Shown one piece after another: positions 1 through 64,000 of a DNA stretch of 64,000 bases. The position numbers and the translations under genes were made by a program. The notes beneath the pieces are model-generated. The model did no database searches, was not told the DNA's origin, and saw only the letters and a program-made list of their open reading frames with translations. Positions within the stretch are counted from its first letter, which is position 1. The number at the start of each line of letters is the position of its first letter. This stretch comes from an uncultured Bacteroidota bacterium (GTDB taxonomy: Bacteria > Bacteroidota > Bacteroidia > AKYH767-A > OLB10). The DNA lies in contig CAINEC010000162.1 of NCBI GenBank assembly GCA_903847585.1, forward strand, positions 108,930-172,929. The letters are read 5' to 3'.

Positions 1-852
1 TTCTAATAATAACGGTTGTAAGTCGCGGTAGCGCGCTGAAAAATGTCCGATGATTAATTTATCCACTTCAGCTTTTTTAGCGACTTGTGCTGCTTGTATG
101 CATGTAGAATGAAAAGTTGCGGCCGCTCTATCTTCTTGTTCGTGCAAAAAGGTAGCTTCATGATATAATAAATCAACACCTTTTACTTCATCCGCAATAC
201 CAATATCAAAAATTGTATCTGAGCAATATGCATACGAACGCGATGGTGATGGTTCTTCAGTAAGTTCTTTATTCGGTATCACATCACCGTTATAGGTTCT
301 GAAGTCTTCCCCTTTCCGAAGTTTATTAAAATAAGTAAACGGAATATTATGCTCTTGTAATTTATCAATACGCAATTTTCTCGGACGAGGCTTTTCTTTA
401 AATATAAATCCAGTACACGGAACACGATGGTTAAGCACAACGGATCTTACCATGATCTCTTCATCTTCAAAAATCACCTCAGGAGCATAATGTCGCACCG
501 AATGAAAAATCAGATTATAACGTAGATGCATATTTGAAATCCGTAATTGAATCTCGATAATATCCATCAACTCTTGTTGTCCGTAAATATGTAAATCGCT
601 TGTTCTCCCTTGCAAATGAAAAGTAGATATTAGTCCAACTAAACCAAGGTAGTGGTCGCCATGCATATGACTAATAAAAATATGGGTGATTTTATGGTAT
701 TTAACTCTGTAATTTAATAATTGCGTTAAAGTACCTTCTCCGCAATCAATTAAAAAATGATGATCACGAATTATTAAAAGTTGTGAAGTAGGATGACGAT
801 TATATATGGGAGTAGCGGAACTACTCCCTAAAATTGTTAATTCAAAACCCAT
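1..852 (-). CDS. rnz: Ribonuclease Z, 3' end cut off by the window start
   Basis: Not in the ORF track because its stop is outside the window. Reverse-strand reading from ATG at 852 gives MGFELTILGSSSATPIYNRHPTSQLLII...HFLIDCGEGTLTQLL...HIFISHMHGDHYLGLVGLISTFHLQGR, the RNase Z metallo-beta-lactamase signature. Confidence 0.9.
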   Translation of the reverse strand, partial: MGFELTILGSSSATPIYNRHPTSQLLIIRDHHFLIDCGEGTLTQLLNYRVKYHKITHIFISHMHGDHYLGLVGLISTFHLQGRTSDLHIYGQQELMDIIEIQLRISNMHLRYNLIFHSVRHYAPEVIFEDEEIMVRSVVLNHRVPCTGFIFKEKPRPRKLRIDKLQEHNIPFTYFNKLRKGEDFRTYNGDVIPNKELTEEPSPSRSYAYCSDTIFDIGIADEVKGVDLLYHEATFLHEQEDRAAATFHSTCIQAAQVAKKAEVDKLIIGHFSARYRDLQPLLLE

Positions 853-1605
853 TTACTTTTTGGAAATCACCATTCTCTTGGTAACCGACTCGCCGTTAAT
901 AGAGATGGAATACATATAAACACCAGGAGTGAAATCACGAACATCTAACTTCATTACATTCTCTCCTTGGTCACCGTTATAAGTTCTGTGATAAACTTCT
1001 TTACCAATCATGTTATGCATATAAAATTCAACTTCACCTGCAGTTGGCAAGTTATATATGATTGTAGTAAAATCTTCAGTTGGATTTGGCATATTTTGAC
1101 TCATTGTCAATGTTGGAACGCCAGCTTCGCTTAATCCAGCAGTAGTAGTTACTGTCATGTAATAATAGTTGATGGTATCAATTTGAGAGTTAGCTACTCC
1201 AAAAATTGTAGCATTCGTTTTTGTAACTGCTGTAATCTGAAATACACCAGCAACAGTAGGTGTTCCAGTGATAGCTACACAACCATTAGATCCACCAGGG
1301 AAAACGCAATTTGCAGGATTGCAAATATATGATAACCCAGCAGGTAATCCAGCGAATGACAATAATTCAATTGATGTAATAGGAACCGTTACTGGTAATG
1401 GTCCTATCGCAACAACTGTATCAACAGGAATACGTAATTGCATATCTTGAGAATAAGGCTGATTCAAAACAGCAGGCGCCAATCCAGTTGCACTATCAGG
1501 ATAAATTCCTGGTTGTGTGATTGCAGGATTAGGTATACATTGTGAAAATGAAATGTTATTTCCAGCTAAAACGATTAAGGCAATAAGTGTAAATATTTTT
1601 CTCAT
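853..1605 (-). CDS. Secreted protein with C-terminal T9SS type A sorting domain
   Basis: Signal peptide plus C-terminal SQNMPNPTEDFTTIIYNLP...GVYMYSISINGESVTKRMVISKK. Confidence 0.85.
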   Translation of the reverse strand: MRKIFTLIALIVLAGNNISFSQCIPNPAITQPGIYPDSATGLAPAVLNQPYSQDMQLRIPVDTVVAIGPLPVTVPITSIELLSFAGLPAGLSYICNPANCVFPGGSNGCVAITGTPTVAGVFQITAVTKTNATIFGVANSQIDTINYYYMTVTTTAGLSEAGVPTLTMSQNMPNPTEDFTTIIYNLPTAGEVEFYMHNMIGKEVYHRTYNGDQGENVMKLDVRDFTPGVYMYSISINGESVTKRMVISKK

Positions 1606-1617
1606 GAGTGGTGAATT

Positions 1618-1995
1618 TTATGATTGATCTTCGTTGATATTCTTTTCCATTTCACTTGCAAGAACAAATTCAACGGCTTCCTGGTTTGATGATTTAATGT
1701 TTAATACTTGATCCAATTGTGATATTTGCACGAGCTTTTTAACCGCGTCGTTTAACCCTGTTACAACGAAAACTCCATTTGAGTTTTTGCATAAACGATT
1801 TCCAACTAATATCGCACTTAATCCAGATGAATCGCAATACATTGATTCGGATAAGTCCACAATAATATTTGAAAAGCCTTGGCTATTGATTAATAACAAC
1901 TCTGATTTTAACTCAGCAGCAATAAGTGTGTTTAACTTTTGCTCGTGTAGTTTTACAACTACGTATTTATCATTTTTATCTAATGTGAACTGCAT
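1618..1995 (-). CDS. STAS-domain anti-sigma factor antagonist-like protein
   Basis: IIVDLSESMYCDSSGLSAILVGNRLCKNSNG matches the STAS core. Confidence 0.85.
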   Translation of the reverse strand: MQFTLDKNDKYVVVKLHEQKLNTLIAAELKSELLLINSQGFSNIIVDLSESMYCDSSGLSAILVGNRLCKNSNGVFVVTGLNDAVKKLVQISQLDQVLNIKSSNQEAVEFVLASEMEKNINEDQS

Positions 1996-2070
1996 CGGTT
2001 AGTGGTGTTTAAACAAATATACTATAAAAATCGAAATCAGAAAATTATGCTTTAAAGGATTGTTAACGAT

Positions 2071-3009
2071 TTATTGTTTAAATCCGCTGTTTTGAGCTAA
2101 TAGATACAAAACGGCCATTCTAACAGCTACCCCATTCTCCACCTGGTCAAGAATAATACTTTGTTTGCTATCGGCCACATCGCTGGTAATTTCTACGCCT
2201 CTATTAATTGGTCCCGGATGCATCACTACAATTTCTTTTTCTAATCCATCCAGAATGGTACGATTAAGACCATATAACATACTATACTCACGGAGCGAAG
2301 GGAAATACTTAATATCTTGTCGCTCGAGCTGTATGCGAAGCATATTGGCTACATCACACCAGTTTAATGCTTTTATTAGATCGTGTTCTACTTTCACACC
2401 TAAATCTTGCATGTATTTCGGAATAAGTGTTTTAGGTCCGCAAACCATAACCTCTGCTCCTAACTTTTGAAGACAAAAAATATTTGATAGTGCTACGCGC
2501 GAGTGAAGAATATCTCCCACAATCACCACTTTCTTACCTTCTACATTTCCTAGTTTTTCTCTGATTGAAAAGGCATCAAGCAGTGCTTGCGTTGGATGCT
2601 CATGGGTACCATCACCCGCATTGATTACGCTTGCATTAATATGATTGGCAAGAAACACTGCGGCTCCTGGCTTTGGATGTCGCATAACCACCATATCAAC
2701 TTTCATCGCTAGAATATTATTTACCGTATCGATTAATGTTTCTCCTTTAGATACAGAAGATCCGGAAGCAGAGAAATTAACTACGTCGGCTGATAAACGC
2801 TTTTCAGCTAACTCAAAACTTAACCTTGTACGAGTAGAATTTTCAAAGAAAATATTGGCAACTGTTATGTCGCGCAAAGAAGGCACTTTTTTAATCGGAC
2901 GATTAATTACCTCTTTAAAATTATCAGCGGTTTGAAAAATGAGTTCAATATCTTCTTTCGTAAGATCTTTAATGCCTAGAAGATGTTTAACACTCAACTG
3001 CTGACTCAT
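2071..3009 (-). CDS. pyrB: Aspartate carbamoyltransferase catalytic subunit
   Basis: FFENSTRTRLSFELAEKRL, GDGTHEHPTQALLDAF, MHPGPINRGVEI. Likely start is the internal Met (MSQQLS) at 3009; the ORF track start is 3036. Confidence 0.95.
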   Translation of the reverse strand: MSQQLSVKHLLGIKDLTKEDIELIFQTADNFKEVINRPIKKVPSLRDITVANIFFENSTRTRLSFELAEKRLSADVVNFSASGSSVSKGETLIDTVNNILAMKVDMVVMRHPKPGAAVFLANHINASVINAGDGTHEHPTQALLDAFSIREKLGNVEGKKVVIVGDILHSRVALSNIFCLQKLGAEVMVCGPKTLIPKYMQDLGVKVEHDLIKALNWCDVANMLRIQLERQDIKYFPSLREYSMLYGLNRTILDGLEKEIVVMHPGPINRGVEITSDVADSKQSIILDQVENGVAVRMAVLYLLAQNSGFKQ

Positions 3010-3572
3010 AATTTTGTTTCTGATGAAGTGATCCATACTCCGTCGTCACCATCATCCGACTGAAGTTGAACTAATACTTTTTCACTTGCGATGGTATCTA
3101 TAGATTGCCCGATATAATCCGCAGCAATCGGTAATTCACGACTAAACTTTCTGTCAATTAAAGCGAGTAATTCCACTTTAGTAGGACGGCCAAAATCAAG
3201 TAGCGCATCTAATGCGGCTCTTATTGTTCTACCTGTGTATAATACATCATCCACTAAAACAACAACCTTCCCTTCTACCTGAATATCCATTTTGTTGGCA
3301 CTTGGAACAATCAATTCTCTACGTCTGAAATCATCTCTGTAAAAACTGATATCTAGTTCCCCGTATTCAATATTTATAGTGGGATTTATTTCTTGCAGGC
3401 GTTTGAAAATACGACGAGAAACTAACACACCTCTGGACTGTATTCCGATGATTACGGTGCCTTTAAAATCATTATGATTTTCGATTAACTGATAACATAA
3501 GCGATCAATGGTAATGCTCAGCAATTCCTTGTTAAAAATCCGCTTTGTTTGTCCGTTTTGCATCGAGAGCAA
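3006..3572 (-). CDS. pyrR: PyrR-type bifunctional regulator / uracil phosphoribosyltransferase
   Basis: PRPP motif VVLVDDVLYTGRTIRAALDAL; overlaps the pyrB start. Confidence 0.93.
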   Translation of the reverse strand: MLSMQNGQTKRIFNKELLSITIDRLCYQLIENHNDFKGTVIIGIQSRGVLVSRRIFKRLQEINPTINIEYGELDISFYRDDFRRRELIVPSANKMDIQVEGKVVVLVDDVLYTGRTIRAALDALLDFGRPTKVELLALIDRKFSRELPIAADYIGQSIDTIASEKVLVQLQSDDGDDGVWITSSETKL

Positions 3573-3589
3573 ATTTAGTGTATTTATTC

Positions 3590-3628
3590 AAAAAAAAATC
3601 CCCCTTAACGAATTAAGAGGGACTTTTT
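3590..3628 (-). terminator. Intrinsic terminator downstream of rpsA
   Basis: Minus-strand stem AGTCCCTCTTAA-TTCG-TTAAGGGGGAT followed by a T run. Confidence 0.8.
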
Positions 3629-3648
3629 ACTATTTATGAAAACTAAAA

Positions 3649-5466
3649 TTATGCATTGTTATTGTTTTCATCCATGCTATTCTTAAGATTAGCAAGTGCT
3701 GAGATATCTCCTAAAGTTGATTTCTCCTGTGATTCTTTAATTTTCTTCACAGCTTTAGCAGTTGTGTTCTCATCTTTTTCTTTTTCAGCAGACTGAACTT
3801 TCTTTTCTTCAGCAGCCTTTTCATCAAAGATACGAGTATGAGAAACTACGATACGACGGTTGTCCTTGCTGAATTCGATTACTTTGAAATCTAAAGTTTC
3901 GTTTTCTTTAGCAACAGTTCCATCTTGTTTAGATAACTGACGGTATGGAGCGAATGCTTCAACACCATATGTTGAGAACATTACTGCAGCACCTTTATCA
4001 GTTACTTTACCGATAGCACCTTCGTGAACGCTTCCTACAGTGAATACTGTTTCGTAAGTATCCCAAGGATTATCTTCTAATTGCTTATGTCCAAGACTTA
4101 AACGACGGTTGTCAACATCAACTTCTAAAACAACAACATCTAGTTCTTCACCAATCTTAGTGAATTCAGCAGGATGCTTGATTTTCTTGTTCCAGCTTAA
4201 GTCGCTGATGTGGATTAATCCATCAACTCCTTCTTCTAACTCAACGAATACTCCGAAGTTAGTGAAGTTACGAACCTTCGCTTTATGCTTCGATCCAACA
4301 GGATATTTAGCTAAGATAGCTCCCCAAGGATCATCAGAAAGTTGTTTTAAACCTAATGACATTTTATGCTCATCACGGTCTATTGAAAGGATTACTGTTT
4401 CTACTTCATCACCTACTTTTAAGAAGTCTTGTGGACTACGTAAATGCTGTGACCAAGACATTTCAGAAACGTGAATTAAACCTTCAACACCCGGGATAAT
4501 TTCGATGAATGCACCGTAGTCAGTTAACACAACTACTTTTCCTTTGATACGGTCGCCTTCTTTTAGATTTGCATCTAAAGCTTCCCAAGGTTGAGCAGTT
4601 AATTGTTTTAATCCTAACGCGATACGCTTCTTCTCATCATCAAAATCAAGAATTACTACATTGATTTTATCATCCAACTTCAATACTTCTTCTGGATGAT
4701 TGATGCGGCCCCAGCTGATATCAGTAATATGAAGTAAGCCATCAACACCACCAAGATCCATGAACACACCATAAGAAGTGATGTTTTTCACAGTTCCTTC
4801 AAGTACTTGACCTTTTTCAAGTTTACTCATAATTTCAAGCTTCTGCTTCTCCATTTCGTTCTCGATAAGAACCTTGTGAGAAACAACCACATTTTTGAAC
4901 TCCTGATTGATTTTAACAATCTTGAATTCCATTGTTTTTCCTACGTAAACATCGTAGTCACGGATAGGCTTAACATCGATTTGAGATCCTGGTAAGAAAG
5001 CTTCAATACCAAAAACATCTACGATTAAACCACCCTTCGTACGGCATTTAACGTAACCGGTAATGATTTCATCTTTCTCCAAAGATTCGTTAACACGCTC
5101 CCAAGATTTGGTAGCACGCGCACGCTTGTGAGAAAGGATCAATTGACCGTTTTTGTCTTCTGTCGTTTCCACGTACACTTCCACCTGATCACCTGCTTTT
5201 AAGTCAGGCATGTGACGGAATTCAGTAAGCGGAATTAAACCATCCGACTTGTAGCCGATGTCAACAACGGCTTCTTTGCTGGTTAAGCTAATGATGGTAC
5301 CCATCATGATTTCGTGCTCCAGCACTTGATTCAACTTATGATCGTACAATGCTTCCATTTTTTCACGGTCAGCTGACTTGTACGTTTCATAAGCTTTGCC
5401 TGTGTTATCCCAATCAAAGTCGTTGGAATCAGGCGTTGCAAAATTGATATGTGTAGAATTTGCCAT
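3649..5466 (-). CDS. rpsA: 30S ribosomal protein S1
   Basis: Six S1-like repeats (for example VKNITSYGVFMDLGGVDGLLHITDISWGRI). Confidence 0.95.
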   Translation of the reverse strand: MANSTHINFATPDSNDFDWDNTGKAYETYKSADREKMEALYDHKLNQVLEHEIMMGTIISLTSKEAVVDIGYKSDGLIPLTEFRHMPDLKAGDQVEVYVETTEDKNGQLILSHKRARATKSWERVNESLEKDEIITGYVKCRTKGGLIVDVFGIEAFLPGSQIDVKPIRDYDVYVGKTMEFKIVKINQEFKNVVVSHKVLIENEMEKQKLEIMSKLEKGQVLEGTVKNITSYGVFMDLGGVDGLLHITDISWGRINHPEEVLKLDDKINVVILDFDDEKKRIALGLKQLTAQPWEALDANLKEGDRIKGKVVVLTDYGAFIEIIPGVEGLIHVSEMSWSQHLRSPQDFLKVGDEVETVILSIDRDEHKMSLGLKQLSDDPWGAILAKYPVGSKHKAKVRNFTNFGVFVELEEGVDGLIHISDLSWNKKIKHPAEFTKIGEELDVVVLEVDVDNRRLSLGHKQLEDNPWDTYETVFTVGSVHEGAIGKVTDKGAAVMFSTYGVEAFAPYRQLSKQDGTVAKENETLDFKVIEFSKDNRRIVVSHTRIFDEKAAEEKKVQSAEKEKDENTTAKAVKKIKESQEKSTLGDISALANLKNSMDENNNNA

Positions 5467-5594
5467 CTAGTTTATTGCCTCTCTTGATTTTAAGTGCTTC
5501 AAAAAAGGAGTGCAAATGTAATAAACATCCTTTGAATATCAAAGGATTTAATATTTCTAAAATTGGAAAAATAATATTTGAAAAAATGCTTGAA

Positions 5595-6485
5595 TTAATG
5601 GCTTTCTAAAACAGCCATCTGCTCGATTTTTTCCTTCACTTGTTCCATCAACCACATCGGCGTTGATGTCGCTCCAGCAATCCCAACCGTTTGCTTTCCG
5701 TTAAACCAATCAGCCTCGATTTCATCTGCCGATGAAACAAAATAGCTATCTGGATTTACATTTTTACAAACCGCATACAAGGCTTTACCATTTGAACTTT
5801 TTCTTCCGCTAACGAATACAACTACCTCATATGCAGTAGCAAAACGCTTTAGCTGAGGTTCGCGATTTGATACCTGGCGACATAAAGTATCGTTGGTTAT
5901 AAAATCGCCATCTTCTAATGATCCTTTATGTTTAACAATTCGTTCCTGGATATCACGAACCATCTTTTCAAATCCAATGGTGCTTTTAGTGGTCTGCGAA
6001 AAAAAGTGAACCGGCTTATCGTAATCGATGTTATCCAAATCTTTTTCTTCAAAAACTACGATTGCTCGGCCATCTGTTTGTCCTACCAGTCCATTCACTT
6101 CGGCATGCCCTGGCTGCCCGTAAATCACAATTTGTGCATCGTTATCTATTCCTTCAAAACTAGTTTTTACTCGGTTTTGAAGTTTTAAAACAACGGGGCA
6201 AGATGCATCAATTAGTTCAATATTATTTTTGAGCGCCAATTCATACGTTGAAGGAGGCTCGCCATGCGCGCGAATTAAAACTTTACAGTCATGTAAATTG
6301 GCTAAGTCATCATGATTAATAATCTGGAGACCTTTCGCTTTCAAGCGATCAACTTCCATATTATTGTGAACGATATCACCTAAGCAGTATAATTTACCTG
6401 TTTCATCCAACTCGTCTTCGGCCATTTGAATAGCATATACCACTCCGAAGCAAAAACCAGAATTAGGATCTATTGTAACGTTCAT
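5595..6485 (-). CDS. ispH: 4-hydroxy-3-methylbut-2-enyl diphosphate reductase
   Basis: GFCFGVVYAI, LIRAHGEPPSTYE, DASCPVVLKLQ, AGATSTPMWLMEQV. Confidence 0.95.
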   Translation of the reverse strand: MNVTIDPNSGFCFGVVYAIQMAEDELDETGKLYCLGDIVHNNMEVDRLKAKGLQIINHDDLANLHDCKVLIRAHGEPPSTYELALKNNIELIDASCPVVLKLQNRVKTSFEGIDNDAQIVIYGQPGHAEVNGLVGQTDGRAIVVFEEKDLDNIDYDKPVHFFSQTTKSTIGFEKMVRDIQERIVKHKGSLEDGDFITNDTLCRQVSNREPQLKRFATAYEVVVFVSGRKSSNGKALYAVCKNVNPDSYFVSSADEIEADWFNGKQTVGIAGATSTPMWLMEQVKEKIEQMAVLESH

Positions 6486-6527
6486 CTTTTTATTTGTTTG
6501 ATAACAACACTTGGTATTAAATATTGT

Positions 6528-7283
6528 TTAGCAACCTACTTTAAACTTCTCTATTTCTTTCACCACAAACTCCACTTGTTCTTCTTGATTCAAATGAGAA
6601 TTGTCCAAAACTATAGCATCATCGGCTTTTCTTAGCGGACTTTCCTCACGATGAGAATCTTCGTAATCACGTCCAACAACATTACTTATCACCTCTTCCA
6701 CTGTAATCTCAACACCCTTTGATACAAGTTCCTTAAATCGGCGATCAGCACGAATCATCGGATCAGCCTTCATGAATATCTTTAAATCAGCATGCGGAAA
6801 AACAGTCGTACCGATGTCTCTTCCATCCATCACCAAACCTCCTTGCTCCCCTTCTTGCTGTTGAAGCTCCACCATTTTTTTTCGCACCGTTTTAATCGCG
6901 CTCACATGACTTACCTGCTCGCTAATTTCCATCGTTCGAATTGGCTGTTCTACATTTTCACCGTTCAAATATACTTCACTTAATCCTGTTGCTGGATTTA
7001 CTTGAAATGTAATTTGAATTTTATCTAAAACCGGATTGAAATCAAATGGAAAATCAACTAACTCATCTGAATCTGGAATAGGAATTCCGTTGCGCATAAA
7101 ATAAAGCGTTACCGCTCTATACATTGCACCAGAATCGATGTATTTAAGTCCTAAACGCTTGGCAATGGCCTTTGCGACAGTACTTTTACCACAAGAAGAA
7201 AATCCGTCGATGGCAATAATCATTCGTGAATGCATAAGTACAAAGATAAGGCGATAATTAGGACTTATCCTAAAATAAAACAA
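6528..7283 (-). CDS. cmk: Cytidylate kinase
   Basis: IAIDGFSSCGKSTVAKAIAKRLGLKYIDSGAMYRAVTLY, MDGRDIGTTVFPHADLKIFM. Confidence 0.95.
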   Translation of the reverse strand: MFYFRISPNYRLIFVLMHSRMIIAIDGFSSCGKSTVAKAIAKRLGLKYIDSGAMYRAVTLYFMRNGIPIPDSDELVDFPFDFNPVLDKIQITFQVNPATGLSEVYLNGENVEQPIRTMEISEQVSHVSAIKTVRKKMVELQQQEGEQGGLVMDGRDIGTTVFPHADLKIFMKADPMIRADRRFKELVSKGVEITVEEVISNVVGRDYEDSHREESPLRKADDAIVLDNSHLNQEEQVEFVVKEIEKFKVGC

Positions 7284-7308
7284 GAATTAAAAACATACTT
7301 TTTCACAA

Positions 7309-8076
7309 TTAATCAAGTATTAACTGTAAGCCATCATAAGCTACAAATCGCTGAGCTGGCAACTCTGAAGAAACAAGTTCATGTTTTCCCATTTGATGAC
7401 TTAAATGAATCAAATATCCTTGTTCAATCTTCAATTCATCCAATAAAAATAGTGCTTGGTCAAGATTAAAATGCGTAGGATGAAAATTTCGTCGAAGAGC
7501 ATTAATCACCATCACTTTCGAACCTTCAATTTTCTTTTTTTCTTTTTCACTTATAAAATTAGCATCAGTAATAAAGGTGAAATCACCAATTCTAAATCCA
7601 CGGATTTCAAGTTGCGCATGAAAAACCTTTATTGGAATCAGGGTAATATCTCCGATGGTAAAAGCTTCATCGTTGAAATTATAAATGTTAAGCTCCGGAA
7701 CTCCTGGATAATCGTTTTCAAAAGCATAAAAAAACTCGCGACGCAAAGCTGTTTCTACTTGCTTAGTACAATATACATCTACTGGCTTTTTATTGATGAA
7801 ATTGAAAGCACGGATATCATCCATTCCGGCAATATGATCTTTATGCTCGTGAGTAAAAACTAACCCATCCAATTTCTTCACCTTCTCACGTAACATCTGC
7901 TGACGAAAATCCGGACCTGAGTCAATTACAACAGTCGTATCTCCACGTTCAATCATGATAGAAGTTCGCAATCGTTTATCGCGTGCATCATCCGACAAAC
8001 AAACATCACAATCACAGCCAATCAGAGGGACACCCTGAGAAGTTCCTGTACCTAAAAATGTGATTTTCGTTTGCAA
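7309..8076 (-). CDS. MBL-fold metallohydrolase (PhnP-like)
   Basis: FLGTGTSQGVPLIGCDCDVC, TVVIDSGPDFRQQML, THEHKDHIAGMDDIRAFN. Confidence 0.88.
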   Translation of the reverse strand: MQTKITFLGTGTSQGVPLIGCDCDVCLSDDARDKRLRTSIMIERGDTTVVIDSGPDFRQQMLREKVKKLDGLVFTHEHKDHIAGMDDIRAFNFINKKPVDVYCTKQVETALRREFFYAFENDYPGVPELNIYNFNDEAFTIGDITLIPIKVFHAQLEIRGFRIGDFTFITDANFISEKEKKKIEGSKVMVINALRRNFHPTHFNLDQALFLLDELKIEQGYLIHLSHQMGKHELVSSELPAQRFVAYDGLQLILD

Positions 8077-8081
8077 GAGGA

Positions 8082-8423
8082 TTATTCGTTTTCGGTGTTT
8101 TCCGCGGGTGGCACCACTGCTTCTTCAGTATTTGCTGCAAAATCCAGCTCCATGCTTTCTTCTTTGCTGACAATCGGATTTTTAAGTCCGATATCGCGAA
8201 GATCTACTTGTATCTGATTATTTGTATTTAGCGTGGTAATGATTTCAATTAAAGCCTGAATACGACTTTCCAGCGTGGAAAATTTATTGATTACCACTAC
8301 TCTTTTCGCCTCTAAAAGACAATAATTCGATCTAAAATTTCCCTTTTCATAACGCACCTCGTAAGTCTGCTCTTTGAGGAGCTCTTCCAATTTCTTTAAG
8401 TACGCGGGAGTAAACTTCGCCAT
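8082..8423 (-). CDS. Conserved hypothetical protein
   Basis: Intact 113-aa ORF (MAKFTPAYLKKLEELLKEQTYEVRYEKGNFRSNYCLLE) closely following its neighbours on the same strand. Confidence 0.7.
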   Translation of the reverse strand: MAKFTPAYLKKLEELLKEQTYEVRYEKGNFRSNYCLLEAKRVVVINKFSTLESRIQALIEIITTLNTNNQIQVDLRDIGLKNPIVSKEESMELDFAANTEEAVVPPAENTENE

Positions 8424-8687
8424 ATCTGATTCTACTAATTACTCACAAATTTGCGAAAAAATGCGCAGATAAAAAATAAAAAGTTTTACAGGGCAAAAAC
8501 AATTCAATTTCATGTATTTAGGAATTTGAAAATCGACAATTATTAGGACTATTTCAATATCCCATTTACCCAATTGCTAAAATTCATTGTTAGAGAGGTG
8601 TTAAATGATTAAAAACAATTTAAAAAATTGAGCATAAAGTGGTGATTTTTATATTCCTTTGCACCACTAAAATAATTTTGAGAAATT

Positions 8688-9794
8688 ATGTTAATTGGAA
8701 TTACAACAGAAACAAAGGCGTACGAAAAAAGAGTAGCTGTTACGCCAGATGTTACTGCACAATTGGTAAAAGCCGGCTTTGATGTTTGTATTCAGTCGGG
8801 AGCAGGAATGAACTCCTATTTTTCTGATGATAGTTATATCAATGCAGGTGGAAAACTAGAAGCAGATGCAAATAAAATTTATCAGACTGCTGATGTTATT
8901 TTGAAAGTAAATGCCCCTACCGATGCTGAAATTGCACAAATGAAAAAAGGTGCTGTTTTAATCTCTTTTATGTGGGCAGGAACAAATCCAGCCTTAGTAG
9001 AGTCTTGCGTTAAACAAGGTATCACAGCATTCTCAGTAGATGCAATTCCGCGTATTTCAAGAGCACAAAAAATGGATGCTTTAAGTTCACAAGCTAACTT
9101 AGCGGGTTACAAATCAGTAATTCTTGCAGCTAATACACTTGGAAAAATATTTCCTTTGTTAATGACAGCAGCTGGAACTATTAAGCCATCTAAAGTGGTG
9201 ATTTTTGGAGCTGGTGTAGCGGGCTTACAAGCAATTGCAACTGCTAAACGTTTAGGAGCTATCGTTGAAGTAACAGATATTCGTCCTGAGACAAAAGAGC
9301 AAGTTGAATCGTTAGGTGGTAAATTCATTCAAGTTAAAGGTGATGACTCCATCAAAATTGAAGGTGGATATGTAAAAGGAGTTTCAGACGAGTTTTTAAA
9401 GAATCAACAGGAACTAGTTGCGAAGCATGTTTCCGAAGCAGATATCGTTATTACTACCGCATTAATCCCAGGACGTAAAGCTCCAGTGTTGGTGACAGAA
9501 GACATGGTAAAGAGCATGCGTTTAGGATCTGTGATTGTAGATATGGCGGTTGAGCAAGGAGGAAACTGTGCAATCAGCGAAGTGAACGCAACTGTTGTAA
9601 AACATGGAGTAACCATTATTGGAGAATCTAACATCCCTTCCCTACTTCCATTCAATGCTTCTGATTTATATGCGAAGAATATTCAAACATTCTTATTGCA
9701 TTTAGCAAGTAAAGATGGCTTCAAATGGGAAATGGAAGAAGAAATCACAAAAGGTTCGTTGATTGTCCACGAAGGAAAAAAGATGATTGCTTAA
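8688..9794 (+). CDS. pntAA: Proton-translocating NAD(P) transhydrogenase subunit alpha, part 1
   Basis: MLIGITTETKAYEKRVAVTPD, VVIFGAGVAGLQAIATAKRLGAIVEVTDIRPETKEQVESLG. Confidence 0.95.
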   Translation: MLIGITTETKAYEKRVAVTPDVTAQLVKAGFDVCIQSGAGMNSYFSDDSYINAGGKLEADANKIYQTADVILKVNAPTDAEIAQMKKGAVLISFMWAGTNPALVESCVKQGITAFSVDAIPRISRAQKMDALSSQANLAGYKSVILAANTLGKIFPLLMTAAGTIKPSKVVIFGAGVAGLQAIATAKRLGAIVEVTDIRPETKEQVESLGGKFIQVKGDDSIKIEGGYVKGVSDEFLKNQQELVAKHVSEADIVITTALIPGRKAPVLVTEDMVKSMRLGSVIVDMAVEQGGNCAISEVNATVVKHGVTIIGESNIPSLLPFNASDLYAKNIQTFLLHLASKDGFKWEMEEEITKGSLIVHEGKKMIA

Positions 9795-9823
9795 TTTAAA
9801 AAGGAAAAATAAAAGAATATAAA

Positions 9824-10129
9824 ATGGAATCAATTTTAAACTTAATCAGCGAACACCGCGAAATGATTTATTTCGTTTTACTATCGGTGTTTGTAGGTAT
9901 CGAAGTAATTGGTGGCGTACCAACAGTATTACATACTCCATTAATGAGTGGAGCAAATGCAATCCATGGTGTAGTAATCGTGGGAGCTATTTACGTAATG
10001 CTTAATGTTGACCCTACGGATTACCTGGCATTAGCATTAGGATTTTTAGCGGTTTTATTAGGTACGCTAAACGTAGTTGGCGGTTTTGTAGTAACAGACC
10101 GCATGTTGGAAATGTTCAAGAAAAAATAA
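9824..10129 (+). CDS. pntAB: NAD(P) transhydrogenase subunit alpha, part 2 (membrane)
   Basis: FVGIEVIGGVPTVLHTPLMSGANAIHGVVIVGA, downstream of pntAA. Confidence 0.93.
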   Translation: MESILNLISEHREMIYFVLLSVFVGIEVIGGVPTVLHTPLMSGANAIHGVVIVGAIYVMLNVDPTDYLALALGFLAVLLGTLNVVGGFVVTDRMLEMFKKK

Positions 10130-10147
10130 TTTAATCAATACAGAATT

Positions 10148-11560
10148 ATGAAGAGTGCATTGCTCGAATTATCATATTTAATAGGATCCGTAACATTTAT
10201 TGTCGGATTAAAAATGATGGGGAATCCAAAGTCGGCCCGCAAAGGAAACTTATTGGGAGCTGCAGGAATGACCCTCGCTATTTTAGGTACTATCTTTTTG
10301 TTTGAAAAGAAAACCGAAGATGGTGCTGTTGTAGCAGACCATGTTGTTCCAGGAATTATCTACGCATTAATTTTCGGAGCTATCTTATTAGGAACTATCG
10401 TTGGATGGTTAACAGCTAAAAAAGTTCAGATGACAAAGATGCCTGAATTGGTATCGATGTTTAATGGTATGGGCGGTGCCTGTGCTGCGTTAATTGGTTT
10501 GATGGAATACGAGCACAACTTACATCACACGGGCGCTTTAGCAACCATTATTGCAGGAATGGTGATTGGTACCGTTTCTTTTTCGGGATCTATCATTGCC
10601 TATTTAAAATTGAATGGCACGATGAAGCAACCTATTCGACTACCGCAATATAATGTCATTAATACGATAGTAATGGCGGGGGTTGTTTTATTTGGAGCAT
10701 GGGTAGTTATGACAGCACCAAGTATGACATTCTTGTATTTATTATTTGCAGTTGCGATTGTTTACGGAATCTTATTTACTGTTCCTATTGGTGGAGCGGA
10801 TATGCCAGTAGTTATATCTTTATTAAACTCGTTTACTGGATTAGCTGCTGCTTTCGGAGGATTTCTTTATGACAACAAAATCATGTTGACAGGTGGTATT
10901 CTAGTAGGATCGGCAGGTACGTTACTTACATTAGTTATGTGTAAGGCAATGAATCGTCCGTTGAGCAATGTAATTTTCGGAGCATTTGGTGGTGGAGATG
11001 CTGCCGCAGGTTCAAGTTCAGTTTCTGGAAGTATAAAAGATATAAATGTATCGGATACGGCGGTATTAATGAACTACTCTAAGAAAGTAGTTATTGTACC
11101 TGGGTACGGATTAGCAGTTGCGCAGGCGCAGCATGTTATACATGAATTAGAAACAATTTTAGAAGAGCGTGGTGTTGAAGTAAAATATGCGATACATCCT
11201 GTTGCTGGTCGTATGCCAGGACACATGAACGTATTACTTGCGGAGTCGAATGTATCGTATGATAAGTTAGTTGAGATGGAAGACATCAATCCTGAATTTT
11301 CTTCTACGGATGTGGTTTTAGTTGTTGGAGCTAATGACGTTGTAAACCCAGCGGCTCATAACGATCCTTCCTCTCCTATTTACGGAATGCCAATTTTAGA
11401 TGTAGAAAACGCATCACATATAATCGTAAACAAGCGTTCAATGAATGCAGGATATGCAGGTATTGAAAATGAATTATTCTTTAATCCGAAGACAAGTATG
11501 TTATTCGGCGATGCAAAAGCTGTACTAACGAAGTTAGTGGCGGAGATTAAGTCGTTGTAA
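10148..11560 (+). CDS. pntB: NAD(P) transhydrogenase subunit beta
   Basis: VIVPGYGLAVAQAQHVIHEL, HPVAGRMPGHMNVLLAE, VVGANDVVNPAA. Confidence 0.95.
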   Translation: MKSALLELSYLIGSVTFIVGLKMMGNPKSARKGNLLGAAGMTLAILGTIFLFEKKTEDGAVVADHVVPGIIYALIFGAILLGTIVGWLTAKKVQMTKMPELVSMFNGMGGACAALIGLMEYEHNLHHTGALATIIAGMVIGTVSFSGSIIAYLKLNGTMKQPIRLPQYNVINTIVMAGVVLFGAWVVMTAPSMTFLYLLFAVAIVYGILFTVPIGGADMPVVISLLNSFTGLAAAFGGFLYDNKIMLTGGILVGSAGTLLTLVMCKAMNRPLSNVIFGAFGGGDAAAGSSSVSGSIKDINVSDTAVLMNYSKKVVIVPGYGLAVAQAQHVIHELETILEERGVEVKYAIHPVAGRMPGHMNVLLAESNVSYDKLVEMEDINPEFSSTDVVLVVGANDVVNPAAHNDPSSPIYGMPILDVENASHIIVNKRSMNAGYAGIENELFFNPKTSMLFGDAKAVLTKLVAEIKSL

Positions 11561-11580
11561 GAATATATAAAAGCTATAAC

Positions 11581-11612
11581 AAAAAAGAGGGCCAAATGGT
11601 CCTCTTTTTTTA
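11581..11612 (+). terminator. Intrinsic terminator of the pnt operon
   Basis: aaaaaagagggccaaatggtcctcttttttt, stem plus T run. Confidence 0.85.
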
Positions 11613-11699
11613 TAACTACTATTCAATAAATATTTATCAATCAGTTAAAAATTCGAATATTGAATTTAAAAAATGCAAGTCGATAACTAAGACTTTACT

Positions 11700-12284
11700 C
11701 TAGTCATTGCGTTTAAAATCTAAAACACAACAATAATTATAATAGCTATGTGGCCTTATGCTAACTCCAACTTTAGAAAATTCATCATCCAAACAAATTC
11801 CACGATGTCCTAAACTAGGTACATCTTGATCAATTAATAATTGAAGTGTGACAGTCAATCCCGTTTGACAGTCATAAGAACAACATTCTCCATCAAACCC
11901 ATCAACGCAATTTACACGATGATGTCCGTAAGAACCAGATTTACCACTCTCTATTGCAAAACAATTGGCGAGTTGATACATGCCTTGATCAAAAGTCAAT
12001 GCATTAACTGGCTTCATTTGATTTAATGTTACTTGAAGCGATTTTGTAAATTCAGTTTCTTTATACAATCCATCTTCAATAGCTTTTTTCAATTCAATGG
12101 ATGCAAATTTTTTAGGATAAAGGCGAGCGAGATTGATATAACGAAAAACTTCTTTTTCCTCGAGCGTAATTCCTTTAATATTTTTAGCCGTATTAGCAGC
12201 TTCAAACTCTTGTTCTGTCCATTGTTGAGCTAAACAATTATTTGCAAACAAGAAAATAATTGCAATAAGAAATAATCTGTTCAT
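11700..12284 (-). CDS. Secreted CAP (SCP/PR1)-domain protein
   Basis: Signal peptide; EVFRYINLARLYPKKFA, LGHRGICLDDEFSKVGVSIRPH. Confidence 0.75.
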   Translation of the reverse strand: MNRLFLIAIIFLFANNCLAQQWTEQEFEAANTAKNIKGITLEEKEVFRYINLARLYPKKFASIELKKAIEDGLYKETEFTKSLQVTLNQMKPVNALTFDQGMYQLANCFAIESGKSGSYGHHRVNCVDGFDGECCSYDCQTGLTVTLQLLIDQDVPSLGHRGICLDDEFSKVGVSIRPHSYYNYCCVLDFKRND

Positions 12285-12335
12285 AAAGTTTGGTTTATTG
12301 AAGAACGAAAACCAACTTGAAATATTATAAAAAGC

Positions 12336-15300
12336 TTATCTGATAATCATTAATGATCCATAAGTTGAAGGTGGTTCGCCTTTATAACTCATTCCATTCC
12401 ATCGGTTGCCATTTTGAAATATAGCATCCACCTTCCAAACATATGCGCCCTGAGGAACTGGCTTATTATTAAAAGTACCATCCCATTTCTCCTCTGGTTG
12501 TCCATTATTTATTTTATTAGACGACCAAACTTTTTCTCCATACGGAGAAAACACCTCAATATTATAAGAAGCCAATCCAACTCCCTTTGGAATAAAATAC
12601 ATCGTTTCGATAGTACCAGCATCAGGAGACAAAGCGTTAGGTATAAATAATGATCCTAAAAAATCTACTTGAATTGCATATATTGCAGTGTCAGGACAAT
12701 CAACATCGTTATAAACTATCAATGAAACATAAAAGATTCCGTTATTATAAAAACGATGTATAGGATTTTTATCATAAACCAAAGGACTACCATCGCCAAA
12801 ATTCCAAACCCATTTTACTGCGTCAATAGATAAATCTGTAAATTGATAAATACCACTTGGATTTATTATTGTATCAACTTGATAAAAGCTAAAATTAGCG
12901 GTTGGAATTGGAAGTACATTAATGGCATTATCAACTTTTAACGTATCGTAGCATACGGAATCTTCATTCGCAATTAAAGTAACATCATATTGTCCAATTT
13001 GATTGTAAGTATAAAAAACAGAACTTCCCAAGATCGTATCTCCATTGCCAAAATCCCAAAACGCATTGCTCGCATTTGAGGATGTATTTATAAAATTGAT
13101 AGTTAATGGAACACAACCTTCCAATGTTAAAGGAATAAATGAAGCATTAGGTTCACCATATACCTTTATGATTTTTTGAATAGTATCTTTACAATTATAT
13201 AGATTACTTGAAATTAATTCCACATTTAATAATTGTGGATCAGAAACTTGCAATATTGGATTTATAGTAACTGATTGACCAATATTACCAAAAAACCAAT
13301 CATAGTTATTAGCTCCTATGCTTAAATTTTGAAACTCTAAATTTGTTGGTGTTTGACAAATTGGATTTTGAATAAAGTTGAAATCTGCAATTGGTACAGG
13401 AAATACGTTAATAAAATTATAAGAAGTATCATCGCTACACAAATTAGAATCTAACAAAAACAAACTAATTGAATATTGACCAGGGGTTATATAGGTATAA
13501 CTAATTGGATTTCCCGTTAAAGTATCTCCATTACCCAAATCCCATAAAAAGAACGAAGCATTTGGTGTAATACTATTTAAATTAATCAAATAAGGAGAAC
13601 AACCATTTATTCCACTCAATACAAATTCGGCTTCAGGATGCTGAACTATTTGTATTGATTTCAATAATGTATCAGGGCAACCATTAATGGAAGAAAAACC
13701 AATTAAAGTTACATTATAAACTCCAGGATCTTCAAAAATGTGGTTCGGAGAAAATGCAACGGAATCAATTGGCGAACTATCTCCGAAATCCCAATAATAA
13801 CCTGAAATATTAGGCGATAAATTAGTTATTTCAATTGTATCGTTATTACAACCTTTAACAGACATTGAGAAGTCTAAAACAGGTTGTGGTAAAACTTCAA
13901 TCGTCTGTGAAATTGAATCAAATCCACATAAATTATCTACATATTGCCAAACTGTAAAAACTCCAGCAGTATCAAACACATGTACAACCGTATCTCCAAA
14001 AGAAGAATAGCCATCACCAAAATCCCAACTTACTACTGAACTTGCCGCAACCACACTTGAAAAAGTACATTTCAAAGGTCGACAACCTTGTACTTTATCT
14101 GAATTAAAAAAAGCTTTGACTTGATTTGGACGGATAGTTACACTTTTTGAAATACTGTCAACTCCGCAACGATTAGAAGATACTAACTTAATTACATAAG
14201 TTGAATCCAATGAATCTGTAACAAAAACTTGTGGTGCTAAAATAGAATCTGTCGAAACTAAAACTCCATTAATATACCATTCATAGTATTGTGGTTGCCC
14301 AGTTGTGACGTTATTAAAAAATATTGTTGCTGGAGAGCAAGAATCATTATAATTAATTCCAAAACCTGGTACCGGGATTGGATATACGGTGATGCTATCT
14401 AATGCGGTAGCGATTCCACAAGCATTACTTGTTGTCAATTGCAAATGATAAATTGTTGAATCGCCAGGCCCTTGATTAAAAACGATGTTGCCTGGATTAT
14501 AAATTGTATCATATACACCATTACCATAATTCCAAGCATACGTATTTGCTCCATAAAAAGAGCTTAAATTATCTATATTTATCGTTAAAGGAGAACAACC
14601 TTTATTTGTATCTAAAACAAAAGATGCATCAGGAGGGGCAATAATTTCAAGTGGAGCTTGTACGGTATCCTTACATCCAAATTGATTTTCGTAAACTAGT
14701 GTAATCGGGTAATTTCCTGAAATATTATATGTATGATTTACTGTATTAAGAAAAGAAAACGGCGAACCATCACCAAAATCCCAAATTGAATTTGTACCAG
14801 GAGCATTATTGGAAAACAACAGTGATTGATTTACACATGCAGTATCAGGGATTTGATATGCACTTGCCGTAGGTTGAAAAATAATTACATTGAAAGTATC
14901 ACGAATGATGCAATTATAACCAAGACCAGAGTCAACAAATGTATACACGACTGTATCCAATGATAAATTAGTATAACTAGGAGAATATGTACCAATAATT
15001 GAATCAGTAATTCCCGAACCTAGCCAATAACCACCAGTTGGGAAACCTGAAAAATTGACCGGATTACTATTGCTACAAAAAAATGTATCACGTCCAGCAT
15101 TAATTCCAGCACCTATCACAGCAACTAAAAATGAATCTTTTACAGCACAAGTAGCGGAACCATATGAATATAAAAAATAGTTGTTTAGTACATTAGTTGA
15201 ATCCGAATTAAAACTAGCACCAATCAAATTTCCATTATATGTCCAAACACCACCGCTTGGAATCGCAGATAGAATTATTGAACCTGCACCCTTGCAAATA

Positions 15301-18300
15301 TTAGTATCACTAGGTAAGTAAAGTACAGGAGGCAATTTATATCTAAATGTATCTGTTAAAATAATTGAGTCACAATCATTCCACACACCAACAGTTACTA
15401 TATATAATCCAGTATCAACAATTGCTACTAAATTGGGATTTGATCCATTATAATTGTAAATAGTGCTACCATTATAATTCACATTCCAAACATAACCTGA
15501 ATCACTAACTCTAGGACTTAAACTATAATAGTCTGTTAAATTTAAAAATATAGAGTCGCACACATCATCAATTTGCTGAATTTGAATAAGTTTGGGACCT
15601 TCTCCTATTTCCACAATAAAATTATCTGAAATCGGATTACAGCCCTGAGTCGAGGCCGTAACTGATAAGGAATAGTAGCCTGGAGAACTAAAATATAAAC
15701 TTGGTGAAGGACTGTTTAAATTTGTCGAATTCACAAATTGAGCATTATTTGCATTCGATAAACCCCATGAATAATCTCCAAATGTTATATTATTTATATA
15801 ATTTACCGTCAGTGTATCACATCCATAAATATAATCTGGATTAATATCTATAACCGGCTTAGGGCTAACCACAACTGTGGCAAATAAGGTGTCAGTGCCA
15901 CAAGGACCATCTACTATCAAACTAATAACATAATTACCAGGCGTATTGTATTTTACAACACCAGGATTAGGTAAATTTGAACTACTTGGTTGTCCTCCAG
16001 TGAAACTCCAATTGTAATTTGAAACAACACCAGAAACATTAAAATATTGTAAAATATTAACAGCTGCAGAATCACAAAAAGGAGGTATAATACTAGCGGT
16101 GATATTAGGACCTTGAGGAAAATAAATCGAATTCGACGTCCAATTACAAACACTTTGAGGAGCAGTACAACAGCCAGTAGCATTTGCTTGAACCGTATAT
16201 GTTCCTGAATTATTTATATCTATATTTGTTTGTGCGCTTGTTGGATTTGCTATTACTGTGCCTAAGACAGGGGTTATTGACCAATTAAATGTTTGAGCAT
16301 TTTGCGCATTAATGTTAGCATTTATTATAACAGGAGTACAATTTCCAGATTGTACTAAACTTGGTTGAATTATGGTAGGAGCCGCAACTCTAACTGAATC
16401 GACAAAAGTGCTATTTCCACAACTATTTGTAACTGTTAATGTAATCGGATAAACACCCGGAGTGTTATAATTAATAGTTGGTGGAATTGATTGAGAACTT
16501 GAACTAGGAGAACCATTTGGGAACTGCCAATTATATTGATTTATAACACCACTACTAACGAAATAATTTGAAGGATTAATTACAGCAGATCCACAAAAAC
16601 TTGGAATTGGATTAGATGTAATATTCGGTCCTTGTATTAAAGAAGTTTGATAACTCCAACTACAAACGCTTGATGGCGCGGTACAGCATCCAGTTGCATT
16701 TGCAGTAATTGTATAACTACCAGGATCATTTATATTAATACTAGTTTGATTATTATTTACATTTGAAATAACTGTATTAATAGAAGGATTTATTCCCCAA
16801 ATTAATGTCTGAGCATTTTGAGCATTCATATTAGCATTTATACTAAGCGGAACGCAATTGCCACCATTACTAACTGTTGGTGTAATAATAGTTGGAGGTA
16901 AAACTCTTACAGTATCAACGATAGTTATTGTATCACAACTACTAAAAACGACTAATGTTAAAGGATATACACCAGGAGTATTATAGCCCACATTACCTGG
17001 TAATGCATTATTACTACTTGATGGATTCCCACCTGGAAATGACCACTGATATTGTGAAATATTTCCTGATGGATTAATATATGTCCTAGGGTTGAAACTC
17101 GCATTGCCGCAAAAGGATGGTATTGGATTAGATGAAATATTAGGCCCTTGTTGTAATGAAATTTGGCTACTCCAACTGCAAACACTTTGAGGTGCTGTAC
17201 AACATCCACTCGCTGAAGCGTTTATTGTATAGAGACCTGGATTACTAATACTAATACTAGTCTGATTTGCATTTGGACTTGTAATACTTGAACCAAGATT
17301 AGGATTTAAACTCCATGCTGTTGTTTGTGCGTTTAAAGCGTTCATGTTTCCATTAAAAACAAGGGGGGCACAATTACTTAAATTTGATAAAACAGGTTGA
17401 ATTATTGTTGGAGGCAAAACCCGAACTGAATCAATTATTGTATCATTTCCACAACTACTGAAAACAATTAATTTTATTGGATACACTGCCGGTGTATTAT
17501 ACGATACATTTCCTGGGTTAGCACTATTACTACTAGTAGGTGTTCCGCCTTGAAAACTCCACTGATATTGTGTAATACTACCTGTTGCGTTTATATATGT
17601 AACAGGATTAAAGGTTGCCGAACCGCAAAAAACAGGTATAGAAGTATTATTAATTGAAGGGCCTTGCAGGATATTAAAGGTAGTATCCCAATGACATCGG
17701 CTGTATGGACCATTACCACCTGATGTATAAGAACAACAACCGGTTACATCAACGCCTATTTGATATTGACCCGCTGAATTTATTTGAATTAATGGTTGAG
17801 AGTCAATTGGAGCCGTAAAACTAATATTATTAGTTGGATTAGATGACCATAGAAATGTAACAGCGTTTTGAGAATTGATATCGGGATGAAAGCTGCTAGG
17901 AGAACACCAATCAGTATTGTTAGATAAAGGATTTATTATTGTGGGAGGCTTTACAATTACATTTTTTGAAACCGAGGAACTACCACAAGGATTTGTTACC
18001 GTATAAGTAATAGTATAAGTACCTGCCGAATAGTATGTATGTGTTCCAGGATTTTCTAAATTAGAGGTTGTGCCATCACCAAAATTCCAAAGATGGGTAG
18101 GTACTGCAGAATTAAAACAAGATGTATTTGTAATATTTACTGGTGATCCAACACAAACAAGTGTATCTACATTTATTTTCGCCTTAGGTTTGAATTTTAT
18201 TTGTATTGGAGTTGTTATCCAATGAAAACTCACTAAACCACTTGAACATGTATCCTTTACCCCTATTTTTATTTCGATAGGAATTCCATCAGGACCTACA

Positions 18301-18590
18301 CAACTATCGGCGGGGAACGAGTATTTATGCTTTTTACATCCTATAAATTTACCAACAAATCGATCAATTGTTCCATCACCCCAACAAATAAAACTTGAAT
18401 CAACGTTACTAACCGTTGTATTTAAAACACCGACTGAATCTCCAATACAAAAAATAGTTTGAGACCCATTACAAACCCCTCCATTAGCAGTAATACTACC
18501 ACAATCGGCTTTTAAGGTCCAATTACTACATTGAGCTAGTCCAAATTGACAATTAGCTATGTATAGGAGCAATATTAAAAGTCTGCGCAT
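12336..18590 (-). CDS. Giant PKD-repeat protein with gliding motility / T9SS-type C-terminal domain
   Basis: 2084 aa with many PKD motifs (WDFGDGxS...YxxPGxYxVTL). C-terminus FIPNALSPDAGTIETMYFIP...YNIEVFSPYGEKVWSS...WDGTFNNKPVPQGAYVWKVDAIFQNG. Confidence 0.92.
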   Translation of the reverse strand: MRRLLILLLYIANCQFGLAQCSNWTLKADCGSITANGGVCNGSQTIFCIGDSVGVLNTTVSNVDSSFICWGDGTIDRFVGKFIGCKKHKYSFPADSCVGPDGIPIEIKIGVKDTCSSGLVSFHWITTPIQIKFKPKAKINVDTLVCVGSPVNITNTSCFNSAVPTHLWNFGDGTTSNLENPGTHTYYSAGTYTITYTVTNPCGSSSVSKNVIVKPPTIINPLSNNTDWCSPSSFHPDINSQNAVTFLWSSNPTNNISFTAPIDSQPLIQINSAGQYQIGVDVTGCCSYTSGGNGPYSRCHWDTTFNILQGPSINNTSIPVFCGSATFNPVTYINATGSITQYQWSFQGGTPTSSNSANPGNVSYNTPAVYPIKLIVFSSCGNDTIIDSVRVLPPTIIQPVLSNLSNCAPLVFNGNMNALNAQTTAWSLNPNLGSSITSPNANQTSISISNPGLYTINASASGCCTAPQSVCSWSSQISLQQGPNISSNPIPSFCGNASFNPRTYINPSGNISQYQWSFPGGNPSSSNNALPGNVGYNTPGVYPLTLVVFSSCDTITIVDTVRVLPPTIITPTVSNGGNCVPLSINANMNAQNAQTLIWGINPSINTVISNVNNNQTSININDPGSYTITANATGCCTAPSSVCSWSYQTSLIQGPNITSNPIPSFCGSAVINPSNYFVSSGVINQYNWQFPNGSPSSSSQSIPPTINYNTPGVYPITLTVTNSCGNSTFVDSVRVAAPTIIQPSLVQSGNCTPVIINANINAQNAQTFNWSITPVLGTVIANPTSAQTNIDINNSGTYTVQANATGCCTAPQSVCNWTSNSIYFPQGPNITASIIPPFCDSAAVNILQYFNVSGVVSNYNWSFTGGQPSSSNLPNPGVVKYNTPGNYVISLIVDGPCGTDTLFATVVVSPKPVIDINPDYIYGCDTLTVNYINNITFGDYSWGLSNANNAQFVNSTNLNSPSPSLYFSSPGYYSLSVTASTQGCNPISDNFIVEIGEGPKLIQIQQIDDVCDSIFLNLTDYYSLSPRVSDSGYVWNVNYNGSTIYNYNGSNPNLVAIVDTGLYIVTVGVWNDCDSIILTDTFRYKLPPVLYLPSDTNICKGAGSIILSAIPSGGVWTYNGNLIGASFNSDSTNVLNNYFLYSYGSATCAVKDSFLVAVIGAGINAGRDTFFCSNSNPVNFSGFPTGGYWLGSGITDSIIGTYSPSYTNLSLDTVVYTFVDSGLGYNCIIRDTFNVIIFQPTASAYQIPDTACVNQSLLFSNNAPGTNSIWDFGDGSPFSFLNTVNHTYNISGNYPITLVYENQFGCKDTVQAPLEIIAPPDASFVLDTNKGCSPLTINIDNLSSFYGANTYAWNYGNGVYDTIYNPGNIVFNQGPGDSTIYHLQLTTSNACGIATALDSITVYPIPVPGFGINYNDSCSPATIFFNNVTTGQPQYYEWYINGVLVSTDSILAPQVFVTDSLDSTYVIKLVSSNRCGVDSISKSVTIRPNQVKAFFNSDKVQGCRPLKCTFSSVVAASSVVSWDFGDGYSSFGDTVVHVFDTAGVFTVWQYVDNLCGFDSISQTIEVLPQPVLDFSMSVKGCNNDTIEITNLSPNISGYYWDFGDSSPIDSVAFSPNHIFEDPGVYNVTLIGFSSINGCPDTLLKSIQIVQHPEAEFVLSGINGCSPYLINLNSITPNASFFLWDLGNGDTLTGNPISYTYITPGQYSISLFLLDSNLCSDDTSYNFINVFPVPIADFNFIQNPICQTPTNLEFQNLSIGANNYDWFFGNIGQSVTINPILQVSDPQLLNVELISSNLYNCKDTIQKIIKVYGEPNASFIPLTLEGCVPLTINFINTSSNASNAFWDFGNGDTILGSSVFYTYNQIGQYDVTLIANEDSVCYDTLKVDNAINVLPIPTANFSFYQVDTIINPSGIYQFTDLSIDAVKWVWNFGDGSPLVYDKNPIHRFYNNGIFYVSLIVYNDVDCPDTAIYAIQVDFLGSLFIPNALSPDAGTIETMYFIPKGVGLASYNIEVFSPYGEKVWSSNKINNGQPEEKWDGTFNNKPVPQGAYVWKVDAIFQNGNRWNGMSYKGEPPSTYGSLMIIR
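15850..17940 (-). repeat. About four tandem ~520-bp coding repeats inside the PKD protein
   Basis: Repeated blocks GPxIxxxxIPxFCxxA...YNTPGVYPxxLxVxxxC...ATGCCTAPxSVCxW at roughly 520-bp spacing. Confidence 0.8.
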
Positions 18591-19639
18591 TTTTTAAATA
18601 TATTGGACTTACTTTTATATTTCTTGTCTCCTGTAACGGCATTAATTGCGAATGTTATTTCATGAACTGGTCCTACATTAGAGAAATTAACACCAGAGAG
18701 GTTCATATCATGAGAATAAGCTACACCAATTAAAAAATCATTAACAACTTTTTCGTATCCCACCGCTGGAATAATTGAATATGCATTACCTCTATATCGA
18801 GTATTAATAAATGATGAATAATACATTCCAAGGTAAAATGACCTATCATTTCGATCATCTAAATAACCGACAAGAGACCCACATTTTATCCTATGTATGG
18901 TAGATTGTTTTTCATACTGTATTGTTGGTTTAATTAGCGGAATATTATAAAATGAATTTTTTTGTATTGTGGTTGCTGCGGTTATAACAAACAATCTTGG
19001 CAGCCTAGTATCCAAGCCTTGCAAAGACTCCCATCCTCGAGATAAAAAATGATTTAAAGATGCATGTAAGTCTAACGGGATTCTGTATTCGTTTAACTTA
19101 AATTTAAATTCGCCAGAAACACTAATACCACAATCATAAAATAAGCTATTTAAAATTGTTGGTGTTAATTGAGATGAGTTTTGATATATCCCAAAAACAG
19201 GGTCTATCTCATCCGAAAAAACCAATTTTGACCAATCAAGAGATTTTCTTTGAACTCCTACGTAACCACCAAAAGTCAAGCTTACTAATTCCTTTTTCTT
19301 TATCTTATATCTTATTGGACACTTTTGACGGACTATCAAATCAGCTCTTTGAGTTTTAATGAAAGCAGCTCCCTCAATATCATTACAAATATTCAATCCA
19401 AATCCTGTATTTTTTTTTGCAGGCTTGATATCAACGTGAAGAAACTGAGTTGTAAATCCACCGGGCACCTCACTCCACTGATTACGATATACTCCGGATA
19501 CATTAACGCCTCCCTTGATAGGCATATACGAAGAATGATAATAAACTAATGTATTGTCAATTTGTGAAAATGACGGGTCCTGCCCCCACCCATTCACATA
19601 AAACATCAAAGAAAAAAACAAGAGTAAAAGCTTCTTCAT
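18575..19639 (-). CDS. PorP/SprF family T9SS membrane protein
   Basis: GQDPSFSQIDNTLVYYHSSYMPIKGGVNVSGVYRNQWSEVPGGFTTQFLHVDI; partner of the adjacent gliding-type protein. Confidence 0.88.
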   Translation of the reverse strand: MKKLLLLFFSLMFYVNGWGQDPSFSQIDNTLVYYHSSYMPIKGGVNVSGVYRNQWSEVPGGFTTQFLHVDIKPAKKNTGFGLNICNDIEGAAFIKTQRADLIVRQKCPIRYKIKKKELVSLTFGGYVGVQRKSLDWSKLVFSDEIDPVFGIYQNSSQLTPTILNSLFYDCGISVSGEFKFKLNEYRIPLDLHASLNHFLSRGWESLQGLDTRLPRLFVITAATTIQKNSFYNIPLIKPTIQYEKQSTIHRIKCGSLVGYLDDRNDRSFYLGMYYSSFINTRYRGNAYSIIPAVGYEKVVNDFLIGVAYSHDMNLSGVNFSNVGPVHEITFAINAVTGDKKYKSKSNIFKKCADF

Positions 19640-19880
19640 AAATTATAGTATAACCCTGTGATTAATGGGGCTGTAAATTTACATAACGTAGTATTGCTTT
19701 CCTAAAAAATGTTAAGATATTAACAATTATTTTTTTTATTTGTTATTAATAATTGAAAAACAAATTGTTAAGCAACAATTAAAACAACTACAAATTGTTA
19801 ATTTCGATTAGAAGGGTGTATATTTTGTTGCTAATTGAAAGTTAAACGAAGTAAAATAATCGTATTCCTTCAAATAAAAG

Positions 19881-20582
19881 CTATTTCAAAATAAGCTGCT
19901 CTAACTTCACACCTTCAGCTAACCGATTATTATCAATACTGCCTACTCCTTCCACATGTAAAATATCATATTGCCACATTACATATTTACAACGAGGCTC
20001 CCTGTAAAAATCACTGATCCAATATTGATAATCACTAAATTCTTCTTTCAGGTATTTACGGTAATAATCGTACTCGCAATAAATGATTGGCTTAACACCA
20101 TATTTCGCTTCCACCAATTCACAAAAAGCTTTAATCTCTTTCACAATCCATTGTTTACTTTGTGTACTACTATGTTTCATTTCAACATCTAATATCGGAT
20201 ATAAATCACCTTTGCGTAAACCAACCGTTTTTATGTAATGTTCCGCTTGTAATTTTCCACTCACATCGTAATTGAAAAAGTGATACCCTCCTACTGGAAT
20301 TCCTAATTCACGAAATTTATGCAAACGAATTAGATATGCATCATCAACGTATGATTTCCCTTCGGTAGATTTTAATATTACAAATGCAGGTTTGTTTTCC
20401 TTAACTAACTGATCAAAATCAACATTTTTTTGATGATGTGATATATCAATACCCCAAACAAATTTATTTTTATCCTTCGTAGAAAACCACTTTTTATAAA
20501 AACCTTGCTGATAAAATAAAAAACCTATGGCCACTAAAGCCAATAAAATTATAAACCCAAAAAGTTTAACTAATCTTTTCAT
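19881..20582 (-). CDS. Membrane-anchored GH25 lysozyme/muramidase
   Basis: N-terminal TM segment; FVWGIDISHHQKNVDF, FVILKSTEGKSYVDDAY, VGGYHFFNYD, PILDVEMKH, YCEYDYYRKYL, YVMWQYD. Confidence 0.9.
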   Translation of the reverse strand: MKRLVKLFGFIILLALVAIGFLFYQQGFYKKWFSTKDKNKFVWGIDISHHQKNVDFDQLVKENKPAFVILKSTEGKSYVDDAYLIRLHKFRELGIPVGGYHFFNYDVSGKLQAEHYIKTVGLRKGDLYPILDVEMKHSSTQSKQWIVKEIKAFCELVEAKYGVKPIIYCEYDYYRKYLKEEFSDYQYWISDFYREPRCKYVMWQYDILHVEGVGSIDNNRLAEGVKLEQLILK

Positions 20583-20590
20583 ACTACTAT

Positions 20591-21730
20591 TTAATTTAGT
20601 TTTAAAATTTTTCTAATTTCAATTTCCCTCTGAATATTTCTAAAATCCATATCATACTTTTTAAATATTAAATCCTTTTTCCCGCGAACCATCCCGACAA
20701 AATTGATGTATCCTGATAATCGATTCATAAACTTAATTTCTAACATTTGATTGCTAGCTACTAATCCAAAATGCTTGATAGTCGCAGCCGTCAATCCCTC
20801 CAGTTTTAAATGATATAACATTGCGCGGATTCGCTTTATATATTTTCTATCAACATTGACTTTTTCATTCACCACAATCCCAGTAACTTTTTGCTGCCTT
20901 GCGCTCGACTTTATCCTCACTTTTTTATTATTTACAATAAATCCATTTAGCCTAATGACTTCCTTAATCATTAACAATAAAACATCGGTTATTTCCTCGT
21001 CTGATGAAAATGTTAAGTCATCAGCAAATCGAGTATACGTCAAACCATTACTCTTTGAAAATTCAAGCAACGAATGATCTAAGTCTAAACAAACAAAATT
21101 TGATATGACTGGAGAAGTGGGAGCCCCAGTTGGCAATTTACCTTTGTATGTTAACAATAAAGTTAAAACATTCGTCATATGCTCATTAAAAATAAAATGC
21201 TTTGAACTAAACAACTTTTTTACTCTGGCAGCTGATATGTTTGAAAAGAAATCCTTTAAATCAATATTTAATACATACTTCTTCCCCACATGTACTTTTG
21301 CATTTTCCACGATGTTCGCTTCTGATGTAGTTCGATAATTATAAGGATTAAAAACAAACCCATGAACATGTTTCGGTCTTATATGATAATAGTACGATTG
21401 CAAATAAAAGTTTAACTTTTTTTGAATCGCCATTAAGGTTTCGTCTGGTGATTCAATTGTTCGTAAGCCTCCGGACTTCTTTTTTATTTTATAAGTTGTA
21501 TATACTGGATAATTAACATTTTTTTGAATCGAGCAAAAATCTGCCTTCAACAATAACTCTAATAATCCTGGTGAATTAATACCTAAAAATAAAATGGAAT
21601 TAATTTCATGTTTCAATAAATCCCTATGATTCTCTCTAAACAAATGAAAGTTTTTCCAAATTACAATCGAATGAAACAATTCCTGCCGCCTTTCAGCAGT
21701 TAGTTTTAAAAGTTGCTTGTAATTATTCAT
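20591..21730 (-). CDS. Retron-type reverse transcriptase
   Basis: RT motifs VLNIDLKDFFSNI, LPTGAPTSPVISNF, YTRFADDLTFS; retron-diagnostic NAxxH (ENAKVH) before the catalytic Asp block and VTG (QQKVTGIVVNEK). ATG at 21730 is preferred; the track start at 21766 is TTG and would overlap the a2 repeat. Confidence 0.9.
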   Translation of the reverse strand: MNNYKQLLKLTAERRQELFHSIVIWKNFHLFRENHRDLLKHEINSILFLGINSPGLLELLLKADFCSIQKNVNYPVYTTYKIKKKSGGLRTIESPDETLMAIQKKLNFYLQSYYYHIRPKHVHGFVFNPYNYRTTSEANIVENAKVHVGKKYVLNIDLKDFFSNISAARVKKLFSSKHFIFNEHMTNVLTLLLTYKGKLPTGAPTSPVISNFVCLDLDHSLLEFSKSNGLTYTRFADDLTFSSDEEITDVLLLMIKEVIRLNGFIVNNKKVRIKSSARQQKVTGIVVNEKVNVDRKYIKRIRAMLYHLKLEGLTAATIKHFGLVASNQMLEIKFMNRLSGYINFVGMVRGKKDLIFKKYDMDFRNIQREIEIRKILKLN

Positions 21731-21739
21731 AGTTAAAAA

Positions 21740-21902
21740 AGAGCCGCTGTTAATTATCTTTGACAATTGTGCTATTTATGAGTAGTGAGCGCAGCGAACT
21801 ATGAATAAATAGTTTCGGCAGACTCACTCGATCACGGGTTGCAGGAACACAAACCACTATGTCTCTTTTGTTCGACATCATAATTTTGACTCCAACGGCT
21901 CT
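21740..21902 (-). ncRNA. Candidate retron msr-msd noncoding RNA
   Basis: Noncoding 163 nt upstream of the RT on the same strand. Ends pair over 10 bp: RNA AGAGCCGUUG (21902-21893) with CAGCGGCUCU (21749-21740), one G-U. Contains a 41-nt hairpin (21772-21812) with outer stem CTATTTAT/ATAAATAG. Confidence 0.7.
21772..21812 (-). repeat. Inverted repeat, candidate msd hairpin
   Basis: ctatttatgagtagtgagcgcagcgaactatgaataaatag: 8-bp outer stem, TAGT/ACTA inner stem, GC/GC apex with GCA loop. Confidence 0.75.
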
Positions 21903-21913
21903 GTATTTATTAA

Positions 21914-22975
21914 TTAAAATTCATCTTGACCTAAATCTTTAAATCGATCGATAATAATTCCACCACCAAAATTAAAATCACTAAAATCAAAATGATTATA
22001 ATCGATTACTTTACAAAAATGAAAATGACAGCCCATTCTAACATCATCCACCTTTCCATCTCTGTTTTTTGCGACAATCAATTCCATCAAATTTTTCGTA
22101 CTTGTACCATCTTCCAACATTTCAAGCGTATAATATTCTGGACGATATAAGAAAATAACTTTATCGGCTTCTTGCTCAATCATACCACTATCACGTAAGT
22201 CTGATAGCTGAGGACGCTTTGAACTTCCACGCGATTCTACTGCACGACTTAACTGACTTGTAGCAACGATGCAAATATTATATTCTTTGGCAATTGCTTT
22301 TAACTCACGACAAATGTATCCGATTTCAAATTCACGATTATTTCGAAATTTAGAAGGAATCATAGATTGTAAAAAATCAACAAAAACAACTTTCAACTCT
22401 TTTTCTTTGATTTGCTTCAACAACTCATTTTTAAATTCCTGATAATTCGCATAAGAACATTCTTTGATAAAAAGTTTTAAATTCGCTATTTTTTCTGAAG
22501 CCTTCTTGATAGCCTCTAATTCATACTGAGTAATTCTATCGTAATCGAATTTGCCCATTGAAATTTCACTTACACAACTAAGAACTTTAATTGCCAAATT
22601 GGTTTCTGAATTGTCAAACGAAAATAATTGCACCGCTTGCTTTTCAGCCATGTTGATGGCCATGTTTAAAATAAAGTTCGTCTTGCCCATTCCCGGTCGA
22701 GCACCGACCACCACAAATTCACCAGGAGAGAACCCTCTGAACTTGGCATCAAAATCAGTAAAGCCTGTCAAGATACTATCTTTATAAATGCTCTCCTTGC
22801 TCATTGTTGTTACCAAATTAGTACACAACTCCCCTATAGATTTTGTTTCTTTATGTAAGGTAATTGGAAAGTCTATTTCATTAATTAAATTAATTAACCG
22901 AAGCGTAATTTCAGTATCCTTATTCTGATCATTATCGATAATATTTTGAATTTTATTTCTTAAAGTATTTTGCAT
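21914..22975 (-). CDS. DnaB-like RecA-fold ATPase lacking the usual DnaB N-terminal domain
   Basis: FDAKFRGFSPGEFVVVGARPGMGKTNFILNMA (Walker A), VVFVDFLQSM (Walker B), CIVATSQLSRAVESRGSSKRPQLSDLRDSGMIEQEADKVIFLYRPEYY. Only 353 aa. Confidence 0.85.
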   Translation of the reverse strand: MQNTLRNKIQNIIDNDQNKDTEITLRLINLINEIDFPITLHKETKSIGELCTNLVTTMSKESIYKDSILTGFTDFDAKFRGFSPGEFVVVGARPGMGKTNFILNMAINMAEKQAVQLFSFDNSETNLAIKVLSCVSEISMGKFDYDRITQYELEAIKKASEKIANLKLFIKECSYANYQEFKNELLKQIKEKELKVVFVDFLQSMIPSKFRNNREFEIGYICRELKAIAKEYNICIVATSQLSRAVESRGSSKRPQLSDLRDSGMIEQEADKVIFLYRPEYYTLEMLEDGTSTKNLMELIVAKNRDGKVDDVRMGCHFHFCKVIDYNHFDFSDFNFGGGIIIDRFKDLGQDEF

Positions 22976-23155
22976 GAAGTGAAATTAGAATTTGGATTTA
23001 TATTTTCTTAATATGTTAATAAATTAAAATGTATTGAAATTCAAGAGTTAGGTAAAATGGTTTTAGGTGAACGTAAAATCATTTCTGACATTGTTTTGTA
23101 TTTAAAATAAATTTAGTTGGTGAAAATAATGAGTGTAAACACTTACTCAAAAAAG

Positions 23156-23169
23156 CTGCAAGCTTGCAG
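23156..23169 (-). terminator. Possible intrinsic terminator, perfect 14-bp palindrome
   Basis: CTGCAAGCTTGCAG followed by CTTTTTT on the minus strand. Confidence 0.5.
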
Positions 23170-23171
23170 AA

Positions 23172-23258
23172 TTATTGAATCATAAAATAAATCAATACCC
23201 CATAAATAATAACAGGAACCGCTACACAAATCCATACTGAACTTGCCCTATTATATTT
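23172..23258 (-). pseudogene. C-terminal remnant of a paralogue of the 28664..29026 membrane protein
   Basis: Minus-strand translation LSKYNRASSVWICVAVPVIIYGVLIYFMIQ* versus intact ...NKYGSNYVASSVWICVAVPIVIYGLLFYIILI*; an in-frame TAG lies just upstream and there is no start. Confidence 0.8.
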
Positions 23259-23327
23259 CGATAGCTAATGTATGAATCTAGAACTAAAAACTACAATTAC
23301 ATTTCATTAGAAAAACAATCAAAGTAA

Positions 23328-25049
23328 TTAATCTCTCTTCTTAATAACTAATCGATGAAGTTTTTCAATTTTAATGAATTTAATTTTACTAATGTACTCA
23401 TTCAAATTATTATCCCATAATCCAATGACATAGCACCTCTTGTACCTGAGCATATAAGGTGTTGAATTATAAGATTCCATAATTGGAATTAATGAAACAT
23501 ACTCCTCTTCATCCATATCTTTAAGCTTTCCAAACTCACCTCGTCGAGATAAAGAAGAAAAAGCCTCCACCGATAAATCATTACGTTCCATTAATTCGTT
23601 TAATCTAGAAACATCTAAATCAACATCTGAATTACTTAAAAAATAATCTGATGCAGCATTCAAATCATCATTGACTGCTAACTCTCTAATTTTGTTTAAA
23701 TCATTCAGAATAAGATATTTTACTTTTAAACTATTAATGGAATCAGTAGTAATTGTTTGACTTGCCCATTTTTCTTCTATAAAATGAAAAGGAACACCAA
23801 GGACAGAAAACATATTTATATATGAATCGTCTGAACACCATGCTTCCTGAACTGGCTCCCAAAAATTATCATAACTCCTAACAATACTTTTATACTCATA
23901 AATTGATACAATTAATAGAAGAAAAGAAACAATTGTAAACACCTTTCTTCTCCTAAAAACAAAACCTCCTATTGCATTAGCCAATGAAAATATCAACATT
24001 CCAATAAAAACCTCATCGGTCAATAACTTTTGATACTGACTAATACTAGATCTCCAATACAATCCTCTCGTATCTTGATAATTAATATATAATATTACAA
24101 CACCTACTATTACTAAAAAAGTAAGTACGATTCCAAGAAAACTAGAAAGTCCAAAAAACAAATTAAAAAATTTACTACCACCGACGTTTTCATTTTTTAC
24201 TTTTATAACTTCTTTTTTCTTAGTAGTTTGTTTGATTTTAACAATCTCCCTTTTGATTAAAGAATCTTTCCATTCTAAACAACTATCAAATCGATCATTA
24301 GGATTTTTCTCACAAGCCTTTTGAATTAATGTTGTGAATTTACCATCATAAACAGGGAATGGTTCAGATACTATTCGGTGATAAATAGAATAATGAGATT
24401 CTGTATTAAAATCATAAGGAGCTTTTCCTGTAAGAGCAAAATTTAATGTAACCCCTAATGAATAAATATCAGTCCGATGATCAATATTTTTATCTGCTTT
24501 TACTTGCTCAGGACTCATATAAATAGGGGTTCCCATTTGAACACCTGTTTGAGTCATCTCCATATTTGCACCTAACAATTTTGCAATTCCAAAATCTAAT
24601 ATTTTAACTTCATCGTTGGGTAATAAAAAAATATTAGAAGGCTTTATATCTCTATGAATAATACCCTTTGAATGAGCGAAACTAAAAGCGTCAAGCACCT
24701 GCGTAAATATTTTTTCGGCAGTCGTTTCATGCAATGGACCATTTTGTAATATACGCTCTTTTAAATCTTGTCCGACTAAAAGCTCCATAATTATTGCTAA
24801 ATAATTATTGTTGTTTTCAAAACTTATAATTTTAGCAATATTAGGATGATCCAAAGAAGCCATTAAACGAGCCTCATTAATAAATCGATCTCGAATTTCT
24901 AAATCACTGGAAAAATCACTTTTGAGTACTTTAATTGCAGCTCGTGTACCTAAAAACAAATGCTCTCCCTCGAAAACGATGGCCATGCCCCCCTCTCCAA
25001 TCATCCGTATAATACGATAGTTGCCAATCGCTTTATTTAACAAATCCAT
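23328..25049 (-). CDS. Ser/Thr protein kinase with C-terminal transmembrane region
   Basis: IGEGGMAIVFEGEHLFLGTRAAIKVLK, HRDIKPSNIFLLPNDEVKILDFGIAKLL, GTPIYMSPEQV. Confidence 0.93.
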   Translation of the reverse strand: MDLLNKAIGNYRIIRMIGEGGMAIVFEGEHLFLGTRAAIKVLKSDFSSDLEIRDRFINEARLMASLDHPNIAKIISFENNNNYLAIIMELLVGQDLKERILQNGPLHETTAEKIFTQVLDAFSFAHSKGIIHRDIKPSNIFLLPNDEVKILDFGIAKLLGANMEMTQTGVQMGTPIYMSPEQVKADKNIDHRTDIYSLGVTLNFALTGKAPYDFNTESHYSIYHRIVSEPFPVYDGKFTTLIQKACEKNPNDRFDSCLEWKDSLIKREIVKIKQTTKKKEVIKVKNENVGGSKFFNLFFGLSSFLGIVLTFLVIVGVVILYINYQDTRGLYWRSSISQYQKLLTDEVFIGMLIFSLANAIGGFVFRRRKVFTIVSFLLLIVSIYEYKSIVRSYDNFWEPVQEAWCSDDSYINMFSVLGVPFHFIEEKWASQTITTDSINSLKVKYLILNDLNKIRELAVNDDLNAASDYFLSNSDVDLDVSRLNELMERNDLSVEAFSSLSRRGEFGKLKDMDEEEYVSLIPIMESYNSTPYMLRYKRCYVIGLWDNNLNEYISKIKFIKIEKLHRLVIKKRD

Positions 25050-25098
25050 ATTAATTATATTTAAAGACTAAAATAAAAAAATAGTAAATATTTTCTAC

Positions 25099-26595
25099 TT
25101 AAGTATCAGCTGAATCTTTCCTTTCATAGACCGTTTTTAAGTTCGTATAAAATTTTGCGAACGTCATATTAAACAAAGGCACTAACCATAGTAATGCGAT
25201 TCCACAGGTTAAAATTGACAACAAACATAACCCAGCAAATCGTAAATGAAGTCGGAATAATTGAGCCTTATTCCCTTCCATCATTTTCTTACTTAATGCG
25301 ATAGCATCATCTGCAGCTAAACTAGGATTGTCAATTAAAATAAAATAAGTTAGTGAAACAGATAAAGCTTCGATAATTCCTGGAACTATTAATAATAGAA
25401 TTCGGAGAAAAACACGGAAAAAAATCAACCAAAACACCTTAAAAGATTTTGAAAAAACATTGTAACCATAAAAGAAATCTCCAAATTTCATCTCTTTATT
25501 GCGCGCCAATCCTAAAAAATAATAAGAAGTCCCCATCATTTCAGTGCCCATAACTAATAAATACAAAATTGAAAAAACAAACCTTGCGATAGAAAAAATG
25601 AACATTGCACCTAGATTCGAAAAAACTATAGATGTCCAATTACCTTTTAGGCTATTGTTTGCTATCCTAAATAGTTCTGAATTACTTTTGAGTGTTGAAC
25701 TATCCTCAATATCCAATTTAGTATCGACATTATTATTTGGCCCATTCACCTTTAATGGAGGAGGAATTTGCAACGGAGGCGGTACATTTAGCCGTGATTC
25801 ATCATCAAATGATAAACTCCATTCAATGCAAGTTTGAAATCTACTGTCTTTATTTTTATGACAGGCTTTTTCAATCAACTTGGAAAACTTGCTGTTAATC
25901 GATAATGGAGGAAGAGGCGAAAAAACTATCTTATTCAAAATATCAAACTGCGAATCAGTTATCGAATCATATGGAGGCTTACCACAAATAGCAAAATATA
26001 ATGTAACACCTAATGAATAAATATCCGTCCGATGATCAATATTTTTTTCGGCTCTTACTTGTTCAGGACTCATATATACAGGTGTACCCATCTGAGATCC
26101 TGTAGTAGTCAGCTCATTTGCTTGAGATAACAACTTTGCAATTCCGAAGTCAAGGATTTTAATATTTCCATCAGGTAGAATAAAAATATTAGATGGTTTG
26201 ATGTCTCGATGAACAATCCCTTTTTCGTGTGCATGCTGAATCGCAAATAGCGCTTGCTTGAAAATTCGTTTTATTTCGATTTCTTTAAGCGGTCCCTCTC
26301 TTTTGATTTTTTGATTTAAATCTTCCCCCTCCAAATACTCCATTACAATTGCTAATTGACCTGGTAACTCGATAAAGTCTTTGACTTGTAAAATATTTTC
26401 ATGATTTAAGGTAGCCATTAGCCTAGCTTCGTTTTTAAAACGATCTCTTAATTCACTATTTGAAGAAAGTAAAGGATTAAGCACTTTAATGGCTACCCTT
26501 GTTCCTAAAAAGTCATTTACACCTTCATAAACAGATGCCATTCCACCCTCACCCAACAACCTAACAAGACTAAAATTACCAATCTTTTGTAGCAT
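25099..26595 (-). CDS. Ser/Thr protein kinase, paralogue of the adjacent kinase
   Basis: LGEGGMASVYEGVNDFLGTRVAIKVL, HRDIKPSNIFILPDGNIKILDFGIAKLL, GTPVYMSPEQV; Pro-rich linker and C-terminal membrane domain. Confidence 0.93.
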   Translation of the reverse strand: MLQKIGNFSLVRLLGEGGMASVYEGVNDFLGTRVAIKVLNPLLSSNSELRDRFKNEARLMATLNHENILQVKDFIELPGQLAIVMEYLEGEDLNQKIKREGPLKEIEIKRIFKQALFAIQHAHEKGIVHRDIKPSNIFILPDGNIKILDFGIAKLLSQANELTTTGSQMGTPVYMSPEQVRAEKNIDHRTDIYSLGVTLYFAICGKPPYDSITDSQFDILNKIVFSPLPPLSINSKFSKLIEKACHKNKDSRFQTCIEWSLSFDDESRLNVPPPLQIPPPLKVNGPNNNVDTKLDIEDSSTLKSNSELFRIANNSLKGNWTSIVFSNLGAMFIFSIARFVFSILYLLVMGTEMMGTSYYFLGLARNKEMKFGDFFYGYNVFSKSFKVFWLIFFRVFLRILLLIVPGIIEALSVSLTYFILIDNPSLAADDAIALSKKMMEGNKAQLFRLHLRFAGLCLLSILTCGIALLWLVPLFNMTFAKFYTNLKTVYERKDSADT

Positions 26596-26612
26596 TCTGA
26601 CTTATCAATAAA

Positions 26613-27044
26613 TTAATCTATAATTCTAACTCTTGATTTGTGCACATACCCCCTCACTTTAGCTTGAGTATACACCATCCACCAATTATTATCAGCGGTA
26701 GGATAAACTACATAATGCTCTCCTTCAAATAATCGATCTATAATTTTAGATTCAGTGCTCATGCCTTCGCGAACATTTGTATAACCATCTGGGTCCTCAA
26801 TAACAGCAATATGCTTTTCACCTTCACCACCTTGCTTTTTAGCATTTACGTTGTCCTTACGTTCCAAATCTATTTCCTTCTTATCCAACATTTCTTCCTT
26901 CTCCCTCAAAACTTCTTCTTCTTTATTTTTTACAGCCTGCTCTCTTTTTTGCAATTCTTTTTCTTTATCCAAATTAGATCCTGAGCAAGCATAAATAAGA
27001 AATGCACCAACGATGTATAAAGCGATTTTAAAATTCATTTTCAT
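26613..27044 (-). CDS. Lipoprotein with charged coiled coil and C-terminal SH3-like domain
   Basis: Lipobox IYACSGS; IEDPDGYTNVREGMSTESKIIDRLFEGEHYVVYPTADNNWWMVYTQAKVRGYVHKSRVRIID. Likely start is MKMNFK at 27044 (track start 27107). Confidence 0.8.
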   Translation of the reverse strand: MKMNFKIALYIVGAFLIYACSGSNLDKEKELQKREQAVKNKEEEVLREKEEMLDKKEIDLERKDNVNAKKQGGEGEKHIAVIEDPDGYTNVREGMSTESKIIDRLFEGEHYVVYPTADNNWWMVYTQAKVRGYVHKSRVRIID

Positions 27045-27063
27045 AGGTTTATTTATAGATATT

Positions 27064-27738
27064 TTATTTTTTTTCAACTTTCTCGATGTATTCTTTGGTT
27101 GATTCAAGAATATATTTTTTTAAAAAATAATTGTACAATTCTTTATCAACTTTTTTAAGGACTAACGATTTAGAATCTTCACTTGAACCTAAAATTTTAT
27201 CTACTTCAATATATTTAAAAAAGTTCAAAATATTACTACGATATTTAGTGCATATTAAAGAATCAAAAACAATATCATCATCACTAGATATATGTCCCCC
27301 TAAATTAGAAAAATAATTACTATTATCAATTTCGAATTTCAATTTAGAATTATCAATCAGATAAATAATTATTTCATCTGGCTTATTAATTTCAATTATA
27401 CCCAAATTTATATTATTTGAGTCTTTTTCAATTGAAGCATCCTGGTAAATATATTGATTAGGGAAAGCTCTTTTATAAAATCTATAAAAATTATTTCCAC
27501 CACGCTTATCTGTTGGAGAAATTAAAGTATACAAACTACCCACATTACTATCGTAAGTTGATAAATCTACAAATTCATATAGATTAATTTTATCACCATC
27601 GAAAAAATAATAATATTTACCAAGATTAATATTATCAGAATTAGATACATCAATAATCGGTTTCTTTACTATTACTGAGGAACAAGATGTAAAAAGTAAT
27701 AAAGAAGAAATAAATACAAATAGCGAGTTTTTAATCAT
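27064..27738 (-). CDS. Hypothetical lipoprotein
   Basis: N-terminus MIKNSLFVFISSLLLFTSCSS; no recognised domain. Confidence 0.7.
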   Translation of the reverse strand: MIKNSLFVFISSLLLFTSCSSVIVKKPIIDVSNSDNINLGKYYYFFDGDKINLYEFVDLSTYDSNVGSLYTLISPTDKRGGNNFYRFYKRAFPNQYIYQDASIEKDSNNINLGIIEINKPDEIIIYLIDNSKLKFEIDNSNYFSNLGGHISSDDDIVFDSLICTKYRSNILNFFKYIEVDKILGSSEDSKSLVLKKVDKELYNYFLKKYILESTKEYIEKVEKK

Positions 27739-27750
27739 AGCAATGTTATA

Positions 27751-28599
27751 CTAATTAGTGCATTTATTATAATCACTTTCATCGCTAGGATTATATGGCC
27801 TTGATGCCTCATAGCAAAAATTAAAATCTTTGGAAAAAATTCCATCAAATGCAGGAGCGCCTACGCTAGTTCCTCTTTCGCAATCTGGAACCTTTAATGT
27901 TACTGAATTTTGGGGTCCTAAGTTTGAAAAATCTAAATATTCGGTTGTAAAAATATCTCCATTCGCCTTAATTATATCAATATGAACTCTACCTGCATCC
28001 AAATTATAGTTAGTACGATTATAAACTGTTAAGTACAAATCGAAAATACCACCCATCTCTCTATAATTATAATCGCTACCTTGAATCCTTATATAACTTG
28101 ACCAGTTATTTCTTAAGTTCTTTTGTTCCATCTCAAGCAGTTCAATATTTGCTGCTCTAACAACATCTTCACTGTGATTATCAGGATTCGATTGCTCATT
28201 GGGAGAACTTGTTCCTTCACTAGATGAATTTGATGAGGCGGGTAACTCTGAGGTGTTGGAGGACTCGTATTGGCTATTACCTGCGTTAGAACTACTACCT
28301 GTACCAAATTTTAAAAATAAAAAGAAAAGAATTATTAATAAAAACAAACCACCTCCAACAAACAAGAAAGTATTGGAATTAGTTTTGGATTTTTGAGTCT
28401 TTACATTTATGCTTTCGCTATTTACAACTTTACTACTAGTAAATAATATTGAAAGTTCCTCTACATTTCGAGCGGTAGTCCAAGCCGGCAAACCTTCGTA
28501 CCATACTGGCGAATCCGCCTGAATAGATTGGTTTTTAAGCTCCTCAATTGTAAAAGGGCCTATCGGCTCACTACCACTATGAATATAATACGATCTCAT
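27751..28599 (-). CDS. GYF_2-domain protein with TM segment and extracellular domain
   Basis: YYIHSGSEPIGPFTIEELKNQSIQADSPVWYEGLPAWTTA; TM FLFVGGGLFLLIILFFLFL. Likely start 28599 (track start 28704 overlaps the next gene). Confidence 0.8.
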   Translation of the reverse strand: MRSYYIHSGSEPIGPFTIEELKNQSIQADSPVWYEGLPAWTTARNVEELSILFTSSKVVNSESINVKTQKSKTNSNTFLFVGGGLFLLIILFFLFLKFGTGSSSNAGNSQYESSNTSELPASSNSSSEGTSSPNEQSNPDNHSEDVVRAANIELLEMEQKNLRNNWSSYIRIQGSDYNYREMGGIFDLYLTVYNRTNYNLDAGRVHIDIIKANGDIFTTEYLDFSNLGPQNSVTLKVPDCERGTSVGAPAFDGIFSKDFNFCYEASRPYNPSDESDYNKCTN

Positions 28600-28663
28600 T
28601 AATAAATAAACTAAATAATTGATACATAAAACAAATCTATTAAATGATTTAGAATAAAAAAAA

Positions 28664-29026
28664 TCAAATGAGTATAATATAAAACAACAACCCATAAATA
28701 ACAATCGGAACCGCTACACAAATCCATACTGAACTAGCCACATAATTACTTCCGTATTTATTAAACGAATTCAGGAATTTAACTGACAAATCAAACAAGT
28801 CATCAGAGAAGCTTCTAAAGTTTTTTATTGCCAACCATAATAAGAAATAAACCACGCCACCAATTATTGCGCAGTAATGATATCCTAAAATAGCATCCAA
28901 CATCAACAACCAAGAATACGGAATTATAAAATAATAAACGATAATATTCATCTCGTTGTAAGTCCTGCCAGTTACACGTCCCACTAGCCATAAGGCACCG
29001 GCTACGATTCGGAAGATCTTATTCAT
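28664..29026 (-). CDS. Small membrane protein, hypothetical
   Basis: Hydrophobic ORF; likely start MNKIFRI at 29026. A paralogous remnant is at 23172..23258. Confidence 0.65.
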   Translation of the reverse strand: MNKIFRIVAGALWLVGRVTGRTYNEMNIIVYYFIIPYSWLLMLDAILGYHYCAIIGGVVYFLLWLAIKNFRSFSDDLFDLSVKFLNSFNKYGSNYVASSVWICVAVPIVIYGLLFYIILI

Positions 29027-29567
29027 TCTTATTCTTTCTGAATTCGAAATTATAAATCTGAGAGAAATCGTCATCATCCTTAAAAACCAATAAGACACCT
29101 TTGCCTAAATCTGTTATAATCTCCTTATTAGTTGTCTTATCATTAAAATCTGTTTCCTTCAATAACTTTTTAATTAAGCGCTCATTTGAATCAAAATAAT
29201 ATCTACTTTGATATGGATAGCCATCGCCGTTTCCATCAATAAATACAAAAAAGACTTTGCCATTTTTTTTATAAATACAAGTTTTAGCATAAGACCATCG
29301 TCTCGAAAACTCTCCTTGTATGACCTCATATTCTGAATTCAATATACACTTTTTAATGGTCTGCTTATGATTTTCCGATTCTTTCGTTTCTTTATCAAGG
29401 ATTTCCTTTTCAATATAAGTTTTTTCAACACAGTTTTTTAATCCTATACTTTGAATTTCGCCATACCATTTTTTAATTGTTACAACTCGATTTTTTATAT
29501 CTTCAGAACTTTGAGCAAATCCCATTTGGCAAAGTCCTATCATACAAACAAGAATTATTCTTTTCAT
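29019..29567 (-). CDS. Hypothetical secreted protein
   Basis: Signal peptide MKRIILVCMIGLCQMGFAQ; no recognised domain. Confidence 0.7.
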   Translation of the reverse strand: MKRIILVCMIGLCQMGFAQSSEDIKNRVVTIKKWYGEIQSIGLKNCVEKTYIEKEILDKETKESENHKQTIKKCILNSEYEVIQGEFSRRWSYAKTCIYKKNGKVFFVFIDGNGDGYPYQSRYYFDSNERLIKKLLKETDFNDKTTNKEIITDLGKGVLLVFKDDDDFSQIYNFEFRKNKNE

Positions 29568-29617
29568 TATATAAAAAATTTAAAATCTAAAATCTAAAAC
29601 ACTATTTTATTTGGAAC

Positions 29618-30661
29618 CTAAAACACCACCTCCCAATCACCCTCTTTACTAATCACTCTACCCATTGGAGCTAAGCAAGATTCAGGGATGTTATTTTCTT
29701 TTAAAAGAGCCACTAACTCATCTATCGCTTCTGGTGCTACCGCTATTAAAAGTCCACCGCTAGTTTGCGGATCGCAGCCTAAATGTAAGACATCCGCCGA
29801 TGGCTCCTGCACTCTGTTTCCATAACTGTTCCAGTTCCTATATGTAATTGCAGGAATAGTATATTGTGCAAGGTATTTATCGACATTCGGTAAAACAGGC
29901 CATGACTTCGTATCAATCAATGCAGCTAATCCTGTTCCTTCTAGCATTTCTAATAAATGTCCAAACAATCCAAATCCTGTAACATCTGTAAGTGCATGGA
30001 CTCCTTTTATTGATGGTAACAAAGCTCCAATCGAGTTCAACCGACACATCGATTCAACTGCATTATTTAAATCTTCATCACTCGCCTTTCCCATCTTATG
30101 TGCCGTTGTAATTATTCCTACGCCCAAAGGCTTTGTGATAAATAATAAGTCGCCCTTTTGTATACCTTGATTGGTTAGTATTTTATCTCGTTGAACTAAT
30201 CCGTTAACCGCTAAACCAAATATTGGTTCCAGACTATCAATCGTATGTCCACCAGCTAAAGGAATTCCCGCAGCATCACAAACTTCAACAGCACCTCGCA
30301 TTACTTCTGAAGCTAATTCAGCAGGTAATTTATCGATTGGCCATCCCAATATTGCCAACGCCATTATTGGCTTTCCTCCCATCGCATATACATCACTAAT
30401 TGCATTTGTCGCAGCTATCTTTCCAAAATTAAAAGCATCATCCACAATAGGCATAAAAAAATCAGTAGTGGATACTAACGCTTGCCCATTACCTAAATCC
30501 ATTACTGCCGCATCATCATTCGTTGCATTACCAACAATCATATTCGGAAACTGCAACTTACTTTTAGCTCCACTTAATATAGAGGATAGCACAGCGGGAG
30601 AAATTTTACATCCACAACCATAACCATGACTAAATTCGGTGAGCTTTACTTTATTCTCCAT
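29618..30661 (-). CDS. selD: Selenide, water dikinase (Cys form)
   Basis: GYGCGCKISPAVL, DDAAVMDLGNGQALVSTTDFFMPIVDD, LTDVTGFGLFGHLLEM. Confidence 0.94.
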   Translation of the reverse strand: MENKVKLTEFSHGYGCGCKISPAVLSSILSGAKSKLQFPNMIVGNATNDDAAVMDLGNGQALVSTTDFFMPIVDDAFNFGKIAATNAISDVYAMGGKPIMALAILGWPIDKLPAELASEVMRGAVEVCDAAGIPLAGGHTIDSLEPIFGLAVNGLVQRDKILTNQGIQKGDLLFITKPLGVGIITTAHKMGKASDEDLNNAVESMCRLNSIGALLPSIKGVHALTDVTGFGLFGHLLEMLEGTGLAALIDTKSWPVLPNVDKYLAQYTIPAITYRNWNSYGNRVQEPSADVLHLGCDPQTSGGLLIAVAPEAIDELVALLKENNIPESCLAPMGRVISKEGDWEVVF

Positions 30662-31697
30662 TGTACAACTCTTTCTTTTTATTAATTATTTTTCTAATAC
30701 CGACTTCTTTTTCTTCCCAGCTAAAATCCACTTCAGCTACTTTTTTGTTTTCCTGACTCATTCCTGAATGCTGATAGGTCTTGTCGTAATAATCTAACAT
30801 TTTCAATACCCAATTACGGATATCCCCATCCGTTAGATACTGTATTGCCTCTTTTGCATGCTGCGGCCCCATCCTTCGGGAAACATCCTGCGTTTTTTCA
30901 ATCAAGACATTTGTATCAAAAATTCCGTATTCCTGAAGAATACGATTCGTTCTTGTCTCCAATGATACATTCACAGTTAGTTTAGATGCTGTTCGAATCT
31001 GCTCAAATAACATAGGTGGTATCTGGTTCCTTCCGATATGTCGACTTTCATTCTCAATCCAGATAGGCTCAGAAGAAACTGTATTTGACAAAACCCATGA
31101 AACATTGTTTTCAAAATGTTCTTGCAAAAATTGTGGCTCCTGACCTAAGGCACCAAAGGCTGAACCTTTATGATGTGCGATTCCTTCGAGATCAATAATT
31201 TGTTCTCCCTCTTGTGCGAGCAAATGAAGTATCTCTGTTTTGCCTGAGCCTGTTCTTCCTCCTAATACAACGTAATTTCTTTGCTGTGAATATTGATCAA
31301 TCACCCAATGACGAAATGTTTTATAGCCACCTTTGAGCAAAGTGACTTTAAATCCAGCCATCTGTAATAGCCACGCTAAAATATTCGAGCGCATCCCTCC
31401 TCTCCAACAATAAACCATCACCACTTTATTAGGAGCCATTTCACTGGCACTCATTATTTTCTTATAAAACTCAGGACCTACCAATTCAAATCCTTTAAGT
31501 ACAGCAGCCTCGCGACCTTCCTGCTTGTATATAGTGCCTATTATCTTTCGAGCTTCATCATCCAACAATGGCAACGACTGCGCACCTGGTATATGTCCAC
31601 GTTGGTACTCCGAAGTACTCCGTGCATCAAATAAAGGAAGCTTTTTGCTTTTATAAATCCCAACGAACTCTTCAACCGAAACGGAATGACTTTGCAT
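30651..31697 (-). CDS. mnmH: tRNA 2-selenouridine synthase
   Basis: Rhodanese VMVYCWRGGMRSNILAWLL plus P-loop VVLGGRTGSGKTEIL; overlaps selD. Confidence 0.93.
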   Translation of the reverse strand: MQSHSVSVEEFVGIYKSKKLPLFDARSTSEYQRGHIPGAQSLPLLDDEARKIIGTIYKQEGREAAVLKGFELVGPEFYKKIMSASEMAPNKVVMVYCWRGGMRSNILAWLLQMAGFKVTLLKGGYKTFRHWVIDQYSQQRNYVVLGGRTGSGKTEILHLLAQEGEQIIDLEGIAHHKGSAFGALGQEPQFLQEHFENNVSWVLSNTVSSEPIWIENESRHIGRNQIPPMLFEQIRTASKLTVNVSLETRTNRILQEYGIFDTNVLIEKTQDVSRRMGPQHAKEAIQYLTDGDIRNWVLKMLDYYDKTYQHSGMSQENKKVAEVDFSWEEKEVGIRKIINKKKELYNGE

Positions 31698-31801
31698 GTA
31701 ACAAATATAAGTTAGTTAATTGTAAGAGCCATTCAATTCAAAACAAAAACAGCAGACGAATTACTCATCTGCTGCTTTCTATAAAAACTGTTTGAATAAT
31801 T

Positions 31802-32362
31802 CTAATTTAAACTTGGGTCCTCTGGAAAAGTAGAAAGAATTGCGTATTCATTTCCCATCGACTTAAGCACTTTGCCCCATAAAACTTCCGGCTCTCCTAA
31901 GAAATTGAAATCCGTTGGAGCATCTGTAACCAACCATGCTTTCTCACGCATTTCATGCTCTAATTGATCTGGCTCCCAACCAGAGTAACCAGCATAAAAA
32001 CGAATCTGATCTGATGTCACCTTATTCTCTTCAATCATCTTTTTCAATGCTTCAAAGTCGCCACCAAACCAAATGCCCTTGGTAATTTCAATAGCACCCT
32101 TCAATGTCTCACCTAATGTATGAATATAGAATAACGTATCTGTTTCAACTGGTCCACCGAAGTATAATGGAGCTTCAAAATCTGGAAAATTATCCACCGC
32201 TTGATTAACGGTTACATCCGTTGGCTTGTTCAAGATAAATCCTAATGTTCCCTTTTTATCGTGTTCACTTAGCAATACAACTGAACGCTTAAAAAATGAA
32301 TCAGCTAAAAATGGTTCTGATACCAATAAGCTGCCTTGTGTGGGTTCGAATATTCTTTTCAT
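31802..32362 (-). CDS. YqgE/AlgH family protein
   Basis: GSLLVSEPFLADSFFKRSVVLLSEHDKKGTLGFILNKP, YAGYSGWEPDQLEHEM. Confidence 0.92.
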   Translation of the reverse strand: MKRIFEPTQGSLLVSEPFLADSFFKRSVVLLSEHDKKGTLGFILNKPTDVTVNQAVDNFPDFEAPLYFGGPVETDTLFYIHTLGETLKGAIEITKGIWFGGDFEALKKMIEENKVTSDQIRFYAGYSGWEPDQLEHEMREKAWLVTDAPTDFNFLGEPEVLWGKVLKSMGNEYAILSTFPEDPSLN

Positions 32363-32561
32363 AGTGTTATGATTTGATAGTATCTTAAACTAACGATTAA
32401 CGGTTTTGTTTCTGTGTCTAATATTATTTTACTACGATATTAATTGAAAAAACGAAAAATCTTACACTTTCTTACATTTTGTTAAAAAAACGTGTCTGAT
32501 TTCAATTTAAAAACTATTTATTCGATAAGGATGTTATACTTTTGACATCGTAATTTTAAGC

Positions 32562-33218
32562 ATGGAACAAGGAACTCCATTTAGTCATCATTTGCAACAT
32601 ATGCGCGAGCAGTACGACAAAGGAATTTTGTCGGAAAATGACCTTGACACAAATCCTATGAAGCAATTCGAGAAATGGTTTACTTCTGCCGTGAATAATG
32701 AAGTTCCAGAGCCGAATGCTATGTGTTTTTCATCGGTAGTTGATAATAAACCATCATCTCGTATTGTTCTCTTAAAAGGACTTGATGACCGTGGATTTAT
32801 ATTTTACACCAATTATCAAAGTAGAAAAGGAGAAGAAATCAGTAATAACTCACAAGTTTGTTTGAATTTTTTCTGGCAAGCAATGTCGCAGCAAGTGCGT
32901 ATTGAAGGGACTATCTCAAAAGTAAGTGCAGAAGAATCAGATGCTTATTTTGCCGTGCGACCTCGGGAGAGTCAAATTGGAGCCTGGGCTTCTGCTCAAT
33001 CTTCCATTCTTACTTCGCGAAAAGATTTAGAAGATGAAGTTGCACGCTTAAACAAACAATACGAAAACACTACTATTCCTCGTCCTGATCATTGGGGAGG
33101 CTATCTCGTGACTCCACATCGAATTGAATTTTGGCAAGGTCGTCCGAATCGTTTGCATGACCGATTTTTATACGAACGCAATGGCGAAAACTGGATGGTA
33201 TTCAGACTAGCTCCATAA
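32562..33218 (+). CDS. pdxH: Pyridoxamine 5'-phosphate oxidase
   Basis: SSRIVLLKGLDDRGFIFYTNYQSRKGEEI, PDHWGGYLVTPHRIEFWQGRPNRLHDR. Confidence 0.95.
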   Translation: MEQGTPFSHHLQHMREQYDKGILSENDLDTNPMKQFEKWFTSAVNNEVPEPNAMCFSSVVDNKPSSRIVLLKGLDDRGFIFYTNYQSRKGEEISNNSQVCLNFFWQAMSQQVRIEGTISKVSAEESDAYFAVRPRESQIGAWASAQSSILTSRKDLEDEVARLNKQYENTTIPRPDHWGGYLVTPHRIEFWQGRPNRLHDRFLYERNGENWMVFRLAP

Positions 33219-33240
33219 TGAATATGATGCAAATTACCTT

Positions 33241-34503
33241 ATGAAATTCGGACAGCTATTTTTAATCGCACTCATACTTATCATCGATTTGTATGTTTAT
33301 CAGGCATTCAAATTTGCGTTGCGAAACTCTTCTGAATTTTCTCAAAAAACCGCAACAATTATTTATTGGTCACTAACCGCATTCTGCGTACTTGTGATTT
33401 TAAGTGCAATGATTTGGGATATTCAATCATGGCCTAAATTTATTCGCACCTACTTCACAGCGTTTGTATTCATTCTCATGATTTCAAAATTATTGATTTT
33501 GGTTTTCATGCTGGTGGATGATTTAACCCGTTTTGTAAAATGGTGTTATTCGAAACTTTTTCCTGTAAAAGAATTAACGGATGTTTCTAACGGGAATGTA
33601 TTACCGCAAGGCATTACACGATCAGACTTCCTTGTCCGACTTGGAATATTTGTTGGGTCATTACCATTCGTTAGTTTATTATACGGAATGGCAAAAGGAG
33701 CAACTGATTACCATGTTCGTAAAGTAAAGTTAAAGCTAGCTAACTTACCAAAAGGGTTTCACGGATTCAAAATGGTTCAGATCTCCGATATTCACTCTGG
33801 AAGTTTTGTCACACAAGAACCACTTAACAGAGCTGTTGGTATCATCAATAATTTAAATCCCGATTTGATTGTTTTTACTGGCGACTTAGTCAATAATAGA
33901 AACGATGAAGTTATCGAGCATAAACCTGCATTATCGAAATTAAAATCGAAGCATGGTGTGTATTCAATTCTTGGCAATCACGATTATGGCGATTATGTGA
34001 AATGGGAAAACGATGCAGCGAAGAAGCAAAATCTTCAATCCTTAATCAACCATCATAAGGAAATGGGATGGAATATCTTAATGGATGAACATTGTGTAGT
34101 AGAAAATAATGGAGATAAGATCTCCTTGATTGGAGTTCAGAATTGGAGTACGCATTTACGATTTCCGAAGTATGGTAGTTTGAAGAAGGCAACTACAGAT
34201 ATTCAGTATAGTGACTTTAATATATTGCTTTCTCACGATCCTTCTCATTGGAGAGCTGAAGTTTTGAAAGATTTTCCGAAGGTAGATTTAATGCTTGCAG
34301 GACATACGCATGGATTTCAATTCGGAATTGAAATTCCTTATTTCAGATGGAGTCCTGTGCAATATGTTTACAAAGAATGGGCAGGACTATATCAAGAAGG
34401 CCATCAATACTTGTATGTCAACCGCGGACTAGGCTTCTTAGGTTATCCTGGTCGCGTGGGAATATTGCCTGAAATTACTTTGATTGAATTTGAGTGTGCT
34501 TAA
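33241..34503 (+). CDS. Membrane metallophosphoesterase
   Basis: MVQISDIHSGSF, DLIVFTGDLVNNR, SILGNHDYGDY, MLAGHTHGFQFG. Confidence 0.92.
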   Translation: MKFGQLFLIALILIIDLYVYQAFKFALRNSSEFSQKTATIIYWSLTAFCVLVILSAMIWDIQSWPKFIRTYFTAFVFILMISKLLILVFMLVDDLTRFVKWCYSKLFPVKELTDVSNGNVLPQGITRSDFLVRLGIFVGSLPFVSLLYGMAKGATDYHVRKVKLKLANLPKGFHGFKMVQISDIHSGSFVTQEPLNRAVGIINNLNPDLIVFTGDLVNNRNDEVIEHKPALSKLKSKHGVYSILGNHDYGDYVKWENDAAKKQNLQSLINHHKEMGWNILMDEHCVVENNGDKISLIGVQNWSTHLRFPKYGSLKKATTDIQYSDFNILLSHDPSHWRAEVLKDFPKVDLMLAGHTHGFQFGIEIPYFRWSPVQYVYKEWAGLYQEGHQYLYVNRGLGFLGYPGRVGILPEITLIEFECA

Positions 34504-34513
34504 TTAAATTCCT

Positions 34514-35227
34514 ATGACAACACTAACACCTCAATTGTATTTAATTCCTTGCGGACTCAGTACTGAAACGGCTCCCGAATTATATTTATCTGCAAGCACT
34601 CTCGAAATCATTCGCCAACTAAAAGTATTTATTGTAGAGAATGAAAAATCAGCGAGAGCATTTTTAAAACAATGTGCGATTGAAACTCCCCAAGCAGAGT
34701 TAACTATTTTCGAATTAGACAAACACGATCCGAAGCAAAACATCAATTCATTTTTAAATCCTTTAAAGAACAAAGTCCCTACAGGCTTATTAAGCGAAGC
34801 TGGTTGTCCTGCAGTTGCAGACCCAGGCGCACGCGTAGTAGCGGCTGCACACAAAGCGAACATCAAAGTAAAACCATTAATTGGACCTTCCTCTATTTTG
34901 TTAGCGTTAATGGCTTCGGGGTTAGACGGACAGCGTTTTTGTTTTCATGGTTATTTACCAATTGATAGAAGCGAACGAATTAAATCGTTACAACAATTAG
35001 AACGATCGGCACAGCAACGCAACGAGACGCAAATTTTTATTGAAGCGCCGTATCGTAACAATCCAATGTTAAAAGACATTCTAACGGCATGCAATAACGA
35101 AACTCGGTTATGTATTGCATCTAATATTTATACGGATCAAGAAAGCATTCGCACCTTACGCATTCAAGAATGGAAAAAGCAAATTCCTGAGCTGCATAAG
35201 ATACCGGCGGTGTTTTTGATTTTGTAA
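34514..35227 (+). CDS. Tetrapyrrole-methylase-fold SAM methyltransferase, RsmI-like
   Basis: LYLIPCGLS, VPTGLLSEAGCPAVADPGARVVAAAHKANIKVKPLIGPSSILLALMASGL. Confidence 0.85.
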   Translation: MTTLTPQLYLIPCGLSTETAPELYLSASTLEIIRQLKVFIVENEKSARAFLKQCAIETPQAELTIFELDKHDPKQNINSFLNPLKNKVPTGLLSEAGCPAVADPGARVVAAAHKANIKVKPLIGPSSILLALMASGLDGQRFCFHGYLPIDRSERIKSLQQLERSAQQRNETQIFIEAPYRNNPMLKDILTACNNETRLCIASNIYTDQESIRTLRIQEWKKQIPELHKIPAVFLIL

Positions 35228-35252
35228 TTTTTGAATTTAAATTAAACTTAAA

Positions 35253-35705
35253 TCAAGAGATATGATTTATATCGTCGATGTCCTTTGGTCGATTGGATGC
35301 CTTTTTCGCTCTTATTAAATCTGGTAGATCAATCATTCTAACATCAACTCCACTGAATTCTGTTTGATAACTGCTTGGATAAACTTCATCGAAGTTTAGT
35401 CCTTTTAATCGAGTCAATAAATCAATGCAAACTGGAGGTCTACCAAATGTAAAAACATTAAGTTCCTTATTGACAAGAAATAATTCTTCTGTCATATCAA
35501 AAAGGCTTAATCCGAATTTATTAAAAGCCAAAATCAACTTCCTATAATTTTCCTTTGTAGGGTTTACCCAAACATCTAAATCTCCAGTTGTCCGATTATA
35601 ACCATGATAAATTACGGCATATCCACCAACTAAAATATATTCAACACTACACTCTTTTAAAGCGTTTAGAAAATCAACAAAATCGTCATTTAGAATATTA
35701 CTCAT
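35253..35705 (-). CDS. Minimal nucleotidyltransferase-like protein
   Basis: CSVEYILVGGYAVIYHGYNRTTGDLDVWVNPT (GG..A...G....T.D.D signature). Confidence 0.8.
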   Translation of the reverse strand: MSNILNDDFVDFLNALKECSVEYILVGGYAVIYHGYNRTTGDLDVWVNPTKENYRKLILAFNKFGLSLFDMTEELFLVNKELNVFTFGRPPVCIDLLTRLKGLNFDEVYPSSYQTEFSGVDVRMIDLPDLIRAKKASNRPKDIDDINHIS

Positions 35706-35901
35706 GTTTGCGCATTGAAAAACAAGTACGATCTAATTTAGGAGGATTGTTGTAATCAATATTATAAGCGCAGCAGATGAGATACCATGCAGCAGCAAAT
35801 CGCTCATCAGGCGTCTTACTCAACCAATATTCTTTGTTATTATCCGCCGACTCAAAAGAATTAATTTTAAAAGCCGAACGATCTAATTTTGGTTTCTCCA
35901 T
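35698..35901 (-). CDS. Small hypothetical protein overlapping the nucleotidyltransferase
   Basis: 67 aa with internal repeat KPKLDRSAF / PPKLDRTCF; 8-bp overlap with the downstream gene. Confidence 0.65.
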   Translation of the reverse strand: MEKPKLDRSAFKINSFESADNNKEYWLSKTPDERFAAAWYLICCAYNIDYNNPPKLDRTCFSMRKHE

Positions 35902-35982
35902 GAATTAAAATTACAAATAAATTAATTACTAGGAATGATTATAAACTTTCTTCACTCCAAACTTTTCCAACCTCACCCAAAC

Positions 35983-36129
35983 TCCCGATTCTTCGGGACC
36001 AAAGGAGAGGAGCTATCCTACTAAAAATATAATAACATCATCAAACAATTAAACTCAATTATTCAATTACAAATCATTTTCAATCCCGAGGAATCGGGAA
36101 GCACACTAGCAATCGCGAAGCCTCGCGAT
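35983..36129. repeat. Cluster of three short palindromic hairpins
   Basis: TCCCGA-TTCT-TCGGGA (35983-35998), TCCCGA-GGAA-TCGGGA (36084-36099), ATCGCGA-AGCC-TCGCGAT (36112-36129). Confidence 0.7.
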
Positions 36130-36141
36130 CAAATTAGCAAA

Positions 36142-37818
36142 TTACCCAATCGCCTTATTCACCAGCCCCACAATCTCACCTTCCAATTTCACTGCTTGTT
36201 CTTCAATAGCAGCAGCTTTCTTTAAGATGTCGGCAACAAATGTTTTATCATCGTAGCTACCCGTATTAATCTTCACATTCATATGTGCGCCCATCACAGC
36301 AGTTCGTGCGCATAACGCTCCCACTCCTGCATCGGTAATTGAATTCGGATTTCCAATTTCAACCATCGCCTTCATGACTTCCATTGTAGCTAATGAAACT
36401 TCCATCACCTTTAACGGAACTTCAATCGCATATTTGGTTGCATCCTGAATTGCTTGCTTACGAATTGCCTTCTCTTCATCGGTGCCTTTTGGCAATGCAA
36501 ATCCATTCATAATTGCATTGAATGAACGCGTGTCTTCATCCACTAAATCCAACAACTGCTTTTTATAAGACTGTCCTTTTTCTGCCCAATTGCTGAACTC
36601 TTCCCAACGATCTTCCCAGCCTTTTTTAGAAGCACTTAAATTAGCGACCATCGTTCCTAATGAAACACCTAAAACTCCAACGTAAGCAGATATTGACCCA
36701 CCTCCTGGTGCTGGCGACTCACTTGCAGTTTCATCAGCAAAGGCGTTCAGCTTCATGTTCACTAACGGCGCCGTATTACCTTCATTCAATACATACTCGA
36801 TGATTCGTTGGTTAGCATCAAATGGAGCTAACTCATCTAAGCCCATTGACTTCACTGCAATATGAATTAATTCTTGGTCACTAACACCTGAAGATAAACG
36901 TTGTTTCTTTAAGAAATAGCGACCTGCATCCAACATGGCGCTTAAAGGAACTAATCCAACTAACTCACTTCCTGTAACTCTTGCTCCACGATTAAATGCA
37001 CTCTTATAACACTCTTCAAAAACAATATGTAAAGGCGTTTCTTTGAACTTCGTAATATTTATCGACACTTGCGCCTGACCATATTCTTCAATATACCAAC
37101 CAATAGCTTTAACTCCTTTTAACGATCCCGGAATACGAATCTCATTGCCATTCTCATCCAATACTTTCTTTCCTTTCTCATCCGTCTTTATACGACCTGC
37201 TTCGCGAATATCAAATGCAATAGAGTTTGCACGTTTCACAGACTTAGAATTCAGATTCACATTGTATGCAATTAAAAAGTCGCGCGCACCAATAACTGTC
37301 CCACCCGACTTTGCCGAAAATTCAGCAGGACCAAAATCAGGTTTCCATTGTGGCTCTTTTATCTTTTTGAAAAATCCTTCGTACTCACCTGCACGGATTA
37401 CCGAAAGATTACTTCTCGACTTATCTGATTGCGCTTCCTCATACAAATACACTGGAATGTTCAATTCCTCTCCTACTCGCTTGGCTAGTTTCTGACTCCA
37501 CGCTGCTGTTTCTTCCATTGAAATATTAGCAACAGGAATAAAAGGACATACATCAGTCGCACCCATACGCGGATGCTCACCATGATGCTTCGACATATCG
37601 ATTAACTCAGCAGCTTTTTGAATTCCACGGAAGGCAGCCTCAACAACAGCTGCCGGCTCACCAACTAACGTTACTACGGTACGGTTAGTCGCCTTACCCG
37701 GATCAACATTCAATAATTTTACTCCGTCAACACTACTAATCGCATCAGTAATCTGATTGATGATTTGTAAATTATTTCCTTCACTAAAATTAGGAACACA
37801 CTCGATTAATTGTTTCAT
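36142..37818 (-). CDS. ftcD: Glutamate formimidoyltransferase fused to formimidotetrahydrofolate cyclodeaminase
   Basis: IECVPNFSEGNNLQIINQI, HHGEHPRMGATDVCPF; C-terminal ESPAPGGGSISAYVGVLG. Confidence 0.93.
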   Translation of the reverse strand: MKQLIECVPNFSEGNNLQIINQITDAISSVDGVKLLNVDPGKATNRTVVTLVGEPAAVVEAAFRGIQKAAELIDMSKHHGEHPRMGATDVCPFIPVANISMEETAAWSQKLAKRVGEELNIPVYLYEEAQSDKSRSNLSVIRAGEYEGFFKKIKEPQWKPDFGPAEFSAKSGGTVIGARDFLIAYNVNLNSKSVKRANSIAFDIREAGRIKTDEKGKKVLDENGNEIRIPGSLKGVKAIGWYIEEYGQAQVSINITKFKETPLHIVFEECYKSAFNRGARVTGSELVGLVPLSAMLDAGRYFLKKQRLSSGVSDQELIHIAVKSMGLDELAPFDANQRIIEYVLNEGNTAPLVNMKLNAFADETASESPAPGGGSISAYVGVLGVSLGTMVANLSASKKGWEDRWEEFSNWAEKGQSYKKQLLDLVDEDTRSFNAIMNGFALPKGTDEEKAIRKQAIQDATKYAIEVPLKVMEVSLATMEVMKAMVEIGNPNSITDAGVGALCARTAVMGAHMNVKINTGSYDDKTFVADILKKAAAIEEQAVKLEGEIVGLVNKAIG

Positions 37819-37845
37819 ATGTTTTTAATATACTTTGAATTTTTA

Positions 37846-39078
37846 TTATTTTAATTTTCCGTTGATCATTACTTTATCCACTACATTTCTTCCATACGCA
37901 TAAGGAATATATCCTATCGAAGGAATTTCTTTCGTGATAAATAAATTTGCTTTTTTATGAGGCGCTATTGAACCTAATTCATCCATTACACCCATTGCAT
38001 AAGCACTATTTAATGTAGCTGCATTAATGGCTTCTTCCGGTGACATTCCCAAGTACAAACAAGCAAGCGTCAGAACGAAATTCATATTTCCCGAAGGAGA
38101 AGAACCCGGATTATAATCACTCGCCAATGCAACTGGTAATCCTGCATCAATCATTTTGCGCGCAGGAGGATAATGAATCTTCAAGAAGAAAGCAGTACCT
38201 GGTAATAATGTCGGCATCGTTTTACTTCCTAATAATGTTTTGATTTCATCATCACCCACACATTCTAAATGATCAACTGATAAAGCATTATGCTTCACAC
38301 CAACTTGCACACCACCAGAAAAATCTAGTTCGTTGGCGTGAATTTTTGGTTTTAGTCCGCGTTTATTACCCGCTTCTAATATTCGATCTGTTTCATCAAC
38401 GCTAAAAAATCCTCGGTCGCAAAACACATCGTTATAATCTGCAAGACCTTCATCCGCAATAAAAGGAATCAATCGATCGACTAACAAATCAACATAAGCA
38501 GAACGATTCTCTTTAAATTCAGCAGGGAAAGCATGTGCGCCTAAAAACGTTGCTTTAATTTTCACATCAGAAGTTTCCTTCAAACGCTTAATGACACGAA
38601 GCATTTTTATTTCTGCATCATACGACAATCCGTAACCACTTTTAATTTCAATCGCGCCTGTACCTGTCATAATCATCTCGTGAATACGCGACATCGCACC
38701 TTCAAATAATTCCTCTTCGGAAGTATTTTGTAAACGCTTCGCAGAATTCAAGATCCCACCACCTCGTTTAGCAATCTCCTCATACGTTAATCCGTGAACG
38801 CGATCAACAAACTCATTTTCGCGAGAGCCAGCAAAAACAATATGCGTATGTGAATCGCAATAAGCAGGTAACACAAATCGATTAGTCGCATCAATCACAT
38901 CTGTCACATCTGAATGCGGCATATGATTCATATGTCCGACTGCTGCAATCTCATCTCCTTGAATCAGTAACCAAGCATCATCAATGATGGGCAACCCCTT
39001 CATATCGGCTCCCATAATCACATGACTTCTGTTTGCCTGTACGAGTCCTTTAATATTTGTAATAAGCGTTCTATTCAT
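37846..39078 (-). CDS. hutI: Imidazolonepropionase
   Basis: LPAYCDSHTHIVFAGSRENEFVDRVHGLTYEEIAKRGGGI, KIHANELDFSGGVQVG. Likely start MNRTL at 39078 (track start 39120). Confidence 0.94.
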   Translation of the reverse strand: MNRTLITNIKGLVQANRSHVIMGADMKGLPIIDDAWLLIQGDEIAAVGHMNHMPHSDVTDVIDATNRFVLPAYCDSHTHIVFAGSRENEFVDRVHGLTYEEIAKRGGGILNSAKRLQNTSEEELFEGAMSRIHEMIMTGTGAIEIKSGYGLSYDAEIKMLRVIKRLKETSDVKIKATFLGAHAFPAEFKENRSAYVDLLVDRLIPFIADEGLADYNDVFCDRGFFSVDETDRILEAGNKRGLKPKIHANELDFSGGVQVGVKHNALSVDHLECVGDDEIKTLLGSKTMPTLLPGTAFFLKIHYPPARKMIDAGLPVALASDYNPGSSPSGNMNFVLTLACLYLGMSPEEAINAATLNSAYAMGVMDELGSIAPHKKANLFITKEIPSIGYIPYAYGRNVVDKVMINGKLK

Positions 39079-39252
39079 AATACAACAATATGCTACGAAG
39101 ATAATCAAGAAGTGGCGCAATAAAATGCAGGTCTTTATGATTTAATTCACGGTCAAATGCTGATAATTGTTAAAAATAACACTTAATAAAAGTGTTGAAA
39201 ACATGATTGAAACTAATCAATTCTTACCCATCTAAAATAATACTTTTATTTC

Positions 39253-40089
39253 GTGAACTATACAGAACTTAACCTACAACTAAATCCGCTGGAATTATTT
39301 GGCGAGATGCTGACTTACCAATTGGGAGAAATCGGATTTGAAATGTTTGAAGATACTCCGCAAGGATTTAAAGCCTACATTCAAACATCCAATTTTAATC
39401 AGGAGGAAGTGATTGAGATTATCGAAGGCGTTAAAGCAATGAATTGCGATATCAATTATACCATTCAAGAAATCCCTTGGCAAAACTGGAATGCCGAATG
39501 GGAGAAAAATTATCAGCCGGAAATTATCGGAAATAAAATTTATGTAAGGGCTGAATTTCATGAGGCCAATCCATCATTCGCACATGAAATAATTGTGCAA
39601 CCACGAATGGCTTTTGGTACGGGTCACCACCCAACTACCTCACAAGTAATGGAAGCAATGCTTGATATCGATTTTAAAAATAAGTCGCTATTAGACATGG
39701 GTTGCGGAACAGGCATACTTGCCATTTTAGGAATGCAGCTTGGGGCTTCGTCCGCTTTTGCTATTGACAATGACCCCAACTCGGTTGATAATTCGATTGA
39801 GAATGCACAGCGAAATGGATATCCTCAAATTGAAGTCGCACTAGGAAGCAGCGAATTATTAGAAGGCAAATCATACGATATCATTTTAGCGAATATCAAT
39901 CGGAATATCATACTGAATGATTTAGCTAAATATGCTGCTTCATTAAATGCAGGTGGATTATTAATCACAAGCGGATATTATACTTCAGATTTATCCGTTA
40001 TCAAAAGCAAAGCTGCTGATTACAAACTAGACTATGTACAACACACCTCACAAAACGATTGGTGCTGCGCAACATTCCAAAAACAATAA
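39253..40089 (+). CDS. prmA: Ribosomal protein L11 methyltransferase
   Basis: VQPRMAFGTGHHPTTSQVMEAML, LLDMGCGTGILAILGMQLGA; GTG start. Confidence 0.94.
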   Translation: MNYTELNLQLNPLELFGEMLTYQLGEIGFEMFEDTPQGFKAYIQTSNFNQEEVIEIIEGVKAMNCDINYTIQEIPWQNWNAEWEKNYQPEIIGNKIYVRAEFHEANPSFAHEIIVQPRMAFGTGHHPTTSQVMEAMLDIDFKNKSLLDMGCGTGILAILGMQLGASSAFAIDNDPNSVDNSIENAQRNGYPQIEVALGSSELLEGKSYDIILANINRNIILNDLAKYAASLNAGGLLITSGYYTSDLSVIKSKAADYKLDYVQHTSQNDWCCATFQKQ

Positions 40090-40095
40090 TTAAGA

Positions 40096-43000
40096 ATGAA
40101 GAAAATACTATTATCACTGTTTTTATTATTTCCTTTCTTTGGATTTTCACAGGTCCAGAAACCATTTTCTGCAGAACCGCAAACTTTTTTCAAAGAGATA
40201 AAAGCCTACTTAGAATTAACTAATAAAAAAGAAACGGAAAAACTGACCGATCGATTTGAGTTAGTATGGATAGAGCAACCAAAGTTTACAGCTGATCAAC
40301 AAGCAACAGTTATCAAGACTTGTAATGATATGCTCAAGAAAAGACTAAAGCCATTTCCTGATTTCAGTAATTACATTGAAGCATTAATCGGATTTTCTGA
40401 ATCAGGAAAATCAAGTGATATGTTTACTAAATGGCATAACAGTCTTGATAAAATGTTATTTGGAAAAACAAAATACTATAGCGACTATATTGAAATTTGT
40501 TCTGGATTATTTAGTGGAAATATTTTATATCAATCATCCTCTACAAAATGGGCTGCAGGCACGAGTAATTTTATTTTTGATTTCGACTCTGTTCCAAAAG
40601 TGAATTTCCCTGCTATGACACTTACCTGCTATGCCAAATCAGATAGCAGTGTTATTTATAATATTCAAGGAGTTTACTATCCATTGATTAAAAAATTCTT
40701 TGGTACGGGTGGTAAAATAAATTGGATGCGAGCAGGTATTCCCGAGGAAGAAGCCTATGCTAATTTAAAAAATACAATCATCGATGTTACGAGTAGTATT
40801 TATTCATCCGACTCAGCTGAATTTTATAAAAAGAAATATTTCAAAACGGTATTAACAGGAAAAGTAACAGATAAAATATTAGCCAATGCCGATTCAAGTA
40901 ATGCTACCTATCCGCGCTTTCAGAGTTACGATGCTAATCTTACCATTAAAGAACTAATTAAGGATGCTGACTATGTTGGAGGCTTCTCTCAACAAGGTGC
41001 AAAGATGATTGGTGCAGGTTCGAAAGACCAAAAAGCAACATTAAACTTCAAGCGTAATGGTAAAATACAATTGAGTGTTCAATGTAAAAGTTTCGTTGTT
41101 CGTCCTGAGCGATTAAGTGCACAAAATGCAACTGCTATTATTTATTTTGATAACGATAGTATCTATCACCCATCGTTGGATTTTAAATACGTCAATAAAG
41201 ATCGTCAGGTGAGTTTGATTATTGATAACTCTACTGGTATGAGTATGCCCTTTTTTAATTCATTCCATAAAGTAGATATGTATGTTGATGGAGTTTATTG
41301 GAAAATTGATGATCCATTGATGGAATTAAAAATGATTTCTGGTGCTGGTGAAAGTAAGATGTGGTTAGAGTCTGAAAATTTATTTTCTGATGATCGCTTT
41401 CGTCAGTTACAAGGCTTGAGCGATTACAATCCGTTGCAACTAATTTACAAATACAATAAAAGTTATGGAGATGTAATTTATTCAGCTACGCTTGCGCAGA
41501 TGTTAGGGGTTGCTGAATCAGAAGCAAAATCGCTGATGATCTTTTTAGCAAACAAAGGATTCCTGACGTATGATGCAGAAACATCGAGTGCTGTTGCAAA
41601 AGATAAAGTAGTTTATTATCTCGAAGCAAAAACAGAGAAAATCGATTACGATAAAATTGAAATCAGTTCTGTCATATCAGCAAAGCCCAATGCAAAATTA
41701 AACCTATTGAATTTCGATTTAGATATGGAAGGTGTATCGAGAGTGTTTTTGAGCGACACACAAGCGGTATGGGTTACTCCCGAAAATCAACAGATCAAGT
41801 TAAAGAAGAATCGCGACTTTGAATTCTCAGGTAAAGTGCATGCAGGACGCTCTGATTTCTTCGGAAAGAAGTTCGAGTTTATTTATGATCAATTTAAATT
41901 CAATTTAGCAACGATTGATTCGATTCGTTTGAAAGTAGTTTCTGATAACGAGTTGGATGAAAAAGGAAATCCGAAATTGATTCCACTAAAAAGTACACTT
42001 CAAAATGTATCAGGTGTATTGTATATCGATAGCTTAAATAATAAATCGAGTAGAAAAAGTTATTCTCAGTATCCGAAGTTTGTGAGTGATAAAGAATCGT
42101 ATGTTTATTATGATCATCCTTCTATTTACGGTGGTGTTTATGATCGAGATAAATTCTATTTCAAAATTGAACCATTTACAATTGATTCGTTAGATAACTT
42201 CTCATCTGGCGGAATGAAGTTCGCAGGGACATTTGTATCAGGTGGGATTTTTCCAGACATCAAAGAGATGGCCGTTATTCGTCCTGATTACTCCTTCGGA
42301 TTTGAACGTAACTCCCCTGGTGAAGGATATCCGATGTATAGTGGTAAAGGAACATTCACTAATCACATTGATTTAAGTTATGCAGGTTTATTAGGCGATG
42401 GGAAAGTAGATTATTTAAGTTCATCGAGTACATCCAAAGAGATTGTGTTCTTTATTGATTCAACAAATATGCAGAATGCCGCTTTCGATTTAAGAAAAGA
42501 AACGATTGCAGGTGTTGGATTTCCGGATGCACAAGGAAAACAGAATGCTATTAACTGGCGACCTAAAAAAGATGAGATGTACGTTTATATGACTACTGAT
42601 CCAATCGCTGTATATGGCAAGCAAGTTTCACTTTCAGGAAATCTATTATTAGCATCGAAAGGATTAGGAGGAAATGGAGATGCGAAGTTTGATGCATCTA
42701 ACCTCGAAGCAAAAAATTTCTGGTTTAAGCAAGATGCTTATGGTTCGGATACTGCTGACTTCAAATTGAAGTCTGATATCGAATCTGTATTAGCCATTCA
42801 GACAAAAAATGTAAATGCAAAAATTGATTTGGTGAACCGCTTTGGTAATTTCATCTCTAACGGAAAAGGTTCTTATGTAAGCTTCCCTTTAAATCAGTAC
42901 ATCTGTTACATTGCACAGTTTAAGTGGTTTATTGATAAAGATGAAGTTGAATTTGGGGATGATAACGTAGACAAAACAAAGCTTAATATCGAAGGATCCG

Positions 43001-44535
43001 ACTTCGTTTCTACCAATGCTTTTCAAGATTCATTGCGTTGGAATGCAGGATTGGCACGATACAATTTAAATGATTACTTAATCAAAGCAAGAAAGGTAAA
43101 AGAGATTCTTGTTGCTGATGCGAGTATCCAACCGAATGATACTGCAACTATCGTCATCGAAAAAGATGCATATATGCGTCCGCTGAATAATGCAACAGTA
43201 ATTGCGAATGTAGTTAGCAAATACCACAAAATTACAGGAGCACAAATTCAAGTTAAAGGAAGAAAAGAATACGAAGGAACAGGTCAGTATGCGTATAACG
43301 ACCACGCAGGTACGCCTCACTTAATTTCATTAGAGCGAATTGGAGTTGATACCGCAAAACAAACTTATGCGAATGGTAATATTCCTGAAACAGAAAACTT
43401 CCAGTTAAGTACCAATATTCAATATAAAGGAAGAGTTCAAATTAACGCTGCTAATCCGTTGTTAAACTTTGATGGATTTGCGAGTGTAAAACATTTATGT
43501 ACTGCAGGGCTTTCTATTAATTGGTTCGGTTTTAAATCAGACATTGATATTAAAAACTTAACCATTCCTGTTGATGAGCCTCGTAACGAAAATGGAGAAC
43601 GCCTAGGTGTTGGTATATTCTTAAGTAATGATAGTTCTGGTTACTATGCGGGATTTATTTCTCCGAAGGAAAAAAACACCGACTCTGCAATGGTTGCCGT
43701 GAAAGGATACTTGAGTTATAACGATAAAGCAAACAGCTATTACATTGCAAGCAAAGAGAAAATATCGAATCCTGATTTGCCAGGCAATAGTATTTCATTA
43801 AATAACGATTCGTGTTATGTGGTTGCTGAAGGTGAGTTAAAGCCAGGATTTAATTTCGGACAGTTAAAGACGACATTTAACGGAAGAGTAATTTATAATC
43901 CGCTTAACGATTCTACCTCATTAGATGTATTACTTGGATTAGACTTTATGTTTAACAACGATGCATTGAAGCTGATGTCGGAAAGCTTAACCAGCAATAC
44001 TACGCTGAAGCCTACTAATGATACTCGTCCTATCTGGACTCGTAGCATGCGTGCCATTGTTGGAACTGAAAAAGCAGATAAGATGATTTCTGAGTTTACC
44101 TTATATGGAGCGCCTAAAAAAGTTCCGCAGGAGCTTCAGCAAACGCTTTACTTGACCGATTTAAAAATGTATTGGAATAAGAATTCGCAGAGCTTTAAAT
44201 CTGTCGGGCCAATTGGAGTTGGGTTTATTGATAAAAACACGATTAGCCGACAGTTGACGGGATACTTTGAAATTCAGAAGAAGAAAAACGGAGATGTATT
44301 TAACTTATACTTGGAAGCTGATCAGGGTAACTGGTGGTACTTTACCTATAGTCGCGGAATTTTGCAGGCTGTTTCTTCGGATATCAAGTTTAATGATGCC
44401 ATTAATAACATGAAACCGGATAAGCGAATAGCAGAAAAGAAAGGAGATTTGCCGTCGTATGAGTACATCTTAAGCACTGATCGCAAGAAAAATGAATTCA
44501 AAACTCGTTTTACGGAGCCAGAATCTGAGGAGTAA
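40096..44535 (+). CDS. Large secreted hypothetical protein, 1479 aa
   Basis: Signal peptide MKKILLSLFLLFPFFGFSQ; no recognised domain. Confidence 0.8.
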   Translation: MKKILLSLFLLFPFFGFSQVQKPFSAEPQTFFKEIKAYLELTNKKETEKLTDRFELVWIEQPKFTADQQATVIKTCNDMLKKRLKPFPDFSNYIEALIGFSESGKSSDMFTKWHNSLDKMLFGKTKYYSDYIEICSGLFSGNILYQSSSTKWAAGTSNFIFDFDSVPKVNFPAMTLTCYAKSDSSVIYNIQGVYYPLIKKFFGTGGKINWMRAGIPEEEAYANLKNTIIDVTSSIYSSDSAEFYKKKYFKTVLTGKVTDKILANADSSNATYPRFQSYDANLTIKELIKDADYVGGFSQQGAKMIGAGSKDQKATLNFKRNGKIQLSVQCKSFVVRPERLSAQNATAIIYFDNDSIYHPSLDFKYVNKDRQVSLIIDNSTGMSMPFFNSFHKVDMYVDGVYWKIDDPLMELKMISGAGESKMWLESENLFSDDRFRQLQGLSDYNPLQLIYKYNKSYGDVIYSATLAQMLGVAESEAKSLMIFLANKGFLTYDAETSSAVAKDKVVYYLEAKTEKIDYDKIEISSVISAKPNAKLNLLNFDLDMEGVSRVFLSDTQAVWVTPENQQIKLKKNRDFEFSGKVHAGRSDFFGKKFEFIYDQFKFNLATIDSIRLKVVSDNELDEKGNPKLIPLKSTLQNVSGVLYIDSLNNKSSRKSYSQYPKFVSDKESYVYYDHPSIYGGVYDRDKFYFKIEPFTIDSLDNFSSGGMKFAGTFVSGGIFPDIKEMAVIRPDYSFGFERNSPGEGYPMYSGKGTFTNHIDLSYAGLLGDGKVDYLSSSSTSKEIVFFIDSTNMQNAAFDLRKETIAGVGFPDAQGKQNAINWRPKKDEMYVYMTTDPIAVYGKQVSLSGNLLLASKGLGGNGDAKFDASNLEAKNFWFKQDAYGSDTADFKLKSDIESVLAIQTKNVNAKIDLVNRFGNFISNGKGSYVSFPLNQYICYIAQFKWFIDKDEVEFGDDNVDKTKLNIEGSDFVSTNAFQDSLRWNAGLARYNLNDYLIKARKVKEILVADASIQPNDTATIVIEKDAYMRPLNNATVIANVVSKYHKITGAQIQVKGRKEYEGTGQYAYNDHAGTPHLISLERIGVDTAKQTYANGNIPETENFQLSTNIQYKGRVQINAANPLLNFDGFASVKHLCTAGLSINWFGFKSDIDIKNLTIPVDEPRNENGERLGVGIFLSNDSSGYYAGFISPKEKNTDSAMVAVKGYLSYNDKANSYYIASKEKISNPDLPGNSISLNNDSCYVVAEGELKPGFNFGQLKTTFNGRVIYNPLNDSTSLDVLLGLDFMFNNDALKLMSESLTSNTTLKPTNDTRPIWTRSMRAIVGTEKADKMISEFTLYGAPKKVPQELQQTLYLTDLKMYWNKNSQSFKSVGPIGVGFIDKNTISRQLTGYFEIQKKKNGDVFNLYLEADQGNWWYFTYSRGILQAVSSDIKFNDAINNMKPDKRIAEKKGDLPSYEYILSTDRKKNEFKTRFTEPESEE

Positions 44536-44650
44536 TACAAAATTTAAATTATTGATAAACAATTGGTCGCGAACAACTCGATGGTTTTTATTAATAAAAA
44601 TTTAAAGTTTAGGTAATAAAAAACAGGTTTCTAACTATTTTTGAAAGAAC

Positions 44651-45289
44651 ATGATAAGCTTTACTACCATTTCACTGATTCTGTTAGCCTATATGTTAGG
44701 TTCTATTCCATCGGCTGTTTGGATTGGAAAAATGATGTACAATATTGATGTACGTGATTACGGAAGCGGAAACGCGGGAGCTACCAACACCTTTCGGGTT
44801 CTTGGTAAAAAGGCAGGATTCCCAGTTTTATTTATTGATATATTCAAAGGCTTTTTAGCTGTTAAATTAGTTTGGCTAACCTCTAAATACTACCCCAATA
44901 CGCAGCAGTTCATGAATTTAGAATTGTGCTTAGCGATGGCCGCTTTAATCGGTCATATCTATCCTTTATTCGCGGGATTCAGAGGTGGTAAAGGTGTCGC
45001 GACATTATTAGGGATCTTATGCGCGGTGCATTTAGGCGCTGCTGGAATTTGTGCAGGTATATTCACTATTTCATTATTGTTGACACATTATGTGTCGGTT
45101 AGTTCATTACTGGCGGCCTTATCTTTTCCTGCATCGGTAATGTTTATTTATCACGAATCGATACCAAGTCTGAACATCTTCGCAATCTTTGTTTGCATTT
45201 TAGTTTTCATAACTCATCAGAAAAACATCGAGCGACTTCTTAAGAATGAAGAATCAAAAGTCGGCTTTTTATCAAAAAAAAGTAATTAA
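44651..45289 (+). CDS. plsY: Glycerol-3-phosphate acyltransferase
   Basis: YMLGSIPSAVWIGK, YGSGNAGATNTFRVLGKKAG, FRGGKGVAT. Confidence 0.95.
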   Translation: MISFTTISLILLAYMLGSIPSAVWIGKMMYNIDVRDYGSGNAGATNTFRVLGKKAGFPVLFIDIFKGFLAVKLVWLTSKYYPNTQQFMNLELCLAMAALIGHIYPLFAGFRGGKGVATLLGILCAVHLGAAGICAGIFTISLLLTHYVSVSSLLAALSFPASVMFIYHESIPSLNIFAIFVCILVFITHQKNIERLLKNEESKVGFLSKKSN

Positions 45290-45449
45290 CATTTCTAAGC
45301 AATCTGTGAGTAGTGTCGAACAAAGCACTATTTTTCAATCATTTATGCTAATCAATAGAAGCATACTTCTAAATAAAATTACTTTATAAATTCTGAAACC
45401 GTTTAGTTATCAGGTCCGTAGAAAGCTTTGAATTTTAAAACAAAGTCCT

Positions 45450-47228
45450 ATGAGACAGATTCTACTTTCCGTTACCGTTGCTTATGCAATTTTAGTTTCA
45501 GGTACCAACTTATCGATGGCCACGTCATCAGATAAGAAAGCCATTTTTTCTAACGGCATGACCGAAGGCGAGCAAGCCAAGGCTGCTGAAAAACTATATC
45601 TGGCAAAGCAATATGAAAAAGCTGCAATTCAGTATTCTCAATTGCTAAGCAAGAATCCAAACAACTACAAGTACAATTACTATTATGGTATTTGTGCGTT
45701 AATCATCGATGCAGACAAATCAGCTGCATTGCCCTATTTAAAGAAAGCGATGGACGATGATAGAAGTCCGGAGGATATTTACTACTACTACGGAAGGGCT
45801 TGTCACCTTACCTATCGTTTCGATGAGGCGGCGAAGGCCTTTTCTGAATACGCAATAATTATAGGTAAGAAGCAAAACGATCCATTCAATATCGATACGC
45901 ATATTGCTATGGTAATGAATGCTAAAAGTATTTTAGACTCTAATCAGCTTTCTGAAATTTTGGAAGACGATAATACGGAGGCTAACAATTTTTATTCGAA
46001 ATATGAATTTACGGCTGATGCAGGTAAACTTTTAAGCATGCCTGATAATATTATTAAAGACAGCAAAATTGTTAAAGAAGATAAACCTACTATCTTTTTA
46101 AGTGCGAATGGTCGCGTAATGTATTTCAGCGCAACGAAAGAAGGAAAAAGCAAGGATATTTATCGTGTTGAAAAAGACCTAAGCGGAAACTGGGGTACTC
46201 CTATTAAATTAGATGCATCTATCAATACAAACGAAGATGAACTATACCCAACCTGTAATTCAGATGGAAGGGTTTTATATTTCAGTAGCCGCGGTCATAA
46301 ATCAACTGGTGGATTAGACATTTTCAAAGTTGTTTACAACAGTGAATCTAAAAAATGGGGTAAGCCTGAGAATATGGGATCACCTGTTAACTCTCCCGAT
46401 GACGACTACTGTTTTGTTTCATCTGGCGTTGATCAGTTTGCATATGTAACAAGTCAGCGTAATGCAGCTAAAGGCAAAGTAACAGTAATGAAAGTTCCTT
46501 ATATGAATCCTGAGGAATTAAGTATTGCGGTGACAGGTAAATTCAAATGTATTGGAGAGCCTACCTTAAAAGAAGCAGTAATCACAATCACTAAAAACAA
46601 CAATCCTGATTACATTGCTATTATTAATACAGATATTAACACAGGCGAGTATAGCATTGAACTTCCAGGTACAGGTGCTTACAATTACAGTGTTGAAGTA
46701 AAAGGATATCAGATTAAATCAGAAACTGTTCGCTTCGGAGAGTTTAATGACAGAAGTTATATTCAGAACATTTATTTGAATCGTAATAAAACCGGCTCAG
46801 AAGATTTAGCCATAAGCAATTTACGATTAACCGAAGTTGGATCAGTGGATGAAAACTTAACAGCTAGCGGAGGAAACACAACTGATGGAAGTGAAATCAG
46901 AGGAATGTCGTACGAGCCATTGAACGCTAAAAAAGAAGTAAAAGTGGTAGAAAAAGTGATTAACAAAGGGATCCAATATAAAGTACAGATTGGAGCATTT
47001 AACAAACTTTCTAAAGACGTTGTAGAAAAGAATCTATCAATGATGACGGATACAGAAATGCTTACTTCATATGGTGAAGAGAGCTGGTTAAAGTACTTTG
47101 TAGGCAGCGAATCAAGTTATGAATCTGCTAAGAATCTCAAAGAAACAATGATTCAGGCTGGCTTTACAGATGCGTTTATAGTGACCTTCGAAAACGAAAA
47201 ACCAGTAAAAGGAAAAACGAAGAAATAA
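45450..47228 (+). CDS. TPR / PD40 beta-propeller / SPOR-type envelope protein
   Basis: TPR-like N-terminus; PTIFLSANGRVMYFSATKEGKSKDIYRVEKD and TGGLDIFKV propeller motifs; SPOR-like C-terminus IQYKVQIGAFNKLSKD. Confidence 0.8.
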   Translation: MRQILLSVTVAYAILVSGTNLSMATSSDKKAIFSNGMTEGEQAKAAEKLYLAKQYEKAAIQYSQLLSKNPNNYKYNYYYGICALIIDADKSAALPYLKKAMDDDRSPEDIYYYYGRACHLTYRFDEAAKAFSEYAIIIGKKQNDPFNIDTHIAMVMNAKSILDSNQLSEILEDDNTEANNFYSKYEFTADAGKLLSMPDNIIKDSKIVKEDKPTIFLSANGRVMYFSATKEGKSKDIYRVEKDLSGNWGTPIKLDASINTNEDELYPTCNSDGRVLYFSSRGHKSTGGLDIFKVVYNSESKKWGKPENMGSPVNSPDDDYCFVSSGVDQFAYVTSQRNAAKGKVTVMKVPYMNPEELSIAVTGKFKCIGEPTLKEAVITITKNNNPDYIAIINTDINTGEYSIELPGTGAYNYSVEVKGYQIKSETVRFGEFNDRSYIQNIYLNRNKTGSEDLAISNLRLTEVGSVDENLTASGGNTTDGSEIRGMSYEPLNAKKEVKVVEKVINKGIQYKVQIGAFNKLSKDVVEKNLSMMTDTEMLTSYGEESWLKYFVGSESSYESAKNLKETMIQAGFTDAFIVTFENEKPVKGKTKK

Positions 47229-47244
47229 GATTTAAAGTTGATAT

Positions 47245-47279
47245 AAAAAATCCCGAGGCCATGCTTCGGGATTTTTTTT
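47245..47279 (+). terminator. Intrinsic terminator
   Basis: aaaaaatcccgaggccatgcttcgggatttttttt, 11-bp stem. Confidence 0.85.
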
Positions 47280-47410
47280 GTGGTGATAAGAAATTAACAT
47301 TTAAAATGATTTTTTACAGTTTAGTATTAACTATCTCAAGTCTGATGCGCTTAAAAAGAGACCTGTTTAATCACATATTATTTTGACTCATTTGAGCTTG
47401 GCTAAAATGT

Positions 47411-47483
47411 GAAAGGGATTCGCACTTCCGCGTCTCCCTTCTACCCGAGGTCCAAATCAATCATGAAGGCCGTGCCTTTTTTT
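47411..47483 (+). ncRNA. Structured element A (hairpin, conserved linker, terminator hairpin)
   Basis: AAGGGA...TCCCTT stem, linker CTACCCGAGGTCCAAATCAATCATG, then AAGGC-CGT-GCCTT plus T run; second copy 114 bp downstream. Confidence 0.5.
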
Positions 47484-47524
47484 ATTTAAGCAATTTAATT
47501 TCGAGTAAACTATGCTATTAAAAT

Positions 47525-47597
47525 AAAGGGATGATGGTAAAACCATCATCCCTTCTACCCGAGGTCCAAATCAATCATGTACGCTTTGCGTATTTTT
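47525..47597 (+). ncRNA. Structured element B (hairpin, conserved linker, terminator hairpin)
   Basis: Perfect 13-bp stem AAGGGATGATGGT-AAA-ACCATCATCCCTT, identical 25-nt linker, then TACGC-TTT-GCGTA plus T run. Confidence 0.55.
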
Positions 47598-47647
47598 ATT
47601 TATTTGACCTATTTAGCTTCAAGCTAGCTTGACTAAATAGCCAATAA

Positions 47648-47677
47648 ATAAAAAACCCTGAGATAAATCTCAGGGTT
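47648..47677 (-). terminator. Terminator downstream of tRNA-Arg
   Basis: 10-bp stem AACCCTGAGA-TTTA-TCTCAGGGTT followed by T run on the minus strand. Confidence 0.85.
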
Positions 47678-47694
47678 CATGATTGATTCACTAG

Positions 47695-47768
47695 TGGTCT
47701 CGAAGGGATTCAAACCCCTAACCTTCTGATCCGTAGTCAGATGCTCTATTCAGTTGAGCTACGAAACC
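47695..47768 (-). tRNA. tRNA-Arg (anticodon ACG)
   Basis: Cloverleaf: acceptor GGTTTCG/CGAGACC, D arm GCTC..GAGC, anticodon arm TCTGA-CTACGGA-TCAGA, T arm AGGGG-TTTGAAT-CCCTT. Confidence 0.95.
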
Positions 47769-47838
47769 ATTTTTCTTTGGGATTGCAAATGTAGAAAAAA
47801 AATATGTTTTATCAAGGATAGCGATAAAAAACTTCGAA

Positions 47839-48288
47839 TTAATTTGGTCGAACGATCAAATAATGTCCTTCGATTCTTTCTATCGTTACTGAATAATTAG
47901 CAGGAATACCAATACCCGATGTTTTTGCATAATACTTCTGCCCCTTATACTTTAAAGAACCATCCATTTTCAAGGAGGTAATGGTACTTGCTGAATCGCC
48001 TAGAGTAACATCCGACATATCCGTTTGAAAGCCAGAAATGGAAGACCACCACTGGAATAGCTTGGTCCTATATTTTGTCCATAATAGAAACAAAACGATT
48101 CCATACAGCACAGATAAGATCACAACTCCGATAAATCCGATATCCTCAGCAATCCAAATATCAGCTAAGACAAAGACAATAATTGAGAATGCCAAATACC
48201 CTTTAAATGAGTTCTGCGCGGCATACATTAAAAAACTTAAGAAACTAACCCCAATTAGTACAAGTGAAAACACCGTAGAAAAATCCAT
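47839..48288 (-). CDS. NfeD-like membrane protein
   Basis: TM helices followed by a small beta domain (GSLKYKGQKYYAKTSGIGIPANYSVTIERIEGHYLIVRPN). Confidence 0.6.
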   Translation of the reverse strand: MDFSTVFSLVLIGVSFLSFLMYAAQNSFKGYLAFSIIVFVLADIWIAEDIGFIGVVILSVLYGIVLFLLWTKYRTKLFQWWSSISGFQTDMSDVTLGDSASTITSLKMDGSLKYKGQKYYAKTSGIGIPANYSVTIERIEGHYLIVRPN

Positions 48289-48575
48289 TATTCAATTGTA
48301 GCATTTAACCCACGATCAATTAATGCATCTTTCATCGGTTTTAATTTGTCCATGTCCCCCTCTTTGACCGAGCATTTGCCCTTGTAATGCACAATAAAAC
48401 TGCATTGCGTAGCCTGTTCAGGGTGGTGATCACACACTGATATTAACGAGTTAATCACCCAATCGAACGTGTTGTGATTGTCGTTGTATAATACAATCGA
48501 CTTCGAATTTTCGGTTAACGTCTCAACGAGTACTTCTTCTTCTACTTCCGGAGATAAATGAAAATCTACATTCAT
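48288..48575 (-). CDS. clpS: ClpS-type ATP-dependent Clp protease adaptor
   Basis: KSIVLYNDNHNTFDWVINSLISVCDHHPEQATQCSFIVHYKGKCSVKEG. Likely start MNVDFHL at 48575 (track start 48725). Confidence 0.88.
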   Translation of the reverse strand: MNVDFHLSPEVEEEVLVETLTENSKSIVLYNDNHNTFDWVINSLISVCDHHPEQATQCSFIVHYKGKCSVKEGDMDKLKPMKDALIDRGLNATIE

Positions 48576-48667
48576 AAATGACCTGCTTTTTTGTAAATAT
48601 AAAATGAATTTTAATGACAAACTAATAAACGATGAAAAAATCAGTTTATTATTTGAATAGTAGTTTG

Positions 48668-49183
48668 TTAAAAAGCGACGAATCGATGAACAACGCGTCC
48701 GTGCTTTTCTTTTAATGTTTTGCACTTACGAATTGCATCTGAAGAATTGCTTACCTGCGCCTTTTTAAATTCATCCAGGTATTTTTTATCAAGGAAGGAA
48801 TACCAAAGCTCCACCTCTTTAGTGGCATTATCAAATTTAGCAGGCAATGAAAAATAAATGCTGATGGTTTCTTGAGGAGCTAACGACTTGGTCGCACGGT
48901 ATTTTTCTGGATTTAATTCGTCGGATGTTTTGCCAAAGTGAATAACTAATTTCCCCTTGGTACCTTTTAGCTCGTCCCATTTATACGCATTGATGAATGG
49001 CGGAAATTGAGCCTCCTGTGCATGCAACACGATAATACTATCGTTACTAACGTTTGTAATTTTAAGAGCATAAACGCTACTACTTGAATTGTCCTTTCTG
49101 AAGAGTCGCTCAATACTAAAATCCTGAGCTCCTGCCTTCAAACAGATTACAAACAATAACACAAGTATTACTCTAAATTTCAT
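48668..49183 (-). CDS. Hypothetical secreted protein
   Basis: Signal peptide MKFRVILVLLFVICLKAGAQ; 171 aa. Confidence 0.7.
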   Translation of the reverse strand: MKFRVILVLLFVICLKAGAQDFSIERLFRKDNSSSSVYALKITNVSNDSIIVLHAQEAQFPPFINAYKWDELKGTKGKLVIHFGKTSDELNPEKYRATKSLAPQETISIYFSLPAKFDNATKEVELWYSFLDKKYLDEFKKAQVSNSSDAIRKCKTLKEKHGRVVHRFVAF

Positions 49184-49228
49184 TACTCAAATATAAACGA
49201 TAAAAATGGCTAAAAAGATACATCCAAT

Positions 49229-49259
49229 AAAAAAGGCCTTCCGTTTCCGAGAGGCCTTC
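49229..49259 (-). terminator. Intrinsic terminator of rplS
   Basis: Minus strand AAGGCCT...AGGCCTT plus T run. Confidence 0.8.
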
Positions 49260-49278
49260 TATAACTATGAACACAAAA

Positions 49279-49638
49279 TTACTTTGCTGTGTTAACTTTT
49301 CTTTCTTTGATACGAGCACTCTTACCGATTTGATCACGTAGATAGAAGATACGTGCGCGACGTACTTTACCACGCTTGTTTACTTCGATGCTGATGATTT
49401 TAGGACTGTTTACAGGGAAGATACGCTCTACACCTACACCACCAGAAATTTTACGGATTGTAAATGTTTCTGTTGCTGCGCTTCCTTTGCGTTGAATAAC
49501 TACACCTTGGAACAACTGCTCACGCTCTTTGTTACCCTCGATAATTTTGTAGTTAACCGTAATTGTATCTCCTGCTTTGAAATCAGGCCATTGCTTTAAT
49601 TCGATGCTGTTTTGTTCAGCTATTTGAAGTAAGTTCAT
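49279..49638 (-). CDS. rplS: 50S ribosomal protein L19
   Basis: [48 protein letters not shown]. Confidence 0.96.
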
Positions 49639-49811
49639 GATGCTTGTTATTTACCCACATTTTGGGGTTGCAATATTAACAAATTATCCCTTATAAAACA
49701 CCTTTTTTTGAAAGGAATTTTATGAAAAAAAAAGCGCACTGCTGAAAAATATCCAAATAATTGAATATAAGCAACTTATAACGAATTGATTTATGGAATC
49801 CAAAATCTTTT

Positions 49812-51002
49812 TTAATTATTTTGAACAAACTCTTTCCACTTTATTCCTAAAAAATGAAGGTCGTAACGTTCTTCGACAAGCTTTCTCGCCGCAACTCCAA
49901 GCGATTTTACTAGCTCTGGTTGGTCCAATAATTCGAGAATTCGATCAGCAAATTCAGCTGGTTCGTTGGCGATTAATACCTCCCGACGGTCAGTTGCAAG
50001 GATTCCTTCTAACCCAATACTCGTAGTGACAACCGCCTTTCCAAGCGCCATGCCTTCAATAATTTTAACGCGCATTCCACTTCCACTTAGCAACGGTACC
50101 ACCATAATCTGCCCGTTCGCATAAAAACGATTGACATCTTCCACCCAGTCTTTCACCTGAATTGAATCGCTATTAAGCTTTAATAAATCAGCAGGCATTC
50201 CTTTACCTGCTAATCGTAATTGGACATTTTTATTTTTCGAATAAACTAATGGCCAAACCTTACGGACAAACCATCTCACCCCTTCCACATTGGGAAGCCA
50301 GTCCATTGCACCTAAATGAAAAATCACTGTGTTATTCGGTGGAGGCACCATCGGATAATCATTTACATCAACCCCAATTGGCAATACCATCATCGATTTA
50401 CGGCAATGCATATTCGTTAGTTCCTGCGCATCTTCCCAAGTAAGCGGGAGCAACAGATCTACTTTATTCAAAACACTTTGCTCGTATTTTTTTAATTGCT
50501 TGGTTAAAATGCGGAGGTATGTTTTCTTGATTGGATTGATTTGATTTTTTACTAATCGCTCCCAAATTTTATGCTCGATATTATGAGGACGAAATACAAT
50601 CTTTGCTTTGCTAAATTGACGAATAGTCTCAATGTAAGGAGCCATGTATAAACTTTCCAATTGCACCACATCAAAAGTTTCGCGTTGCAAAATTGCCTTC
50701 AATTTATCTGTGAATTCTTCAGAAATAAATCGTTTGATATTATATGACTCTCCGTTCAAAAGCGCTTTTAATGCATCAACAACTTTCACCTGATTATCGA
50801 GAAAAACACCTTCAATAGTTGATTTTTGCAAATAATCCGATGGTAATTGATCTAATTGAACTGGGTGTTTAATCGTATTAAACGTAAGCACCTTTACTTG
50901 TACATCATTACTCCACCAGGACTTTTGCATATTATACATCGCTATACGTCCGCCATCATTAGGAGGAAAAGGAACTTTTAAACACAATTGCAAAACCTTC
51001 AT
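49812..51002 (-). CDS. Glycosyltransferase (GT4-like)
   Basis: PFPPNDGGRIAMYNM, VVPLLSGSGMRVKIIEGMALGKAVVTTSIGLEGI. Confidence 0.9.
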   Translation of the reverse strand: MKVLQLCLKVPFPPNDGGRIAMYNMQKSWWSNDVQVKVLTFNTIKHPVQLDQLPSDYLQKSTIEGVFLDNQVKVVDALKALLNGESYNIKRFISEEFTDKLKAILQRETFDVVQLESLYMAPYIETIRQFSKAKIVFRPHNIEHKIWERLVKNQINPIKKTYLRILTKQLKKYEQSVLNKVDLLLPLTWEDAQELTNMHCRKSMMVLPIGVDVNDYPMVPPPNNTVIFHLGAMDWLPNVEGVRWFVRKVWPLVYSKNKNVQLRLAGKGMPADLLKLNSDSIQVKDWVEDVNRFYANGQIMVVPLLSGSGMRVKIIEGMALGKAVVTTSIGLEGILATDRREVLIANEPAEFADRILELLDQPELVKSLGVAARKLVEERYDLHFLGIKWKEFVQNN

Positions 51003-52424
51003 CTATTTCCTCTTGAATAATAAAACAAATTTCTTTCCCAGATTCCTATAAGCATCTCTATCGAACAAAGCTGAATCGTGCGTAGCTTTATAAATCAAGA
51101 ACATTCCTATTGGCAATAACACAAACGCTGATAACCACATTCCAGTTAATGGCGTAATTACACCTTCTTTCGACATTTTCTCACCTGTAATACTCGTTAC
51201 ATGATAAATCAAAAAGAAGATGATGGAGATTACTAACGGTAACCCCATACCGCCTTTTCTGATAATTGCTCCAAGAGGTGCTCCAATTAAAAACAAAATG
51301 AAACATGCTGCCGACAATGTCAACTTACGATGCCACTCGACTTTGTATTTATTGATATTATAATATCGGCCATCTAAATCCTCATAGGTTCCGTTCATAT
51401 ACGCCTGAATAGAACGGGCCTGATTCATTGCATTTTCATAGGCCATGGTCTGATATACCTTATTGTTTTCTGAAAACACATTGGAAGCTGGCACCGAATT
51501 CATCTTAGCAAAAACATCGATGGTATCTCGAACAAAAAAGAAGTAAGGCTTTAAATTATTATTGACATCTTTCAATCGCTTATTAAGATCTGTTTGAAAA
51601 GTATCTACGGAAGCATCCAGCTGTTTCATATTCATCATCTGATGTCCACCTTTAAACAAATCCTCATTTGTACGATTTAACTTAAAAGAAGAAAGATCAA
51701 ACCGAATCTTATACGACTCGAAAGCATTTCGCATGAGCGGGTGATGATCAAATCCGTTTTTAATTTTATTCTGCTCCTCATACACAGCACCTTTATTCAA
51801 AGTCAGAATTAGATATTTGTCTTTGTTAGCCGTTTGCATCATGCCAGACTCTGCAATGACCACCTTTTTATTGCCCTCTCCAGCGGTATGATCATAAATC
51901 ATCACATTGTAAAGCGTTTTACCATCCTTGCCTTTCTTTCCTACTTTAATGCTGTATCCATCAATTCCGTTATAGAACGCTCCCTCACGAATAGATAACG
52001 AAGGTTTCTGTTGACGAATATCGTATAACAAAGAACCCATTTTCAAGTTCGTATAGGGCAAGACGTTATTAGAAAAGAAAAATGCTCCAACACTGATGAC
52101 AAGCGCAATAAAAAACAATGGGCGCATTAATCGCTGTAGCGAAATCCCAGCTGCTTTTGCTGCTGTAATTTCGAAGTGCTCCGCCATATTCCCGAAGGTC
52201 ATAATAGACGATACGAGAATAGCTAATGGTAAAGCTAAAGGAACCAGATTTGCAGATGTATAGAATAGTAATTCTCCAACGACCCAAGGCTCTAACCCTT
52301 TCCCAATTAAATCATCAATATACTTCCACAAGAATTGCATTAACAACACAAACAGCGAAATAAAAAATGTCAGGATGAAGGGTCCTACAAAAGAAGATAA
52401 AACTAGTTTGTGTAATTTTTTCAC
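51003..52424 (-). CDS. LptF/LptG family permease
   Basis: KKLHKLVLSSFVGPFILTFFISLFVLLMQFLWKYIDDLIGKGLE. Track start 52502 would translate through a terminator; GTG at 52424 is one plausible start. Confidence 0.85.
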   Translation of the reverse strand: MKKLHKLVLSSFVGPFILTFFISLFVLLMQFLWKYIDDLIGKGLEPWVVGELLFYTSANLVPLALPLAILVSSIMTFGNMAEHFEITAAKAAGISLQRLMRPLFFIALVISVGAFFFSNNVLPYTNLKMGSLLYDIRQQKPSLSIREGAFYNGIDGYSIKVGKKGKDGKTLYNVMIYDHTAGEGNKKVVIAESGMMQTANKDKYLILTLNKGAVYEEQNKIKNGFDHHPLMRNAFESYKIRFDLSSFKLNRTNEDLFKGGHQMMNMKQLDASVDTFQTDLNKRLKDVNNNLKPYFFFVRDTIDVFAKMNSVPASNVFSENNKVYQTMAYENAMNQARSIQAYMNGTYEDLDGRYYNINKYKVEWHRKLTLSAACFILFLIGAPLGAIIRKGGMGLPLVISIIFFLIYHVTSITGEKMSKEGVITPLTGMWLSAFVLLPIGMFLIYKATHDSALFDRDAYRNLGKKFVLLFKRK

Positions 52425-52483
52425 TGTTACAATGATGGATTGCAAAGGTAATAGATGTTGCCTAACTGCTGAGTTAATACGAA

Positions 52484-52522
52484 TAAAAAAGTGAGACTGC
52501 AATTTAACTTACAATCTCACTT
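52484..52522 (-). terminator. Intrinsic terminator downstream of the 52538..53638 gene
   Basis: AAGTGAGA / TCTCACTT stem followed by TTTTTT on the minus strand. Confidence 0.7.
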
Positions 52523-52537
52523 TATAGCTAAGTAGTT

Positions 52538-53638
52538 TTATAAACTACCAACAAACATTTTCAATTGTTGAATTTGCGATTCCCATAATCTGATTTGCGT
52601 CTCACGCTCTGCTTTCAGTGCAAAATCAGTAATGATTAATGCTACATCGGCAGTGATATCATCTTCCTTAATTTCAAACTGAAAATAAGTACCGTCAGTA
52701 TCTTCGAGCCACTGAAAGCGAATTAAACGAGGCTCTTGCATAGCCACCATTTTAGCTTGTGATGAACCCTGATCCCAATAAAAAGTATAAATATCATCTT
52801 TCGTTTGTACTTCGTCAGCAAACCAACCGGCTAAACCACTTGCATCTGAAATAGTATTGAATAAAATTTTTGGAGAAGAACGAAATTCAAACTCCAACGA
52901 ATATTTCTGTTTTAATGTATTGGTTGGCTCAACTAACTTTAAAGGAGGTTCCTTATGACGGATTGGCTTTGGCGGTGGTGAGCCTGCTTGTAAACGAGGA
53001 CGAACTTTACTTAAGTCCATCGTCTCCTCAAGCTCCTTTATTACTTTCGCCGCTTTCGCTTGAAGTGGTTCTACTTTTTCTTCTGTTGCAGGTTTCCCTT
53101 TCGTTTTTGCATCAGACTTTGATGGAACTGGTTTCTGAACAACCTTTGTATTTTTTGTGACAACTTGAGGTTTAACTTCAGCCGATTTTTTGTCGATCGA
53201 TTTAACCTTTTCCGTCTTTTTTACTGCTACCGATTTAACTGTAGGTTGAGCAACGGATTTCTTGACAACATTTTTTTCTAAGGCCCTTTTAGCAACTGGT
53301 TTTGCAACTTTTACTGGAGTCGCTTTTTTAGCTATTGTTTTAGTTGGTTTAGCACCAGTACTCTTTTTTGGCGCAGGCTTAGTTGTATTTTTGACTACTT
53401 TCTTTACCGTTTTAGCAACAACTTTCTTTGTTGCCACTTTCTTTTTTGAAGCGGACTTAGCAGACTTCTTTACTATTACTTTCTTTTTAGCAACGGGCTT
53501 TGCAACTTTCTTAACAACCTTCTTAGCAGGTGCTTTTTTTGAAACCACTTTTTTGGTTGCAGGCTTTTTCTTTGCCGGTGCTTTATTTACTTTTGACTTC
53601 GTTGCTTTTTTATTGGCAACTTTTGAATTCTTCGCCAT
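52538..53638 (-). CDS. Lys/Ala-rich (histone H1-like) N-terminus fused to a START-like domain
   Basis: About 200 aa of KKVVKKVAKPVAKKK-type sequence, then KYSLEFEFRSSPKILFNTISDASGLAGWFADEVQTKDDIYTFYWDQG. Confidence 0.85.
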   Translation of the reverse strand: MAKNSKVANKKATKSKVNKAPAKKKPATKKVVSKKAPAKKVVKKVAKPVAKKKVIVKKSAKSASKKKVATKKVVAKTVKKVVKNTTKPAPKKSTGAKPTKTIAKKATPVKVAKPVAKRALEKNVVKKSVAQPTVKSVAVKKTEKVKSIDKKSAEVKPQVVTKNTKVVQKPVPSKSDAKTKGKPATEEKVEPLQAKAAKVIKELEETMDLSKVRPRLQAGSPPPKPIRHKEPPLKLVEPTNTLKQKYSLEFEFRSSPKILFNTISDASGLAGWFADEVQTKDDIYTFYWDQGSSQAKMVAMQEPRLIRFQWLEDTDGTYFQFEIKEDDITADVALIITDFALKAERETQIRLWESQIQQLKMFVGSL

Positions 53639-53740
53639 AGTGCGAATAGTTTAAAGATTTATATAATATTCTATAATGCTGAGCTGAAATATAGCTAAAT
53701 TTCAATAAGTTCCAAGAAAATATACTAACAATCAATTAAC

Positions 53741-54316
53741 ATGTTCAAGAATTTCAATTTAAGAGGGAAAACGGATAAATCCTACCCACCTTTTTTGTGG
53801 ATAATTTGTTCTTTGGGCGGTGTTTACGGGGCTTTTAATTCCCGAATTGGGTCAATTTATCATGTAACAACCGATGCTATCCTCTTTGCTTCAGCATGGC
53901 TGATTATCATCGGATTATTTGTTGTTTTTATGTCCTTTAATGATGAAAAAGCTAACCAAGACCAGGAGAAAGTGGGGATTTATTCGGCCATCAATCACCC
54001 TCGATTATTTGGAGAGTTTCTACTTATCACTGGTTTAACTTTTCAATCCATTAATTTGATTCTATCATTCATCATTATGGCTGGATTGACCTTTTATCAC
54101 AAATGGCTTATTCATCGGAAATGGAAAACGCTATTTAGCAATGCATCTTATTTCCGTTTTAATTTGTTTAATATGTCGGATAATAAAAGAGGATATTATT
54201 TTTCTGATTCATTTAAAGCCTGCATCCCCTATCTATTTTATTCAATAGTTTACCTTCTACTAATTATCGAGTTAAGAAACAGAAGTATTGGAAGATCTTT
54301 ATTAGATGTGTTATAA
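53741..54316 (+). CDS. Membrane protein, isoprenylcysteine methyltransferase-like
   Basis: TM helices with GIYSAINHPRLFGEFLLITGL. Confidence 0.55.
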   Translation: MFKNFNLRGKTDKSYPPFLWIICSLGGVYGAFNSRIGSIYHVTTDAILFASAWLIIIGLFVVFMSFNDEKANQDQEKVGIYSAINHPRLFGEFLLITGLTFQSINLILSFIIMAGLTFYHKWLIHRKWKTLFSNASYFRFNLFNMSDNKRGYYFSDSFKACIPYLFYSIVYLLLIIELRNRSIGRSLLDVL

Positions 54317-54385
54317 ACTTTCCTTATCAAACGAAATAAATTTACACGTTCAATAGTTATATCTTCGTGTAACAATTAAAACAAA

Positions 54386-55072
54386 GTGATTAACCCGAAT
54401 AACAAATTGCACTATTTAAAATTCCTTACCAGCAAGGTGGTGGTTATTATTTTTACCAACCTCGTGATTATTGCTGGAGGTTTATTGTATTATAGCAATT
54501 ATCAGATTAATCATTTTTCAAAAGGCAAAATCTATTCAGACTTGAATGCTATCCCCAAAAACAAAGTAGGACTTGTTTTAGGCACAAGTCGTCACATGAA
54601 AAATGGACAACCCAATCCATTTTTCTATAATCGTATTAAAGCAGCGGCCTCTTTATTCTTTGCAGGAAAAATTAAATATGTGTTAGTGAGTGGTGACAAT
54701 AGATTTTACACCTATAACGAACCTCGTGAAATGAAACGCGAGTTAATGAAAATGGGAATTCCTGACTCTTCCATCATCATGGACTTTGCTGGATTTAGAA
54801 CATTGGACTCTGTAGTTAGATGTAAAAAAGTATTTGGACAAAATGATGTTACCATTATTTCTCAAGAGTTCCATAATGAGCGAGCATTATTCATTGCGCA
54901 TTTTTATGAAATGAATGCTGTTGCTTACAATGCAAAAGACCCTGACCCGGAATTTTCTTTGGCGGTTAATATAAGAGAGTATTTTGCACGCACAAAAGTT
55001 TTTCTCGATTTATACATCTTGCATAAATCACCTTATTTCTTGGGCAAGTCTGTTCAGATTGGAAATAATTAA
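54386..55072 (+). CDS. SanA/YdcF-like DUF218 membrane protein
   Basis: KVGLVLGTSRHMKNGQPNPFFYNRIKAAASLFFAGKIKYVLVSGDNRFYTYNEPREMKRELM. Confidence 0.9.
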   Translation: MINPNNKLHYLKFLTSKVVVIIFTNLVIIAGGLLYYSNYQINHFSKGKIYSDLNAIPKNKVGLVLGTSRHMKNGQPNPFFYNRIKAAASLFFAGKIKYVLVSGDNRFYTYNEPREMKRELMKMGIPDSSIIMDFAGFRTLDSVVRCKKVFGQNDVTIISQEFHNERALFIAHFYEMNAVAYNAKDPDPEFSLAVNIREYFARTKVFLDLYILHKSPYFLGKSVQIGNN

Positions 55073-57162
55073 TAACCTCCTGAACGTTTTCTAATAAACC
55101 ATTCAGTTGAAACAAGTAAAATCAACGTGAAAAATACCCAAGGAAAGTCAATCATATCTTCCATCTTTTTTCGAGTATACGACATTGGTTTTAAGTCCTC
55201 CTGCTTTTTCAAATCATCAATTAGGTTTTGATAATTTGCTGCTGAATACATTTTACCACCACTGCGCGTTGCAATTGAATTTAAAATTTGATGGTTAGCA
55301 ATTGTATTTACGGTTTCTAACTGCAAGGCATTAACGCTAAACTCACCTGAACGATTAAAAAGCTTATCACCTAATTTAACTTCTGCTTTATACGTGTACT
55401 TACCCACGGGAAACTGACCAACATTCAAAGTATATGCTTTCTCTGTTCTAGAGAATACATAAGGGAATTGCTTTTTATTCTGATCGGTAATCGTAATTTT
55501 AGCTTCTGGAACATTCGTCAACTGACCACTTTCATTGTATAACTCCGCATCGATAACAACAGCTTCGTTTTCCTTGAATGCATTCTTGACATTTACTTTA
55601 AATGGCGACTTATCATCTTTCACACTTAGATACTGAACCGTTTTAAGAATTAACTCATTGCTTAAATCGTGATTACCGTTTGAATTGTAATCGGCCAAGC
55701 GCCAGCGCCATAATCCTTCGCCACCTAACACAACGGACTTATAATTCCCTTGCTCGCTAAATACCATCAATGGCTGTGTCGTAGTAATGCTTCCTATTTT
55801 CTGATTTAGTAAAGCTGATGAACCTCCTTTCATTGTATATACTCCAAAAGGTGATGATAATGGAGGCCATTCCTTTATTTTATCCGTTAACAATTCAGAA
55901 AAAGTAAATAGTGAAAATGCGTTGGAAACACTCGGATACACATCTTGCATACTACCACGATTGTTGGCTACTTGTAATCCAACAGATAGATTATTTAAGG
56001 TATTGATATCCGTATTAGAACTCAATATAAACCATAGTGGAACGCCCGCGTTTTTCAAATTATCGATAAGACTGGAAGCAGCGTTGTTCTTTGAAGGTAA
56101 TCCATGTAAAACACAAAGGTTATAATCACTTACACGTCCAGTAAATTCAGCAACAGGCGAAGAAATTACCTCGTAATTAATGCTTGATTCGATAGCGTTC
56201 TTTAACGCCGCAATATCAGGATTAGGTGCTGAAGAAAGGATTAATACTTTTTGTTTGTTTTCAATTACATTAATAAAAACATCCGTTGTATTATTCAAAT
56301 AAGTGACTTCACCATCTAATTTATTAATTGAAATTCGGTAACGAAGAATCCCTTTTTTCTTAGCATCTAAAAACAAAGGAACATTCAATCTGAAATCGTT
56401 TGAAGTGGTTGAAACCGTTTTCGTAAATACCACTTGCGTAGTATCTTCGGTAACCGTCAGCGAAAGATTATTTCCAGCACATTGCTTTGCATCTAACAAA
56501 ATCTCTATTGGAAAACTGTTTCCTAATAAAGCTACTTTATTAATGTTCACTCTTGCAATAGCTGCATCTTTTCGAATAGTAGTATCACCAAAAGCAAGTG
56601 TATAAATAGGTACCTTTATTCGATCAGGACCATAAACAGGATTGCTTCCTTCGTTATAAATCCCATCACTGGCAATGACAATTGCTCCAACATTTCTATT
56701 CGCAAATTTAATGTCGATAGCATCGTACAACGAAGTAAAATCAGTAGCCTTATCTGTAAACGATTCGTTCGTGTTTTCTCTCACATGATCACCGAATGAA
56801 AGTAATTTCAAGTCATATTCAGCAGGTAAATCAGCATTTGATTTGTCTAGGAATTTTTTAATCGTTTCAATGACCGCAGCTGAATCTTTCGTATTTGCCA
56901 TCGACTTGCTTCTGTCGACTGCAACAATTACAATCGGACGTTCTACTTCTCGAGTAATCACTTTAAGCATTGGTCCGAGTAAAAGGAAGGATAAAAAACT
57001 AATCAGTAAAAAGCGAGCTCCTGTTACTGTATAAAACAATGCTTTGGGTAAATCCTTTGCGTAGGTACTATTTCTATAAAGCAGATAAGTAAAGAATCCT
57101 CCTAAGGCAAGGCAGACAAAAACAAATGCAATTGAGTATTCGGTTATGATTGATATTCCCAC
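55069..57162 (-). CDS. von Willebrand factor A-like membrane protein
   Basis: IVAVDRSKSMANTKDS, VIASDGIYNEGSNP; TM segments at both ends. Confidence 0.8.
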   Translation of the reverse strand: MGISIITEYSIAFVFVCLALGGFFTYLLYRNSTYAKDLPKALFYTVTGARFLLISFLSFLLLGPMLKVITREVERPIVIVAVDRSKSMANTKDSAAVIETIKKFLDKSNADLPAEYDLKLLSFGDHVRENTNESFTDKATDFTSLYDAIDIKFANRNVGAIVIASDGIYNEGSNPVYGPDRIKVPIYTLAFGDTTIRKDAAIARVNINKVALLGNSFPIEILLDAKQCAGNNLSLTVTEDTTQVVFTKTVSTTSNDFRLNVPLFLDAKKKGILRYRISINKLDGEVTYLNNTTDVFINVIENKQKVLILSSAPNPDIAALKNAIESSINYEVISSPVAEFTGRVSDYNLCVLHGLPSKNNAASSLIDNLKNAGVPLWFILSSNTDINTLNNLSVGLQVANNRGSMQDVYPSVSNAFSLFTFSELLTDKIKEWPPLSSPFGVYTMKGGSSALLNQKIGSITTTQPLMVFSEQGNYKSVVLGGEGLWRWRLADYNSNGNHDLSNELILKTVQYLSVKDDKSPFKVNVKNAFKENEAVVIDAELYNESGQLTNVPEAKITITDQNKKQFPYVFSRTEKAYTLNVGQFPVGKYTYKAEVKLGDKLFNRSGEFSVNALQLETVNTIANHQILNSIATRSGGKMYSAANYQNLIDDLKKQEDLKPMSYTRKKMEDMIDFPWVFFTLILLVSTEWFIRKRSGGY

Positions 57163-57172
57163 TTCTTTCAGA

Positions 57173-57832
57173 TTAAATAATTCCGTCTTTGATTGTTAAT
57201 TTTCGATCAGCCATATCTGCCAATTCATTGTTATGCGTAACAATAACGAAGGTTTGATTCATTTCGTTTCTCAATTCAAAAAACAACTGATGCAACTGTT
57301 TCGCATTAGCAGAATCCAGATTTCCCGAAGGCTCATCAGCAAGAATAATTGCAGGATTATTAATTAATGCTCTTGCAATAGCCACACGTTGTTGTTCCCC
57401 TCCTGAAAGTTCGGATGGCTTATGATTTATTCGATCATGAAGTCCCATTCGCTTCAATAAGTCTTTTGCTCTTTGCTCAGCAGCAGACTCCTTCTCCCCT
57501 GCAATCCAAGCCGGCATCAATACATTTTCAATGGCTGTAAACTCAGGCAATAACTGATGAAATTGAAATACAAATCCGATATGCTTATTTCTGAAATCCG
57601 ATAACGATTTACCTCTTAAAACCGAAAGGTCTTTGTTATCAATAATCACTTGACCTTTATCTGCCTGATCGAGTGTGCCAATGATATGCATTAGGGTACT
57701 CTTCCCTGCTCCACTTGCACCAACAATGGAAACCACTTCGCCTTTATTAACCGACATGTTAACGCCTTTCAATACAGGCAAATCCCCATACGATTTAAAA
57801 ATGTTTTTTACTTCAATTATTGGCTGACTCAT
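57173..57832 (-). CDS. ABC transporter ATP-binding protein (LolD-like)
   Basis: [56 protein letters not shown]. Confidence 0.93.
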
Positions 57833-57917
57833 TCGAAAATTTCAATGGCTAAATATAAGGGAATGAATAATACGATTGTGAAAAACCGAAAGCGATTTTT
57901 CAACGAATTTGCTCTTA

Positions 57918-59342
57918 CTAACTCTGAAAAAAGGAATCGGAAAAATTCAATAGATACACCTTTTTTGAAGCTCTTGTAATGGCAGTGTAAAGCCAGCGGA
58001 GATACTCGATATTGAGCATATCCTCTGTAAAATATCCCTGATCAACAAATACCACCGGCCATTGTCCGCCTTGCGACTTATGACACGTCACAGCATACGC
58101 GAATTTAATTTGAAGCGCATTGTAATAAGGGTCCTTTCGAATCAGCGCACTTCGTCTACGCTTATCTGGTTCTTCGGCAGCATAGTAATCCTGTAAGGCA
58201 TTGTAAAGTTTATTCTGCTGATCCTTTGTTAATGCAGGTGCTTCGCTACTCAACGTATCCAATAACAGATATGCTTCTATTGCGGGTTCATCGGGATAAT
58301 CGTTGAGCTTAATTGTAGCTAAAGCAAAACGACAATTAAAAGCATCTTCGAAACGATGAATTTTTTGAACCTCAATAATATCACCATTCGCAATGAAATT
58401 AGCAGGATGCTCTTCATCAATCCAATGGTAATTATTTTTTACCACCATCAACTGATCGCCGGCATCAATTTCATTCTCCATCCACATCTGATTAAATCGA
58501 ATCAAACGGTTGTACTGAATAGCCGATTTATTGCTTCGCGTGATTAAAAGCACATTCTCGTTCCCTTCTTCCTTATAAACCGAATGCATTAAATCAACCA
58601 GATCATTGCCCGTTACTCGAACAATATCTTTGTAGCCATTCAAGTCGAACTCAATATGCTCATCTTCCTCTCGAATGTGTTCACGGATATGGGTAGCGTT
58701 ATACAAGATTCCGCTATCGTTTTTCTGACGAACTACTTCGGTCAATTCCGTTTGATAAACCTCGCGCCGAAAGCGATATTTTAAGTGATCAGCATCCAAA
58801 GCAGGACTCGTATCGAAATGCACTGGCGGTAACTGAGCAGTATCTCCCACCAACATCAAACGGCACCCAGGTCCGCTATAAACGTAACTAATTAAATCCG
58901 TAAGCAAATTAACACCAGGAAAAACAGCGCCTTCATCATCAATGGCCGCATCAGGAATCATCGAGGCTTCGTCGACAATAAACAATGTTTTATGAAATTT
59001 ATTCTCTGCAGGACGAAGCCACATCCTTCCATCGGAAGTCGTAGCCGGAATATACAAATGCTTGTGAATCGTATAAGCTGCTTTACCTGTATAGTTCGAT
59101 AAAACCTTTGCCGCTCTTCCCGTAGGAGCCAATAAAACAATATTGTTAAATACGCGCGTCACAGCCGACATCATCGTTGTTTTACCTGTACCTGCATAAC
59201 CTTTCAGAATAAAAATCCCACCCGACTCATCCGCAGCAAAGCGACTAAATGTTTCTATGAATTTCGATTGCCCTTCTGTAGGTACCAGCTCCATAGAAGC
59301 ATGAAGCAGATTACGGATTTTAGAAACAAGAGCTGAATTCAT
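57918..59342 (-). CDS. RecD-like ATP-dependent DNA helicase
   Basis: FILKGYAGTGKTTMMSAVTRVFNNIVLLAPTGRAAKVLS, IVDEASMIPD, AYAVTCHKSQGGQWPVVFVD, WLYTAITRASKKVYLL. Confidence 0.93.
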   Translation of the reverse strand: MNSALVSKIRNLLHASMELVPTEGQSKFIETFSRFAADESGGIFILKGYAGTGKTTMMSAVTRVFNNIVLLAPTGRAAKVLSNYTGKAAYTIHKHLYIPATTSDGRMWLRPAENKFHKTLFIVDEASMIPDAAIDDEGAVFPGVNLLTDLISYVYSGPGCRLMLVGDTAQLPPVHFDTSPALDADHLKYRFRREVYQTELTEVVRQKNDSGILYNATHIREHIREEDEHIEFDLNGYKDIVRVTGNDLVDLMHSVYKEEGNENVLLITRSNKSAIQYNRLIRFNQMWMENEIDAGDQLMVVKNNYHWIDEEHPANFIANGDIIEVQKIHRFEDAFNCRFALATIKLNDYPDEPAIEAYLLLDTLSSEAPALTKDQQNKLYNALQDYYAAEEPDKRRRSALIRKDPYYNALQIKFAYAVTCHKSQGGQWPVVFVDQGYFTEDMLNIEYLRWLYTAITRASKKVYLLNFSDSFFQS

Positions 59343-59401
59343 GGATAAAAATTACTGGAATGACAAAAGTAATCATAAGTAATTGTTATTTTTGGACAAT
59401 C

Positions 59402-60274
59402 ATGGAAATGACAGGAATTCAGGTTAATTTAAAACGACAAATCATTGATGAATCATTCGAACACGGAATGGTTGATAATGGGGTGTTGTTTGCTAACATT
59501 GATGACCATCAGTTTAGTTATTTCATCCTGGATAAATTGCGCAATAAAGCCGTAGTTCTAAAAGACTATCACATCTTAATGGGCTCGGGTAAATCAGCGG
59601 AGTTTTTTCAAACTGTTTTTGCTTCGGATGATATTCTTCGAAATTATAATCCATCGAAAAAAGTACTTTCAATTCAGACCAATGCCTGTGCATTAACTCC
59701 TGATCCATTATTCAGCAGAGAAAATATGCGCGATGGCTTGTCATTGGTGAGCAGATTGAAACATTCTGATATTGTTTACTCCGACTTCCTTCCAATTGCA
59801 AATACACATTTAACGTACAGCATTCCGTTGGAATTTAATTCAGCGATATCCACTTATTTCAGTGGTGCCTCTTTAGTTAATTCATTATCGAGTTTTATTG
59901 AAATGCATCTGATGAACAATAAGCATCGTCAGTATCCTGCGGTAATGGTCAACGTTAGAAAGCACTCTATGGATGTTGTTGTTTGCAAAGGAAATGAGTT
60001 ATTATTCTGTAATTCATTTGAACATCAAACAGGTGAAGACTTTATTTACTACTTGCTATATGTGATGGAGCAATTGCAATTAAATCCTGATGTACATCAA
60101 GTAATTGTTTTCGGAGAGATTGAACGAAATTCATCTGCCTGGTTAATTGCTCAAAAGTACATTCGCTATTTAATGCTTGGTGATAAGCCCGAGAACCTTG
60201 AATATTCTTATGGCTTTGACCAATTGATGCCTTCTCAATATCACTTATTATTTTCTCAGATACTGTGCGTATAA
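59402..60274 (+). CDS. DUF3822-like protein
   Basis: ORF upstream of and overlapping rsmD; family name assigned from context and overall pattern, so tentative. Confidence 0.6.
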   Translation: MEMTGIQVNLKRQIIDESFEHGMVDNGVLFANIDDHQFSYFILDKLRNKAVVLKDYHILMGSGKSAEFFQTVFASDDILRNYNPSKKVLSIQTNACALTPDPLFSRENMRDGLSLVSRLKHSDIVYSDFLPIANTHLTYSIPLEFNSAISTYFSGASLVNSLSSFIEMHLMNNKHRQYPAVMVNVRKHSMDVVVCKGNELLFCNSFEHQTGEDFIYYLLYVMEQLQLNPDVHQVIVFGEIERNSSAWLIAQKYIRYLMLGDKPENLEYSYGFDQLMPSQYHLLFSQILCV

Positions 60275-60798
60275 TCAGCGGACAATTTAGAGGTAAGAAA
60301 CTAATTGCACCGAGTAACTTACCGGTGAGGCCTACTACTGATTTTGCTAAAACAGGATTGTTTAACATCTTGAATAATTACTATTCATTTGAAAAGATTG
60401 CTGTTTTAGATTTATATGCAGGAACAGGTAATTTGAGTTTTGAATTTGCCTCTCGTGGATGTAGTGATATTACCGCCATTGATAAAGATTCGCATTGCTG
60501 CAATTATATGAATAAAACCGCGCAGCAATTAAACATTAGTGCTTCATTAAAAGTACTTCAATCAGATGTGTTGACCTACTTAAGCAACAGTAAAAAACAA
60601 GCTGATATCATTATTGCTGATCCACCATACGCAGAAACACCTGCGAGTGAATTAGTAAATCTTATTTTTGAAAATCAATTATTAAAACCGAATGGTGTTT
60701 TTATTTTAGAACATTCTTCGGAAGTTGATTTTAGTCAGCTGCCCCATTATTTACAAACCAGAAAGTATGGATTTGTTAGCTTTACATTCTTCGAATAA
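60265..60798 (+). CDS. rsmD: 16S rRNA (guanine(966)-N(2))-methyltransferase
   Basis: MRIISGQFRGKKLIAPSNLPVRPTTDFAKTGLFNIL, VLDLYAGTGNLSFEFASRG, IIIADPPYAE. Confidence 0.95.
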   Translation: MRIISGQFRGKKLIAPSNLPVRPTTDFAKTGLFNILNNYYSFEKIAVLDLYAGTGNLSFEFASRGCSDITAIDKDSHCCNYMNKTAQQLNISASLKVLQSDVLTYLSNSKKQADIIIADPPYAETPASELVNLIFENQLLKPNGVFILEHSSEVDFSQLPHYLQTRKYGFVSFTFFE

Positions 60799-60812
60799 TT
60801 AAAATAAATACT

Positions 60813-61274
60813 ATGTCGAAAATCGCTTTATTCCCAGGAAGTTTTGATCCTATTACAAAAGGACATGTTGATATTATTACAAGAGGACTTGATTTATTTG
60901 ATAAAATTATTGTTGGGATTGGAAACAACTCACAGAAGAATTATATGTTTCCTATAAACGATCGTATTCAATTTGTAAAAGATAGTTTGAAAGAATATCC
61001 GCAGGTGGAAGTAATGCCTTACGACGGATTAACGGTTGAGTTTTGCAAAACGATTCATGCGCATTATATTTTGCGTGGCTTACGCAACGCTATCGATTTT
61101 GAATATGAGAAATCAATTGCACAAATGAATCACGCAGTGGAGAGTAGCATTGAAACTGTATTTCTGATCACGTCACCGCAATACGCACCTGTATCTTCAA
61201 CCATCGTTCGCGACTTAATTCGTCACGGCGCCAACGTTAGTACATTTGTTGGTGAAGGTGTTAAGTTGAAATGA
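60813..61274 (+). CDS. coaD: Phosphopantetheine adenylyltransferase
   Basis: MSKIALFPGSFDPITKGHVDIITRGLDLFD, ILRGLRNAIDFEYE. Confidence 0.96.
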   Translation: MSKIALFPGSFDPITKGHVDIITRGLDLFDKIIVGIGNNSQKNYMFPINDRIQFVKDSLKEYPQVEVMPYDGLTVEFCKTIHAHYILRGLRNAIDFEYEKSIAQMNHAVESSIETVFLITSPQYAPVSSTIVRDLIRHGANVSTFVGEGVKLK

Positions 61275-62117
61275 TTAATGATGGATATAATACTCCATCA
61301 AATCATCAATCGGTTGTTTGATAATTTTACCAATTTTGATGTCCAACGAATCAGCTACCAATTTTAAATCACGTTGATATAAAAAAGCAATTGATCCTAC
61401 AAAATGAACAATCTTGTTTTTATAGTCAGGATAATTACAAACAGTAATCGTTAAAAAATCTCTGAAGCTATCCTGAATCATTTTTGAAATAGCAGGATTC
61501 TCCTGATGCTTACCGATGAACTTTGCAAAAGACGCTAACCATACATTCGCATTAGGTTGCTTATAAACTTGATTCACGATACTCACCTTATCAAGCTTGA
61601 AGGAATTATAAAAATCTTCAGACACTTCTTTAGGAAGCATGCCATACAAATAATGCGTAAGCAATTTCTTTCCTAAGTAAGAACCACTTCCTTCATCTCC
61701 TAAAATATATCCTAATCCGAAATTTCCTTCGTGGACTTCTTTGCCATCAAACCAACAAGCATTAGAACCAGTTCCAAGAATACAAGAAATACCCGGTTCA
61801 TTTCCACACGTTGCATAGGCGCAAGCCAATAAATCATGCTCTACATACACATGCGCATTTAAGAAATAAGATCGCAAACCAGCAGCGACAGTTTCTTTAC
61901 TTGAAGGATTAGAACAACCTGCTCCAAAGAATTTCACTTCTGTTACTTTATCGGCAAACTCTTTAAAATCGGAAGCGGCCTGCATGGTATGAAATACAAA
62001 TTCAGTCGAGTGAAAAAGCGGATTAAATCCTACAGTATGAAAAGGACCTTTCACTTCTTTTCCGTCGTATAATAACCAATCTGCCTTGGTTGAGCCTGAG
62101 TCGCAAACTAATAACAT
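61275..62117 (-). CDS. BadF/BadG-type ATPase, N-acetylglucosamine kinase-like
   Basis: LLVCDSGSTKADWLLYDG, SCILGTGSNACWFDG, GYILGDEGSGSYLGKKLL. Confidence 0.87.
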   Translation of the reverse strand: MLLVCDSGSTKADWLLYDGKEVKGPFHTVGFNPLFHSTEFVFHTMQAASDFKEFADKVTEVKFFGAGCSNPSSKETVAAGLRSYFLNAHVYVEHDLLACAYATCGNEPGISCILGTGSNACWFDGKEVHEGNFGLGYILGDEGSGSYLGKKLLTHYLYGMLPKEVSEDFYNSFKLDKVSIVNQVYKQPNANVWLASFAKFIGKHQENPAISKMIQDSFRDFLTITVCNYPDYKNKIVHFVGSIAFLYQRDLKLVADSLDIKIGKIIKQPIDDLMEYYIHH

Positions 62118-62122
62118 AACAA

Positions 62123-63517
62123 ATGATTTTTGTAAAGGTAATTAATCTGCCTTTAATTGAAAATTATTTCTATTTTTCGGAAATGCAAAATGATAAGGTT
62201 CATCTCGAACGCCGATTAGGTCTACTACAAGCTACAGCCATTAATATGATCGATATGGTTGGTATTGGTCCTTTTGTGGTATTGCCAATTGTTATCCAAC
62301 TAATGTATGGCCCTTGGTTTATTTATGCATGGATTGCTGGTGCATTATTATCATTGGTTGATTCATTAATCTGGTCGGAATTAGGAGCAGCGTTGCCGAA
62401 TGCAGGTGGCAGTTTTTATTTTTTACGCACGGCCTACGGAGAAAAATCATGGGGAAAGTTAATGTCATTTTTATATACCTGGCAGACGATGATACAAGCG
62501 CCGTTAGTCATTGCTAGTGGGGCTATTGGATTTTCGTATTACGCTGGCTATTTAGTTGAATTGAATGATATAACATCGCGGATGGTATCTGGTAGCGTTG
62601 TCATACTACTAACGGCATTGCTATACCGAAATATTAGCACTATTGGAAAGATGAGCACCTTACTTTGGGTAGGAGTTGTTGGAACTATTCTTTGGATTAT
62701 CTGGGGTGGCTTGCAAAACGGACATTTATTTGAACCGATTAAAGCGATGAATGACGGATTACAAGTAAATGCACTATTTGGAGTTGCCTTAGGTGCTGCA
62801 TCCGTAAAAACAATTTATAGTTACTTAGGCTATTACAATGTTTGTCATTTAGGAAGTGAAATCAAAGATCCAGCGAAAATAATTCCGCGTAGTATGTTGC
62901 TTTCAGTTATTGGCATTGCGATTTTATACTTACTAATGAATATGAGTGTAGTGAGTGTTATCCCTTGGAAAGAAGCTTCGGAATCGAAATTTATTGTCAG
63001 CTTATTTTTAGAAAAACTTTACGGAACAACAGCAGCAACAATCGGAACTGTTTTAATCTTATGGATTGCGTTCGCAAGTTTATTTGCGGTGATGTTGGGC
63101 TACTCTCGAGTACCTTATGCAGCTGCGAAAGAAGGAGAATTCTTTGAAGTATTTTCAAAACTACATCCAACGAAACACTTTCCGCATGTTGCATTAATTG
63201 GACTAGGAATCACCGCCTTCTTTTTTAGTTTACTATTTAAATTAACAGAAGTAATAACAGCCATATTAGCCATGCGCATTCTTGTTCAGTTTATCGGACA
63301 AGCAATCGGATTAATGATGATGCGAAAAAACAAAACCATTGCATTTCCTTTTAAAATGCCATTATATCCGTTGCCAGTAATTATTGCGATTATTATGTGG
63401 CTTGCTATTTTTATTTCTACCGGAATAACTTTTATGTATTCAGGATTGATTGTAATTACAACAGGAATTATTGCTTATTTGATTAAAGCAAAAAAGAATG
63501 GTGAATGGCCTTTTTAG
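62123..63517 (+). CDS. APC family amino acid permease
   Basis: MIDMVGIGPFVVLPIVI, SELGAALPNAGGSFYFLRTAYG, YNVCHLGSEIKDPAKIIPRSMLLSV. Confidence 0.9.
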   Translation: MIFVKVINLPLIENYFYFSEMQNDKVHLERRLGLLQATAINMIDMVGIGPFVVLPIVIQLMYGPWFIYAWIAGALLSLVDSLIWSELGAALPNAGGSFYFLRTAYGEKSWGKLMSFLYTWQTMIQAPLVIASGAIGFSYYAGYLVELNDITSRMVSGSVVILLTALLYRNISTIGKMSTLLWVGVVGTILWIIWGGLQNGHLFEPIKAMNDGLQVNALFGVALGAASVKTIYSYLGYYNVCHLGSEIKDPAKIIPRSMLLSVIGIAILYLLMNMSVVSVIPWKEASESKFIVSLFLEKLYGTTAATIGTVLILWIAFASLFAVMLGYSRVPYAAAKEGEFFEVFSKLHPTKHFPHVALIGLGITAFFFSLLFKLTEVITAILAMRILVQFIGQAIGLMMMRKNKTIAFPFKMPLYPLPVIIAIIMWLAIFISTGITFMYSGLIVITTGIIAYLIKAKKNGEWPF

Positions 63518-63527
63518 CTGCTGCTAT

Positions 63528-63929
63528 TCATCGAAAAAAGAAAAAGAAATACGCAGCGGCATCTACTCTTCTGACATCTTCAAAATATCCAATCGTGGAG
63601 CGTGAGCTATTGGTTACTCTACCCTCTTCAATATATCCGATTGTTGAACGAGAGCTATTCATCACACGATCAGCATCGATATAACCAATTGTAGAACGCG
63701 AACTATTCATTACACGATCATCATCGATATAACCAATCGTGGAGCGCGAGCTATTCATCACACGACCATCTTCAATATATCCAACTGTAGAACGAGAGGC
63801 ATTCATCACTCTTCCATTCTCAATATACCCAATCGTTGAGCGCGATGAGTTCATAAGTCGTTGCGCGAATGAAGAACTAGAAAGCAATACAAATAGAAAT
63901 AAAGAAATTATACTTTTCATAAATCTCAA
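63528..63929 (-). CDS. Secreted tandem-repeat protein (4-fold beta flower-like)
   Basis: Signal peptide then six 16-aa repeats MNSSRSTIGYIxxGRV. Confidence 0.8.
   Translation of the reverse strand: MRFMKSIISLFLFVLLSSSSFAQRLMNSSRSTIGYIENGRVMNASRSTVGYIEDGRVMNSSRSTIGYIDDDRVMNSSRSTIGYIDADRVMNSSRSTIGYIEEGRVTNSSRSTIGYFEDVRRVDAAAYFFFFFR
63567..63854 (-). repeat. 48-bp coding tandem repeat, about six copies
   Basis: MNSSRSTIGYIENGRV / MNASRSTVGYIEDGRV / MNSSRSTIGYIDDDRV / MNSSRSTIGYIDADRV / MNSSRSTIGYIEEGRV / TNSSRSTIGYFEDVRRV. Confidence 0.9.
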
Positions 63930-64000
63930 AATAATTAACTATCAAATTTTCAAATTATCAAATCAAAATCACTTTCCCTTCAATATTTTCCTAAAATCAC

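What the first reader, a model, noticed from the sequence alone, without database searches (positions are those of the whole stretch)
20591..21902. Candidate undescribed retron: NAxxH/VTG reverse transcriptase with an adjacent msr-msd-like locus
Seen directly: an RT with FADD core, GAPTSP block, NAKVH before the catalytic Asp block, and KVTGIVVN. NAxxH and VTG are the established hallmarks separating retron RTs from group II intron, DGR and CRISPR RTs. Upstream on the same strand is a 163-nt noncoding segment with complementary ends: 10 bp with one G-U, AGAGCCGUUG/CAGCGGCUCU. Such a1/a2 repeats flank known retron ncRNAs. Inference: this is a functional retron in a Bacteroidota host, where few have been characterised as far as I know.
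Basis: partly seen in the sequence, partly recalled or inferred. Interest (0 to 1): 0.9.

Follow-up and report, generated by a model that had tools for sequence, protein, structure and literature searches.

The report
Retron paired with DnaB-like helicase
This is a real retron (a bacterial reverse transcriptase with its own template RNA, usually an anti-phage device), and it belongs to an apparently undescribed type found across Bacteroidota in which the third part is always a cut-down copy of the cell's own DNA-replication helicase, DnaB.

Summary
The RT (window 20591-21730, minus strand) has NAKVH, FADD and VTG and scores as a retron RT. The 163-nt segment before it is a structured RNA with a1/a2 ends. 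Directly upstream (21914-22975) lies a 353-aa DnaB-type helicase ATPase without the primase-binding N-terminal domain. I found 24 loci of this RT clade across class Bacteroidia; all 24 have the DnaB-like gene just upstream on the same strand. The ncRNA between them shows compensatory base changes, and a covariance model hits only these loci among 395 genomes. The RTs form one supported clade beside types XI/XII and part of I-C. The DnaB-like proteins branch apart from host and phage DnaB and co-evolve with the RT (r=0.83), not the host (r=0.05). No 2023 PADLOC retron component and no paper I could search describes a DnaB partner. The downstream GH25 gene is in only 2 loci. Likely mechanism: RT plus msDNA restrain the helicase paralogue; phage disturbance releases it to jam replication. 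The architecture is shown; msDNA and toxicity are inferred. Verdict: a new retron type, a new variant of a known kind.

The parts
20591..21730 (-). Retron reverse transcriptase, 379 aa (NAKVH, FADD, VTG); no fused effector domain
21738..21902 (-). Retron ncRNA (msr-msd), about 165 nt
   Evidence: covariance model R1 match 129 bits, E 3e-25 (in the training set); held-out loci matched
21893..21902 (-). a1 repeat AGAGCCGUUG
21740..21749 (-). a2 repeat CAGCGGCUCU
21880..21885 (-). inner a1/a2 extension AAUUAU, pairs with AUAAUU at 21752-21757; conserved in the members of alignment A7
   Evidence: helix 2 (98.9% of cells paired)
21879..21879 (-). candidate branch guanosine (invariant G directly after the a1/a2 duplex)
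   Evidence: invariant in A7; position analogous to rG15 of Eco2 (PMC12405507); inference
21837..21855 (-). msr hairpin GGUUUGUGUUCCUGCAACC, same kind as the single msr stem-loop of Ec67/Eco2 (GGTTGTGAATCGCAACC)
21772..21812 (-). putative msd hairpin (CUAUUUAU ... AUAAAUAG), template of the msDNA stem
   Evidence: stem sequence changes between loci while the hairpin persists
21914..22975 (-). DnaB-like helicase ATPase (DnaB_C only, 353 aa): putative retron effector
   Evidence: Pfam DnaB_C E 4e-73; upstream of the RT in 24 of 24 loci; separate branch from host and phage DnaB
19881..20582 (-). GH25 lysozyme-like protein with an N-terminal membrane segment, starting just after the RT; present at only 2 of 24 loci, optional

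Best explanation
A three-part retron of a new type: DnaB-like ATPase, then ncRNA, then RT, in one operon. Steps supported by sequence: the RNA folds with a1/a2 paired, an Eco2-like msr hairpin and an msd hairpin; the RT is a retron RT with intact catalytic motifs; the DnaB-like protein is its constant, co-evolving partner. Steps inferred: the RT copies the msd, primed from the 2'-OH of the invariant G at 21879. RT plus msDNA hold the DnaB-like ring in check. When a phage alters the msDNA or RT (for example by nuclease or single-strand-binding protein), the ring is freed. It has a DnaB motor and linker but no primase-binding N-terminal domain, and its catalytic Glu is changed to Asp in most members. 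It would load on single-stranded DNA or mix with host or phage DnaB and stall replication, so that the infected cell aborts the infection. Confidence by step: retron, 0.97; DnaB-like gene is a true component, 0.93; it is the effector, 0.6; it acts by blocking replication, 0.4.
For: Retron RT by HMM, nearest solved structures and tree. NAxxH, [YF]ADD and VTG in all 19 loci first examined. ncRNA covariation above shuffles and slid controls. The model hits one place per genome in 12 of 395 genomes, all at this locus type, and 4 of 5 held-out loci, two of them very strongly (E 2e-21 and 3e-17). DnaB-like gene upstream on the same strand in 19 of 19 plus 5 of 5 new loci. Its tree branch is apart from 16 host and 20 phage DnaBs, support 99/97. 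Mirror tree: RT against retron DnaB r=0.83, p=5e-5; RT against host DnaB r=0.05. Walker A and B are conserved. The SLEM glutamate is Asp in 11 of 18 retron copies but Glu in all host and phage copies. The host keeps a separate full-length DnaB.
Against: No msDNA, toxicity or phage assay exists. An orphan relative of the retron DnaB without RT or ncRNA occurs in G433 (L195), so the protein can exist alone. Three deep members (L169, L170, L229) carry a longer protein with a recognisable DnaB N-terminal domain, so loss of that domain is not universal. Five of the 18 retron copies keep the catalytic Glu.
Confidence: 0.6

Rival explanations
1. The DnaB-like ATPase is not the toxin but a sensor or remodelling motor: it encircles the single-stranded msDNA, senses replication-fork DNA or SSB, and transmits the signal; the toxic step lies elsewhere, for example in variable downstream genes.
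For: DnaB-family rings bind ssDNA (established knowledge), and msDNA is ssDNA. Variable short genes follow the RT in tight spacing at some loci (window GH25, L138, L164).
Against: No downstream gene is shared by more than two loci, so DnaB-ncRNA-RT is the only constant unit and would lack a toxin.
Confidence: 0.25
2. The GH25 lysozyme-like protein is the effector, lysing the cell from the periplasm, and the DnaB-like protein is accessory.
For: It starts within about a dozen nucleotides of the RT stop in the window and in G008. It has an N-terminal membrane segment. In the genus it occurs only in the two genomes that carry the retron.
Against: Only 2 of 24 loci have it, and those two are orthologous sites in one genus.
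Confidence: 0.06
3. The DnaB-like gene is a chance neighbour or resident gene.
For: Bacterial genomes all carry a DnaB, and an orphan relative exists.
Against: 24 of 24 loci in many families, same strand and order; co-evolution with the RT but not with the host; own branch in the tree.
Confidence: 0.03
4. The RT is not a retron RT (group II intron, DGR, CRISPR or DRT).
For: L171, a Cas1-linked RT, falls inside the clade in the tree.
Against: Group II maturase and Drt2 models score far lower (44.8 and 38.1 bits against 245 for retron Ec67). Retron motifs and a retron ncRNA are present. L171 is a long branch (1.69).
Confidence: 0.02

Closest known systems
Retron Ec67/Eco2 (type I-C, RT-Toprim)
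   Same: Nearest solved relative of the RT (E 4e-38). The msr stem-loop GGTTGTG..GCAACC is shared (checked in E. coli S10). A single msd hairpin; candidate branch G right after a1/a2.
   Different: Eco2 has the effector fused to the RT as a Toprim RNase (PMC12405507). Here the RT ends without a fused domain and the partner is a separate upstream DnaB-like ATPase. The ncRNA has an extra msr hairpin (GUC..GAC).
Retron types XI (RT-protease) and XII (RT-TIR)
   Same: Highest PADLOC scores together with I-C; sister groups in the RT tree.
   Different: Those are single-gene fusions; here there is no protease or TIR domain.
Retron-Sda1 (RT with HipA/DUF3037, PMC12548924)
   Same: Precedent for a retron RT clade that has captured an unusual partner, with cases in Bacteroidota.
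   Different: Type III-A RT and ncRNA, different partner.
Replicative helicase DnaB
   Same: DnaB_C domain; Walker A and B and the SDLR[DE]SG block conserved.
   Different: No N-terminal domain in most members; catalytic Glu often Asp; separate clade; retron-linked.

Membership tests
Retron | RT with NAxxH and VTG motifs and active-site [YF]ADD | tested here: met
   all 19 loci first examined
Retron | RT groups with retron RTs | tested here: met
Retron | Adjacent ncRNA with complementary a1/a2 ends enclosing msr and msd | tested here: met
   not in Rfam at gathering threshold
Retron | Branch guanosine for 2'-5' priming | tested here: inconclusive
   invariant G at 21879 just after the a1/a2 duplex; chemistry not testable
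Retron | Produces msDNA | not testable with these tools
   needs expression and gel
Retron | Linked effector gene | tested here: met
   constant DnaB-like partner, 24 of 24 loci; toxicity not tested
Retron | Anti-phage defence | not testable with these tools
   needs phage challenge
Known retron types as modelled in PADLOC 2.0.0 | Type-defining partner or fused domain | tested here: not met
   RT has no fused domain; DnaB-like protein hits no retron component, only mad8 weakly (E 9e-7)
DnaB replicative helicase (TIGR00665) | Full-length equivalog score with N-terminal domain | tested here: not met
   254 bits against cut-off 385, matches model positions 112-429 of 435
DnaB_C superfamily (PF03796) | RecA-like helicase domain with Walker A and B | tested here: met

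The most novel reading that the evidence does not exclude
A retron type whose effector is a primase-uncoupled, catalytically altered paralogue of the replicative helicase. It would be kept silent by RT and msDNA and released on infection to hijack or jam replication forks of host and phage: a defence system that weaponises the replisome's own motor.
Probability: 0.38. Interest if true: 0.82.

Novelty: new variant of a known kind. Interest (0 to 1): 0.66.

Why it matters
Retron types are defined by their partner. A DnaB-like motor as partner would be a new one, spread across many Bacteroidia families, and would link retron sensing directly to the replication fork. It also yields a compact RT-ncRNA pair from Bacteroidota with a ready covariance model, useful for finding more members and for genome editing in that phylum, where characterised retrons are few as far as I know.

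Tried and rejected
GH25 as third component: rejected as general, 2 of 24 loci. Viral contig L135, found by a1/a2 pattern, lies inside a terminase gene: chance. Viral contigs gave only other RT types and ordinary phage DnaBs. Plasmid relatives L140-L144 belong to other retron types with other neighbours. L171 looked like a DnaB-less member but is a Cas1-linked RT on a long branch. I first thought the window and G008 loci had different flanks; wider comparison showed they are orthologous. The msd region alone is only modestly more stable than shuffles (mean z -1.8), so the msd hairpin rests mainly on its recurrence. No structure prediction was run, as sequence evidence for the folds was already strong. 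The paper that defines retron types (doi 10.1093/nar/gkaa1149) is not held, so I could not check its full neighbour tables.

Full report
Check of the observation. The RT reads from the ATG at 21730 to 20591 on the minus strand (379 aa) with NAKVH, GAPTSP, FADD and VTG. Rfam has no match there.

What the RT is. PADLOC's best models are retron I-C, XI and XII (E 1e-94 to 1e-82). The closest solved structures are retron Ec67 and Ec86 RTs. Group II maturase and Drt2 models score far lower. In a tree with types I-C, II-A, III-A, XI, XII and XIII, the RT and its relatives form one starred clade (95/94) beside the XI/XII/I-C groups.

Relatives. Close relatives came from G008 in the same genus, two genomes of the same order, a Paludibacter MAG contig, and then many families of the class. 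Of 395 class genomes sampled, 15 carry the system. Of 396 phylum genomes, drawn differently, only the window's own genome matched closely.

The partner. Nineteen loci examined in detail all read DnaB-like gene, then a gap of about 100-630 nt, then RT, on one strand. Five further loci found afterwards also have it, one cut by the contig end. So 24 of 24 members carry it. The single clade row without it, L171, is a Cas1-linked RT on a long branch.

The ncRNA. Sixteen trimmed sequences align with conserved a1/a2, an inner AUUAU/AUAAU extension, an invariant G just after it, a GUC/GAC hairpin and a GGUUGUGNNCCUGCAACC hairpin. Twelve of 28 pairs have changes on both sides (shuffled mean 4.3, 0 of 500), and 94.8% of cells pair against 32-54% when slid. 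Deeper members have quite different but still complementary ends, for example L161 GAGCCCUUG/CAAGGGCUC and L168 AAACGGGUAGGA/UCCUACCCGUUU. A covariance model scores all 19 loci, with L168 at 3e-6 although it was not in the model; L169 and L170 are weak (0.03 and 0.01). It finds one place in each of 12 of 395 genomes and nothing in the rest; those 12 loci were in the training set, so this result speaks for specificity. The independent test is the held-out set: four of five new loci match. In the fifth, L225, I read complementary ends CAUGCGCU/AGCGCAUG by eye.

Link to a known retron. The msr hairpin matches that of Ec67 (GGTTGTGAATCGCAACC). I recalled that sequence and then confirmed it at the Ec67 RT locus in E. 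coli. The Eco2 structure paper describes a single msr stem-loop and a branch G15 after the a1/a2 repeats (PMC12405507). By analogy the invariant G at 21879 is the candidate branch point.

The DnaB-like protein. It is a DnaB_C domain (E 4e-73) plus the DnaB linker region. It aligns to positions 112-429 of the DnaB model and scores below the equivalog cut-off. The genome has its own full-length DnaB elsewhere (514 aa, 46% identical). Retron copies form one side of a 99/97 branch against 16 host and 20 phage DnaBs. The row labelled 'L195_host' in that tree is a short orphan relative, not the host helicase. Walker A and B and the SDLR[DE]SG block are kept. The Glu of the SLEM motif, which I know as the catalytic base from work on DnaB and T7 gp4, is Asp in 11 of 18 retron copies, Glu in 5 and other in 2, but Glu in all host and phage copies. 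Three deep members (L169, L170, L229) still show a DnaB N-terminal domain, so the short form is probably derived by its loss.

Co-evolution. Across 16 loci the distances of RT and retron DnaB correlate at 0.83 (p 5e-5). RT against host DnaB gives 0.05. The partial correlation given the host is 0.84. The cassette therefore evolves as a unit, largely independent of host phylogeny.

Local history. Between the window genome and G008 the site is syntenic with flanks 77-100% identical (the 470-aa neighbour 97%), yet DnaB is 54%, RT 55%, GH25 71% and ncRNA 78% identical. Other species of the genus hold different genes next to parts of the same flanks, though on separate contigs. This fits a variable site and fast divergence, as expected of defence genes, but does not prove defence.

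Mechanism. Shown: an intact-looking RT, a conserved template RNA, a constant motor-protein partner. Inferred: RT-msDNA restraint, phage-triggered release, replication block. Known retrons follow a restraint-and-release scheme (PMC12548924, PMC13405049), so the general scheme is likely. The specific action of a DnaB-like ring is my best guess.

Novelty. PADLOC-DB 2.0.0 has no retron component that matches the DnaB-like protein, and literature searches combining retron with DnaB or replicative helicase found no such system. The library lacks the paper that defines the types and most subscription journals, so absence is not proof. I file it as a new retron type, that is, a new variant of a known kind.

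Noticed in passing
L171 (G507:C49) 1-2885: A retron-like RT (NARKH, YADD, VTG) lies directly between a CRISPR-like repeat array and Cas1; in the tree it falls near the DnaB-retron RTs on a long branch.
   Followed up: partly
L195 (G433:C237) 1513-2466: Orphan 317-aa DnaB relative of the retron branch, without RT or ncRNA nearby.
   Followed up: partly
window 3652-35705 against L137: The cassette sits at an orthologous site in two species; flanks are 77-100% identical but DnaB and RT only 54-55%: unusually fast divergence or allele replacement.
   Followed up: yes
L166 692-1648: A second RT (best PADLOC models generic RT and UG17) about 3.3 kb from the retron in the same locus.
   Followed up: no
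window 23328-26595: Two neighbouring serine/threonine kinases with membrane tails upstream of the retron; one was tested and scores with PD-T4-6 kinase models, which may just reflect the kinase fold.
   Followed up: no
window 12336-19639: 2084-aa repeat-rich secreted-type protein next to a PorP/SprF protein; this pair lies between GH25 and the conserved flank in the window but is absent from G008.
   Followed up: partly
L138 4930-6747; L158 2529-3611; L161 3533-4759: Neighbours of related loci include an ADP-ribosyltransferase/glycohydrolase protein, a SoFic-type Fic protein and a phage-type integrase, suggestive of defence or mobile regions.
   Followed up: partly
alignment A7, msd loop: Many members share an msd loop sequence GCUCACUNCGUUCCGCU although the stems differ; possible recognition element of the msDNA.
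   Followed up: no
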